A DNA stretch of 64,000 nt, taken from NCBI GenBank assembly GCA_021325195.1, contig JAJPHQ010000032.1, positions 29,119 to 93,118 on the forward strand, written 5' to 3'. Both the position numbers and the translations under genes were made by a program. The notes under the pieces were generated by a model, which did not search any database, was not told the origin of the DNA, and saw only the letters and a program-made list of their open reading frames with translations. Shown here in pieces: positions 1-64,000 of this stretch (the first letter of the stretch is position 1; the number at the start of each line of letters is the position of its first letter). This DNA is from Gammaproteobacteria bacterium (lineage in GTDB: Bacteria; Pseudomonadota; Gammaproteobacteria; Xanthomonadales; Rhodanobacteraceae).

Positions 1-1
1 T

Positions 2-919
<918 letters not shown>

Positions 920-1212
920 ACAACGCCCTGGTCGGCAAGCTGGTGGCAAAGGCCAAGCCGGTTTTCAACGCGCGTGTGCGTTGAGCGGATTGGCAGCGAC
1001 GTGGCAGTGAATCTTCCCCTCTTTCCCGAGAAAATCACTCGGGAAAGGAGGGAGCAAAACGGCGCGAAGCCGTCGGAAAACCTTACATTTTCCAATGAGA
1101 AGCCGACCGGCGTGACGACCAATTTATTGATTTACAACTTATTCCCGTTCCGGCATGGATTGTGCTTAAAGGTGTATGCCGGGGATGCCAATCATTGCAA
1201 GGGGTACTTCGT

Positions 1213-1953
1213 ATGAATCGGACGACAAGGCGTTTGGGTACGGCAGTCCTCGCAGGACTGTTCGCTACCGCAGCGCTCGGTACCGCACACGCAACGATCA
1301 TCACCTTCGTCGGGCAGGATGATGGTGCGCCGACGACGGGTCCGTTTCCCAACTCAGCCGCCGCCCAGGCGAGCTTCCTCGCAGCGGCGTCCGCGTTCGG
1401 CGCCACCCACACGATCACCTACGAGAGTCTGGCGACCGGCTTCTATTCACCCATCGCCGCCGCGCCAGGGGTGTCGATCGCCCTGAACGCCTCGAATTAC
1501 GGGTCCGGATTTTCGGGGATCAACAACACCACACTGGGCAACCTGTACGGCTTCAATACCACACCCGGTGGCAGCCAGTGGCTCGGCTTTCCCGGAGGTT
1601 CGGCCACTTTCACCTTTGCCTCGCCGACGTATTCGTTCGGGACGTTCCTGACCGGTCTGCAGCAGTACTTCAGCGGCACGGACGACCTCCAGATCACCTT
1701 CAACGACGGGACCAGTCAGGTTCTCACGCCGCCGATCAACGTGAATGGCGGGGCCGAGTATTTCGGCTTCACCGATACTTCGCCGTTCACCTCCCTCACG
1801 CTGACCAACTTGTCCGGCGACGCCTGGGGCATCGACGACACGACCTTCAACGGGCCCTCGACCTCGGTGCCGGAGCCCGGTTCCCTGGGCTTGTTGGGCC
1901 TGGGAGCGCTACTGATCGGCGGATTGGTGACCTTGCGTCGCCGGTTTGCGTGA
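1213..1953 (+). CDS. PEP-CTERM sorting domain protein, secreted
   Basis: Signal peptide MNRTTRRLGTAVLAGLFATAALGTAHA; C-terminal VPEPGSLGLLGLGALLIGGLVTLRRRFA (PEP motif + TM + basic tail). Confidence 0.85.
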   Translation: MNRTTRRLGTAVLAGLFATAALGTAHATIITFVGQDDGAPTTGPFPNSAAAQASFLAAASAFGATHTITYESLATGFYSPIAAAPGVSIALNASNYGSGFSGINNTTLGNLYGFNTTPGGSQWLGFPGGSATFTFASPTYSFGTFLTGLQQYFSGTDDLQITFNDGTSQVLTPPINVNGGAEYFGFTDTSPFTSLTLTNLSGDAWGIDDTTFNGPSTSVPEPGSLGLLGLGALLIGGLVTLRRRFA

Positions 1954-1980
1954 AGCCTTTGTTCATTCGGCTTTGATGCA

Positions 1981-2006
1981 CACAACTCCCGTCGCCGGGA
2001 GTTGTG
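1981..2006. terminator. Hairpin downstream of PEP-CTERM gene (terminator-like, weak T-tract)
   Basis: Perfect 11-bp stem CACAACTCCCG-TCGC-CGGGAGTTGTG. Confidence 0.6.
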
Positions 2007-2093
2007 TCCTCGCCCGGGCGCGCACCACCGGCACCGGGGTCGGCGGTGGAAGGCCTTCGCGCGCCTTGCCGCTGTCAAGCGGGTTCTTTCGGT

Positions 2094-3062
2094 TCAACCC
2101 GGGGCGCCTTGGAAGGGAATTGCGTCCAGATCGACGTTACCCCCCGACAACACGAGGCCGACGTGCCGTCCGGCAAAGCGTTCACGCTGCCGCAGCAGCG
2201 CAGCCAGCACGATCGCGGAAGACGGCTCGACGGTCTGCTTCAGTTCCGTCCACAGGAGGCGCATCGCGGCCACGGTGTCCTCGTCCGGAACCGGAATCAC
2301 CTCGACGCGGTGCTCGCGCAGCAGCGCGAAGTTGGGCGCCCCGATCGTCGCGCGCAGGCCATCGCAAATCGTGCTGGGCTGGATGTCGGTGACGCGCTCG
2401 CCGCGCCGCATGGATTGATACGCATCGTCGGCGCCGGCGGGCTCGGCCACGACCAGCGGCGTGTCCGGCATCAGCGCGCGCAGGGCGATCGCGCACCCCG
2501 ACGCCAGCCCGCCGCCGCCGACCGGCGTGATCACCACGTCGAGGCCGGCAACCTGCTGCAGCAGTTCCGGCACGATCGTGCCCTGACCCGCGATCACCCG
2601 CGCGTCGGCATACGGATGCACCAGCGCGGCGCCGGTTTCGCGTTGCACCTTCGCGCAGGTTTCCTCGCGCGCGGCCAGCGTGGCTGCGCAGCGATGCAGG
2701 ATGCCGCCGGCGCGCTCGATGTTGGCGAGCTTGGCCGCGACCGCGCCTTCCGGCACCACGATGTGCGCGGGAATGCCGCGCGTCCGCGCCGCCAGCGCCA
2801 GCGCCGTGCCGTGATTGCCCGATGAATGTGTCACCACGCCGCGTCTTGCTTCCCCGCCGGTCAGCGACCACACCGCATTGCACGCGCCCCGGAACTTGAA
2901 CGCGCCGCCACGCTGCAGGTGTTCGCACTTGAAGAACAGTTCTGCGCCGGCCAGCGCATCCAGTTCGGGGGAAGCGAGCACCGGCGTCACCTGCGCGTGC
3001 GGCGCGATGCGCGCGGCCGCGCTGCGGATGTCGGCCAGCGTCGGCGGAACGAATTCGCTCAT
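2094..3062 (-). CDS. PLP-dependent threonine/serine dehydratase family protein
   Basis: FFKCEHLQRGGAFKFRGACNAV (PLP lysine motif), SSGNHGTALALAAR, TPVGGGGLASG. Confidence 0.88.
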   Translation of the reverse strand: MSEFVPPTLADIRSAAARIAPHAQVTPVLASPELDALAGAELFFKCEHLQRGGAFKFRGACNAVWSLTGGEARRGVVTHSSGNHGTALALAARTRGIPAHIVVPEGAVAAKLANIERAGGILHRCAATLAAREETCAKVQRETGAALVHPYADARVIAGQGTIVPELLQQVAGLDVVITPVGGGGLASGCAIALRALMPDTPLVVAEPAGADDAYQSMRRGERVTDIQPSTICDGLRATIGAPNFALLREHRVEVIPVPDEDTVAAMRLLWTELKQTVEPSSAIVLAALLRQRERFAGRHVGLVLSGGNVDLDAIPFQGAPG

Positions 3063-3149
3063 GGATTGCGCGGCTCGCGGAAGCTCGAAACGCGCATTGT
3101 GACATCATCGTGCGGCGGGGCAGCCGCGGCCCGCTGATAAACTGTCGGG

Positions 3150-5849
3150 ATGAATGCGCATCCCGCCGCCGAGCCGGCGGCTGCCAACGGGGTCATCCGG
3201 CTCGTCGATTACCGTCCGCCCGCATGGCGCGTCACCCGCGCCGAATTGCTGTTCGATCTCGATCCCGGCGCCACACTCGTCCATTCGAAACTCGCGCTGC
3301 AACGCGACCCCGCGCAGCACGCGCCGCTGCGCCTGGACGGCGAGGACCTGGAGCTGCTGGAAGTGCGTCTCGACGGACACGTCCTGAAGGCGGACCAATA
3401 CCGGCTGGACGCGCGCGCCCTGACCATTCCGGCTGCGCGCGACGGCAGCGTGCTGGAAACCCGGGTGCGGATCGAACCCGCACGCAACACCCGGCTTTCC
3501 GGGTTGTATCTCTCGGGTTCACGCGAGCGTGGCTTTCTGCTGACCCAGTGCGAGGCGGAAGGCTTCCGCCGGATCACGTTCTTTCCCGACCGCCCCGACG
3601 TGCTGGCGCGTTACGACGTGACCCTGCGCGCCGACCGCGCGCGCTTTCCGGTGCTGCTGGCGGGCGGCGACGAGGCTGGTTCCGGCGAATTGCCGGACGG
3701 CCGTCACTGGGCGCGCTTCGTCGATGCACATCCCAAGCCCAGCTACCTGTTCGCGTTGGTGGCAGGCCATCTGGAAAAAATCGGGCGCGCTTATCGCACC
3801 GCCGACGGCCGTGCCGTCATGTTGCGGATCTACGCCGAAGCCGATGCGATCGGCCGCTGCCGTTACGCGATGGACGCACTGGAGCGCGCGATGCGCTGGG
3901 ACGAGCAAGCCTACGGCCGCAATTATGACCTCGCGGTGTTCAACATCGTCGCCACCCACGACTTCAACATGGGCGCGATGGAGAACAAGGGTCTCAACAT
4001 CTTCAACAGCAAATGCCTGCTGGCCGACCCGGACACCACCACGGACGACGAATACCGCCGGATCGAGGCGGTGGTGGGACACGAATATTTCCACAACTGG
4101 AGCGGCAACCGCGTCACCCTGCGCGACTGGTTCCAGTTGTCGCTGAAGGAAGGATTCACCGTGTTCCGCGAGCAGAGCTTCTGCGCGGACATGCACTCGG
4201 CGGCACTGCAGCGGATCGAGGACGTGGCGATGCTGCGTCGCACCCAGTTCCCCGAGGACGCGGGTCCGCTGGCGCATCCGGTGCGGCCTCCCGAATACAA
4301 GGCCATCGGCAATTTCTACACCGCGACGGTGTACGAGAAGGGTGCGGAACTGATCCGGATGATTGCAGGCCGTCTTGGCAAGCAAGGTTTCCGGCGCGGC
4401 ACCGATCTCTATTTTTCGCGGTTCGACGGACAGGCCGTCACCATCGAGGATCTGCTGGCCGCGCTGGGCGAAGCGAACGGCCTTGATCTTTCGCCTTACC
4501 TCGCCTGGTACGAACAGGCCGGCACGCCGGTGCTGACGGCGCGCGGTGAATACGACCGCGCGTCCCGGCGTTACGCGTTGACCTTGTCGCAACACACCGC
4601 GCCGACACCGGGCCAGCCGCACAAGCGGCCGCTGCCGATTCCGGTCAACGTGGCGCTGTTCGCGGGCGACGGCGCGCCCTTGCCGCTGCGGCTCGAAGGC
4701 GACCATGCATCCGTCGGCACGCAGCGCGTGCTTGAACTGACGGCCGCCGAACAACGCTTCGTGTTCCGCGACATCCCTGGCGAACCGGTGCCCTCGCTGC
4801 TGCGGGGCTTCTCGGCGCCGGTGCGGGTCACGTTCGATTACACGCCCGCGCAGCTGGCACTGCTGGTGCAGCACGAAACCGAAGGTTACGACCGCTGGAA
4901 CGCCGCGCAGCAACTGGCTGGCCGCGCCTTCGACGAACTGTTCGGCGGCGGCCCGGCACGCGAATCCGTCAACGCATGGCTGGATGCGCTGGCGAAGCTG
5001 TTCGAGACGCGCGCCGGCGCGGGCGACCTCGCGCTGCTGGCCGAACTGCTGGCGCCGCCGTCCGCCGTCGAACTGGGCGCGCGCCACGATCCGCTCGATC
5101 CCGATGCCGTGCATCGGGCCCGCGAGGCGCTGGAAAATGCGCTGGCGAAGCGGCTCGGTGCCGCGCTGTCCGGCGCCTACCGGGAACTCCACGCCGGCGA
5201 ATCTGGCGAACTTTCGCAAGCCGCCGCCGCACGGCGCCGTTTGAAGAACCGGGTGCAGGCACTGTTGCTGCGTTGCGATCCTGCATCCGGCGCCGAACTC
5301 GCGTTCGCGCAATTCCGCGCTGCGTGCGGCATGACCGACCGTCTTGCGGCGCTCGCCGCGCTGGTGCGCTTCGACGCGCCGCAGGCGGCCGAGGCGCTGC
5401 GGCTCTACCGGGTGCGCTTCGACGGTGATCCGTTGGCGCTGGACAAGTGGTTCACGCTGCAGGCCACACGGCCGGTCCACGCGGCCCTGGAAAGGGTGCG
5501 GGAGCTGGAACGGGATCCGGCCTTCTCGCTGGCCAATCCCAACCGGGTGCAGGCGCTGCTGGGTGCCTTCGCGCGCGCCAATCCGGTTGGTTTCCATCGT
5601 CCGGACGGCGGCGGCTACCGCCATTTTGCCGTCAATCTGATCGAAATCGACGCCCGCAATCCGCAACTGGCGGCGCGGCTGGCCAAGGCTTTCGAGGAAT
5701 GGCCGCGGCTGGAATCCGGCCGCCGCGGCTTGGCCCGCGACAGCCTGCAGCAAATGGCCTCACGCTCGGCGAATTCGCCCGATCTGGCAGAAATCCTCAC
5801 CCGGATGCTGGCCGCCGGCGGGGACGCCGCACAGCCGGCCCGGCGCTGA
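3150..5849 (+). CDS. pepN: Aminopeptidase N (M1 family)
   Basis: 899 aa; GAMENKGLNIFNSK and HEYFHNWSGNRVT zinc-binding motifs. Confidence 0.96.
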   Translation: MNAHPAAEPAAANGVIRLVDYRPPAWRVTRAELLFDLDPGATLVHSKLALQRDPAQHAPLRLDGEDLELLEVRLDGHVLKADQYRLDARALTIPAARDGSVLETRVRIEPARNTRLSGLYLSGSRERGFLLTQCEAEGFRRITFFPDRPDVLARYDVTLRADRARFPVLLAGGDEAGSGELPDGRHWARFVDAHPKPSYLFALVAGHLEKIGRAYRTADGRAVMLRIYAEADAIGRCRYAMDALERAMRWDEQAYGRNYDLAVFNIVATHDFNMGAMENKGLNIFNSKCLLADPDTTTDDEYRRIEAVVGHEYFHNWSGNRVTLRDWFQLSLKEGFTVFREQSFCADMHSAALQRIEDVAMLRRTQFPEDAGPLAHPVRPPEYKAIGNFYTATVYEKGAELIRMIAGRLGKQGFRRGTDLYFSRFDGQAVTIEDLLAALGEANGLDLSPYLAWYEQAGTPVLTARGEYDRASRRYALTLSQHTAPTPGQPHKRPLPIPVNVALFAGDGAPLPLRLEGDHASVGTQRVLELTAAEQRFVFRDIPGEPVPSLLRGFSAPVRVTFDYTPAQLALLVQHETEGYDRWNAAQQLAGRAFDELFGGGPARESVNAWLDALAKLFETRAGAGDLALLAELLAPPSAVELGARHDPLDPDAVHRAREALENALAKRLGAALSGAYRELHAGESGELSQAAAARRRLKNRVQALLLRCDPASGAELAFAQFRAACGMTDRLAALAALVRFDAPQAAEALRLYRVRFDGDPLALDKWFTLQATRPVHAALERVRELERDPAFSLANPNRVQALLGAFARANPVGFHRPDGGGYRHFAVNLIEIDARNPQLAARLAKAFEEWPRLESGRRGLARDSLQQMASRSANSPDLAEILTRMLAAGGDAAQPARR

Positions 5850-6413
5850 ACAGCATGGCGGATGGCGGCGTCGCGTGACGGCGCCCGCCCTGCGCGGCAC
5901 GCGAGAGAGGGGCGGTCATGCCGTGCATCACGAGCCGGTTACGCTTTTGCGGAGACGGATGGCAATGGCGGCCATTATTCCGGAAACGGTGATGACGACG
6001 GTTATTGCGGGGCCTCATTGATTACGAGACGATTATGATGATGACGACCCGCAATCAAGCCCTGGTTTCGTCCGGACCGGTTATTGCGAATGGCCGTAAG
6101 GCGGTTATTACCAACGCGGTTACCGGCGCCGTCCCCGGCAGTACCGGAATCCACGGGCCGACTCGCCGCAACCGTGACGCAACCCCGACCATCCGCGCGT
6201 GCCGCATGCACCATTCGGCGTGATGCGCGACAACGTGGCATGCGTGCGTCACGCTGGATGCAGCCTGCCGGATACTACGCCCGCGCCATGCCTCGTCCCC
6301 GTTCCGGTCATCGAACCGGGCGCCTTTCCACGCTGCGCCGGCCGTGGCCGCGCCGCCACGTGCCCTAGCGGACCACCTGCGTCCGATACCCTGATACCGG
6401 CTTCCCACAACGC

Positions 6414-6437
6414 AAAAGCGGCCACGTGGGCCGCTTT
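6414..6437 (-). terminator. Rho-independent terminator for the 6501..6701 minus-strand gene
   Basis: AAAGCGGCC-ACGTG-GGCCGCTTT; minus-strand reading ends in TTTT. Confidence 0.65.
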
Positions 6438-6500
6438 GCCTGCTTCCTGGTTTTGCATCGCTTCCGCTTCGGGCCTGTTCGGCTCGCGGACAGCGGCATC

Positions 6501-6701
6501 TCACGTGCGCAGATTGGCGAGCACCTGACCCAGTTCCTGCAAATGCTGCTCGATCGGTTGCAGCAGCGCGGTCTGCGATTCGGCCGGACAGGTGTTGCGG
6601 ATTTCCTCGACCTTCAGTTCCAGCTTGCCGATCTCGATCAGCGTGTCATGGTGCCTGCGCACCAGTTCGAATTCCTCGTTGCCGATCAGTTCGTAACTCA
6701 T
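6501..6701 (-). CDS. Small hypothetical protein (66 aa, predicted helical)
   Basis: ORF MSYELIGNEEFELVRRHHDTLIEIGKLELKVEEIRN... with a terminator-like hairpin just downstream. Confidence 0.6.
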   Translation of the reverse strand: MSYELIGNEEFELVRRHHDTLIEIGKLELKVEEIRNTCPAESQTALLQPIEQHLQELGQVLANLRT

Positions 6702-7257
6702 GACGCGTTTCCATCCCCTGTTTGATTGACGCCTCCCGATTTATTGCACGTGCCATGCCAGATCCATGAAATGTGATCCAGTTGGCAGAATCTTCATGAC
6801 AGACGTGAGACACCCTCGCGCACGCAAAGCGCGCCATGTTTTTTAACGTGACATTCATCCTGTTCCGCTGATACTCTGGACGCACAAACGGGGCCGCATC
6901 ACGCGATGTGGCCCGTGTTCCGCACCAGCAGCAAAAATCTGCGCCGCAAGAACTCACGTTTCTGGCGCCCGGCATACGGTCTTCCTGGATTCCCCCTGTT
7001 CCTGACGACCGCCGGGCGTCAGTTCTTGCCCGGCATCCGGGAATCCACGCGGGTGCCTGTTGTGCGTCTCCCGCCGGCGCGCGGCCGGCCCCTGAATTCC
7101 GACCTTGGCGTGCTCGCGGTCGCCATGCGCCGGCGGGAGTGCGATCTGATACAAGCACGACGCATGCCAACCGCTGTCGCGGCTGGCGACAAGTTCGTAA
7201 AATGTGATGGAATCGACGCGGTTTCGGGCGTCGGAACGCTGGGGTCTGACGGTTCTC

Positions 7258-9132
7258 ATGAATTCCTGTGACGTCATCGTGGTCGGCGGCGGCCACGCCG
7301 GCACCGAAGCCGCGCTGGCCGCGGCACGCTGCGGCGCGCGCACCCTGCTGCTCACCCACAACATCGAGACCATCGGCCAGATGAGCTGCAATCCCGCGAT
7401 CGGCGGGATCGGCAAGGGTCACCTGGTCAAGGAGATCGATGCGTTGGGCGGCGCGATGGCGCACGCGGCGGACCTGGCCGGCATCCAGTGGCGCACGCTC
7501 AACGCATCGAAAGGCCCGGCCGTGCGCGCGACGCGCTGCCAGGCCGACCGCGTGCTGTACAAGGCCGCGATCCGGCGCATCGTCGAGCGGCAACCGAATC
7601 TCGCGATCTTCCAGCAGGCGGTCGACGATCTGGTGATCGAAAACGGCTGTGTCGCCGGAGTCGTCACGCAAATGGGTTTGACGATCCGTGCACCACGCGT
7701 GGTGCTGACCACCGGCACCTTCCTCGCCGGCAAGATCCATATCGGTTTCTCGAACCATTCCGGAGGCCGCGCCGGCGATCCGCCCGCGACCACGCTCGCC
7801 AAGCGGTTGCGTGAATTGCCGCTGGGCGCCGATCGCCTGAAGACCGGCACGCCGCCACGGATCGACGGGCGCACGCTCGATTACACGGTGTTCGAGGAGC
7901 AGCCGGGTGACGATCCCGCGCCGGTGTTCTCGTACCTCGGCTCGCGCGAGGAGCATCCGCGCCAGGTGCCATGCTGGATCACCCACACCACCGAGCGCAC
8001 CCACGAGATCATCCGTGCCGGCCTGGACCGCTCGCCGCTCTATACCGGCAGGATCGAAGGCATTGGCCCGCGCTACTGCCCGTCGATCGAGGACAAGGTG
8101 GTGCGTTTCGCCGACAAGGCCTCACACCAGATCTTCATCGAGCCGGAAGGTCTGGACGCGATCGAGATCTATCCGAACGGCATTTCCACGTCGCTGCCGT
8201 TCGATGTGCAGGTGGCTCTGGTGCACTCGATTCCGGGTTTCGAACGTGCGCACATCACGCGCCCCGGTTACGCGATCGAATACGACTACTTCGATCCGCG
8301 CGGGCTGCATCCGTGGCTGGAAACGAAAGCGATTCCGGGCCTCTACTGTGCGGGCCAGATCAACGGCACCACCGGCTACGAGGAAGCCGCAGCGCAAGGG
8401 CTGGTCGCGGGCCTCAATGCTGCGCGCATGGCGCGCGGCGAAGAAGCCTGGTGGCCGCGCCGCGACGAGGCCTACATCGGCGTGCTGATCGACGATCTCA
8501 CCACCAACGGCACGCTCGAACCGTACCGGATGTTCACCTCGCGCGCGGAATATCGGCTGCATTTGCGCGAGGACAACGCCGACCTTCGCCTGACCGAAAA
8601 GGGTCACGAGCTGGGCGTGGTGCCGCAGGAACGCTTCGATGCGATGCGCGCCAAGCGCGAGGCAGTGGAACGCGAAACCGCGCGGCTGCGCTCGCTGTGG
8701 GTCACGCCGGCCAATGCGCTCGGCGCGGCCTTGCAGGCGCAAGGCGGCATTGCCATGACCCGCGAATGCAACGCGCTGGAGCTGCTGCGTCGCCCGGAAC
8801 TCGATTACACCTCGCTCACCGCCATGGACGGCTTCGGACCGCCGCTCGAATCCCCAGACGTTGCCGCGCAGGTCGAGGTGCAGGCGAAATACGCGGGATA
8901 CCTCGACCGCCAGCGCGAGGAGATCGAACGCCAGCGTCGTCACGAAGCGTTGCGCATCCCCGACGCGTTCGATTACGACCGGGTGCGCGGACTGTCGGCG
9001 GAAGTATCGGCCAAACTGAAACACGTGCGCCCGGCCACCTTGGGGCAGGCGCGCCGGATCAGCGGCGTGACGCCCGCGGCAATCTCGCTGCTGCTGGTGC
9101 ACCTGAAGCGCAGCGGCCAGCGGGTCGCCTGA
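7258..9132 (+). CDS. mnmG: tRNA uridine-5-carboxymethylaminomethyl modification enzyme MnmG
   Basis: [61 protein letters not shown]; start set at [11 protein letters not shown]. Confidence 0.97.
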
Positions 9133-9326
9133 CTGAGCCGACTCGGGACTCGGGAAGAGCGTTACGCACCCACGCCTTCGGCTGCGCGCCTCGTCGCCAC
9201 GGCGTGCGATGCCCCGGCATCGCACCAGCGCCGGGGCCCGCCCATACGCCCACGGATGGAACAAAACAAACGTCTGTATTAGGCTTGCGCGCATCCGCCC
9301 TCGGGCGATTCCGGAGATTTCCTGCC

Positions 9327-11228
9327 ATGCCCCGCTTGAGTCTTCTTGCCGGCGCGGTCGCGCTGGCGCTCGCCAGCACCGCGGCCCTCGCGCAATCCGC
9401 CCCGACCTCCGCGCAGCCCGCGGCACGGCCGGGCCTGTTCGACGGCATGGTCGTGTTCGGCGACAGCCTGAGTGACGACGGCAATCTTTCGATCGCGCTG
9501 GGATTGCCGCAGATTTCACGCTTCACCACCAATCCGGGACAGGTCGCCGTCGAGAACATCGGCGACTATTTCGGGATACCGATCGCGCCATCGCTGTTGA
9601 AGGGCACCGACCTCGCGTTCGGCGGCGCCGGCGTGGTCAACAATTCGCCCGGCACGCCTTCGACCGTGCCGACGTTGCCGACGCAACTCGGCATGTACCT
9701 GCAGGCCACCGGCGGCAAGGCCGATCCCAACACGCTGTATTCCGTGTGGGGCGGCGCCAACGACGTGTTCTACAACGTCGCGCTGGCGCAGGCGGGGCAA
9801 CTGACACCGGCGCAGGTGCAGGCCAACCTGCAGACCGCGGCGGCTACGGAACTGGGCATGTTGCAGCAACTGGCCCAGGCCGGCGCGCGCTACGTGGTGG
9901 TCTTCAACCTGCCGGACATCGGCCTGACGCCCTCGTCGCTGGAACAGGGTCCGCAAGCCGCGGCGCAGGGCACGCAACTGTCGCTCGTCTACAACAACGT
10001 GCTGAACCCGGGGCTCGCCAAGCTCGGCATCAACGTGATTCCGGTGGACACCTTCACCCTGCTGCGTGAGATCGTCGCCGACCCGAGCCTGTACGGCTTC
10101 ACCAACGTCACCGCGCCGGCCTGCGGTGTGGGTTCGAGTTCCCTGTTGTGCGGTCCGCAGGGCTCGGGCGCGCCGTACACCTATGCGCCGGGCACCCAGA
10201 ACACCTACCTCTTCGCCGACGGCGTGCATCCGACCACCGCCGCGCATGCGATGCTGGCGCAATACGTGGAATCGGAAATCATCGCGCCGGGCGAGATTTC
10301 GCTGCTGGCCGAGGCACCGCTGCAGACCACCGACACGCTCAACCGCTCGCTGCGCAACGAGGCCCTGTCCAGCCTTGCCGGCGCGGTCGGCGGCGGCGCG
10401 CGGGTGTTCGCCGATTACGAATACAGCCGTCAGCGTTACGACGCGACGGTCAACACGCCCAGAAGCAGCAACGACCTCAACACGCTGACGATAGGCGCCG
10501 ACGTGCACCCCGCCGATCACCTGACCGCGGGGATGGCGTTCACCGCCGGCCAGCACAAGGATGACTTCGCCGGCAACGCGGGCGGCTTCAAGCTGCAGGA
10601 ACTGCTCGCATCAGGCTACGTGCTGTGGGGCTGGGATCAGGCGTATGTCGGCGCGATCGGCAGCTTCGGCCATCTGGGCTACAGCAACGTCGATCGCAAC
10701 ATCCCGCTGGGCCCCGCGCTCCGGCACGAGACCGGCGATACTTCCGGTTCGCACGTAGCCTTCACCCTGACCGGCGGCTGGTGGCTGAACTTCGACAACT
10801 GGCGCACCGGACCGTACGCCGATCTGGGCTGGCAGCGCGTCCGGGTGGACGGTTACAGCGAGAACGGCAACGACGCCGCGACCATGACCTTCCAGCGCCA
10901 GGAACGCAAGGCGATGATCGCCACGCTGGGCTGGCAGGTGACGGGCAACTGGCAGGCCGGCGGCACCATGCTGCATCCCTTCGCGCAGGTGGCATGGAAC
11001 CACGACAGCGACGCGGACCTGCGTTACGTCACCGCGGGCCTGGTCACCATGCCCGGCACGTTCGCGATGCCCGCCTTCGTGCCGGACAAGAACTGGGGCA
11101 GTGCGGGCGTCGGATTGACGGCGGATTTCAGTCCGCGCTTCTCCGGCTGGATCAGCTACGACGGCCGTTTTTCCGATCGCAACCAGCGCGTGGACAGCCT
11201 GAACCTCGGCGGCCGGTTGACGTTCTGA
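9327..11228 (+). CDS. Autotransporter GDSL esterase/lipase (EstA-like)
   Basis: Signal peptide; GDSL block VVFGDSLSDDGN; YSVWGGANDV; FADGVHPTTAAH; C-terminal autotransporter beta-barrel ending LGGRLTF. Confidence 0.9.
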   Translation: MPRLSLLAGAVALALASTAALAQSAPTSAQPAARPGLFDGMVVFGDSLSDDGNLSIALGLPQISRFTTNPGQVAVENIGDYFGIPIAPSLLKGTDLAFGGAGVVNNSPGTPSTVPTLPTQLGMYLQATGGKADPNTLYSVWGGANDVFYNVALAQAGQLTPAQVQANLQTAAATELGMLQQLAQAGARYVVVFNLPDIGLTPSSLEQGPQAAAQGTQLSLVYNNVLNPGLAKLGINVIPVDTFTLLREIVADPSLYGFTNVTAPACGVGSSSLLCGPQGSGAPYTYAPGTQNTYLFADGVHPTTAAHAMLAQYVESEIIAPGEISLLAEAPLQTTDTLNRSLRNEALSSLAGAVGGGARVFADYEYSRQRYDATVNTPRSSNDLNTLTIGADVHPADHLTAGMAFTAGQHKDDFAGNAGGFKLQELLASGYVLWGWDQAYVGAIGSFGHLGYSNVDRNIPLGPALRHETGDTSGSHVAFTLTGGWWLNFDNWRTGPYADLGWQRVRVDGYSENGNDAATMTFQRQERKAMIATLGWQVTGNWQAGGTMLHPFAQVAWNHDSDADLRYVTAGLVTMPGTFAMPAFVPDKNWGSAGVGLTADFSPRFSGWISYDGRFSDRNQRVDSLNLGGRLTF

Positions 11229-11246
11229 AGCGCAAGTTCTCGCGCG

Positions 11247-11280
11247 ACAAAAAAGCCGTGCAGCAGCACGGCTTTTTTGT
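11247..11280. terminator. Bidirectional rho-independent terminator
   Basis: ACAAAAAAGCCGTGC-AGCA-GCACGGCTTTTTTGT, perfect 15-bp stem between convergent genes, with A/T tracts on both sides. Confidence 0.92.
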
Positions 11281-11297
11281 CGGCAGGATCCGGCGGG

Positions 11298-12155
11298 TCA
11301 GCCCCGCTTCGGCTTGCCCTTGTTGAATTCCTTGTAGGTGCTCTCGGCCAGCTGGTGCAGGGCCTTGGCGGTGTCCTCCGGCAGCACGGAGGTCTGCCCG
11401 TTGACGACCTGCTCCTTCAGCACCAGCACGCCGTTGTCGTCCCAGCCGGCACGGTTGATCGTTTGCGGCGGCGCGCCTTTCTTCGGCATCTTCTGCTGCA
11501 CCACCACCCACGGCAGCCCGTCCTTGTAGGCGAAGTCGGTGCTGGTGAACCCCTTGTCGCCGTAGTCCTCCAGCTCGCGCACGAACTCGACGCCATGGTT
11601 GTCGCTGAACACCTGCCAGCCGCGCGAGACCTCCGACGACAAGGCCGTGCCCGAGGTCACTTTCATGCCGCCGATCTGGCCCTCCATCTGCTTGAACTCC
11701 GCCAGCATCTTCTCGGCGGCGGTGGGCTCGGCCACCATCACCAGATCGACGTGCGCGGGCTGGCCGTGCGTGAGCACCGGCGGCTGCAGCTTGGTGGAAT
11801 AGATCCGTTCCCCATCCTGCATCTGCGCTTCCAGCACGTAGATGTCGTTGGGACGGATCTGTTCCGGCTTGAAGGTAATCTGGAACTGCAGCGGAAACCT
11901 GGGCGCCTGGAAGGTCTGGGAATTCACGGGCACACCCGGCTGTTGCGTCACGTCCATCAAGGTCAGCGTGAGCTTGGCCTGCGGCGAGAGGGGTCCGGGC
12001 GGATTCGGCAGTGTCACGGTACCGGTGACGGCGGTCGGTGCGGCCGCCTCGGCAGGCGGGCCGGAGGTCTGACCGCCCTGGCTTTCCTGTGGGGGCGAAC
12101 CGCAGCCCCCCAGCAACAATCCGGCAACGAACAGCGGGACTGCGAATTTGCGCAT
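11298..12155 (-). CDS. Hypothetical lipoprotein
   Basis: MRKFAVPLFVAGLLLGGCGSPP signal peptide with lipobox LLGGC; 285 aa. Confidence 0.75.
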   Translation of the reverse strand: MRKFAVPLFVAGLLLGGCGSPPQESQGGQTSGPPAEAAAPTAVTGTVTLPNPPGPLSPQAKLTLTLMDVTQQPGVPVNSQTFQAPRFPLQFQITFKPEQIRPNDIYVLEAQMQDGERIYSTKLQPPVLTHGQPAHVDLVMVAEPTAAEKMLAEFKQMEGQIGGMKVTSGTALSSEVSRGWQVFSDNHGVEFVRELEDYGDKGFTSTDFAYKDGLPWVVVQQKMPKKGAPPQTINRAGWDDNGVLVLKEQVVNGQTSVLPEDTAKALHQLAESTYKEFNKGKPKRG

Positions 12156-12380
12156 GGATGCATCCTTGAAAAGTGAGGCAAGGGAATGATGCGGGCGGCA
12201 ATCGGATCACAGCGCCGCGACGTCCGCTTCGACCCCGAACGAATAATGCTAACGCGACCGGCCTTTCGACGAAAGACATCGCAGACCGCGCGTTCATTCC
12301 CCCCGACGCCGCAGTGATCCCGGAAGGGGATGGCGGGGACCCCATGCAGCGCCAAGCGCATGGCCGTCGCACGGAAGACA

Positions 12381-12411
12381 TGAGGCCGGCAGGGAAACCC
12401 TGCCGGCCTCA
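12381..12411. terminator. Strong GC hairpin (terminator-like, no T-tract)
   Basis: TGAGGCCGGCAGGG-AAA-CCCTGCCGGCCTCA, 14-bp perfect stem. Confidence 0.6.
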
Positions 12412-12760
12412 CGTCACTCCCGATTGCTGCCCGGGCCCCGCCCTTGGTCGACTCGGCCGCCGCTTGCTCATGGGCCGTTAGTCATGTGCAGCAGTAACAG
12501 CATCTTAACGGGATGTCAAGCACTGTCTTTCGCGAAACTTTCTGAATGCTTGCAGCATGGTTAAGTTCGCGTTATCGTGAAAGATACACGAAAGGTAAGT
12601 GACAGTTACGTGCATGGCACGTGAAGACTTGCCGGTCGTGCCGGATTTCTTGAAATCCAACGGTTTTCAAGGATTCGCGTCATCACAGCGGTGGCATCCA
12701 CCCGGTATGCGAGGGCTTGCGGGTGGAACCACCGCCTCACTTTTCCCGGGGAGCAATTCG

Positions 12761-15688
12761 ATGAATCGCAAGCTTTTGGTCACGGCCATTTGCGCCGGCC
12801 TGTTCGCGGCCGGCGCGGCACATGCGCAGGACAATCCAGCGTCTGCCCAGCAAACACAGAACCCGTCCACGGCCACGCAGCCGGACACCACTACCCGGCA
12901 GGAAAAAAAGGAACAGCCGAAAACCCTGGAAGGAATCACGGTCTCGGGCTCCCTCCTGAAGCGCCCGGAATACGAGACAACGGTGCCGGTGCAGGTCGTT
13001 CCGATCAAGGCGGATGAAGCGGCCGGTCAATTCAATGTCACCAATTTCGTGCAGACGACCGCCGCCGCCGCGGGCTCCACCCAGATCAACGGCCAGTTCG
13101 GCGGATTCGTCATCGAAGGCGGTACCGGCATTCAGCCCATTGACCTGCGTGGCCTGGGTGCGCAACGCACCCTGGTCCTGCTCGATGGCCAAAGGCCGGG
13201 TCCTGCCGGTACCCGCGGTCAAGTCAACAACTTCGATCTCAATGTCATTCCGCGCGCGATCATCCAGCGCATCGAAATCGTCAAGGACGGTTCATCCTCC
13301 ATCTACGGTTCCGACGCCATCGCCGGCGTGGTCAACCTGATCACCAAGAAGCGCCTGGATCACACCACGATGGACTTCTTCGTGTCCGCGCCGGAACACG
13401 GCGGCGGCGAGCAGTACCAGGCCTCCATAGGCACCGGCTGGAACTTCAACAACGGCAACATCACGTTCGCGGCCGAAGTCGATCGGCAACAGGAATTGAA
13501 AGCCGGCCAGCGTGATTTCCTCGACTGCACACGTGACATGGTGTACGGCCCGGACGGCCAGCGTGTGGACCGACCGGACCACTCCATCCCGGAAGGCACC
13601 AATCTTGCCGGTTGCAACAACATGCTGGTCCAGACGGTGATCGACGCTTTCAACAACCGGCGCTACGTACCCACCAAGGACGGCAGTACCGGCCCAGGCA
13701 GCCCGGTGCCCGGCTATCACCTGTCGCAGCGGACCACCTACGCCAACAGCAAAACGCCTTTCAACGATCAGGTCACCAACTTCCCGGCGTGGGGCGATAG
13801 GTATGCCATCGACCGGAACCAGAGTTCCACCGCCTATCTCGCCGGCAGCTTCAATTTCGGCAGCGTGATCTGGGATACCCAGTTGATACTGAACCACCGC
13901 ACCACCAACCACGACGCGTGGCGCCAGTTTTTCCCCGTTGTTTTCAACGACAACGGATGGTCAACCGCAGACGACAGCTTTTTCGGAGGTGCCGGAACGA
14001 GCAAAAGCGGTTTCGAGCCGGTGATGATTTTTCCGTTCAACCAGAAAGTGGCGGTTGATTACGGCTATTTGCGCAGCGGCCTGTCGGGTGGATTCGGAAA
14101 CAGCAGTTGGTCGTGGGCGGTCAATGCCAGTTACAGCAAGTCCGACGGTGATTACAGCTGGCAGGCGATCAACCTTGCCAACAGTGGAGACTGGAACAAT
14201 CCCGGCAACGAAATCACCGGCAGAACACTGGTCAACTACTTCGATCCGGGCTTTCTCAACGGCTCGAAATGGCGCGAACTCTACGGCGCCATCGGCGAAT
14301 ACCTGACCGGCAACACCGTTTACGAGCAGCAGGATCTCAATGCGGTGGTCAACGGCAATCTTTTCGAATTGCCGGCGGGTCCCGTCAATGCCGCCTTCGG
14401 TGCCGAATACCGCCACTATTCGATCGACGACAAGCCACCGCCGGCCTCGTGGGGGCTCACTTCGGCAGGGGAAACCAAAGGCGCGGACCATGTCACCGAG
14501 GTGTTCGGCGAGGTTGGCGTGCCGATCCTGAAAGGACTGCCGGCCGTCGAGTCGTTGAACGTTGACCTGTCAGGACGCGAATTCAAATACGGTTCGGTGG
14601 GCAGCTCCGCTCATGTCTGGAAGTACGGCCTGAACTGGCAGCCGATTCCGACCTTCCGGGTCCGCGGCACCATCGGCACCTCGTACCGCGCGCCGGGTCT
14701 GTTCGAACTGTATCTGGCCGACCAGACCGGCTTTCTCTCGCAACTGGCGATCGACCCCTGCATCAACTGGGCCGAAAGCCCCAACCAGTTCATCCAGAAG
14801 AACTGCGCGGCAGCGGGCATCCCGGGCAATTATGCCGGCTCTGGCCCGACTGCCTTGGTCACGCAGGGTGGCGGCAAGGGATTCCTGAAGCCCGAAACTT
14901 CCCGGGCGAAGTCGCTGGGCTTCGTGTGGTCACCCACTTTCGCCAATCTGCAGGTGGCGGTGGATTACTTCGATTACCACATCCGCGGCGAGATTACCTC
15001 GCTGAGTGCCGGTGCCATCGTCACTTCCTGCTACAACAAACCGGTATTTCCCAACGACTTCTGCAACATGTTCCACCGGAATCCGGCCACCGGTACCAAC
15101 CCGTTCAACATCACGGATGTTCACGCCACCTACGTGAACATCAACCAGGAACGGGACCGTGGTTACGACGTGCAGATGAACTACGCGCAGGATTTCTCCT
15201 TCGGTCGGCTGTCGCTCGATGCGGAGTTCACTTACACCATGCAGCACATCCAGCAGGTGTTCAGCACCGCGGAGGCGAGCGGATTCGGCATCAACGACTT
15301 CACCGGCTCCATCGGCAATCCGCATTGGGTAGGCATCATGAACGCGAGCCTCAAGCGTGGTGACTGGACCTACAACTGGCAGGGCTTCTATACCAGTGCC
15401 ACGTCCGATTGGCGGTTCGAAAACCCCGTGTTCACCTACCTTGGCCTGCCCGACACCAGGGAGGTCATCAGAATGGGCGGTCAGCTTCGCCACAGCGTGT
15501 CCGCAAGCTACAACTACGCTGACAAGTTGAACATCACCTTTGGCATCCGCAACCTGACCGACCGCACGCCACCCCAGGTTTCCGGCACCATCGGCACGGA
15601 GAACCTGCTCGGCAACACGCCGCTTGCGGCTTCCCAGTACGACTGGTTCGGCCGCACGTACTTCGCGCGGCTGGGTATCAGGCTTTGA
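12761..15688 (+). CDS. TonB-dependent receptor (copy 1)
   Basis: Signal peptide MNRKLLVTAICAGLFAAGAAHAQ; plug LEGITVSGSLLKR..., RIEIVKDGSSSIYGSDAIAGVVNLITKK; C-terminal barrel ending YFARLGIRL. Confidence 0.94.
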   Translation: MNRKLLVTAICAGLFAAGAAHAQDNPASAQQTQNPSTATQPDTTTRQEKKEQPKTLEGITVSGSLLKRPEYETTVPVQVVPIKADEAAGQFNVTNFVQTTAAAAGSTQINGQFGGFVIEGGTGIQPIDLRGLGAQRTLVLLDGQRPGPAGTRGQVNNFDLNVIPRAIIQRIEIVKDGSSSIYGSDAIAGVVNLITKKRLDHTTMDFFVSAPEHGGGEQYQASIGTGWNFNNGNITFAAEVDRQQELKAGQRDFLDCTRDMVYGPDGQRVDRPDHSIPEGTNLAGCNNMLVQTVIDAFNNRRYVPTKDGSTGPGSPVPGYHLSQRTTYANSKTPFNDQVTNFPAWGDRYAIDRNQSSTAYLAGSFNFGSVIWDTQLILNHRTTNHDAWRQFFPVVFNDNGWSTADDSFFGGAGTSKSGFEPVMIFPFNQKVAVDYGYLRSGLSGGFGNSSWSWAVNASYSKSDGDYSWQAINLANSGDWNNPGNEITGRTLVNYFDPGFLNGSKWRELYGAIGEYLTGNTVYEQQDLNAVVNGNLFELPAGPVNAAFGAEYRHYSIDDKPPPASWGLTSAGETKGADHVTEVFGEVGVPILKGLPAVESLNVDLSGREFKYGSVGSSAHVWKYGLNWQPIPTFRVRGTIGTSYRAPGLFELYLADQTGFLSQLAIDPCINWAESPNQFIQKNCAAAGIPGNYAGSGPTALVTQGGGKGFLKPETSRAKSLGFVWSPTFANLQVAVDYFDYHIRGEITSLSAGAIVTSCYNKPVFPNDFCNMFHRNPATGTNPFNITDVHATYVNINQERDRGYDVQMNYAQDFSFGRLSLDAEFTYTMQHIQQVFSTAEASGFGINDFTGSIGNPHWVGIMNASLKRGDWTYNWQGFYTSATSDWRFENPVFTYLGLPDTREVIRMGGQLRHSVSASYNYADKLNITFGIRNLTDRTPPQVSGTIGTENLLGNTPLAASQYDWFGRTYFARLGIRL

Positions 15689-15778
15689 TCGCCGGACAAC
15701 CGTGCACTTGCGCGAGGAGGCGACTTCCCGTCGCCTCCTTTTTTTCGCTTTGCTGAACGCTCAGCGGGAGAACAGAAG

Positions 15779-17806
15779 ATGGGGAATACGTTTTGCAGGG
15801 TTTTGCTTGCCGGTCTGCTCGCATCGACCGTGGTTCTCGACATCGCCTGTGCGGCGGAACCCATTCCGGTCGAAGACCTGGCGCGTCTGCCAGCGCTGCA
15901 ATCCATGTCCATGGATCCGAACGGCAAACATCTGGTGGGCCTGATTCCATCGCCCTACGACCCCGATGAGACTGCGTTGGCCGTGTGGGACGCCGACTCG
16001 ATGCCCGCACCGCCCAAGGTGGTGACGCCTTCGGGATCACACATGAAATTCATCGCCGCCTTCGCGCTGAAGGCGGACAGGATTCTTGCGGTGGCGCGGC
16101 AGGAGTGGACCGGCGACCTCGGCGGATGCGGGGAAGGCAAATTGGTCGGGTCGACCAAGACTTTCGTCACCAAGGCTTATCTCACAGGCGATGACCAGAA
16201 GAATTTCGAGGAAGCCTTTGCCAGCGACAAGACCCGCAACGTGGGCGTGAGCGAGGCAACCCGCCGCTGCCTCGAGATCAGCGGCACGGCAACGCTGGTC
16301 AGCATGCTGCCGCTGGATCCCGACAACGTCGTGATCGAGCGCGCCAGCGGCGTGAGCCTGGTATCGAACTACTACCTCTACAACCTCAAGACGGGAGACG
16401 CGAAGCTGCTGTTCACGGGCGGCGGCAGAAAGACGCCTTCCTTGTTCGATCCACGCACCGGCAACGTGCTCGCGAAGACGGAAATCGAACCGACAGGCAG
16501 CGATTACGAACAGAAGATCTATATCCTGAATCCGGAAACCGGACAGTTCGATCTGCAGCGGCCGCTGACCACGCAGCTCTCCAACCGCCATACCGTGGAG
16601 GTGGCCGGCCGCGACGACGCCACCGGCAAATACTACGTGTTGACTGACCAGTTTTCCGACAAGGTGCAGGCGCGTTCGTACGATCCTGTCGCGCAGAAGT
16701 ACGACCCGGAACCCGTGGTCGCCGACAAGGACCATTCCATCGCCGCGCTGTTGTTCAGCACGCGGCGCAGCGACTTCAACCGCGTCGTGGGCTTTGTGAT
16801 CGACGGACCTTATCGCCGGCAGGTCTATGTCGATCCGGCGCTCAAGGGAATCCAGCTGGGCCTGAAAGATGCCTTCCCCGGACAGCACGTCACGATTTCG
16901 AGCTACACCGACGATCTTTCCAAGGTCTTGTTCATCACCGGGAGCCCCGGCGTACCGCCTGCCTATCACCTGCTGCTGGACAAGAAACGTGTGGCCGATC
17001 TTGGCAGCATGCGTCCATGGGTCAAGCCGGGGCTCACCGGCGATGAGAGCTGGGTGACCTACACGGCGCGTGACGGCCGCGAGATTCCGGCAATTCTGGA
17101 TTTGCCGGCCGGCTGGAAGAAGGGTGATGCCCCTGCGTCCGCAATCGTGATGCCGCACGGCGGTCCCTGGGCTCGCGACTACATGGGTTGGGATATCTCC
17201 GGCTGGGTACCCATGCTCACATCCCGCGGCTACGCAGTATTGCGGCCGCAGTACCGCGGTTCCGAAGGATTGGGCCGCGACTTGTGGCTGGCCGGCGACA
17301 AGCAGTGGGGCCTCAAGATGTCCGACGATCTCGACGACGGCGCTGCGTGGCTCGTATCACGGGGCATCGCGAACAAAAACCGCATCGCCATCTTCGGTTA
17401 CTCCTACGGCGGCTTCGCGGCCGTGGCCGCCGATGTCCGCAGCCCTTCCCCCTACCAGTGCGCGATTGCCGGGGCGCCCGTGGCCAACCTGGGGCGGTTG
17501 GGCACCACATGGAGCGACAACCGGCTGCAACGCATCCTGCAGGGGCAGACGGTGAAGGGGATGGATCCGATGCAAAACACGGACAAGGCCCATCTTCCGA
17601 TCCTGCTGTTCGGCGGCGACCGCGACGTGCGCGTGCCGGGCTTCCATCCCCGCGATTTCTACGAAGCCGTCAAGGATAGGGTCCCCGCCAGGTACGTCGT
17701 GATACCCGACATGCCGCACAGCATGCCTTGGTACCCGCGCCAGCAGCGGCAAGTCGACAATCTTGTCGTGGACTATCTCGCCAACAATTGCTTCGCTCAG
17801 CCGTAA
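15779..17806 (+). CDS. Secreted S9 family (prolyl oligopeptidase-like) peptidase
   Basis: Signal peptide; VMPHGGPWARD, FGYSYGGFAAVAA (GxSxGG nucleophile), DMPHSMPWYPRQ (His). Confidence 0.9.
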   Translation: MGNTFCRVLLAGLLASTVVLDIACAAEPIPVEDLARLPALQSMSMDPNGKHLVGLIPSPYDPDETALAVWDADSMPAPPKVVTPSGSHMKFIAAFALKADRILAVARQEWTGDLGGCGEGKLVGSTKTFVTKAYLTGDDQKNFEEAFASDKTRNVGVSEATRRCLEISGTATLVSMLPLDPDNVVIERASGVSLVSNYYLYNLKTGDAKLLFTGGGRKTPSLFDPRTGNVLAKTEIEPTGSDYEQKIYILNPETGQFDLQRPLTTQLSNRHTVEVAGRDDATGKYYVLTDQFSDKVQARSYDPVAQKYDPEPVVADKDHSIAALLFSTRRSDFNRVVGFVIDGPYRRQVYVDPALKGIQLGLKDAFPGQHVTISSYTDDLSKVLFITGSPGVPPAYHLLLDKKRVADLGSMRPWVKPGLTGDESWVTYTARDGREIPAILDLPAGWKKGDAPASAIVMPHGGPWARDYMGWDISGWVPMLTSRGYAVLRPQYRGSEGLGRDLWLAGDKQWGLKMSDDLDDGAAWLVSRGIANKNRIAIFGYSYGGFAAVAADVRSPSPYQCAIAGAPVANLGRLGTTWSDNRLQRILQGQTVKGMDPMQNTDKAHLPILLFGGDRDVRVPGFHPRDFYEAVKDRVPARYVVIPDMPHSMPWYPRQQRQVDNLVVDYLANNCFAQP

Positions 17807-17902
17807 CGGATCGTCATGTCTCCTGCGCGCTGTGTACGGTTTGCGTGAAATCCCGGCGCGTGGTTCCGGACAGTGCAGTTGTTGAACGCAGCGCGAAAAC
17901 GG

Positions 17903-17923
17903 CCGGGTGGCACCTCCGCCCGG
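17903..17923 (+). terminator. Hairpin after the S9 peptidase gene (weak terminator candidate)
   Basis: CCGGGTGG-CACCT-CCGCCCGG then GTTGTTT. Confidence 0.4.
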
Positions 17924-18282
17924 GTTGTTTCACGGCGTCCCCCGTGCCGCGCGCAGCGATGCGAGCTGTTGCTCGTGCCTGCCTCCGCCTGCCGTGCCAG
18001 CCGATGGCAGGCAAGTCCGCTCACCCAGCGAGAAGGGACAACCACACGAGCAAATTCGCCACGGAGCAGATCATCGGGTTCATCAAAAGCGCAGCATGCC
18101 GCCACCCAGCAACTGACAACAGTGGAGGCCTGAGCAAACAGCGGAGCCCCTGCACCCATTGGTAATCTTCAACCCACGGACTTTTTCTTTATCCGTGATA
18201 CGCCGATTGGGGGCAGATCAGGATCTCAGCATCCACTTCGGCGGCAAAAGGTAAATCGGCGGCGTTGCTGCAAAAAACTCTG

Positions 18283-18311
18283 GGGCCGGCTACATGCCGG
18301 CCCTTCCTTTT
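18283..18311 (+). terminator. Rho-independent terminator-like hairpin
   Basis: GGGCCGGC-TACAT-GCCGGCCC followed by TTCCTTTTT. Confidence 0.7.
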
Positions 18312-18466
18312 TCAGCAGCGATCCGGGTGGAACCGTCCGCTGATTTGAGCAACGCAAACCCGCAGACGATAGCCATCCAACGAAACGGACAAGCAACATC
18401 GGTGCTTGTGACCCCGTTAAAGATTCATTATCGTGGCGGCGCGTGTACCCGGGGAGGGTGCGCGGT

Positions 18467-18498
18467 CCCCCGAAGCCCGCATGGTTCGGGGGCGTTTT
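18467..18498 (+). promoter_or_regulatory. Terminator-like hairpin in the leader of TonB receptor 2 (possible attenuator)
   Basis: CCCCCGAA-GCCCGCATGG-TTCGGGGG-CGTTTT, about 78 nt upstream of the start codon. Confidence 0.4.
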
Positions 18499-18575
18499 GT
18501 GGGCGTAACAAGGTTCGACCGTCCGCAAGCCGCGGACGTCCGTGTGCGCCTGTCCTTTTCCGGGGAGCAAATCCG

Positions 18576-21437
18576 ATGAATCGCAAGCTTCTGGCTTCCG
18601 CCATCTGCGCCAGCCTGTTCGCATCGGGCGTGGCCTGTGCCCAAGACGCGACTTCAAGGGCTACCCAGCCGCAGGATCAGACCACTCCGGCGCAAACCGC
18701 TCCGGCAACCAGGAAAGAAGAAAAGAAAACCCTGCAGGCAATCACCGTCACGGGTTCGCTGATTCCTCAATCGCAGATCGAGACGGCGAACCCCACGGTC
18801 ACCATCACGGCCAAGGACATAGAAGCGCATGGATTCGGCACCGTTGCCGACGTGTTGAAGGCACAGCCGTTGTCCACGGGCGCGGTGCAGGGCAACCAGT
18901 TCACCGCTGGATTCACGCCTGGCGCGCAGACCATCAGCCTGCTGGGCCTGGATCCCGGCTTCACGCTGGTGCTGATCGATGGCCACCCGTTGGCGGATTA
19001 CCCGCTGCTGTACAACGGGCAGAGCAATTTCGTCGACCTGTCCGACATTCCGGTCGGCATGGTCGACCACATCGACGTCCTGCCCGGCAACCAGTCGTCC
19101 ATTTACGGCTCGAGCGCCATCGCCGGCGTCATCAACATCATCCTGAAAGATCACATCAACGGTTATGAACTGAACGTGCGCGGCGGCGGTTACACCGGCG
19201 GCGGCGGCGCGAACGAGCGGCTGGAGTTCCTTGGCGGCTACAACGGCGACAAGCTGGACCTGACCTACGGCATCCAGTTCAAGAACCAGCAGCCGATCTT
19301 CGGTTATCAGCGCGCCCTGAGCAGGTCGACACTGGCCAACCCAGACCCCTACGACCAGTTCGGCGCGCGCACTTTCCTGCGCCTCAACGGGAATACGGGG
19401 AAATACGTGGATCCGGGGCAGGCAACCTGCGCACCGCTGTCGTTCCTGTATGGGGGCACCACGGATTACGAGACCCGGCCCGGACGCGGCAATTACTGCG
19501 GCAGCAAGTTCACCGACGGCTATGCAACGCAATTGAACCAGCAGAAATTCGGCACCGGCTATTTCAACCTCAAGTACCACCTCAACGACAATACCGAGTT
19601 GTACGCAAACGTCCTGTACAACGTCAGTTCGATCCGTTACACGAGCGGGCCGTACTTCTGGAGCGGCATCAAGCCGAACAGCTACATCATCAATTCCAAC
19701 ACGGGTGATTTCGAACTGTTCCAGCACATCTATGCACCCGAGGAAATCGGCGACTGGAAGCTTTACAGCGCCCACAACCTGCAGCGCACCTACAACGCCT
19801 GGGGCGGCGTGCGGGGGACGATCGGCAATTCCGACTGGAATTACGACGTCTTTTTCGCGCGCTCGGGGCAGACCCTCACCCAGAAGCAATACTGGCCGCT
19901 GACGAATGCCGTCGACAACTTCTTCCAGAACCAGTTCCTCGGCCCGTTGCAAGGTAGCACCTATGGATATCAGATCTACGCGCCGAACATTTCCAACTTC
20001 TACAAGCCGATCACGCCCGCGCAGTACGCAACGTTCAACGGTTTGATCGACAGCCGCAATACGACCTGGACGCAGAACTTCAACATGCAGCTCACCAACG
20101 AGGACCTGTTCGATCTGCCGGCGGGTCCGGTGGGCTTTGCCGGTCTGTTCCAGGCGGGCGAGCAGACCTGGTCCAACCCCAACGATCCGCGGGTGATCGC
20201 GGGGGATTTTTACGGATTGACCGGCACCTCCGGACAAGGGGCACGCAACAACTGGGCGTTCTCGGGAGAAATACGGGTGCCGATTTTCAAGATGCTGACC
20301 GCGGACTTGTCGGCCCGGTATGACAGTTACAGCAATCACGGCGGTGGCACCGATCAACGGCCTACCTACAAGTTGGGACTCGAATTCCGCCCGTTCGACA
20401 CCTTGCTGTTCCGCGCCAGCTACGCGACGGCTTTCCGCGCGCCGGACATGGCTTACACTTTCGGCGGCAAGAGCGGCTTCTATACGAGCGTGGTCGACTA
20501 CTACCGTTGTGCCAAGCTCGAGCCGGGGACGCCGATCCAGGACTGCCTGTACAACGGGGTACAGACGTTCGGTTTGCACACCGGGAACCCGGACCTGAAG
20601 TCGATCACCGCGAAGTCCTACGGCCTGGGTGTGGTCTGGTCGCCACTCGCGAATTTCAACGTCAAGGCGGATTACTACAACATCCGCATCGCCAACGAAG
20701 TCCAATTGCAAAGCATCGACGAATTGCTGCGAACCGAGGCTGCATGCCGTCTTGGCCAGTTGGATCCCAACTCGCCCACCTGCATGAACACCTTGGCGCT
20801 GATCGTCCGCAATCCGGCGACGAACAACCCCGGAACATCGTATCAACTGCAGCAAGTCACGATCTTCCCGATCAACGTCGCCAATGAGCGCGTTTCCGGC
20901 ATCCTGGCCTCGCTGAACTACAAATGGGACATCGGTCGCTACGGCACTTTGAACTTCGACGCCAACTACAACGTGACCCTGAAGCACTCGTTCCAGCAGT
21001 ATCCGTTCGATCCCGTCGAGGACCTGCTGCGCAATCCGTTCTATTCCAGCGAGTTCAAGTCCAAGGCGATCGCCGATATCTCCTGGGACATCGGCCCGGT
21101 CTCGGCCACGCTGACGGGCATTCGTTACGGCAAAACACCCAACCTGTATGCGCAGGACAATCCCACCGGTTACGCAACGCCTTGCAGCACGGGCTCGAAG
21201 AACGATCCCTACGTGAAGTGCGCGGGTACCGTGGCGCCATGGACGATCTACAACGCCAGCCTCGCTTACAGGATCAATGACGGCATGACCATCAGCGGCA
21301 TCGTCAACAACATCAAGAACTCGATGCCGCCCAGGGACTCCACCTGGACCAGCAGCCCGTACTACAACGTCTTCAATTACAACGCCTACGGTCGGGAGTA
21401 CTGGCTCGAATTCGACTGGAAGTTCGGGCAGCGCTGA
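18576..21437 (+). CDS. TonB-dependent receptor (copy 2)
   Basis: Signal peptide MNRKLLASAICASLFASGVACAQ; LQAITVTGSLIPQSQIET; HIDVLPGNQSSIYGSSAIAGVINIILK; C-terminus YWLEFDWKFGQR. Confidence 0.94.
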   Translation: MNRKLLASAICASLFASGVACAQDATSRATQPQDQTTPAQTAPATRKEEKKTLQAITVTGSLIPQSQIETANPTVTITAKDIEAHGFGTVADVLKAQPLSTGAVQGNQFTAGFTPGAQTISLLGLDPGFTLVLIDGHPLADYPLLYNGQSNFVDLSDIPVGMVDHIDVLPGNQSSIYGSSAIAGVINIILKDHINGYELNVRGGGYTGGGGANERLEFLGGYNGDKLDLTYGIQFKNQQPIFGYQRALSRSTLANPDPYDQFGARTFLRLNGNTGKYVDPGQATCAPLSFLYGGTTDYETRPGRGNYCGSKFTDGYATQLNQQKFGTGYFNLKYHLNDNTELYANVLYNVSSIRYTSGPYFWSGIKPNSYIINSNTGDFELFQHIYAPEEIGDWKLYSAHNLQRTYNAWGGVRGTIGNSDWNYDVFFARSGQTLTQKQYWPLTNAVDNFFQNQFLGPLQGSTYGYQIYAPNISNFYKPITPAQYATFNGLIDSRNTTWTQNFNMQLTNEDLFDLPAGPVGFAGLFQAGEQTWSNPNDPRVIAGDFYGLTGTSGQGARNNWAFSGEIRVPIFKMLTADLSARYDSYSNHGGGTDQRPTYKLGLEFRPFDTLLFRASYATAFRAPDMAYTFGGKSGFYTSVVDYYRCAKLEPGTPIQDCLYNGVQTFGLHTGNPDLKSITAKSYGLGVVWSPLANFNVKADYYNIRIANEVQLQSIDELLRTEAACRLGQLDPNSPTCMNTLALIVRNPATNNPGTSYQLQQVTIFPINVANERVSGILASLNYKWDIGRYGTLNFDANYNVTLKHSFQQYPFDPVEDLLRNPFYSSEFKSKAIADISWDIGPVSATLTGIRYGKTPNLYAQDNPTGYATPCSTGSKNDPYVKCAGTVAPWTIYNASLAYRINDGMTISGIVNNIKNSMPPRDSTWTSSPYYNVFNYNAYGREYWLEFDWKFGQR

Positions 21438-21504
21438 GCGAGTGGCTATCCGTTCGCCATCCGAAGGACCGGCCGCAAGGCCGGTCCTTGTTTTCCGCGA
21501 CACT

Positions 21505-23118
21505 TCAGGCAAGCAACCCTGCTGACCGCAGCGCTTCGAACAGTGGCGCCAGTTGCTTCTCGTAGCGCCGCCACGAGCCCAGGTTGCGGGCATGGATGGG
21601 TTCGCGGATCTGCGCGCTGCTGAGCGTGTTCACCGCGGTGGTGTTGCGGGTCAGATCGCTGCACCCGGGGACCTGGCGCAGGCCGCAGTGCGCGAAGATC
21701 GCCGACAGCGTTTGCTCCGGCTTCGTCACCAGCGCGCGGTAATCGACGTCGAATACCACGCCCGGCATCGCTTTGTGCCAGTGCCGCATCAGTTTCCGGT
21801 AGCGGATGTAGTGCGTGGCCAGCGCATCCAGTTGGTAGCTGTAGAGATAGCTGTTGCCGAACAGCGCCCGGTAGTTGGAAAAGCACACGTCCATCGGATC
21901 GCGCACCATGTGCAGGATCGGCGCCCGCGGCAGCGCCCGGTGGATCAGGCCCAGCAGCATGTAGTTGGGCGGCAGCTTGTCCACGTAGAACGGACTGTCC
22001 GGCGCGCGCCATTGCGTCTGTTCGAGATAGCGGCGTCCGAGTTCCGCGTAATCAATGTTCGGAAGCCGCGCCAGCAACGGCGCATCGATCAGGTCGTTGC
22101 CGTGCAGGTTTGCCGCCCAGCGGAGCTGGCGCGGAAAGTCGGTGCGCTCGCCGGTCGATACCACGTCCGGATGGTTGTCGAGCAGGCGGTCCAGCAGGGT
22201 GGTGCCGCTGCGCGGCAGGCCGACGATGAAGATGGGAACCGGCCCTTCGATGACGGCACCGGGGCCGTGAATGAAATCGGCCGTCACGAGTTGCCCGATC
22301 CCCTCGAACGTTTCGTCCTCGTGTCCCGCGTCGGGAGGGCGCCGCGCGTACATGATCGCGTTGCCGCGTTCGAGCGCGGCGAATGCCTCGTCGTAACGGC
22401 CCAGGTCCTCCAGTTCCTTGTATTGCGCGAACTCGAAGGCGGCGTGGTCCTCGCTGCCCTGTTCAACCCGTTGCAACTGCGCGCGGATGTAATCGAGGTG
22501 ATTCGACTCCGCGGTCTGTCGAGACATCCTTGCGAGCGCCAGCGACGCCCTGCCGAACGTCGGCCCCAGTTGCAGGCAGCTTTCGAGCCGGCGCCGCGCT
22601 TCCTTCACCTTGCCGTTGAACTGCATCTGCAGCGCATGGAAGTAGCGGAAATCCGGGTTGTCGAAACCTTGCGCCTGCGCGCGGTCCATCAGCGCAAGCC
22701 CCGCCGGATGATCGCCCAGCATCTGGCAGGCGTGCGCCAGCGCCGTCAACTGGCGGCCGTCCAGATTCCGGTTCCGCGCGTCGTAGCGGGCCAGGCAATC
22801 ACGCGCCGCCGTCATTTCGCCGATCCGCAGCAGGCAATGGACCGTGGTCGCGACGGCATCGGCGTCTTCGGGCATCATCGTGGCAGCCGCGACGGCCTGC
22901 TCGCTGGCTTCGCGCACGCGGCCCTCGTCGAGATAGACGCTGGCCAGCAGCATGCGCGCGGCGATCCGCGCGGGATCGCGTTGCACCAGTGATTCCAGCG
23001 CGACCCGCGCGGCCGTGATCTGGTGCTCGGCGATGTAACGCTGTGCGCGCAGCCACAGCCTCTCGACGAAGGGATCGGCCGGAGTCCGCGAGCGGTCAAT
23101 CGACGACAGGTAGTCCAT
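21505..23118 (-). CDS. TPR-containing sulfotransferase family protein (copy 2 of tandem pair)
   Basis: N-terminal TPR-like helices; PAPS-binding PIFIVGLPRSGTTLLDRLLDNHPDVVSTGE and MVRDPMDVCFSNYRALFG. Confidence 0.88.
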   Translation of the reverse strand: MDYLSSIDRSRTPADPFVERLWLRAQRYIAEHQITAARVALESLVQRDPARIAARMLLASVYLDEGRVREASEQAVAAATMMPEDADAVATTVHCLLRIGEMTAARDCLARYDARNRNLDGRQLTALAHACQMLGDHPAGLALMDRAQAQGFDNPDFRYFHALQMQFNGKVKEARRRLESCLQLGPTFGRASLALARMSRQTAESNHLDYIRAQLQRVEQGSEDHAAFEFAQYKELEDLGRYDEAFAALERGNAIMYARRPPDAGHEDETFEGIGQLVTADFIHGPGAVIEGPVPIFIVGLPRSGTTLLDRLLDNHPDVVSTGERTDFPRQLRWAANLHGNDLIDAPLLARLPNIDYAELGRRYLEQTQWRAPDSPFYVDKLPPNYMLLGLIHRALPRAPILHMVRDPMDVCFSNYRALFGNSYLYSYQLDALATHYIRYRKLMRHWHKAMPGVVFDVDYRALVTKPEQTLSAIFAHCGLRQVPGCSDLTRNTTAVNTLSSAQIREPIHARNLGSWRRYEKQLAPLFEALRSAGLLA

Positions 23119-24685
23119 GACCGTTCAACGCTTCCCGCAGCGGCTGCAACTGCTGCTCGTAATGGCGCCATTCGCCGAACGCGCGGGTGTGCACGGATTG
23201 CCGGACCTGCGCCGCGCTCGGCGTGGAAACCGCGGCGCCGTTGCGCGCGAGGTCGGCGCAGCCGGGTTCCCAGTCGAGCCCGCAGAAATCGAACACCTTG
23301 CGCAGCGCCGCTTCTGGCTGGCGCACCAGTTCGGCATAGGACACATCCAGGATCGCGCCGGGCATCACCGCGTGCCAGTGTGCCAGCGCGCGCCGGTAAT
23401 CGTGGCAATACTTGGCCAGCGCCGGCAGGTGGTAGCTGTAGGCGCTGGCGTCGCCGAAGAACATGCGCCAGTTCGAAAAGCACGTGTCCATCGGATCACG
23501 CACCAGGTTCAGGATGGGCGCCCGCGGCAATGCGGCGTGGATCACGCCCGCGAGTGCCCAGTTCGGCGAGTGCTTGTCGGTGAAGAAGGCCTTGCCGCGC
23601 GCGCGCCATTGCGTCTGCATGAGATAGCGGCGTCCCACCTCTTGGTAATCGACCCCGGGCAACCGCGCCAGAAAGACATCCGCCCGCGTGTTGCGCGTAT
23701 CGGCCACCCAGTGCAGTTGCGAACCCGCGTCCGGCAATTCGCCGGCCATCGCGACCCGGGAATGGTTGCCCAGCATCCTTTCCAGCAGGGTGGAGCCCGA
23801 ACGCGGCATGCCGATGATGAAGATGGGCTGCGGTCCCTCGGCGGTTTCCGCCGCCGGCCGCAGGATGCCCGGCGAGCACCGCTCCAGGAACCGTTCGATG
23901 CCGGCATTGTGATGGTCCGCCTCGTCGCGGAGCCGCGCGTACATCAGCGCATTGCCGTGCGCGAGCGCATCCCACGCCTCCCCGTAACGGCCGAGATCCT
24001 CGAAGGTCTTGTAACGCGCGAACTCGATGGCCGCATGGTCGGCCGAACCTTGCGCGACGATTCGCAGGCTGCGCTCGATCAGGGCGAGATGATTGTGGTC
24101 GGACGTCTGCCTGCGCAGGCGCACCAGCGGCACCGCCACGCGGCCGTACGCGGGCGCCCGCGCGAGACTGCCGGCCAGCTCCGCCTCGGCCTCGTCCAGA
24201 CGTCCGTTGAACATCAATTCCTCGCCGCGCCGGAAGGCCAGCGCCGGGGTGTCGTGTCCCGCTGCCCTGGCACGGTCCAGCAGCGCCAGCGCTTCGGCAT
24301 GTTCCTCGAGGCGTCTGCGCAAGCCTGCCAGCCGCATCAGCACGCGCGGCGTTCGCGACGCCGCCAGCGCCGGGTGTTCCAGGCAGGCGCGCGCCGCGAG
24401 GACTTCGCCGATTTCCAGCAGGTTCGCCGCCACCGCGCAGAGCGTTTCCGGGTCATCCGATCCCGCCTCGGCGGCGGCGAGTGCGTGCGCCGCGGCATCG
24501 CGGATGCGATCCTCGCGCCAGGCGATCTGCGCCTCCAGCAGCAGCGCCAGCACACCGCGCGGCTCTTCGAGCGGCGACCCGGTCAGCGCCCGGCGCGCGG
24601 CGTCGGGATGCCCCCGCAACAGGTGCATCTGCGCTTCGCGCCAGCGCGGGTCGGAAGCTCGGGCGGTGGCTGCGGCTGCCGCCAT
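23096..24685 (-). CDS. TPR-containing sulfotransferase family protein (copy 1 of tandem pair)
   Basis: PIFIIGMPRSGSTLLERMLGNHSRVAMAGE and LVRDPMDTCFSNWRMFFG; start at [12 protein letters not shown] overlaps the glyS stop by 1 nt; alternative upstream start at 24721. Confidence 0.87.
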   Translation of the reverse strand: MAAAAATARASDPRWREAQMHLLRGHPDAARRALTGSPLEEPRGVLALLLEAQIAWREDRIRDAAAHALAAAEAGSDDPETLCAVAANLLEIGEVLAARACLEHPALAASRTPRVLMRLAGLRRRLEEHAEALALLDRARAAGHDTPALAFRRGEELMFNGRLDEAEAELAGSLARAPAYGRVAVPLVRLRRQTSDHNHLALIERSLRIVAQGSADHAAIEFARYKTFEDLGRYGEAWDALAHGNALMYARLRDEADHHNAGIERFLERCSPGILRPAAETAEGPQPIFIIGMPRSGSTLLERMLGNHSRVAMAGELPDAGSQLHWVADTRNTRADVFLARLPGVDYQEVGRRYLMQTQWRARGKAFFTDKHSPNWALAGVIHAALPRAPILNLVRDPMDTCFSNWRMFFGDASAYSYHLPALAKYCHDYRRALAHWHAVMPGAILDVSYAELVRQPEAALRKVFDFCGLDWEPGCADLARNGAAVSTPSAAQVRQSVHTRAFGEWRHYEQQLQPLREALNGHGLPVVD

Positions 24686-26895
24686 CACAACAGCGCGATG
24701 TCGGCGATCGCGTCGAAGCACGCCTTGATCCGTGCCAGCAGCGCGAGGCGGTTGTCGCGCAGCGCGGTGTCTTCGGCCATCACCAGCACCGAATCGAAGA
24801 ACGCATCGACCGGCTGCTGCAACTCGGCGAGCCGCGCCAGCGCGCCTTCGTAGTCGCGGTGCTGGGCCGCACCATTCAGCCGCCTTGCATTGTCGGCCTG
24901 GGCCGATTGCAACGCCTGCGCCAGCGCTCGTTCCGCCGGTTCGCGCAGCTGGGTGTCGTCGAACGGACGCCGCGCCGCGGCATCCACGTCGATGCCTTCC
25001 TTGCGCAGGATGTTGGCGACGCGCTTGTTGGCGGCGGCGAGGCGTTCGGCTTCCGGCCTTCCGGCAAACGCGGCGACCGCGCGCAGGCGGCGGTCGAAAT
25101 CGGTGAGGCTGGCCGGCCGCACCGCCGCGACCGCCTCGAACTGCTGCGGCGTGAAGCCCTGCTCGGCGTAGTAGCCGCGCAGGCGGTCGAGGATGAAGTC
25201 GCGAAGTTCGCCAGCCAACGCCGCGCGGTGCGCGGCGGTGCTTTTCCCCTCTCCCTTCGGGAGAGGGTGCCCGGCTTCTTGCGACTTCGTACCCTCACCC
25301 CCGGCCCCTCTCCCGGAGTGAGAGGGGAGAAAAGCCGCGTCGGGAATCTGCTCCAGCGCCTCGCGCAGCAAGGCGTCGAGATCGAGATCGAGTTTCCCCT
25401 CGATCAGCGTGCGCGCAAGTCCCAGCGCGGCACGGCGCAGCGCGTAGGGGTCCTTGTTGCCGGTGGGTTTCATGCCGACCGCGAAAATCCCGGCCAGCGT
25501 GTCCAGCTTGTCGGCGATCGACAGGCACTGCGCGAGCGCGCCCCGTGCGATGCCGTCGCTCGCATGGCGCGGACGGTAGAACTCGTCCAGCGCCTGCGCC
25601 ACCTCCGCAGGCTCGCCCTGCGCGGCCGCGTAATGACGGCCCATCACGCCCTGCAGTTCGGGAAATTCGCCGACCATCCGGGTCAGCAGGTCGCAGCGGG
25701 ACAAACCCGCCGCGTGCGCGGCCTGCGCGGCATCCACGTCGATGCCTTGCGCGAACAAGCGGTGCGCGACGCCGCTCGCGAGTTCGGCGACGCGCTCGGT
25801 CTTGTCCCACAGGCTGCCCAGCACGCGTTGCCACACCACGCCGCGCAGGCTCTGCCGGTGCGAGGCCAGCGGGGTTTTCAGATCCTCGTCGAAGAAATAC
25901 TTCGCGTCGGCGAAACGCGGCCGGATCACCCGTTCGAAACCATGACGGATCGGCGCGGGATCCTTTGCCTCGATGTTGGCGACGCCGACGAAGTGTTCGG
26001 TGAGGTTCCCGTCCCCGTCGAACACCGGCACGAACTTCTGGTTGCTGCGCATGGTGGTGACCAGCGCCTCGTGCGGCACGGCGAGATAGTCGCGATCGAA
26101 GGTGCAGGCGATCGCGCAAGGCCATTCGGTGAGGCTGGCGATTTCGTCCAGCAGCGCGCCGTCCAGCCGCGGCGTGCCGGTGCCGCGCGCGGCGCGTGCG
26201 ACTTCCCCGCGGATGCGCTGCCGGCGTTCGTCCGGATCGGCCAGCACCTTCGCGGCGCGCAGCGCATCGACGTAATTGTCGGCATCGACAAGATGCACCG
26301 GCTTGGGGTGCAGGAAGCGATGCCCGCGCGATTGCCGTCCGCTGTTCAGGCCCAGCAGTTCGCCCTCGATCACGCGGTCGCCATGCAGCATCACCAGCCA
26401 GTGCGCGGGACGCACGAAGGTGAAATCGTGGTCGCCCCAGCGCATGGGTTTGGCGATCGGCAGCGCGTCGAGCGCTTCGCGCACGATGTCGGGCACCAGT
26501 TCCGCGGTGCCGCGTCCGGGCGTGACGCTGCGATGCACGAAGCGTTCGCCCCTGGCATCGCTGGTGCGTTCCAGCCGCGTCCAATCGACGCCGCATTTCT
26601 GCGCGAAACCCAGCAGCGCCCTGGTGGGCTGGCCTTGGGGATCCAGCGCGGCGTTGACGTAGGGACCGAGACTCTCGCTGCGCTGCTCGGGTTGAACCGC
26701 CGCGACGGATGGCACATGCACCGCGAGCCGGCGCGGCGTCGCGAATGCGCGCGCGTGTTCGCTGTCGGCGGCGATGCCGCGCCTGGCCAAACCGTCGCGG
26801 ACGCCGCGCAGCAAAGCCTGCGCCAGTTCATCGACGGCATGGATCGGCAACTCCTCCACGCCGATCTCGATCAGCAATGACTTTGCGTCAGCCAT
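24685..26895 (-). CDS. glyS: Glycine--tRNA ligase beta subunit
   Basis: [62 protein letters not shown]. Confidence 0.96.
25240..25335. repeat. Palindromic MITE/REP-like element inserted in frame inside glyS
   Basis: Outer inverted ends GCTTTTCCCCTCTC / GAGAGGGGAGAAAAGC; inner hairpins CCCTCTCCC-TTC-GGGAGAGGG (25247-25267) and CCCCTCTC-N7-GAGAGGGG (25305-25327). Confidence 0.85.
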
Positions 26896-27799
26896 GCGCC
26901 GCCTCCGCCCGCGCTTCGTGCGGTGCGGCCCACGCCTTCGCCACCGCCTGCGCTAGCGTGCGCACGCGCAGGATGTACCGCTGGCGCTCGGTGACCGAGA
27001 TCGCGCGGCGCGCGTCCAGCAGATTGAAGGTGTGGCTGGCCTTCAGCACCTGCTCGTAGGCGGGCAGCGGCAGCTTCAGCGCGACCAGCTTGCCGGCCTC
27101 GGCCTCGCAGGCGTCGAAGCGGTGGAACAATTCCCGGGTATCGGCGTGCTCGAAGTTGTAGGCGCTCTGCTCGACCTCGTTGCGGCGGAACACGTCGCCG
27201 TAACGCACCGTGCCGTGCGGCGCTTCGGTCCACACCAGATCGAACACGCTGTCCACGTTCTGCAGGTACATCGCGAGGCGTTCGAGACCATAGGTGATCT
27301 CGGCCGTCACCGGTTTGCATTCGAGACCGCCGGCCTGCTGGAAATAGGTGAACTGGGTGATCTCCATCCCGTCCAGCCACACTTCCCAGCCCAGCCCCCA
27401 CGCGCCCAGCGTGGGCGATTCCCAGTTGTCCTCGACCAGGCGCAGGTCGTGCACCAGCGGGTCGATGCCCAGTTCCTTCAACGAGCCGAAATAGCGTTCC
27501 AGCACGTCGTCGGGGTTGGGTTTGAGGACGACCTGGTACTGGTAATACTGCTGCAGGCGATTGGGGTTCTCGCCGTAGCGGCCGTCGGTGGGACGGCGGC
27601 AGGGCTGCACGTAGGCCGCGGCCCAGGGTTCCGGACCCAGCGCGCGCAGGAAGGTCGCCGGATGGAACGTGCCGGCGCCGACCTCGAGGTCCAGCGGCTG
27701 CAGCAGCACGCAACCCTGATCCGCCCAGTAGCGGTTCAGGGTCTGGATCACCTGCTGGAAGGTCGGACCTGCCAACTGCGTCCCCGGCCGTGCGCGCAA
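26888..27799 (-). CDS. glyQ: Glycine--tRNA ligase alpha subunit
   Basis: [66 protein letters not shown]. Confidence 0.97.
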
Positions 27800-27860
27800 A
27801 GCGCGCTAGTATAGCCGCGAGGCCCGATCCGACGCGGATCGGCGCCCGTATCGCCGGGGC

Positions 27861-29675
27861 ATGCCGCGCAGCGGAACGATGGTCGCCACACCGAAATCGA
27901 CATTGGTCCTGGGCCGGCGCGGGAGGCTGGAGCTGGACGAGGTGCTGGCGGCGCTGATCGCCGACGGCCTGCTGGCCGCCGAGGACGCCAAGCGCATCCG
28001 CAATGCGGGCCGTGCCGGCAAGGGTGCCGTCGATCTGCACCCGCTGGTGGTGATCGCCAACGCCAAACCCGACAACCTGCGCGAGCCCGGCAAGCCGCTC
28101 ACGGTGGAGTCGCTGACGGTGTGGCTGGCCGACAAGGCCGGGCTGCCGTACCTCAGGATCGATCCGATGAAGATCGACGTGGCCGCCGTGACGCAATCGG
28201 TCAGCCACGCCTATGCGCAGCGTCACCGGATCCTGCCGGTTGCCGTCGCGCAGGGTGCGGTCACCTTCGCCAGCGCCGAACCGTTCGACGCGCGCTGGGC
28301 AGCCGACCTCTCGCAGATGATCCGGCGCGAGGTGAAACTCGTGGTCGCGAATCCGCTGGACATCCACCGCTACCTGATGGAGTTCTACGGCGTGCAGCGC
28401 TCGATCGCGCTGGCGCGCGAGGCCAAGCAGGACGCGATCGACGGCTCGGCGATCCTGAACTTCGAGCAGTTGCTGGAACTGGGCAAGGCCGGCGAGATCG
28501 GTGCCGACGACCGCCACGTGGTGCACATCGTCGACTGGCTGCTGCAGTACGCGTTCGAGCAGCGCGCCTCGGACATCCACCTGGAACCGCGCCGCGAAAC
28601 CGGCCACATCCGCTTCCGGATCGACGGCATCCTGCACAAGGTGTTCGAACTGCCGCCGCCGGTGCAGACCGCGGTGACCGCGCGGATCAAGATCCTGGCG
28701 CGCCTCGACGTCGCCGAGAAACGCCGCCCGCAGGACGGCCGGATCAAGACCCGTTCCGCCGGCGGCCGCGAGGTGGAACTGCGCATCTCGACGATGCCGA
28801 CCGCATTCGGCGAAAAGGTGGTGATGCGCATTTTCGATCCGGACATCGTGGTCAAGCAGTTCGCGCAGCTCGGCTTCTCCGCCGAGGAAGAGAAGACCTG
28901 GCGGGCGATGGTGGAGCGCCCGCACGGCATCGTGCTGGTGACCGGCCCGACCGGCTCGGGCAAGACCACCACGCTGTATTCCACGCTCAAGCACCTCGCA
29001 CGGCCCGAGCTCAACGTGTGCACCGTCGAGGATCCGATCGAGATGGTGTCGCCGGAACTGAACCAGTCGCAGGTGCAGCCCGCGATCGACTTCGATTTCG
29101 CGGCCGGTGTGCGCACGCTGCTCAGGCAGGACCCCGACATCATCATGGTCGGCGAGATCCGCGATCTCGAAACCGCGCAGATGGCGGTGCAGGCGTCGCT
29201 GACGGGGCACCTGGTGCTCTCGACGCTGCACACCAACGATGCGCCTTCGGCCGTCACCCGCCTGCTGGACCTGGGCGTGCCGCATTACCTGATCCAGTCG
29301 ACGCTGGCCGGCGTGGTCGCGCAGCGGCTGGTGCGCACGCTGAGCCCGCACTGCAAGGTCAGGGCGGTGCAGGACCCCGGCCCGTGGGAAGTGCTGACCC
29401 GCGGCTGGGTGATCCCGGTGCCCGAGCAGGTGTACGAACCGGTCGGCTGCCTCGAATGCCGCAACACCGGTTTCCTGGGCCGTACCGGCATCTACGAAAT
29501 GATGGCGGTGTCGCAGCGCCTGCGCGGCATGATCACGCCCGAACTCGACCTCGACGCCTTCACCGGCCTGGCGCTGCAGGAAGGCATGCAGCCGTTGCGC
29601 ATCTCCGCGGCGACCCAGGTGCGGCGCGGCATCACCACCGTCGAGGAAGTGCTCTCGGTGCTGCCGGCGGGGTGA
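27861..29675 (+). CDS. GspE/PilB-family secretion/pilus assembly ATPase (orphan)
   Basis: Walker A GIVLVTGPTGSGKTTTLYSTL; Asp/His boxes; DPDIIMVGEIRDLETAQMAVQASLTGHLVLSTLHTNDAPSAVTRL; CLECRNTGFLGRTGIYEMM. Confidence 0.94.
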   Translation: MPRSGTMVATPKSTLVLGRRGRLELDEVLAALIADGLLAAEDAKRIRNAGRAGKGAVDLHPLVVIANAKPDNLREPGKPLTVESLTVWLADKAGLPYLRIDPMKIDVAAVTQSVSHAYAQRHRILPVAVAQGAVTFASAEPFDARWAADLSQMIRREVKLVVANPLDIHRYLMEFYGVQRSIALAREAKQDAIDGSAILNFEQLLELGKAGEIGADDRHVVHIVDWLLQYAFEQRASDIHLEPRRETGHIRFRIDGILHKVFELPPPVQTAVTARIKILARLDVAEKRRPQDGRIKTRSAGGREVELRISTMPTAFGEKVVMRIFDPDIVVKQFAQLGFSAEEEKTWRAMVERPHGIVLVTGPTGSGKTTTLYSTLKHLARPELNVCTVEDPIEMVSPELNQSQVQPAIDFDFAAGVRTLLRQDPDIIMVGEIRDLETAQMAVQASLTGHLVLSTLHTNDAPSAVTRLLDLGVPHYLIQSTLAGVVAQRLVRTLSPHCKVRAVQDPGPWEVLTRGWVIPVPEQVYEPVGCLECRNTGFLGRTGIYEMMAVSQRLRGMITPELDLDAFTGLALQEGMQPLRISAATQVRRGITTVEEVLSVLPAG

Positions 29676-29685
29676 GAGGCGGCGC

Positions 29686-29760
29686 TTGCGAGCTGCCGGG
29701 GGCAGTTCGCGCCGACTCGAACGCCCGAGGCAGGATGCCGAGGGCCGGGTTGCTTGGCGA
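29686..29760 (+). repeat. Dispersed repeat copy A with central palindrome
   Basis: GAGCTGCCGGGGGCAGTTCGCG...GAGGCAGGATGCCGA...GGGTTGCTTGG; resembles copy B at 40811-40893. Confidence 0.7.
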
Positions 29761-29864
29761 GCGCTGGATGCGCGAGCCCAGCAACGTGAAGCGCTGGGAA
29801 TACGCTTCGGAATGCGTACAACAATGGTTATGCTTTGCGCCGCACGAACACTCGACTCAACCCC

Positions 29865-30602
29865 ATGCGCCAGTTGCTCCTGATCCAGACCGGCGAAGCG
29901 CCGGAACCCATCCATGCAAGGTTCGGCGGTTTCGCCGAGTGGTTCCGCGCGGCAATGCAAGTGGAGCCGGCGCAAATGCGGGTCGTCCGCGTGGACGAAA
30001 ACCGGCCGCTGCCGAAACCGCGCGAGGTCGCCGGCGCGGTGGTCACGGGTTCCGCGGCGATGGTCACCGAGCGTGCCGACTGGAGCGAGCGCACCGCCGG
30101 CTGGCTGCGCGACGCGATGGACGCGGAACTGCCGCTGTTCGGCGTGTGCTACGGCCACCAGTTGATGGCGCACGCGCTGGGCGGCACCGTGGGCTGGCTG
30201 CCGGCCGGCCGCGAGATCGGCACCCGCGTGATCACCCGCAATGGCCCCGCCGACACCGGTTGGCTGGATGGTTTGCCCGCCTCGTTCCCCGCCCACACCA
30301 CCCACCGCCAGTCGGTGCTGGAACCGCCGCGCGGCGCGGAAGTGCTGGCCGCATCGGAACTCGATCCGCACCAGTTGCTGCGTTACGCACCGCACGCGGT
30401 TTCGACCCAGTTCCATCCCGAGTTCACCGCGGAGCACATGCGCGCCTACCTTGCCGGCCGCGCCGCCACGCTGCGCGAGGAAGGACTCGATCCCGAGGCG
30501 CTGGAACGCGCGGTGCGCGAAACCGGCCACGCGAGAAGGCTGCTTCGACGTTTCGCCCGCTTGGCATTGCAATGCGAGGGCGCGGAAGCAATTCAGGCCT
30601 GA
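29865..30602 (+). CDS. Class I glutamine amidotransferase (GMP synthase-like)
   Basis: LPLFGVCYGHQLMAHALGG nucleophile elbow; STQFHPEFTAEHM. Confidence 0.88.
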   Translation: MRQLLLIQTGEAPEPIHARFGGFAEWFRAAMQVEPAQMRVVRVDENRPLPKPREVAGAVVTGSAAMVTERADWSERTAGWLRDAMDAELPLFGVCYGHQLMAHALGGTVGWLPAGREIGTRVITRNGPADTGWLDGLPASFPAHTTHRQSVLEPPRGAEVLAASELDPHQLLRYAPHAVSTQFHPEFTAEHMRAYLAGRAATLREEGLDPEALERAVRETGHARRLLRRFARLALQCEGAEAIQA

Positions 30603-31285
30603 TTGCGGAGCCGGCGCGCGATCGCCGATCTCGAGAGCCACGCGAACGCGATCCCGAAGCCGAAGCCGGCGATGTGCGCCCACCACACCACGGTGCCGAA
30701 GCCCGGACCGGCCCAGGTGAACAGCAGTTGCAGCAGCACCCACATGCCGATCAACAGCCATGCCGGCACGCGCATGAACTGGAAGTAGAGCCCCAGCGGC
30801 AGCACCAGTCCCAGGTGCGCGCGCGGAAACAGCGCGAGGTAGGCGCCCACCACCGCCGATACCGCGCCGCTGCAGCCCACAATCGGCGCCAGCGCGCCCG
30901 CCAGTGTCAGCGCGCCGACCAGGTTGGCGAACGCGCCGCCCAGCACGAACAGAGTCAGGAACCGCCGCGATCCCAGCGCGCGTTCCGCGGGCAGGCCGAA
31001 GATCACCAGGAACAGCATGTTGCCCAGGAGATGCAACCAGTCGGCGTGCATGAACAGGGCGGTCACCAGCCGCAGCCACGGCCATGCGCCCAGCGGCTGC
31101 GAAGGATCGAACAGCCGCGCCGGCACCGTGCCCCAGCGCGCCAGCACCGCGTAGCGGGCTTCCGGCGCCGACAGCATCAGCCACAGGTAGCAAGCCACGC
31201 ACGCGATCACCAGCAGCGGCGTGACCCAGCGCGGGTGCGGCCGCCGGCGGGTCGGCGCATGCACGAAGGGCGAGTTGATGGGCAC
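30593..31285 (-). CDS. Rhomboid family intramembrane serine protease
   Basis: HLLGNMLFLVIFG; GCSGAVSAVVGAYLAL (catalytic Ser); WWAHIAGFGFGIAF (catalytic His). Confidence 0.9.
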   Translation of the reverse strand: MPINSPFVHAPTRRRPHPRWVTPLLVIACVACYLWLMLSAPEARYAVLARWGTVPARLFDPSQPLGAWPWLRLVTALFMHADWLHLLGNMLFLVIFGLPAERALGSRRFLTLFVLGGAFANLVGALTLAGALAPIVGCSGAVSAVVGAYLALFPRAHLGLVLPLGLYFQFMRVPAWLLIGMWVLLQLLFTWAGPGFGTVVWWAHIAGFGFGIAFAWLSRSAIARRLRNQA

Positions 31286-31372
31286 GCGAGCCTCGATGAA
31301 CGCCGATTGATCCGTCAGGGCCGCCGTGTCGGGGCGGGCTGAAACGTCGCGAGCCGTGGTGCGCGGCGGCGT

Positions 31373-32584
31373 TCAGGCCGCCCGCAGCCTCACCCGTGCG
31401 AAATTGCGCTTGCCCACCGCGAGCACGCCCTCGAAGCCCGGCGCGAACACCCGTTGCGCGTCCTCGACCACCTGCGCGTCGATGCGCACCGCGCGTTCCC
31501 TGAGCTTGCGGTTGGCTTCCGAATTGCTGGAGGTCAGGCCCGCAGCGGTCAGCAGCGCGGGCAATTTCAGCCCTTCCGCCGGCACCACGATCTCGTTGAG
31601 CGGCAGCAGCGAGGTGTCGCCTTCGCCGCGCACCACCGCGTGCCAGGCCGCGACCGCGCGTTCGGCCTCCGTTTCGCCCTGGAAGCGCGCAGCCAGCTCG
31701 CGCGCCAGTTGCAATTTGAAATCACGCGGATTGGCCGAACCCGTTTCCACCTCGCGCCGCATCCGCGCGATGTCGTCCAGCGACTTCTCGAACGACAGCA
31801 GCTCGAACCAGCGCCACATCAGGTCGTCGCCGATCTTCATGGTCTTGGTGACGATGTCGATCGCGGATTCGTCGATGCCGATGTAGTTGCCCAGCGACTT
31901 CGACATCTTCTGCACGCCGTCGATGCCTTCCAGCAGCGGCATCGTCAGCACGATCTGCGGCGGCTGGCCGTGGTGTTCCTGCAACGCGCGGCCCATCAGC
32001 AGGTTGAAACGCTGGTCGGTGCCGCCCAGCTCGACGTCGCATTGCAATGCCACCGAGTCGTAGCCCTGCACCAGCGGATACAGGAATTCGTGGATCGCGA
32101 TCGGCTGTTGCGCGGCAAAGCGCCTGGCAAAATCGTCGCGTTCCAGCATCCGCGCCACGGTGTGCTGCGCGGCCAGCCGGATCATGTCCGCCGCATCCAT
32201 CCTGCCGAACCATTCCGAATTGAAGCGCACCTCGGTGCGCGCGCGGTCCAGCACCTTGTACACCTGTTTTGCGTACGTCTCCGCATTGGCCAGCACTTCC
32301 TCGCGGGTCAGCGGCTTGCGGGTCACGTTCTTGCCGCTGGGATCGCCGATCATCCCGGTGAAATCGCCGATCAGGAAAATCACGGTGTGGCCGAGATCCT
32401 GGAACTGGCGCATCTTGTTGAGCAGCACCGTGTGGCCGAGGTGCAGAGCGGGCGCGGTGGGATCGAAGCCGGCCTTGATGCGCAGCGCACGGCCCAGGGC
32501 GAGCCGCGCGGCCAGTTCGTCCTCCTTGAGGATGTCCACGGCGCCGCGGCGGATCATGGCAAGTGCGTGTTCGTCGTGGCGCAT
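31373..32584 (-). CDS. tyrS: Tyrosine--tRNA ligase
   Basis: [63 protein letters not shown]-terminal S4-like domain. Confidence 0.96.
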
Positions 32585-32722
32585 CAGGGGATCCGTGGCT
32601 GTGGAGCCGGGGCGGCCGTTCCGGAGCACCGGATCGTGATCCGCGCCGCAGGGCAAAAGCGATCGTCGAGTTAATTGTGCGTTAAATGCGGAAGATCACG
32701 CAAATCTTTGTACAACAAAGCA

Positions 32723-32752
32723 TTGACGCGCGCTTTACCGGACCGTTATGGT
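32723..32752 (+). promoter_or_regulatory. Candidate sigma70 promoter of the M23 peptidase gene
   Basis: TTGACG-N18-TATGGT, about 40 nt upstream of the start codon. Confidence 0.4.
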
Positions 32753-32791
32753 ACCGCCCGCCTTGTTTCCGCTCATGTCCGGAATCCTACG

Positions 32792-34246
32792 ATGGACCAG
32801 CGCCTGCGCCGCGTCACCCAGCACCATGTCCGCCGCCAGGCGATTCGCCGCAAGACCCAGCACTGCCATTCGCATTTCTATGCGCGCTGTTCGCACTGGT
32901 CGTTCGCCGCGACGTCCACCGCGCCGATCCGCTGGGTGCGCGAGCGCTGGATTCTCTCGAGCGGCGGTCTGCTGCTGGTTCTGTTGACGCTGATCGGACT
33001 GCCCACATGGGCGAAACTGTTGCGTCACGACGCCAGCAAGCCGGTCGTGCATGAAACCGTTGCGCTGAAACTGCCGCCGCCACCGCCCGAATCCGCCACG
33101 CCGGTGGTGGAGAACTGGAAGACGGTCACCGTCGATCCCGGGCAGACCCTGTCCGACATTTTCCAGAGCCAGGGGCTGTCGGGGTCCGACCTCGCGCGGG
33201 TGATGGACAGCAGTCCCGACACCAAGGTGTTGCGCGCCCTGCATCCCGGCGATGAACTGGCGTTCCTGCTGGACGGCGGCGGTCACCTGAAAGGCTTCCG
33301 CTTCGACCGCGACGCCGCCACCCGCGTCACCCTCACCGCCACGGGCGACAGCGGACCGCTGCGCGAAACGGTGTCGCAGCTTCCCACCGAACGGCGGATG
33401 CACTTCGCGCACGGCGTGATCGACGGTTCGCTGTTCGCGGCCGGTGACAAGGCGGGACTGAGCGAGGTGATGATCCTCAAGCTCGCCGACGTGTTCAAGT
33501 ACGACATCGACTTCGTCAAGGACATCCGCCCGGGCGACCACTTCACGGTGATCTACGACGACGTGTACCGCAACGGCGCGTACGCGCATCCGGGCAACAT
33601 CATCGCCGCCGAGTTCTACAGCCGCGGCCACCGCTTCACTGCCTACCGCTTCGAGAAGCCGGACGGCGACATCGCCTACTACAGCGAGGACGGCCGTCCG
33701 CTCAAGAAATCGCTGCTGCGCACGCCGGTGGCGTTCACCCGGATCTCCTCGGTGTTCGGGATGCGCAAGCATCCGATCCTGGGCTATACCCGTCTCCACA
33801 AGGGCGTCGATTACGCCGCACCCATCGGCACGCCGGTCCACGCGGCCGGCGACGGCGTGATCACCTATCGCGGCTGGGAACACGGCTACGGCAACTTCAT
33901 CACCATCCGCAACAGCCCCGAATACACCACCGCCTACGGGCACATGTCGCGCTTCGCGCCCGGCCTGCACGTGGGTTCGCACGTCACCCAGGGCGAGGTC
34001 ATCGGCTACGTGGGCGAAACCGGCATGGCCACCGGCCCGCACCTGCACTATGAGGTGCGGGTGGCCGGCCAGCCCGAGAACCCGCTGACCATCACCATGC
34101 CCAGGCCGGAACCGCTGTCCGGCAGGCTGATGGCCGACTTCAGGCAGCAGACCGCGCCGATGGTGGCACGCATCCAGATGATCGACACCGCCTCGCAACG
34201 GCTGGCGCGCGTGGATTCCAGCCGCAACGCCAGCGCGGCCGACTGA
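32792..34246 (+). CDS. Peptidoglycan DD-metalloendopeptidase, M23 family, OapA/LysM-like N-terminal region
   Basis: HPILGYTRLHKGVDYAAPIGTPVHAAGDGVI; YGHMSRFAPGLHVGSHVTQGEVIGYVGETGMATGPHLHYEV. Confidence 0.94.
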   Translation: MDQRLRRVTQHHVRRQAIRRKTQHCHSHFYARCSHWSFAATSTAPIRWVRERWILSSGGLLLVLLTLIGLPTWAKLLRHDASKPVVHETVALKLPPPPPESATPVVENWKTVTVDPGQTLSDIFQSQGLSGSDLARVMDSSPDTKVLRALHPGDELAFLLDGGGHLKGFRFDRDAATRVTLTATGDSGPLRETVSQLPTERRMHFAHGVIDGSLFAAGDKAGLSEVMILKLADVFKYDIDFVKDIRPGDHFTVIYDDVYRNGAYAHPGNIIAAEFYSRGHRFTAYRFEKPDGDIAYYSEDGRPLKKSLLRTPVAFTRISSVFGMRKHPILGYTRLHKGVDYAAPIGTPVHAAGDGVITYRGWEHGYGNFITIRNSPEYTTAYGHMSRFAPGLHVGSHVTQGEVIGYVGETGMATGPHLHYEVRVAGQPENPLTITMPRPEPLSGRLMADFRQQTAPMVARIQMIDTASQRLARVDSSRNASAAD

Positions 34247-34259
34247 TCGCCCGCCGGAT

Positions 34260-35390
34260 GTGACCCGCACCGCGGCTTCGCTGTATCTCGGCCTGATTTC
34301 CGGCACCAGCGCCGACGGCATCGCCGCCGCGCTGCTGCGTTTCGCACGGCGGCCCGAAATCCTGGCGGCGCGCACGTTCGGCTACCCTGCCGGAACGCGC
34401 GCTCGCGTGCTGGCGCTGGCGCGCAACGACGCCGCGATCAGGCTGGAGGATTACGGACGGCTGGACGTCGAAATCGGCGGCTGCTTCGCCGAGGCGGCGC
34501 TGGCCCTGCTGCACGGGGCCGGAACGGATCCGCGCGAGCTGGCGGCGATCGGTTCGCATGGCCAGACCGTTTGCCATCGGCCCGATGGGCCGTTTCCCTT
34601 CACGCTGCAGATCGGCGACCCCAACGTGATCGCCGAGCGCACGGGCGTCGTCACGGTCGCGGATTTCCGCCGCGCCGACGTGGCGGCGGGCGGTCAGGGC
34701 GCGCCGCTGCTGCCCGCCCTGCACGCGGCCGTGCTGGCCGACCCCGCGGCAGCGCGCGCGATCCTGAACCTGGGCGGCATCGCCAACCTCACCCTGCTGA
34801 TTCCCGGGCGGCCGGTGCTGGGTTTCGACACCGGGCCGGCCAACTGCCTGCTGGATGCGTGGTCGATGCGCGTGCGCGGCCCGGAACGCGACGAGGGCGG
34901 CGCGTGGGCGCGCAGTGGCCGCGTCGATCCGGCCTTGCTGTCACGGCTGCTGGACGATCCGTACTTCGCGGCGCCGCCGCCCAAGAGCACCGGCCGCGAG
35001 TACTTCAATCTCGACTGGCTGGACGCGCGGTTGCCTTCCGGGATTGAACCCGCCGACGTGCAGGCGACGCTGCTGCAACTGTCCGTGCGCAGCATCGCCG
35101 GCGCGCTGCGCGCACACGCGCGCGAGGTGCGCGAGGTGCGCGAGCTGTATGCCTGCGGCGGCGGCGTGCACAACGGCGCGCTGATGGAGGCCCTGCGCAG
35201 GGAGCTGCCGGAGGTGCGCATCGACACCACCGCCGCGCTGGGGCTGGACCCGGATTTCGTCGAAGCCGCGGGCTTCGCGTGGCTGGCGCGGGCGCGGCTG
35301 GAAAATCTTCCCGGCAACCTGGCCTCGGTCACCGGCGCGCGCGGGCCGCGAATGCTGGGCGCGATTTATCAACCGTTCGCCACGCGTTGA
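34260..35390 (+). CDS. anmK: Anhydro-N-acetylmuramic acid kinase
   Basis: LGLISGTSADGIAAAL; IGSHGQTVCHRP; FDTGPANCLLDAW; YACGGGVHNGALM; GTG start. Confidence 0.95.
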   Translation: MTRTAASLYLGLISGTSADGIAAALLRFARRPEILAARTFGYPAGTRARVLALARNDAAIRLEDYGRLDVEIGGCFAEAALALLHGAGTDPRELAAIGSHGQTVCHRPDGPFPFTLQIGDPNVIAERTGVVTVADFRRADVAAGGQGAPLLPALHAAVLADPAAARAILNLGGIANLTLLIPGRPVLGFDTGPANCLLDAWSMRVRGPERDEGGAWARSGRVDPALLSRLLDDPYFAAPPPKSTGREYFNLDWLDARLPSGIEPADVQATLLQLSVRSIAGALRAHAREVREVRELYACGGGVHNGALMEALRRELPEVRIDTTAALGLDPDFVEAAGFAWLARARLENLPGNLASVTGARGPRMLGAIYQPFATR

Positions 35391-35399
35391 TCACGCCGC

Positions 35400-35690
35400 T
35401 TACGGCATCGCCTCATCGTCCCAACTGCTGGAGAACACGCCGTTGCCCCTGGGCACGTCCTTGAACGCGCGCGCGGCGTCGGTCAGGAACGTCGATTCTT
35501 CCTGGTTCCAGTGGCTCGCGGCGAGCCCGGCGGCCGCCAGGTCCGCCGCGGCGGCTTCGGCGTCGGCCGCATCCAGCATGGCCTGCAGACGATGGGCGAT
35601 CAGCGTTTCCACGCTGCAATCCAGTTTCGCCGCGACCTTGTTCAACCGCGCAAGCAGGGCGTCATCGAGCTGCAAGCGGATTTCGCGCAT
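35400..35690 (-). CDS. Small protein with ribbon-helix-helix-like N-terminus
   Basis: MREIRLQLDDALLARLNKVAAKLDCSVETLIAHRLQAML. Confidence 0.6.
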   Translation of the reverse strand: MREIRLQLDDALLARLNKVAAKLDCSVETLIAHRLQAMLDAADAEAAAADLAAAGLAASHWNQEESTFLTDAARAFKDVPRGNGVFSSSWDDEAMP

Positions 35691-35756
35691 GACGAGTCCT
35701 CCTCATGCTGACGGCGCGGACGCTACCACGCGGCGCCCCCGGCAACCGTGCACCGT

Positions 35757-37058
35757 TCACGCCACGGCACGTGCGCCCGGCAAGCGGGGAAATTCGTCAC
35801 GCAATGCCCGCAGCAGCAGCAGTCCCGGCAGCGCGCAGGCGAGCGCAATGCAGAAATACAGGGGCCAGCCCAGCGCCTGCGCCACGATCCCGGCAAGGGG
35901 ACCCAGCGCGATCCGCGCCACCGCGTCCAGCGCGCTGAACAAGGCGTACTGCGTGGCGCTGAAACGCCTGTCGCACATCGCCATCAGCAGGGCCACGAAC
36001 ACCCCGGTGCCGAGTCCCGAGGTCAGGTTCTCGCCCGCCACCGCCGTGATCAGCGCCGGCAGCCCGTGCCAGCCCAGCGCCACGGCGAGAAAGCCCAGCG
36101 CGCCCAGTCCCTGCAGCACGCCGAACACCCACAGCGCGCGTCTCAGCGGCCAGCGTTCCAGCAGAAAACCCCCGGCGAACGCCCCCACGATCGTGGCCGC
36201 GAGCCCGAACACCTTGTTGACCCAGCCCACTTCCGCGAGCCCGAAGTGTGCGCCGCGCAGCAGAAAGGTGGTGGAAAGCGACAGGGCGAACGCGTTGCCC
36301 AGCTTGTACAGCAGCACCAGCGCCAGCCACGTCCAGGCGCGCGGGCGATCGAGGATCTCGCGCAGGGGGCCGGCGAAGGCGCGCAACAGCGTCGGCGGCG
36401 GGGCGGCCCGTTCGCGCTCCGGCGCGAACAGCGTGGCGACCACGCCGATGCCCATCAGCGCGGCCATCAGGAGATACGTCGCACGCCAGCCGGCGTGGGC
36501 GGCGAACACCAGCGCAAGACCGCCCGACACCAGCATCGCCGCACGATAACCGCCCACGCCCAGCGCCGCGCCGAGGCCGCGATCCTGTGGCAGCAACTGG
36601 TCGGTGCGGTAGGCGTCGATCGCGGTGTCCTGCGTGGCCGACAGGAACACCAGCAGGGCCGCCAGCAGCGCAATGCCGCCCAGCGAGGTCTGCGGCGAGA
36701 GGCCGGCGATACCGACCAGCACCGCGGCGATCGCCAGTTGCATCGCCAGCGTCCAGCCACGGCGGCGCCCCAGCCACGGCAGCGCGTAGCGGTCCAGCAG
36801 CGGTGCCCACAGGACTTTCAACACGTAGGCAAAACCGACCAGCTTCAGAATGCCGATGGTTTCCAGGCTCAGCCCCGACACCGCGCACCAGGCTTCCAGC
36901 GTGCTGCCGGAAAGCGCCAGCGGCAGTCCCGAGGAGAAACCGAGCAGGGTGACGGCGACCAGCACGCGCGTGCGGTGCGGCGCGGCCACCTCCGCTACCG
37001 CCGCAGCGTCGTGCGGCGTCGGTTCACTCAACGTCGTACTCCACCGCGTATGGCGCAT
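35757..37058 (-). CDS. ampG: AmpG-like muropeptide MFS transporter
   Basis: LLGFSSGLPLALSGSTLEAW; GILKLVGFAYVLKVLWAPLLDR; SATQDTAIDAYRTDQL; next to anmK. Start uncertain (possible TTG at 37031). Confidence 0.9.
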   Translation of the reverse strand: MRHTRWSTTLSEPTPHDAAAVAEVAAPHRTRVLVAVTLLGFSSGLPLALSGSTLEAWCAVSGLSLETIGILKLVGFAYVLKVLWAPLLDRYALPWLGRRRGWTLAMQLAIAAVLVGIAGLSPQTSLGGIALLAALLVFLSATQDTAIDAYRTDQLLPQDRGLGAALGVGGYRAAMLVSGGLALVFAAHAGWRATYLLMAALMGIGVVATLFAPERERAAPPPTLLRAFAGPLREILDRPRAWTWLALVLLYKLGNAFALSLSTTFLLRGAHFGLAEVGWVNKVFGLAATIVGAFAGGFLLERWPLRRALWVFGVLQGLGALGFLAVALGWHGLPALITAVAGENLTSGLGTGVFVALLMAMCDRRFSATQYALFSALDAVARIALGPLAGIVAQALGWPLYFCIALACALPGLLLLRALRDEFPRLPGARAVA

Positions 37059-37827
37059 GGTCGGAGAAGCGGGGCGCCGGCGTGATCCGGCAGGATTTCA
37101 GGCGCTCGCGCAGCGATGGCGTCACGATCTGGTAATCGATCCGCTACCCGACGTTGTTGGCGCGCGCGTTGCCGCGGTTGGACCACCAGGTGTATTCCTC
37201 GGCCTCGGGTTTCAGCACCCGAAAGCTGTCCAGCCAGCCGTGCTTCGGCGCGGGCGTGCCGTCGCCGTGCGGGTCGGCGATCAGCGCGTTCAGCCATGCG
37301 CGCTCTTCCGGAAGGCATCCGGAATTCTTCTGGTTGGATTTCCAGTTCCTGATGTCGCGTTCACTGCGCACGATGTTCCAGTCACCGCACAGCACGAAGT
37401 CGCGGCCGCTGGCCAGCCACTTGTCGAAAACCGCACGCAGTTTCTTCATCGCCTCGAACTTGAACTGCTGGCGCTCCTGGCCCGAGGTGCCCGAGGGCAC
37501 GTACAGCGACACCACGGACAGATTCCCGAAACGCGCCTCGATGTAGCGGCCCTCGTCGTCGAACGGCTTCCAGCCGATTTCCGTCAGCACCTCGTCCGGT
37601 TCGCGTCTGGCGTAGATCGCGACGCCGCTGTAGCCCTTTCTGGTGACCGCGTCGCGATAGAAGCAATGGTGGCCGTCCGGGCGGAACCTCGGATCGGTCA
37701 ATTGCCCTTCCTGCGCCTTGGTTTCCTGCAGGCACACCACGTCGGCGTTCTGCTTGCGCAGCCAGTCGAAGAACCCCTTGCTCGCTGCCGAGCGGATGCC
37801 GTTGGCGTTGAAGGTGATGATTTTCAC
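37024..37827 (-). pseudogene. xthA: Exodeoxyribonuclease III family protein interrupted by an in-frame TAG
   Basis: MKIITFNANGIRSAASKGFFDWLRKQNADVVCLQETKAQ ... RGNARANNVG[TAG 37146-37144]RIDYQIVTPSLRERLKSCRITPAPRFSDHAPYAVEYDVE*; GTG start at 37827. Confidence 0.9.
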
Positions 37828-37983
37828 GGGACTCGGGACTCGGGATTCGGGACTCGACAGAGCGTAAAGCAAAAACCTCGGGGCCATCGAACCGCATCGG
37901 GCCGCTTCATTTTCGCGACCGTTGCTGTCGAAAGCCGGCGGGCACTTTATCATCCGGGTCCCGAGTCCCGAGCCCCGAGTCCC
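37828..37983. repeat. Inverted heptanucleotide arrays between divergent xthA and pyrE
   Basis: Left arm (GGGACTC)x4 at 37828-37855; right arm GGGTCCC/GAGTCCC/GAGCCCC/GAGTCCC at 37956-37983. Confidence 0.9.
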
Positions 37984-37984
37984 G

Positions 37985-38638
37985 ATGCTCCCCCACCAAC
38001 GCGCTTTTCTCGATCTCGCGCTTGCGCGCGGCGTGCTCCGCTTCGGCGATTTCACCCTGAAATCCGGACGCCGGAGTCCGTATTTCTTCAACATGGGCAG
38101 GATCGATTCCGGCGCGGCGCTGGCGGAGGTCGGCAAGGCTTATGCCGCGGCCGCGCAGGCCAGCGACATCGCCTTCGACATGCTGTTCGGGCCGGCCTAC
38201 AAGGGCATTCCGCTGGCCGCGGCGGCCGCGATCGCGCTGGCGCGCGAGCACGGCCGGGACGTGCCGTGGGCGTACAACCGCAAGGAGGCCAAGGACCACG
38301 GCGAGGGCGGCCAGTTGATCGGCGCGCCGCCCGCGGGGCGCGTGCTGATCGTCGATGACGTGATCACCGCCGGCACCGCGGTGCGTGAATCGCTGGGCAT
38401 GATCCGCGGCGCGGGCGCCGGGGTGGCCGGCGTGCTGGTGGCGCTGGACCGTCAGGAACGCGGACAAGGCGAACTCTCGGCCACGCAGGAACTCGCGCGC
38501 GAGCAGGGTGTGCCGGTGATCGCGATCGTGGGGCTGGACGACCTGCTGGCCTATGCCGCCGATCACCCGGAACTGGCCGCGCAACGTGAACGGCTTCACG
38601 CTTACCGGGCTGAGTGGGGTGCCGCGTCCCGGGCGTGA
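37985..38638 (+). CDS. pyrE: Orotate phosphoribosyltransferase
   Basis: [57 protein letters not shown]. Confidence 0.97.
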
Positions 38639-38721
38639 CGGCCGCCGCCGCCGCGGAGCATCCGGTCGCGGCCCGCATTTTGCATCGGGTCTATACTCGC
38701 CGTGTCGCGCGGAGACACCCG

Positions 38722-39378
38722 ATGCGCCTGTCCGTTCCGATCCTGTGGTTCCTGCTGCTGCTGCCGTTGGCCGCGGCTGCGGCCGAGGGCACCACGCCGA
38801 CCACGCACTACCGCTGGAAGGACCCGGCGGGGGTGGTTCATTTCGGCGACACCATTCCCGCATCCGCGCTGGCGTACGGCTACGACATCGTCAACGATCA
38901 GGGCGTGGTCATCCGCCACGTGGCCCGCGAACTGGCGCCGGCCGAACGGCGCGCGGCGGAAGCCGCGGCAGCCAAGGCCGCCGCCGAGCAGCGCGAGGCC
39001 CGGCAGCGGGCGTTCGCCGACAGCCAGTTGCTGGCCGCCTACCCCAGCGAATCGGACCTGCGCGAGGCGCAGCAGGCGCAGCTGAAGCAGCTCCAGTTCG
39101 ACATCGACACGCTGCAGACCAACCTGCACAGCCAGGAAGAAACCCTGGCGGAATTGCTGGCCCACGCCGCCGACCTGGAGCATGCCGGCCAGACGGTGAC
39201 GCCCGTGCTGCAGAAGCGGATCAGCGACCAGCGCCAGATCGTGAACGGCGAACGCGACGCGCTGGCGCGCAAGCAGAACGATCTCGCCGACACCCGGCTG
39301 AAGTTCGATGCCCAGTTGAAGCACTACCGCGCGCTGCGCGCGAAGTTCGGCGACGGTACCAGCGAAGCATCGCAGTAG
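38722..39378 (+). CDS. DUF4124-like secreted protein
   Basis: Signal peptide; HYRWKDPAGVVHFGDTIPASA near the N-terminus; long C-terminal coiled-coil-like helix. Confidence 0.75.
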   Translation: MRLSVPILWFLLLLPLAAAAAEGTTPTTHYRWKDPAGVVHFGDTIPASALAYGYDIVNDQGVVIRHVARELAPAERRAAEAAAAKAAAEQREARQRAFADSQLLAAYPSESDLREAQQAQLKQLQFDIDTLQTNLHSQEETLAELLAHAADLEHAGQTVTPVLQKRISDQRQIVNGERDALARKQNDLADTRLKFDAQLKHYRALRAKFGDGTSEASQ

Positions 39379-39454
39379 GGACGCGCCGCCTGATCACGAG
39401 ACGCGCGGACACGGCGCGTGGAGCCGGGCGCGCCACGGCCCTTGAAGGTTTCCG

Positions 39455-39724
39455 TCAGGCCGCGCGATGCGCCTGGATATGCTGCGCCAGAGCTCGCAGC
39501 GAGCCGAACACCCGGCGGTTGTCGGGATTGTCCGAACGCAACTGGAAACCGTAGCGCCTGGACACCGCCAGCGCCAGTTCCAGCGCGTCGATGGAGTCCA
39601 GTCCGAGCTCGCCGCCGAACAGCGGCGCTTCCGGCTGGATGTCTTCGGGCGCGACGTTTTCGAGGTTGAGGTTGTCAACGATCAGCCGGGCGAGCTCCCG
39701 CTCCTCGGGGGTCTGTTCGGTCAT
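39455..39724 (-). CDS. Acyl carrier protein
   Basis: 89 aa; phosphopantetheine site GLDSIDALELALAVSRRYG. Confidence 0.9.
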   Translation of the reverse strand: MTEQTPEERELARLIVDNLNLENVAPEDIQPEAPLFGGELGLDSIDALELALAVSRRYGFQLRSDNPDNRRVFGSLRALAQHIQAHRAA

Positions 39725-39840
39725 GCTCCATCAACTCCACACCAGCGTTGCCGTGACCGGCCAGTGTAACATGGGCGGCTTTGACCACGGCCGGAGACCA
39801 TGTCCGCAACATTCTTCGACAGGGCGCACGGGGGCTGCGC

Positions 39841-40851
39841 ATGAGCGGGGCGGCCGCGGGCGGCTTTTCGGTGGCCTACCGTGCCGGGCCCGCAGCGGCA
39901 TGGCTGGAACGCAGCGACACGCTGGCCGTGCTGGGATTCGGCGACGCGTCCCTGCCGGACGGCGAGCCGCGCTGTCTGCGGGTGCCGCTGGCGCCGCTCG
40001 CGCAAGGTGAGGCACCGTTCGAATGCTGGCGTGTGCAAGGCGCCGTGGAACGCGGCGCCGAGGGCGACCTGCACTGGGCGGCCGGCGGCGGCTGGCGCTT
40101 CGTCGCGGTCGAACTGGACGAATCCCCGCTCGGCGGCATCGAGGCCGCCAGCGAACATGCCTACCGCCTGCTGCTCGCGCACGCCGCCGCGCGGCCCGAG
40201 CGCCATGTGCTGCGGCTGTGGAATTACCTCCGCGCGATCAACGAGGGCGAGGGCGACGCGGAACGGTACCGCCGCTTCTGTGTGGGCCGGCTGCGCGCGC
40301 TGGATGCGCTGGGCATCGAACGCTATCCCGCCGCGTCTGCGATCGGCCATCACGGACCGCGCGGACTGCTGCAGGTGTATGCATTGTGTGCCGTGCAACG
40401 GGGCGAGGCGATGGAGAATCCGCGTCAGGTCAGCGCGTGGCATTATCCGCGCCAGTACGGCCCGGCCGCGCCCAGTTTCGCGCGCGCGATGAAACTGCCG
40501 GACGGCGCGCTGGCGATTTCCGGCACCGCCGCGGTGGTCGGCCATGCGTCGCACCACGTTGGCGACGTGGGCGCGCAGGCCGGCGAGGCCTTCGCCAACC
40601 TGCACGCGCTGCTCGACAGGGCCGAGCTGCCCGCGTTCGACGCGCATTCGCCGCTCAAGGTGTATGTCCGCCACCGCGAGGATGCGGATGCGGTGCGCGC
40701 GGTGCTGGCCCGGCATCTCGATCCTGCCGTGCCGCGTCTGCTGCTGCAGGGCGACATCTGCCGCCGCGAGCTGCTGGTCGAGATCGACGGCTGGTCGAGC
40801 TTGCCGCGTCTGCGAACTGCCGGGGGCAGTTCGCGCGGCAAGCGAGGGTGA
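39841..40851 (+). CDS. xanB2: Chorismatase (XanB2/Hyg5/FkbO family), putative 3-/4-hydroxybenzoate synthase
   Basis: RLWNYLRAINEGEGDAERYRRFCVGR; MENPRQVSAWHYPRQYGPAAPSFARA; ISGTAAVVGHASHHVGDVGAQ. Possible upstream TTG start at 39781. Confidence 0.82.
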   Translation: MSGAAAGGFSVAYRAGPAAAWLERSDTLAVLGFGDASLPDGEPRCLRVPLAPLAQGEAPFECWRVQGAVERGAEGDLHWAAGGGWRFVAVELDESPLGGIEAASEHAYRLLLAHAAARPERHVLRLWNYLRAINEGEGDAERYRRFCVGRLRALDALGIERYPAASAIGHHGPRGLLQVYALCAVQRGEAMENPRQVSAWHYPRQYGPAAPSFARAMKLPDGALAISGTAAVVGHASHHVGDVGAQAGEAFANLHALLDRAELPAFDAHSPLKVYVRHREDADAVRAVLARHLDPAVPRLLLQGDICRRELLVEIDGWSSLPRLRTAGGSSRGKRG

Positions 40852-40893
40852 GGCAGGAAGCCGAACGGCAGAGCACCAGGGACGGTTGCTTGC
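40811..40893 (+). repeat. Dispersed repeat copy B with palindrome, overlapping the xanB2-like 3' end
   Basis: GCGAACTGCC-GGG-GGCAGTTCGC (40812-40834), then GAGGCAGGAAGCCGA...GGGACGGTTGCTTGCC. Confidence 0.75.
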
Positions 40894-42258
40894 CTATTTC
40901 TTCTGCGGCCGCTTCCAGCCCTTGACCGTCGTCTGCCTGCCACGCGCGAGCGTGAGTGCTCCTGCCGGTGCATCGGTGGTGATGGTCGAGCCCGCCCCGA
41001 TGGTGGCGTTGCCGCCGATCACCACCGGCGCCACCAGCGCGGTGTTGGAGCCGATGAAGGCGCCGTCGCCGATTTCGGTGACGTGCTTGTCCACGCCGTC
41101 GTAGTTGCAGGTGATGGTGCCCGCGCCGATGTTGACGTGCGCGCCGATTCGCGCGTCGCCGAGATAGCTCAGGTGATTGGCCTTGCTGCCTTCGCCCAGC
41201 CTGGCTTTCTTGGTCTCGACGAAATTGCCCACGTGCACGCCGGCCGCCAGTTCGGTGCCGGGCCGCAGGCGCGCGAACGGCCCGATCCGGCACGCGCCGT
41301 AGGTCGTCACGCCTTCCAGGTCGCAGTGCGCCAGCACCTCGGTGCCGGGCGCGAGGTTCACGTCGCGCAGCCGGCAGAACGGGCCGATCTTCACGCCGTC
41401 GCCCAGCGTGACGCCGCCTTCCAGGATCACGTCGACGTCGATTTCCACGTCGCGGCCGTGCGTGACGTGGCCGCGCGGATCGAAGCGCGCCGGATCGGCA
41501 AGGCGTACGCCCGCCAGCATCAGGCGTTTCGCCTCGCGCTCGCGCAGGTGCCGCGCCAGTTCGGCGAGCTGTCCGGGGTCGTCGGCGCCGAACGCCTCGG
41601 CCGGATCGCCGGTCGCGATCGCCATCGCCGGCACGCCTTCCTCGGCCGCGTGCGCAAAGATGCCGGCGAGGTACAGCTCGCCCTGCTCGTTGTCGGACGA
41701 CAGGCGCTCGACCCATCGGCGCAGGCGCCCCGACTCGGCGGCGAGCACGCCGGTGTTGACCGTGTGCACCGCGCGCTGGTTCTCGTTGGCATCCCTTTCC
41801 TCCACGATCGCGCGCACCTGGCCCAATCCGTCGCGCAGCACCCGGCCGTGGCCGGCCGGATCGGACAGTTCGGCCACCAGCAGCGTCAGCGCCGCCTCGT
41901 TGCGCACCAGTTCGGCGAGCGTTTCCGGGCGCAGCAGCGGCACGTCGCCGTACAGCACCAGCAGCCGCGCGCCGTCCGGCACGTTCCGCAGCGCGAGTTG
42001 CAGGGCGTGCCCGGCGCCGCGCTGCTCGGCCTGATGCACCCAGGTGACGTCACCCTGGTTGGCGAACGCGGCGCGCAGCTGTTCGCCGCGGTGGCCGTAC
42101 ACCACGTGCAGCCCTTCCGGCCGCAGCGCGCGCGCGGTTTCCAGCACGTGCGCCAGCAGCGGCCGGCCGGCCAGCGGCAGCAGCGCCTTCGGCAACGCCG
42201 ACTTCATGCGCCTGCCCTCGCCCGCGGCGAGGATGATCACGTGCAGCGGTTCGTGCAT
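40894..42258 (-). CDS. glmU: Bifunctional UDP-N-acetylglucosamine pyrophosphorylase / glucosamine-1-phosphate N-acetyltransferase
   Basis: [75 protein letters not shown]. Confidence 0.97.
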
Positions 42259-42391
42259 GCCCAGTCTCCCACGGACCGCGTCACCTTAGCCGAAATCGGC
42301 CGCGGCGCAACGCCCTTACGGCGGGCGCGGGACGGCGAAAGCGCAGGGGCGCAGGGCCGGCCGTTCCGCTCGCGCTTCGGGCAAGGTTGTG

Positions 42392-42814
42392 TCAGTGCTT
42401 GAGCGTCTTGCGCAGCCGTTCCAGCGCGGACAGTTGCGCCAGTGCCTGCGCGAGCTGCTGCTGCGCCTCGGCCACACTCTTGGCCTCGCCGCGGTTGGCC
42501 AGGATGCGTTCGGCTTCGTCCTTGGCGCGCCTGGCCGCGGCTTCGTCGATTTCCTCGGCGCGCAGGGCGGTGTCGGCCAGCACGGTGACCACGTTGGGCT
42601 GGACTTCCAGGATGCCGCCGGACACGTAGTAGGAATGGCGGCTGCCGTCCTCGCCGACCACTTCCACCTGGCCGGGTTTCAGGCGCGTCAGCAGCGGTGC
42701 GTGGCGCGGCGCGATGCCCAGTTCACCCGCCTCGCCGCTGGCGATGACCAGCGTGGCTTCGCCGTGGAAGATCTCGGCCTCGGCGCTGACGATGTCGCAG
42801 TGGATGGTGGTCAT
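42392..42814 (-). CDS. atpC: F0F1 ATP synthase subunit epsilon
   Basis: [48 protein letters not shown]; follows atpD. Confidence 0.96.
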
Positions 42815-42823
42815 ATTCACTCC

Positions 42824-42923
42824 GGGAGACGGGAGAGGGGAGACGGGAGACGGGAGACGGGAGATGGGAGCAGGCGTGCTGCACGGCAACGCTCTTTCGC
42901 TTCCCGTTTTCCGTCTCCCGTCT
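42824..42923. repeat. Inverted heptanucleotide element in the atpD-atpC spacer
   Basis: Left arm GGGAGAC-type heptamers, ~6.7 copies (42824-42870); right arm TTCCCGTTTTCCGTCTCCCGTCT (42901-42923). Confidence 0.88.
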
Positions 42924-42931
42924 AACTGTAC

Positions 42932-44380
<1,449 letters not shown>

Positions 44381-44422
44381 TCAATCCCTCAACTTGGTAT
44401 TGCGAAGCATGCGTGATCCTGA

Positions 44423-44842
44423 TTACTTGCCGGGCAGCATCTCGATCAAAGACTTTTCATCACCCTTCAGAAGGTAATAGGGGATGAATTTCAAGCCTTC
44501 CGTTTTCGAAGGATTGTCGAAATGCACGATCGTCGCGCCGGCGGGTTCATACACGACTTGTCCGGCGTGCAATGTTTCTGCGGGTTGCCCTTGCACTTGA
44601 AAATGGACCGTTCCGCTGACTATGTAGCTGATCACCGGGCACGGATGCCGGTGTTCAGGGGTTTTCTGCAGCGGCTTGAACTCGATTTCTCTCACGTCGA
44701 CCCTGGATACCGTGCGCGCGCCGATCTGCGCGGTAAACAATTCCTTGCGCACTATCTGATCCGCGGCGTGCGCATGCAACGTGACAGCCGCGAGAACGAG
44801 CGGGATCGCAATGACGATGTTCCTCATGGAGATCATGTTCAT
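44423..44842 (-). CDS. Secreted cupin-domain protein located within the atp operon
   Basis: MNMISMRNIVIAIPLVLAAVTLHAHA signal peptide; cupin motifs PEHRHPCPVISYIVSGTVHFQVQG and HAGQVVYEPAGATIVHFDN. Confidence 0.82.
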   Translation of the reverse strand: MNMISMRNIVIAIPLVLAAVTLHAHAADQIVRKELFTAQIGARTVSRVDVREIEFKPLQKTPEHRHPCPVISYIVSGTVHFQVQGQPAETLHAGQVVYEPAGATIVHFDNPSKTEGLKFIPYYLLKGDEKSLIEMLPGK

Positions 44843-44871
44843 GCCCCGCGTCAAACGATTCGCAATCCCGC

Positions 44872-45789
44872 TCATCCCACCGCCGCCGCGCCGCCCACGA
44901 TCTCCGAGATTTCCTGCGTGATCGCGGCCTGCCGCGCCTTGTTGTAGATCAGCGTCAGCGTGTCGATGGCCTTGGTGGCGTTGTCCGACGCGGCTTTCAT
45001 CGCCACCATCCGCGCCGCGTGTTCGCTGGCCAGGTTTTCCAGGGTGGCCTGGTACACCAGCGATTCCACGTAGCGTTCCAGCAGGTGCCGGATCACGGTT
45101 TCCGCGTCCGGTTCGTACAGGTAGTCCCAGGAACTCTGGCGTTCGATCCTGGTCGCGTCCCGACCGGGATGGATGCCGTTGGCCTTGGTCTCGCCGATCT
45201 GACGAGCCGCCGCCGGCACCGGGATCAGGATATCCAGGCACGGCCGCTGGCTCATGGTGTTGACGAAATCGTTGTAGCAGAGATACACGCGATCGACGCG
45301 GCCCTGCATGAAGGCATCGTCCACCACCTTGATCACGCCGATCAGCTTTTCCAGCCGCGGCCGGTCGCCCAGGTGGGTGACCGATGCAACCATGTCCACC
45401 TTGACGCGCCGGAAGAACTGCGCGGCCTTCTGGCCGATCGCGATCACCTCGACGCCGACGCCCTTCTGCTGCCAGGTGTGGATGTCGGCGAGGATCTTGC
45501 GGAACAGGTTGGCGTTGAGGCCGCCGCAGAGGCCGCGGTCGGTGGAGACGATCATGTAGCACACGCGCCTGACCTCGCGCTCCTGCAACGCCGGGTGCCG
45601 ATAATCGGTGTTCGCCTGCGCGATGTGCGCGATCACCTCGCGCATGTGCAGCGCGTAGGGACGCGAGGCGCGCATCAGATCCTGCGCGCGCCGGATCTTC
45701 GACGCCGACACCATCTCCAGCGCGCGCGTCACCTTGCGGGTGTTCGCGACGCTCTTGATCTTGGATCGGATTTCTCGTGCGCCTGCCAT
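44872..45789 (-). CDS. atpG: F0F1 ATP synthase subunit gamma
   Basis: [74 protein letters not shown]. Confidence 0.97.
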
Positions 45790-45799
45790 GCATTTCTCC

Positions 45800-45885
45800 G
45801 TGAGCGGTCAGCGGTGAGCCGTGAGCGGAAAGAGCAGCAACGTGCAGCTCTTCGCTTTTGCCGCTCACCGCTCACATTTCACCGC

Positions 45886-45890
<5 letters not shown>
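45800..45890. repeat. Inverted heptanucleotide element in the atpA-atpG spacer
   Basis: GTGAGCG GTCAGCG GTGAGCC GTGAGCG (45800-45827), spacer, CGCTCAC CGCTCAC ATTTCAC CGCTCAC (45862-45889). Confidence 0.92.
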
Positions 45891-47433
<1,543 letters not shown>

Positions 47434-47494
47434 TGTTTCGTTTCCTTGGGCGTGCGTCGCAATTGTGCTGCGCACGGATTTAGCTCGCTTAGAT

Positions 47495-47561
47495 AGACGG
47501 GAGAGGGGAGATGGGAGACGGACAGCGGTCCCGCGTTTTTCGTCTCCCGTCTCCCGTCTCA
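47495..47561. repeat. Inverted heptanucleotide element in the atpH-atpA spacer
   Basis: AGACGGG AGAGGGG AGATGGG AGACGGA (47495-47522), spacer, CGTCTCC CGTCTCC CGTCTCA (47541-47561). Confidence 0.9.
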
Positions 47562-47562
47562 C

Positions 47563-48093
47563 TCATTGCGCCAACGCCGTTTCCAGCCGCGCGAGGCGCC
47601 CGCGCACCGAACCGTCGATCACGGTCTCGCCGGCGTCGATCACCGCGCCGCCCAGGATCGCCGGATCCAGCGTCTGTTCCAGCTCGATTTCACGCCGGAA
47701 GCGCCGCTTCAGCGCCTCACGCAGTCGCGCGATTTCCGCGCCGTCGATCGGCACCGCGGTCTTGACGCGCACCTTGAGAACGTGTTCGGCCTCGCGCTTC
47801 ATCTGCTCGAACAGCGCGGCGATTTCCGGCAGCGCGCGCAGGCGGTGGTTGTCCGCCAGCACTTCGACAAACCTCGAGAACGGCGAATCGGCCGGTTCGC
47901 CGTCACGCACGAACAGCGAGACCAGTGCGCGCGGCGGCACGCGCGGATCGCCGAACAGCCCCAGCACCTGCGGATCGGCCGAAGCCTGCGCCGCGAACGC
48001 GAGCTTTTCCGCCCATGCATCCTGTTCGCCGTGCGCGGCGGCCGTTTCGAACGCGGCGCGCGCGTAGGGCCGGGCGAGGGTGAGCGGTTCCAT
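47563..48093 (-). CDS. atpH: F0F1 ATP synthase subunit delta
   Basis: MEPLTLARPYARAAFETAAAHG; VKTAVPIDGAEIARLREALKRRF; GAVIDAGETVIDGSVRGRLARLETAL. Confidence 0.95.
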   Translation of the reverse strand: MEPLTLARPYARAAFETAAAHGEQDAWAEKLAFAAQASADPQVLGLFGDPRVPPRALVSLFVRDGEPADSPFSRFVEVLADNHRLRALPEIAALFEQMKREAEHVLKVRVKTAVPIDGAEIARLREALKRRFRREIELEQTLDPAILGGAVIDAGETVIDGSVRGRLARLETALAQ

Positions 48094-48161
48094 CACGAAA
48101 ACTCCGGACGATCTGGAAGGCTCTCGCGCCGGATCGCCTGCGCACTTCCGCACCCCTCCTC

Positions 48162-48183
48162 CAATCCTTGCGCGCAAGGATTG
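48162..48183. repeat. 22-bp perfect palindrome in the atpF-atpH spacer
   Basis: CAATCCTTGCG|CGCAAGGATTG. Confidence 0.85.
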
Positions 48184-48253
48184 CAGGGTGCTCCCGACCC
48201 GAGGGGTTCGAAGATCAAAGGCTGGCACCAAGAATTGCTCACGGGCGTTTTGC

Positions 48254-48724
48254 TCAAATCTCGGCGACCAGTTGCTCGATCAGCGCCTTGTGGGTGCCGG
48301 CGTCGATCTCGCGGCCGAGGATCCTCTCTGCACCCTGCACCGCGAGCGTGGCGACCTGGCCGCGCAGTTCGGCGCGCACGCGGTGCGCCATGTTCTCGAT
48401 CTCGGCCTGGGCCTGGGCCTTCTGCCTGGCCGCTTCCAGCAGCGCGTCGGCGCGCGCCTTGTCCACGATCTGCGCGGCCTGCTGGTTGGCGCGCTCGATG
48501 ATCATCGCGGCCTCGGCGCGGGCCTTCCTGACTTCCTCGGCGGCGCGCGTGTCGGCCTCGGCCAGTTCCCGGCGCGCGCGGTCGGCGGCTTCCAGGCCTT
48601 CCGCGATCTTGTGCTGGCGCTCCTCGATCGCCCGCGTGAGCGGCGGCCAGACGAACCGCATCGTGAGTGCGATCATGATCAAGAACGCGATCACCTCGCC
48701 GATCAGGGTTGCATTGATCTCCAT
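48254..48724 (-). CDS. atpF: F0F1 ATP synthase subunit b
   Basis: [57 protein letters not shown]. Confidence 0.96.
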
Positions 48725-48769
48725 TGCGGTACTACCTGCCTGGATTCTGGTCTCGTGACGATTTGCGCG

Positions 48770-49129
<360 letters not shown>

Positions 49130-49957
49130 TCAGTGGTGCTGTTGCGCCATCGCGATGTAGGTGACGGCGAGGTACATGAAAATGAAGGCCTGGATCACGA
49201 TGATCAGGAGTTCGACGAAACTCCACGCGAGATAGCCCAGGATGCCGATGGGATACCACAGCGACAGGAAGTGGGCCATCAGACCGGCGATCAGCATGAA
49301 CAACAGGTCGCCCGCGAAGATGTTGCCGAACAGTCGAAGTGCGAGACTGACCGGCTGGGTGACCATCTCGATCACGAACATCAGGATGTTGAAGGGCGCC
49401 AGCAGCACCTTCACGAAAACGTTTTTCGCCGTGAAAGGGTGCGACACCGCGCCCTTGAAATAGCCGACGATGCCCTTGGCCTTCATCCCGTAGAACAGGG
49501 TCAGGATCAGCACGGTCAGCGACATCGCGAAGGTCATGTTGACGTCGGCCGTCGGCACCGGGCGGAAGTGCGTGGCGCCGGTGGCTTTTGCCGCGGCCGG
49601 GATCAGATCCACCGGCAGCACGTCCATGAGGTTCATGAACAGGATCCAGAAGAAGATGGTCAGCGCCAGCGGCCCCAGGAACTTGCGGCTGCCGTGCCAT
49701 GCATCCTTCACCTGACCGTCGACGAATTCGAGCGCAAGCTCGATGAACGCCTGGCCCTTGCCCGGAACGCCCGAGGTCGCGCGACGCGCGAACCACCAGA
49801 ACCAGGTCAAGAAGATGAAACCCAGCACCAGCGACATGATCAAGGTGTCGACGTGGAGCGAGGCCACGCCTCCGGCTTGCGTCACCGGCGCATTCCAGAA
49901 GGTCAGGTGATGCTGGATGTATTCGGTGAAGGACTCACCGCCGGATTCGGCACTCAC
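49130..49957 (-). CDS. atpB: F0F1 ATP synthase subunit a
   Basis: YIQHHLTFWNAP; LPVDLIPAAAKATGATHFRPVPTADVN; LRLFGNIFAGDLLFMLIAGL. Confidence 0.97.
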   Translation of the reverse strand: MSAESGGESFTEYIQHHLTFWNAPVTQAGGVASLHVDTLIMSLVLGFIFLTWFWWFARRATSGVPGKGQAFIELALEFVDGQVKDAWHGSRKFLGPLALTIFFWILFMNLMDVLPVDLIPAAAKATGATHFRPVPTADVNMTFAMSLTVLILTLFYGMKAKGIVGYFKGAVSHPFTAKNVFVKVLLAPFNILMFVIEMVTQPVSLALRLFGNIFAGDLLFMLIAGLMAHFLSLWYPIGILGYLAWSFVELLIIVIQAFIFMYLAVTYIAMAQQHH

Positions 49958-50009
49958 TCGTTCATCCTCGATCGTCGCGCCGCGACACGTCCGACGGGCG
50001 CCGACGCGC

Positions 50010-50378
50010 TCAGCGCTTTAATCCCAGAACCACCAGGTTGACCAATACCGCGGCCACCAGGCCAATCAGCGCTGGCAGCGCCGGCAGCCTCCAGTACGCA
50101 AGGATCAGGTAAAAGCCGACGATCACCACGATCCATTTCAGCAAGGTCCCGACGGCGAAACGTGCCAGCATCGAACCCGGCCCCGCCAGCGCGGGCGCGA
50201 AGACACGCAGCGCCAGCAGGCAGGTTCCCGCCACGATCAGCAGACCTCCCGCAAGCGCCGCCACCGCCGCATGAACACCCTGTACCAGAAAAGCCAGGCC
50301 GGCAACCACCGCCACCGCTGCTTGCGCCAGCACGACTTGTAAGGCGAGCCGCCTGCCGGCGGCCAGGGAATTGTCCAC
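50010..50378 (-). CDS. atpI: ATP synthase subunit I-like protein
   Basis: Four-TM 122-aa protein immediately upstream of atpB (LARFAVGTLLKWIVVIVGFYLILAYWRLPALPALIGLVAA). Confidence 0.85.
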   Translation of the reverse strand: MDNSLAAGRRLALQVVLAQAAVAVVAGLAFLVQGVHAAVAALAGGLLIVAGTCLLALRVFAPALAGPGSMLARFAVGTLLKWIVVIVGFYLILAYWRLPALPALIGLVAAVLVNLVVLGLKR

Positions 50379-50690
50379 GTCTCGATGTCCCGCCCCGATG
50401 CCGCGAAAACCTCACGGTCAAGCTTGAAAATGATAGCAGCGGCGCGGACCGCGCCGCAAGCGGATGGGCCGGATTTTCAGTCGGTTATCAAGGGATCGCG
50501 GCGGCTTTGACGGCCTGTCCGGGCCAGAACCGCGCGCGTCGTTCGAACCGTATCCGCCGCTCTCGCTCGCTCACCTCACCCCTGCACTCGAATTGCCGAC
50601 ATCGACCGTCTTGACGGAGAGCGCATTTTCTTTTCTGGATCCCGGCTCAGCGCACATCCCCGTGCTGGCCGCGATGACGCCTTCCTGTCG

Positions 50691-52034
50691 TCACTTGCCG
50701 ATGCAGAAGGTGGAGAAGATCGCGCCCAGCAGGTCTTCGCTGGTGAACTCGCCGGTGATTTCGCCCAGCGCGCGGTGTGCCGCGCGCAGCTCCTCGGCGG
50801 CCAGCTCCACCGCCGGAGCCGCTTCCAGCGTGGCGATGGCCGCTGCGAGGCGCTCGCGCGCCCGTTGCAGCGCCTGCACGTGCCGCGCACGCGCGCTGAA
50901 CGCGCCTTCGGCCTCGCCGCCCGTTGCAAGGCGCTTCAACTCCTCGCGCAGCAGCTCGATGCCGCTGCCGGTTTTCGCCGACAGCGCGATGCTGACCTGG
51001 CCCTCATGCTCCCGTCGTGTGGCCGGCACGCCAGCAAGGTCGATCTTGTTGATGATCACGATCCGTGTCGCCGTGCCGGGCAGACCGGACAGCAGCGTCG
51101 CATCCGCCGCCTCTTCATCCCGTTCGACCACCAGCAGCGCGGCGTCCGCGCGCCCGAGTTCCGCCCGCGCGCGGCGGATGCCTTCGCTTTCCACCACGTC
51201 GCCCGATTCGCGCAGGCCCGCGGTGTCGGCCAGCGTCAGGGCGACGCCGTCGATCACGATGCTTTCGCGCAGCACGTCCCGGGTGGTGCCGGGGATGTCG
51301 GTGACGATCGCGCGGTCGCCGCCGGCCAGCGCATTCAGCAGGCTCGACTTGCCGACGTTGGGGCGCCCCACGATCACCGCGTGCACGCCGTCGGTGAGGC
51401 GCGCGCCTCTTTGTGCGGCCGCCAGCAGGGCATCGGTTTGGCTGCATGTCGCGCGCAGGCGTCGAATCAGTGCGGGGGGCTGCAGCGATTCGATCGGCTC
51501 GTCTGCGAAATCGATCGCCGCTTCGACCTCGACGCGCAGCGCGATCAGCGCCCTCTGCAACGCCTGCACGCGTGAGGAAAATTCGCCCTGCAGCGAACGC
51601 AGTGCGGCGCGCGCCTGCGCTTCGGACTGCGCCGCGATCAGGTCGGCGACCGCTTCGGCCTGCGCGAGATCCAGCTTGCCGTTCAGGAACGCGCGTTCGG
51701 AAAACTCGCCTGCGCGCGCCGGCCGCGCGCCCAGTTCGCAGGCGCGCCGCACCAGCGCCGCCAGCACCACCGGGCTGCCATGCGCGTGCAGTTCCAGCAC
51801 GTCTTCGCCGGTGAACGAGTGCGGCGCACGGAAATACAGCAGCAGGCCGCGGTCGATGGTTTCACCGCGTGCATCGCGAAACGCGACGAGCCGCGCTTGC
51901 CGCGGCGGCGGCAGGGTGCCGCACAGGCCGTGCGCGATCGAAGCCGCTTGCGCGCCCGACACCCGCACCACGCCGATGCCGCCCCGTCCCGGCGGGGTGG
52001 CGATCGCGGCGATGGTCGGCGGCGCGGCGGTCAT
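50691..52034 (-). CDS. mnmE: tRNA modification GTPase MnmE
   Basis: TIAAIATPPGRGGIGVVRVSG; GRPNVGKSSLLNALAGGDRAIVTDIPGTTRDVLRE; C-terminal FCIGK. Confidence 0.97.
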   Translation of the reverse strand: MTAAPPTIAAIATPPGRGGIGVVRVSGAQAASIAHGLCGTLPPPRQARLVAFRDARGETIDRGLLLYFRAPHSFTGEDVLELHAHGSPVVLAALVRRACELGARPARAGEFSERAFLNGKLDLAQAEAVADLIAAQSEAQARAALRSLQGEFSSRVQALQRALIALRVEVEAAIDFADEPIESLQPPALIRRLRATCSQTDALLAAAQRGARLTDGVHAVIVGRPNVGKSSLLNALAGGDRAIVTDIPGTTRDVLRESIVIDGVALTLADTAGLRESGDVVESEGIRRARAELGRADAALLVVERDEEAADATLLSGLPGTATRIVIINKIDLAGVPATRREHEGQVSIALSAKTGSGIELLREELKRLATGGEAEGAFSARARHVQALQRARERLAAAIATLEAAPAVELAAEELRAAHRALGEITGEFTSEDLLGAIFSTFCIGK

Positions 52035-52053
52035 GCCGGCGGGTTGCGCGCTT

Positions 52054-53790
52054 TCACGCCCTCGCGCGCGTGTCGGCCCGTTCGATCTTGCGCGTGATGT
52101 ACCACTGCTGCGCCACGCTGGTCAGGCCGTTGATCACGTAATACAGCGTGAGGCCGGACGGGAAGAACGCGAACATCACCGCGAACACGATCGGCATCGC
52201 CTTCATGATCTTCGCCTGGGTCGGGTCCATGCCCTGCACCGGCGTCAGGAACTGCGTCGCGATCATGGTCAGCGTGTACAGCGCCGGCAGCACGAAGTAC
52301 GGATCGGGCGCGGATAGGTCGTGGATCCAGCCGAAGAACGGCGCATGCCGCAGCTCCACGCTGTACATCAAGACGTAGTAGAGCGCGAAGAACACCGGGA
52401 TCTGGACCAGCGTCGGCAGGCAACCGGCCAGCGGATTGATCTTCTCCTTCTGGTACAGCTCCATCATCGCCTGCTGCTGCTTCTGCTTGTCGTCGCCGTA
52501 GCGCTCCTTCAGCGCCGCGATGCGCGGCTGCAGCTTGCGCATCCGGGCGCTGGCCTTGAACTGCGCCTCGGTGAGCTTGAAGAACACCGCCTTGATCAGC
52601 AGCACCAGCAGGATGATCGCGAGTCCCCAGTTGCCGACGAACCCGTGCAGGTGCGAGAGCACCCAGAACAGCGGCTGCGCGATCACGGTGAAGATGCCGT
52701 AATCGACGGTCAGCTCCAGTCCAGGCGCCACCGAGGACAGCTCGTTCTGCAGCTTGGGGCCCACGTACAGCCTCGATTGGACCGTGGCGCGCGCGCCCGG
52801 CGCCACGCTCAAGCCCGGCCCCATCGCGCGGATGATGTAGCGCGTCTTGGCGTCGATACCCGGCTGCGGCGTGATTTCCGCGCTGCTGAACCGCTCGGGA
52901 CGATCCGGCGCCGGAATCCACGCCGACAGGAAGTAGTGCTGGGTCATCGCGATCCAGCCGCCGGTCACCGTGTGGTCGAGCGGTTCCTTGGCGAACTTGT
53001 CGAACGCGAGTTTCTGGTACTTGTCTTCGGGCCCGTACCAGGCGGCACCGGTGAAGCTGAAGCGCTCGGGATCGTAGAACTCCAGGAAGTGCTTGGGCGG
53101 CACCGGCGGTTCGACCCGTTCGATCTGCTCGTAGGCATTGCCATGCCAGGTTTGTATGCCACGGTTGTCGATTTCCTCGCTCAACCCGACGACGTAACTG
53201 CCACGGGTCAGCGTGTAGCGCTTGATCACGCTGACGCCCGAGGCGTCATGCCAGTTCAGCGTGACCACGACCTCGTTGGAACCGGGCGTCAGCGAATAAC
53301 TCGGTGCACCCGCCGTGAACTCGGCCAGATGCGACGGCGCAGCACTGCCTCCGGCGCCGACCAGTCCATCCTGCGCCACGTACCAGCGATCGGCGGTGTC
53401 GTCCAGCAGCCGCACGGGCGAGGTGTCGCCCTTGACCTGCCTGGGGTACTTCAGGAGATCGGCCCGCACGATGCTGCCGCCGCGCGGATCGATCGAGAGG
53501 CGCAGCACGTCATTGCTGGCGATGATCAGATTGCGCGGCGGCGTGACGCTGCCCGCCGCGCCGGTTGCTGCCGGCAGTGCAGGGGTGCCGGATGCGGCGG
53601 CCGTGCTCGCCGCCGGCGCAGCAGCCGACGGCACTTCGTCTTTCGCCGCAACCGGCGCGGCGGGGACCGGAGCGCTTTGTGCCGGTGCCGGCGGTGGCGC
53701 CGCAGGGTAATCCGTTTGCCACTGGTGCCACAGCAGATAGGCGACGAACAGCAACGCCACGACCAGCAGGGTGCGGGTTTGATTGATCAC
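52054..53790 (-). CDS. yidC: Membrane protein insertase YidC
   Basis: MINQTRTLLVVALLFVAYLLWHQWQTDY; NWGLAIILLVLLIKAVFFKLTEAQFKASARMRKLQPRIAALKERYGDDKQKQQQAMMELYQKEKINPLAGCLPTLVQIPVFFALYYVL. Confidence 0.97.
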   Translation of the reverse strand: MINQTRTLLVVALLFVAYLLWHQWQTDYPAAPPPAPAQSAPVPAAPVAAKDEVPSAAAPAASTAAASGTPALPAATGAAGSVTPPRNLIIASNDVLRLSIDPRGGSIVRADLLKYPRQVKGDTSPVRLLDDTADRWYVAQDGLVGAGGSAAPSHLAEFTAGAPSYSLTPGSNEVVVTLNWHDASGVSVIKRYTLTRGSYVVGLSEEIDNRGIQTWHGNAYEQIERVEPPVPPKHFLEFYDPERFSFTGAAWYGPEDKYQKLAFDKFAKEPLDHTVTGGWIAMTQHYFLSAWIPAPDRPERFSSAEITPQPGIDAKTRYIIRAMGPGLSVAPGARATVQSRLYVGPKLQNELSSVAPGLELTVDYGIFTVIAQPLFWVLSHLHGFVGNWGLAIILLVLLIKAVFFKLTEAQFKASARMRKLQPRIAALKERYGDDKQKQQQAMMELYQKEKINPLAGCLPTLVQIPVFFALYYVLMYSVELRHAPFFGWIHDLSAPDPYFVLPALYTLTMIATQFLTPVQGMDPTQAKIMKAMPIVFAVMFAFFPSGLTLYYVINGLTSVAQQWYITRKIERADTRARA

Positions 53791-53833
53791 CGGGAACGAC
53801 TCGTGGAAGCCGCGCCGAGGAGGGATCGGCGGG

Positions 53834-54208
53834 TCAGCCGGCGATTGTGCCGGGCGGCGGCGCCGGCTTCAATGCTTGCAGCCGTTGCCAGGCGGCATCC
53901 AGATCGGCGCGCAGCGCCGCGTTGGGGACGTTGGCCGCGGAGGGTCGGGCGATCACCAGCACGTCCAGCGCCGGCAATCGTGTGCGCAGCGAACGGAACG
54001 ATTCGCGCACCACGCGCTTGATCCGGTTGCGCACCACCGCATGCTTGCTGACCCGGCGCGATACGGCCAAGCCGAGCCTGCACGCCGGAGCGGTGGCGGG
54101 AGCGTGGCGAAGCGTGAAGTGGCGCGTTTCGATCCTGCCGGGGGCGTGCCGCAGCGCGGCGAAGTCGGCGGCACTGCGCAGCCGCGCGCCGGGCGGCAGG
54201 CCGGCCAT
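53834..54208 (-). CDS. rnpA: Ribonuclease P protein component
   Basis: LGLAVSRRVSKHAVVRNRIKRVVRESFR; directly downstream of rpmH. Confidence 0.93.
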   Translation of the reverse strand: MAGLPPGARLRSAADFAALRHAPGRIETRHFTLRHAPATAPACRLGLAVSRRVSKHAVVRNRIKRVVRESFRSLRTRLPALDVLVIARPSAANVPNAALRADLDAAWQRLQALKPAPPPGTIAG

Positions 54209-54221
54209 GCATGATGGCCGA

Positions 54222-54356
54222 TCAGGGAATCAGGCGCTTGCGGCCCTTGGCCCGGCGCGCGGACAGGACCTTGCGGCCATCGGCGGTCTTCATGCGGGCA
54301 CGAAAACCGTGGGTGCGGGCGCGTTTGATCCGGCTGGGTTGGAAGGTTCGTTTCAT
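54222..54356 (-). CDS. rpmH: 50S ribosomal protein L34 (below the ORF-track length cutoff)
   Basis: Translated by hand: [44 protein letters not shown]. Confidence 0.97.
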
Positions 54357-54410
54357 GACTGGCTCGCGTCCCGTGTCGGCGTCGTCTCGGGTCGTAGAAA
54401 AAGGTCCGCG

Positions 54411-54439
54411 ATGCTACGTTTCGCACGGGGTCTTGTCAA
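54411..54439 (-). promoter_or_regulatory. Sigma70 promoter upstream of rpmH-rnpA-yidC-mnmE
   Basis: Minus strand TTGACA-N17-TAGCAT, about 55 nt upstream of rpmH. Confidence 0.7.
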
Positions 54440-54574
54440 GAAAACGCTCGCCGTACCTTTCCGCGTACGCGCCCGAACCGGAGCGGCGCGCGCGGTTTCC
54501 GCAGCCTGCTAGACTTCCCGGTTCGGCCTTCCGTCCACACGCGTGCCGCGTGACATCGGCGACTCCTGGAAGTC

Positions 54575-55885
54575 ATGAGCGATCTCTGGCAACGCTGCCT
54601 GCAACGACTCGAGGGTGAACTCGAGCCCGGCGTGCTGCACACCTGGCTGCAGCCGCTGCAGGCGCGTGACGACGGCGATGCGTTGCGGCTGTATGCGCCC
54701 AACACCTACACGCTCGACATCGTCCGCAACGAATACCTCGCGCGGATCGAAGGCATGCTGCTGGATCTCGCGGGCCGGCGCGTGCCGTTGCGGCTGGAGG
54801 TGGGTTCGGCGGCCGCAAGCCCGCCGGCGGAGCCGCATCCAGCGACGCGCTCGACCAGCCATGCTCCGCACAATCTGGACCCACACTACACTTTCGACAA
54901 TTTCGTCGAGGGCAAATCCAACCAGCTCGGCAAGGCCGCGGCGATGCAGGTGGCGCAGAATCCCGGCCGCGCCTACAACCCGCTGCTTCTGTGCGGCGGC
55001 ACCGGCCTGGGCAAGACGCACCTGATGCAGGCCGCCGGCAACCTGATGCTCCGGCACAACCCGCAGATGAAGCTGCTCTACGTGCACTCGGAGCGTTTCA
55101 CGGGAATGATGATCGAGGCGCTGCGCACCAAGAGCATGGATGATTTCAAGCACCGCTTCCGCTCGGTGGATGCCCTGCTGATCGACGACATCCAGTTCTT
55201 CGCGGGCAAGGACGCGACCCAGGAAGAGTTCTTCCACACCTTCAACACCCTGTACGAATCCAAGCAGCAGATCATCCTGACCTGCGATCGCTATCCCAAG
55301 GAGGTCGAGAACCTGGAGCTGCGGTTGAAGTCGCGGCTGGGCTGGGGGTTGAGCGTCGCGATCGAGCCACCTGATTTCGAAACCCGCGCGGCGATTCTTC
55401 TGGAGAAGGCCCAGACGCGCGGCATCGCGCTGCCCAGCGAGGTGGCGCTGCTGCTGGCCCGGCGCATCCGTTCCAACGTGCGCGAACTGGAAGGTGCGCT
55501 CAACACGGTGGCGGCCCAAGCCAATCTGTCAGGCCGCGGCATCAGCATCGAACTGGTCCAGGAAACCCTGCGCGACCTGCTCAACGTGCACGCCCGCGCG
55601 ATCACGATCCAGAACATCCAGAAGACCGTCGCCGATTATTATCAGCTCAGGCTGTCGGACCTGCTTTCCCAGCGGCGCGTCCGCTCCCTCGCACGGCCCC
55701 GGCAGATTGCGATGGCTTTGGCCAAGGATTTGACCGAACATAGCCTGCCTGAAATCGGCGAGGCCTTCGGAGGCAAGGACCACACCACCGTCATGCATGC
55801 CTGCAAGAAGATCCGCAGCCTGTGCGAAAGCGATATGCGACTGCGCCAGGACTGGGACAAATTGATCCGGATATTGACGGGATAA
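54575..55885 (+). CDS. dnaA: Chromosomal replication initiator DnaA
   Basis: [49 protein letters not shown]. Confidence 0.98.
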
Positions 55886-56093
55886 AGGGATGGACTGCCT
55901 GTGGGTAACCCTTGTCCGACAAAACATCCACAAATTGCGCACCGGAGAAGCCACCGTTTCATGCTGAGCTGGATGTAAAGCAAGCTATTGATTTTGAAAA
56001 TGTAATTTGGTTGTCCCGATATTCACAGCCACTGCTGTTGCTGTTTTATCTACATACGAGACAGAAAACCAGAGACGAGGATTGGGGATCGAT
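55886..56093. other. oriC: Putative oriC region (dnaA-dnaN intergenic, DnaA-box-like sites and AT-rich stretch)
   Basis: TGTGGGTAA at 55900-55908 (reverse TTACCCACA), ACATCCACA 55924-55932, ATATTCACA 56019-56027, TTATCTACA 56046-56054; AT-rich ATTGATTTTGAAAATGTAATTTGG. Confidence 0.7.
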
Positions 56094-57194
56094 ATGCGTT
56101 TCAGCATTCAGCGGGAAGCCTTGCTCAAGCCGATGCAGCAAGTCGTCGGGGTGGTGGAACGCAGACAGACCCTGCCCGTCCTGGCCAACTTGCTGGTTCA
56201 GGTCAGGGAGAATCGCCTGTCGCTGACGGGAACGGATCTCGAAGTCGAGATGCGGGCCGGCGCTTCGGTGGAGGCTGCCGAGGATGGCGAAATCACGATT
56301 CCGGCGCGCAAGTGGTTTGACATCGTCCGCGCCCTGCCCGATGGCGCCAAGATCGACGTGCAGTTGAAAGGCGATCGGGTGGTCATGGTGGCCGGCCGCA
56401 GTCGTTTCACCCTGACGACGTTGCCGCCGGACGAGTTTCCCACCACCGACGAAATCGAGGTCACCGAAAAGGTTGTGCTGCCCGAAGCCACGTTGCGCAG
56501 GTTGATGGAACGCACCGCTTTCGCGATGGCCAACCAGGACGTCCGCTATTACCTCAACGGTCTGCTCCTGGATTTGCGGGACAGGGATCTCCGCTGCGTG
56601 GCCACCGACGGCCACCGGCTCGCCTTGGCTGAAACCACCTTGGAGAAACCGGTTGCCGGCAAGCGCCAGATCATCATTCCGCGCAAGGGGGTACTGGAAC
56701 TGCTCGGCCTGTTCGAGATGGGCGAAGGAGAAGCCAGCCTGGAGTTCTCTGCAAACCACCTGCGCGTGCGCCGGGGCGATGTGGTGTTCACCTCCAAGCT
56801 GATCGACGGCCGTTTCCCGGATTACGAGGCGGTGATTCCGTTGGGTGCGGACAAGATTTTGCAGGTAGATCGCGATTCGATGCGTAACGCGTTGCAGCGG
56901 GCGGCCATTCTTTCCAACGAGAAATACCGCGGCGTCCGGCTGGAAGTCAGTCCCGGCCGGCTCCGCATCATCGCGCACAACCCCGAACAGGAAGAGGCCC
57001 TCGAGGACATCGAGGCCGAAACCACGGTCAACGACATCGCCATCGGGTTCAACGTCGGCTATCTGCTGGATGCCTTGAGCTCGCTCGAGGATGGCCGAGT
57101 CCACCTGCAGTTGCGGGATGCCCAATCCAGTTGTCTGCTCCGTGGCGCCCAGGATGCCCAAACCCAGCACGTGGTGATGCCGCTTCGACTTTGA
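56094..57194 (+). CDS. dnaN: DNA polymerase III subunit beta (sliding clamp)
   Basis: MRFSIQREALLKPMQQVVGVVERRQTLPVLANLLV; FAMANQDVRYYLNGLLLDL; C-terminal HVVMPLRL. Confidence 0.98.
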   Translation: MRFSIQREALLKPMQQVVGVVERRQTLPVLANLLVQVRENRLSLTGTDLEVEMRAGASVEAAEDGEITIPARKWFDIVRALPDGAKIDVQLKGDRVVMVAGRSRFTLTTLPPDEFPTTDEIEVTEKVVLPEATLRRLMERTAFAMANQDVRYYLNGLLLDLRDRDLRCVATDGHRLALAETTLEKPVAGKRQIIIPRKGVLELLGLFEMGEGEASLEFSANHLRVRRGDVVFTSKLIDGRFPDYEAVIPLGADKILQVDRDSMRNALQRAAILSNEKYRGVRLEVSPGRLRIIAHNPEQEEALEDIEAETTVNDIAIGFNVGYLLDALSSLEDGRVHLQLRDAQSSCLLRGAQDAQTQHVVMPLRL

Positions 57195-57231
57195 GACCGT
57201 CGCCTTTCAAGCGCGACCGGAGCACGCCGCG

Positions 57232-58320
57232 GTGAGGATCGACTTCCTCCGCGTCCACCATTTGCGCTGCTTCGAGCATGTCGAATTCGAACCTGGACCC
57301 GGTATCAATTGGCTGACAGGTCCGAACGGGTCCGGCAAGACCACCTTGCTGGAAGCCGCCCACCTTCTTTCACGCGGACGTTCCTTTCGAGGCGGAGGGC
57401 GGACGGCACTGTGTCGGCATGGAAAGGCAGAATATGCAGTCCATGCCGTGGTGAGCAGCCACCATCGCACCCGCAAAGTCGGTCTGGCAAGGCAACGGGA
57501 CGCTTGGGTGGCTCGGCAGGACGGTCTGGAATTGCCTTCGCTTGCTCCCCTGTTTGAATCCTGCCCTGTCGTGAGTTTTGAACCCGGCAGTCAGGCGCTG
57601 GTATCCGGCCCCGCCGAAGAGCGCCGCCGTTTTCTCGACTGGTGCGTGTTCCACGTGGAACAAGCCTCGCTTGCCTTGTGGCGCATCTATCGGCGCCTCC
57701 TGCGCCAGCGCAATGTTCTGTTGCACGATGGCGCCACAGATGCCCAATTCGAGCCCTGGGAACACGATCTCGACAGGGTGGCGGTTCAGATCGACTGCCT
57801 CCGACGTGACTGCCTTGCCGCCATGAAGCCGTATTTGCTGCAGGAAATGTCCAGGCTGGTGCCGGAACTGGGGGAGGGGCGGGTGCGTTATCGCTCCGGC
57901 TGGGACGATTCCAGCCGTTTGCTCGAGCAACTGGCGCAGCGGCGCGATCGTGACAGGGAGCGGGGATACACCACCTTGGGACCCCACCGGGGTGATTGGG
58001 GTCTCGAGTTCGAGCAAATCGCGAATCGCGAGCATCTGTCGCGGGGTCAGGCCAAGGCCATCGCCCTGGCCTGCGTCTTGGCTCAGGCCGAATGGTTCGT
58101 GGCGGCGAAGGGGGAGTACCCACTGGTTTGCCTAGATGACCTGCATTCGGAACTGGACCCGCCGCACGTGGCAAAGGTGGTCGAAAGGCTGAACAGTCAG
58201 CCCATGCAGGCCTGGGTGACCTCCACCGTAGAGCCCGGCGCCATGGGCCAGGCAGTGCCTGAATCGGTTCGTGTGTTTCACGTGGAACACACGCAGGTTC
58301 GGCGCGAATGGCCGCCATGA
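57232..58320 (+). CDS. recF: DNA replication and repair protein RecF
   Basis: INWLTGPNGSGKTTLLEAAHLLSRGRSFR; LSRGQAKAIALACVLAQAE; CLDDLHSELD; GTG start. Confidence 0.96.
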   Translation: MRIDFLRVHHLRCFEHVEFEPGPGINWLTGPNGSGKTTLLEAAHLLSRGRSFRGGGRTALCRHGKAEYAVHAVVSSHHRTRKVGLARQRDAWVARQDGLELPSLAPLFESCPVVSFEPGSQALVSGPAEERRRFLDWCVFHVEQASLALWRIYRRLLRQRNVLLHDGATDAQFEPWEHDLDRVAVQIDCLRRDCLAAMKPYLLQEMSRLVPELGEGRVRYRSGWDDSSRLLEQLAQRRDRDRERGYTTLGPHRGDWGLEFEQIANREHLSRGQAKAIALACVLAQAEWFVAAKGEYPLVCLDDLHSELDPPHVAKVVERLNSQPMQAWVTSTVEPGAMGQAVPESVRVFHVEHTQVRREWPP

Positions 58321-58346
58321 ATGCCGGATCATTCACGGTATAATGA

Positions 58347-60806
<2,460 letters not shown>

Positions 60807-60940
60807 TCGTAGAAATCTCCGTCCGCGGACGGGGCAACGGGAAAACAACATTTTCGTACTTGAGCTTTGCTTCCCGACCGGGTTACCCTGATCTTCCTGT
60901 CCGCGTTTCCCCACCAACACTGCATTCGAGAGGATTTCCC

Positions 60941-62086
60941 ATGAAGCTCGATCCGCGTCTGGTCGCGTGCGGCTTGTGCTCCGCGCTCGCTTTCCTCCTG
61001 ATCCCGGCCGCGGCTTATGCACAAATGGGCGGACAGGAGTGCTCGGACATCCAGATGCTCCAGCACAAGTGTGGCGAGCAGCAGCAATCCAACAAGAAGC
61101 AGCAGCAGACGAAAAAGCAAAGCCAGTATCCCAACGCTACCCGCAAGGAGCCGTCCAACCTCGGTGTCAGCGGTGACGAAGGCAAGACCTTGAACGCGGG
61201 GCTGGCGGCGGCGAACAGCGGTGACGCCGCCACCGCACAGAAGGATCTGCAGCCCATCGCGGACAGCAGCAAGAACAACTATGCCAAGGCGCTGGCGCTG
61301 CTCGGACTGGCCCAGATCAAGTACAACGCCGGCGACACCAAGGGGGCGATCGCCCTGCAGAAGCAGGCGCTGGACCTCAATTCGCTGGACAACGACAGCT
61401 ATTTCCAGGGGCTGTTCGCCCTCGCGCAGATGTATGTCGCCGACGAGGACTACAGCGATGCGCTGACGACCCTGAACAAGTGGCAGCAGGAGGGGCGCAA
61501 GGAAACCGCGGATGCCTACGCGCTCAAGGGCAACATTCTCTATCGCCTGCAGAAATATCCGGAAGCCGTCGCCGCGATCGAGAAGGCGAAGTCGATGACC
61601 GACAAGTCCCAGCCGAGCTGGGACCAGATCGAACTGGCCAGCTACTTCGCGATGGACAAGTACGACGAGGCTGCCAAGCTTGCCGAGGCCATGCTGGCCA
61701 AGGATCCGAACAACAGCAAGCTGATGATGAACGTGGTCGCGATCTACATGAACGCCAAGCAGTATCCGAAGGCGCTGGCACTGCTCGAGCGCGCCCGCGC
61801 CAACGGGCAGATCCACGACGAGACCACCTACGTCAACATGTCCAAGCTGTATTACAACCTGGCGGTGGAAGGCACCGATCCCAAGCAGAACGCGACCAAG
61901 GCGGCGCAGGTGCTCGAGGAAGGCATGACGAAGGGCATCGTGCAACCGAGCCAGGACAATTACAAATTGATGGGTGACGCATACCGTCTCGCCGGGGATA
62001 CGGCCAAGGCCAATGCCGCGTACGCGAAGGCGGGCTTGCCGCCGGTGGGTTCGTCGGCCGGCAAGCGGCACGGAAAGAAGCACTGA
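60941..62086 (+). CDS. Secreted tetratricopeptide repeat protein
   Basis: Signal peptide MKLDPRLVACGLCSALAFLLIPAAAYAQ; Q/K-rich linker then TPR-like helices; next to tonB. Confidence 0.82.
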   Translation: MKLDPRLVACGLCSALAFLLIPAAAYAQMGGQECSDIQMLQHKCGEQQQSNKKQQQTKKQSQYPNATRKEPSNLGVSGDEGKTLNAGLAAANSGDAATAQKDLQPIADSSKNNYAKALALLGLAQIKYNAGDTKGAIALQKQALDLNSLDNDSYFQGLFALAQMYVADEDYSDALTTLNKWQQEGRKETADAYALKGNILYRLQKYPEAVAAIEKAKSMTDKSQPSWDQIELASYFAMDKYDEAAKLAEAMLAKDPNNSKLMMNVVAIYMNAKQYPKALALLERARANGQIHDETTYVNMSKLYYNLAVEGTDPKQNATKAAQVLEEGMTKGIVQPSQDNYKLMGDAYRLAGDTAKANAAYAKAGLPPVGSSAGKRHGKKH

Positions 62087-62300
62087 CGGGGGCGGGGGGG
62101 TCGGATGCATGAAACACCTTGATGCGGCTGGCCGCCGGCATGAACCACAGCCGGTTTTAACGGGCCTTGAATTCCCTCTAGGCAAAACTTCGACGCTGGT
62201 GTAACGTTTCCCACTTTTCAGCCGCCCTCGGCGCGGTGCCGTTCCCCGCGGAACGGCAACCGCTGCGGGACCCGACAGGACAGCGACTGGTTTAGATACG

Positions 62301-62960
<660 letters not shown>

Positions 62961-63042
62961 ATTGTTCACGTTCGACGGTACGCAATCCGTTAGAGTCTCC
63001 ATTCACACGGTTCACGCTTCGACTTGAAGGAAGGGTAGCGCC

Positions 63043-63861
63043 ATGATCCAAGAATCGACCCCCTCTGCAGCCTCACCGGCGATGGGTGGCAACGCCAATG
63101 CGGAAGCCCTGCAGCAACTGGGCTTCAGCCACTTCATCCACCACCTTGGCGTGGTCGATCTGGTGGTGCTGATCATCCTGCTGGTGATGTCGGTGTCGTC
63201 GTGGTACTTCATCGTCGCCACCGTCATCCGCAACTCCCTGATCCGCGCACGCGCCGACAAGGTGATCAAGCTGTTCTGGGACACGCCGTCCGCGCAGGAC
63301 GCGGTGCGGGTGATGGAAAAGCAGCCGCGTTCCGAACCGTTCTCCAAGATCGCGCTGGACGCCGCTTCCGCCGCAGCCCACCACCAGCGCCACGAAGGCA
63401 GCCGGATGGTCGAGGCCCTGAACCGTTCCGAGTTCGTGGATCGCGCCTTGCGCCAGGCGGTGGATCGTGAAAGCCGCGGACTCGAAGGCGGCCTGACGCT
63501 GCTGGCCACGGTCGGTTCGGCGGCGGTGTTCGTCGGTCTGTTCGGCACCGTGATCGGCATCTATCGCGCGCTGATCAACCTGGGCGCCAGCGGCCAGTCC
63601 TCGATTTCCGCGGTGGCCGGTCCGGTGGGCGAGGCGCTGATCATGACCGCGGCGGGCCTGTTTACCGCCATTCCCGCAGTGATTGCCTACAACGCCTTCG
63701 CACGCGCCAACCGCGTCACCATCGCCCACTTCGACGAATTCGCGCACGACCTGCACGATTTCTTCGCCACCGGTGCGCGGGTGGAAGCCGGCACCCCTTC
63801 GCTGGCCGCAGCGCGTCCTGGCGCAGTGGGCGCCACCCCTCCGCCGGCCGTGAAGAAGTAA
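63043..63861 (+). CDS. exbB: MotA/TolQ/ExbB proton channel family protein
   Basis: LEGGLTLLATVGSAAVFVGLFGTVIGIYRALINLGASGQSSISAVAGPVGEALIMTAAGLFTAIPAVIAYNAF. Confidence 0.95.
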   Translation: MIQESTPSAASPAMGGNANAEALQQLGFSHFIHHLGVVDLVVLIILLVMSVSSWYFIVATVIRNSLIRARADKVIKLFWDTPSAQDAVRVMEKQPRSEPFSKIALDAASAAAHHQRHEGSRMVEALNRSEFVDRALRQAVDRESRGLEGGLTLLATVGSAAVFVGLFGTVIGIYRALINLGASGQSSISAVAGPVGEALIMTAAGLFTAIPAVIAYNAFARANRVTIAHFDEFAHDLHDFFATGARVEAGTPSLAAARPGAVGATPPPAVKK

Positions 63862-63873
63862 GAGGTCGCCGTC

Positions 63874-64000
63874 ATGGCCATGAGTACCAACACCGGCGGG
63901 GGGCTGGTCGCCGAGATCAACATCACGCCGCTGATCGACGTGATGCTGGTGCTGCTGGTCATTTTCATGATTACCGCCCCGCTGGTGCAGCACAACATCA
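63874..64000 (+). CDS. exbD: Biopolymer transport protein ExbD (3' truncated by window)
   Basis: Translated by hand: [42 protein letters not shown]. Confidence 0.93.

What the first reader, a model, noticed from the sequence alone, without database searches (positions are those of the whole stretch)
37828..37984. Heptanucleotide arrays directly abut both start codons of the divergent xthA and pyrE genes
Four GGGACTC-type heptamers end at the xthA GTG, and four inverted GAGTCCC-type heptamers end one base before the pyrE ATG. Both starts read ...GAGTCCCG(A)TG, with arrays occupying the Shine-Dalgarno position and no recognisable GGAGG. The two arms could pair in RNA or DNA (spacer ~100 nt). 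Copy changes are not multiples of 3 and would shift start spacing or upstream frames, so the array could tune or phase-vary translation.
Basis: partly seen in the sequence, partly recalled or inferred. Interest (0 to 1): 0.66.

Follow-up and report, generated by a model that had tools for sequence, protein, structure and literature searches.

The report
Matched heptamer arrays bracketing divergent promoters
The gap between two divergently transcribed bacterial genes is flanked, right up to both start codons, by two mirror-image arrays of a 7-base repeat; in related species the repeat has a different sequence but the two arrays still match each other, so the two DNA ends appear to copy one another over evolution.

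Summary
Four GGGACTC-type units (37828-37855) abut the xthA GTG, and four GAGTCCC-type units (37956-37983) end one base before the pyrE ATG. Such arrays are already known from Xanthomonas (Rehm 2015; convergent pairs, pyrE named as repeat-associated). New here: at the orthologous xthA-pyrE gap the unit differs between species (GGGACTC, GGGAATC, GTGAGCG, GGGGGCT, GGGAGCA, GAGGGCT, GGGAGAC and others), yet both arms nearly always carry the same unit (27 species, observed 768 against permuted 430 +/- 31, 0 of 20,000). The core between the arms is homologous, and in one congener it is inverted. Because the genes diverge, no expected mRNA holds both arms, so matching must arise at DNA level. Best reading: slippage plus inverted-repeat template switching keeps the arms alike, possibly helped by family-wide absence of SbcD. 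The arrays fill the predicted 5' leaders and have displaced the Shine-Dalgarno (0 of 19 array species have one, against 72% of array-less relatives for xthA). Phase variation is not supported: no frame is affected and the genes are housekeeping. A G-quadruplex is not the conserved property, since GTGAGCG, CGTGATT and GTCGAAA arrays behave alike. Function remains inferred.

The parts
37828..37855 (+). Left arm: four GGGACTC-type heptamers, G-rich on the + strand; C-rich in the predicted xthA mRNA leader
37956..37983 (-). Right arm: four GAGTCCC-type heptamers on the + strand (inverted copy); C-rich in the predicted pyrE mRNA leader
37856..37955 (.). Core between the arms, holding both putative promoters; homologous among congeners, inverted in congener G067
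37948..37953 (+). Putative pyrE -10 box TATCAT, 2 nt before the right arm; recurs in congeners. Read by eye: the consensus scan found no full promoter
37861..37866 (-). Putative xthA -10 box TACGCT (minus strand), 5 nt from the left arm; recurs in congeners. Read by eye
37028..37827 (-). xthA, exodeoxyribonuclease III, GTG start; in-frame TAG at 37146-37144
37985..38638 (+). pyrE, orotate phosphoribosyltransferase, ATG start
42823..42870 (+). Second locus of the same kind, between atpD and atpC: (CGGGAGA)x6.9; inverted partner CCCGTTTTCCGTCTCCCGTCT at about 42903-42923
45800..45890 (.). Third locus, atpA-atpG: GTGAGCG units / CGCTCAC units; the right arm overlaps the atpA stop codon (45886-45888)
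47495..47560 (.). Fourth locus, atpH-atpA: GGGAGAC units / GTCTCCC units

Best explanation
The two arrays are the arms of one DNA inverted repeat that undergoes concerted evolution. Slippage creates and changes period-7 arrays in the unconstrained DNA between each -10 box and start codon. Arm-to-arm copying, by fold-back or interstrand template switching at the replication fork (quasipalindrome correction) or annealing between the arms, then spreads the unit of one arm to the other and occasionally flips the core. Loss of the hairpin nuclease SbcCD across the family may permit this. The arrays thereby become the whole 5' leader of both genes and replace the Shine-Dalgarno, so both genes would be translated without one. 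Shown: arrays, arm concordance, unit switching around a homologous core, one core inversion, loss of SD, polarity, absence of SbcD. Inferred: the copying mechanism, the role of SbcCD, the transcript starts, and any effect on expression.
For: Orthologous xthA-pyrE gaps in 27 species: own-species arm match 768 against permuted 430 +/- 31 (0 of 20,000), with no selection by arm score; within the own genus 397 against 253 +/- 26 and within genus g26 262 against 135 +/- 26, both 0 of 20,000. An independent locus, atpA-atpG: 571 against 318 +/- 29, 0 of 20,000. Concordance exceeds a genome-wide unit preference: among loci with strong arms, own-locus 33.9 against other loci of the same genome 16.7, and the loci of this genome with minority units (GGGAGAC twice, GTGAGCG, GGGAACG) have partners resembling their own unit. 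Core homologous between congeners (pairwise scores up to 75, null 99th percentile 21) while arm identity is near the shuffled level (0.47-0.52 against 0.38 +/- 0.16). In G067 the core aligns reversed to eight congeners (reverse 23-32, forward 12-21). An inverted partner lies on the inward side in 17 of 27 strong arrays, on the outward side in 0. Lag-7 periodicity holds in arms without GGG (0.52 against 0.30). SbcD over cut-off in 1 of 30 family genomes, while 13 of 14 control genomes ring; ExoI in 29 of 30. SD: 0 of 19 array species at either gene against 72% (xthA) and 26% (pyrE) of 68 others. Literature: template switching homogenises inverted-repeat arms and inverts spacers (PMC8604942, PMC8794818).
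Against: At the window's own locus the variant units are not shared between the arms (order test gives no signal for G000), and its unit is also the commonest in this genome, so this single locus could be explained by genome-wide preference alone. The spacer of about 100 bp is long for the published short-range template switching. SbcD is also absent from array-less relatives, so its loss cannot be sufficient. The inversion is clear in one species only. Some congeners (G060, G063, G066) have no or degenerate arrays. Selection for DNA pairing would give similar concordance.
Confidence: 0.6

Rival explanations
1. Selected DNA structure: the matched arms are kept by selection because a cruciform or hairpin (or paired G4/i-motif) formed across the divergent promoters regulates or insulates xthA and pyrE.
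For: Fold z = -5.0; G-rich arm 5' in 33 of 34 loci; positions kept across genera and in three families; Rehm 2015 found transcripts starting or ending in such repeats more often than in controls (PMC4692102).
Against: Many relatives have the same gene pair without arrays; functions of neighbouring genes are random (PMC4692102); units that cannot form a three-tier G4 (GTGAGCG, CGTGATT, GTCGAAA) occupy the same positions.
Confidence: 0.2
2. Genome dialect only: each genome has a favoured heptamer (by slippage bias or dispersal between loci), and both arms draw on it independently.
For: GGGACTC dominates this genome; no shared variant pattern between the arms at the window locus.
Against: Within a genome, arms match their own partner far better than other loci (33.9 against 16.7); minority-unit loci match their own partners; inverted orientation with the partner only on one side (17 against 0).
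Confidence: 0.12
3. Phase variation or translation tuning by repeat copy number.
For: Arrays occupy the predicted leader and lack an SD; tandem-repeat loci vary within Xanthomonas species and are used for typing (PMC8002079, PMC6459536, abstracts seen; their unit lengths were not checked).
Against: Arrays are outside the frames; the sequence next to the start does not depend on copy number; housekeeping genes; phase variation judged unlikely in PMC4692102.
Confidence: 0.05
4. Mobile cassette: the whole arm-core-arm unit is an insertion (MITE- or REP-like) carried by a transposase.
For: REP-like hairpins (TGTAGGAGCGGC) occupy the atpA-atpG gap in some congeners.
Against: The core is homologous between congeners with different arms, so the arms were changed without replacing the core.
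Confidence: 0.03

Closest known systems
GGGAATC / GGGNATC G-quadruplex-forming heptamer repeats of Xanthomonas (Rehm et al. 2015, PMC4692102)
   Same: Period 7, GGGANTN unit, about four copies, intergenic, within 50 bp of ORFs on the antisense strand upstream, frequent convergent inverted pairs, pyrE named as repeat-associated.
   Different: Here in another family of the order; units without GGG behave the same; unit identity switches between species with both arms in step; the arms abut both starts of a divergent pair, a context reported as under-represented; a core inversion is seen.
Quasipalindrome correction / template switching between inverted-repeat arms (PMC8604942, PMC8794818, PMC6357072)
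   Same: Arm homogenisation and spacer inversion.
   Different: Arms here are tandem arrays, the spacer is about 100 bp and contains putative promoters, and the pattern recurs across genera; the mechanism itself was not observed.
REP / BIME elements
   Same: Intergenic inverted repeats; REP-like hairpins found at the same atpA-atpG position in congeners.
   Different: Tandem heptamers with no fixed sequence; the arms bracket a locus-specific core.
Constant-period, variable-sequence tandem repeats (Subirana and Messeguer, PMC8161180, Bacillus)
   Same: Repeat length constant while sequence varies.
   Different: Period 7 instead of 20-21 or 52, and inverted pairs.

Membership tests
Xanthomonas-type G-rich heptamer repeats (Rehm 2015) | At least 2 tandem units of GGGANTN type | tested here: met
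   GGGACTC-type x4 and inverted x4
Xanthomonas-type G-rich heptamer repeats (Rehm 2015) | At least one exact GGGAATC heptamer in the array (Rehm's search criterion) | tested here: not met
   the window locus has GGGACTC/GGGATTC only; congener G024 has GGGAATC at the same position. So it is filed as a relative, not as a member in the strict sense
Xanthomonas-type G-rich heptamer repeats (Rehm 2015) | Intergenic, within 50 bp of the ORF, G-rich on the antisense strand upstream | tested here: met
   0 and 1 nt from the two starts
Xanthomonas-type G-rich heptamer repeats (Rehm 2015) | Convergent inverted pairs | tested here: met
   17 of 27 strong arrays have an inward inverted partner, 0 outward
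Xanthomonas-type G-rich heptamer repeats (Rehm 2015) | G-quadruplex formation | not testable with these tools
   Four GGG runs with 4-nt loops on the left arm would allow it; orthologous GTGAGCG arrays cannot form a three-tier G4
Quasipalindrome template-switch locus | Homogenised arms | tested here: met
   768 against 430 +/- 31 across species
Quasipalindrome template-switch locus | Spacer inversion | tested here: met
   G067 core reversed relative to eight congeners; one clear case
Quasipalindrome template-switch locus | Correction demonstrated in replicating cells | not testable with these tools
   needs mutation assays
Phase-variable contingency locus | Repeat number alters a reading frame or promoter-element spacing | tested here: not met
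   arrays lie between the putative -10 and the start, outside both frames
Phase-variable contingency locus | Copy number varies within a species | not tested
   no second strain of this species was available
REP/BIME | Conserved palindromic REP sequence | tested here: not met
   unit differs between loci and species
RNA terminator/attenuator hairpin | Both arms in one transcript, followed by a T run | tested here: inconclusive
   divergent genes; no terminator-like site found; no transcript data

The most novel reading that the evidence does not exclude
A running DNA-level process in this order of bacteria writes matched heptamer arrays of lineage-specific sequence onto both edges of intergenic regions, replaces SD-led leaders of housekeeping genes with C-rich repeat leaders, and inverts the promoter module between the arms often enough to swap the promoters of xthA and pyrE.
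Probability: 0.3. Interest if true: 0.78.

Novelty: new variant of a known kind. Interest (0 to 1): 0.6.

Why it matters
Heptamer arrays of xanthomonads have been known for a decade with no agreed function and have been read as G-quadruplexes. If arm identity rather than unit sequence is what is kept, the quadruplex reading loses force and inverted-repeat template switching gains a natural laboratory: orthologous loci whose two arms switch sequence together. It also gives natural losses of the Shine-Dalgarno at xthA and pyrE, a test bed for SD-independent initiation, and a case where a promoter module has flipped between two housekeeping genes.

Tried and rejected
First pattern for the own-genome search had a wrong gap and gave 0; corrected. 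Two translations used the wrong start base and were redone. RNA pairing between the arms rejected for a divergent pair. G-quadruplex as the common property rejected because arrays without GGG keep period 7 and inverted matching. Mobile cassette rejected because the core stays homologous while the arms change. Loss of ExoI as a cause rejected: present in 29 of 30. Heptamer-order test: overall signal (869 against 769 +/- 19), but the arms were trimmed to their best alignment first, which favours the observed order, and the window locus itself shows none; not used as main evidence. The atpH-atpA locus gives a weaker result (selected loci 999 of 20,000 reach the observed value; all loci 0 of 20,000). 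Possible core inversion in G076 is weak. No consensus promoter was found by the scanner; the -10 boxes are read by eye from conservation.

Full report
What is there. The start codons are well placed: both proteins start in register with their relatives and match TIGR00633 and TIGR00336. Period 7 stands out in this genome: 24 arrays in 421 kb against 0 after shuffling, and GGGAYTCx3 is found 77 times genome-wide (overlapping matches counted) against 0 for the reversed pattern. The window has three more such loci, all in the atp operon and with other units: GGGAGAC at 42823, GTGAGCG at 45800, GGGAGAC at 47495.

What is already known. Rehm et al. 2015 (PMC4692102) described GGGAATC-type heptamer arrays in Xanthomonas, typically four units, intergenic, close to ORFs, often in convergent pairs, able to form G-quadruplexes, with pyrE among the repeat-associated genes. 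They found no role and thought phase variation unlikely. The locus is a relative of that class.

What is new: the arms evolve together. I collected the orthologous gap from the genus, the family and the order. The unit differs between species: GGGACTC (G000, G042), GGGAATC (G024, G068), GTGAGCG (G056, G044), GGGGGCT (G065), GGGGACC (G064, G071), GGGAGCA (G062, G069, G070), GAGGGCT (G026, G058, G072), GGGAGCC (G075), GGGAGAC (G001, Mizugakiibacter L031), and a dimer GGGAATG-GGGAATC (G076). Both arms carry the same unit wherever arrays are well formed; some arms are degenerate. Scoring left arm against the reverse complement of the right arm, without selecting loci by score, gives 768 for own-species pairs against 430 +/- 31 for permuted species, 0 of 20,000; the same holds inside each of two genera and at atpA-atpG (571 against 318 +/- 29). 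Closely related species share arms by descent, which raises the permuted values rather than the observed one. A genome-wide favourite unit does not explain it: among loci with strong arms, arms match their own partner (33.9) better than other loci in the same genome (16.7), and the minority-unit loci of this genome have partners with their own unit. For the window locus alone this argument is weak, because its unit is also the commonest in the genome and its variant bases are not shared between arms.

DNA, not RNA. The genes diverge. If transcription starts near the arrays, the xthA leader and the pyrE leader each carry one array in the same C-rich sense, so no mRNA holds both arms and the two mRNAs are not complementary. 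Matching must then come from DNA: copying between arms, or selection on a DNA structure. The core between the arms is homologous among congeners (scores up to 75, null 99th percentile 21) while arm identity is near the shuffled level. In G067 the core aligns in reverse with eight congeners (23-32 reversed, 12-21 forward): the segment with both putative promoters has flipped. Arm homogenisation and spacer inversion are the two published footprints of template switching between inverted repeats (PMC8604942, PMC8794818). The published cases have short spacers; here it is about 100 bp.

Polarity and period. Of 27 strong arrays in sampled stretches of the genomes, 17 have an inverted partner within 350 bp on the 3' side of the G-rich strand and none on the other side. 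The left arm is richer in G than C in 33 of 34 loci. Period 7 is kept in arms without GGG (0.52 match at lag 7 against 0.30 shuffled), so what is conserved is period and complementarity, not quadruplex potential.

SbcCD. The hairpin nuclease subunit SbcD (TIGR00619) is over cut-off in 1 of 30 family genomes, while 13 of 14 control genomes ring; ExoI is present in 29 of 30. The family may therefore tolerate inverted repeats. Array-less relatives lack it too, so this can be permissive only.

Consequence for expression. Putative -10 boxes recur next to the inner edge of each arm (TATCAT before pyrE at 37948-37953; TACGCT before xthA at 37866-37861), read by eye; the scanner found no full consensus promoter. 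If they are right, each array is the whole 5' leader. In 19 of 19 array species neither gene has an SD (no pairing at or below -3.5 kcal/mol), against 72% with one at xthA and 26% at pyrE in 68 array-less relatives (Mann-Whitney 2e-9 and 4e-6, not corrected for relatedness). The arrays have displaced the SD, which means SD-independent initiation if the starts are right. Phase variation is not supported: no frame changes, the sequence at the start is independent of copy number, and the genes are housekeeping genes.

Verdict. Real, related to a described repeat class, with a new evolutionary behaviour. Most likely mechanism: slippage plus arm-to-arm template copying, with selection for a DNA structure as the main rival.

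Noticed in passing
37144-37146: xthA has an in-frame TAG at codon 228 where congeners with a readable motif have Trp (NNVGWR); it would remove the C-terminal part of exonuclease III. Real pseudogenisation or a sequencing error; no second copy was sought.
   Followed up: partly
45886-45888: The atpA stop codon TGA lies inside a GTGAGCG-type unit of the atpA-atpG array.
   Followed up: no
L107, xthA-pyrE gap: In a betaproteobacterial MAG (RBG_16_58_11) the xthA-pyrE gap is bracketed by another inverted pair, of CACGGATAAACACGGATAAA type, so bracketing is not limited to this order.
   Followed up: no
L244, L250, L259 (atpA-atpG gap): In some congeners the atpA-atpG position holds a REP-like hairpin (TGTAGGAGCGGC...) in place of heptamer arrays.
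   Followed up: no
L272, L276, L280, L282, L285 (atpH-atpA gap): AT-richer degenerate heptamers GTCGAAA/GTCAAAA form the inverted arms in genus g26.
   Followed up: partly
30 genomes of family f1: SbcD appears absent from nearly all genomes tested (over cut-off in 1 of 30), unlike 13 of 14 control genomes.
   Followed up: partly
L162:16076-16130: A 55-base nearly pure G stretch in this assembly, possibly an assembly artefact.
   Followed up: no
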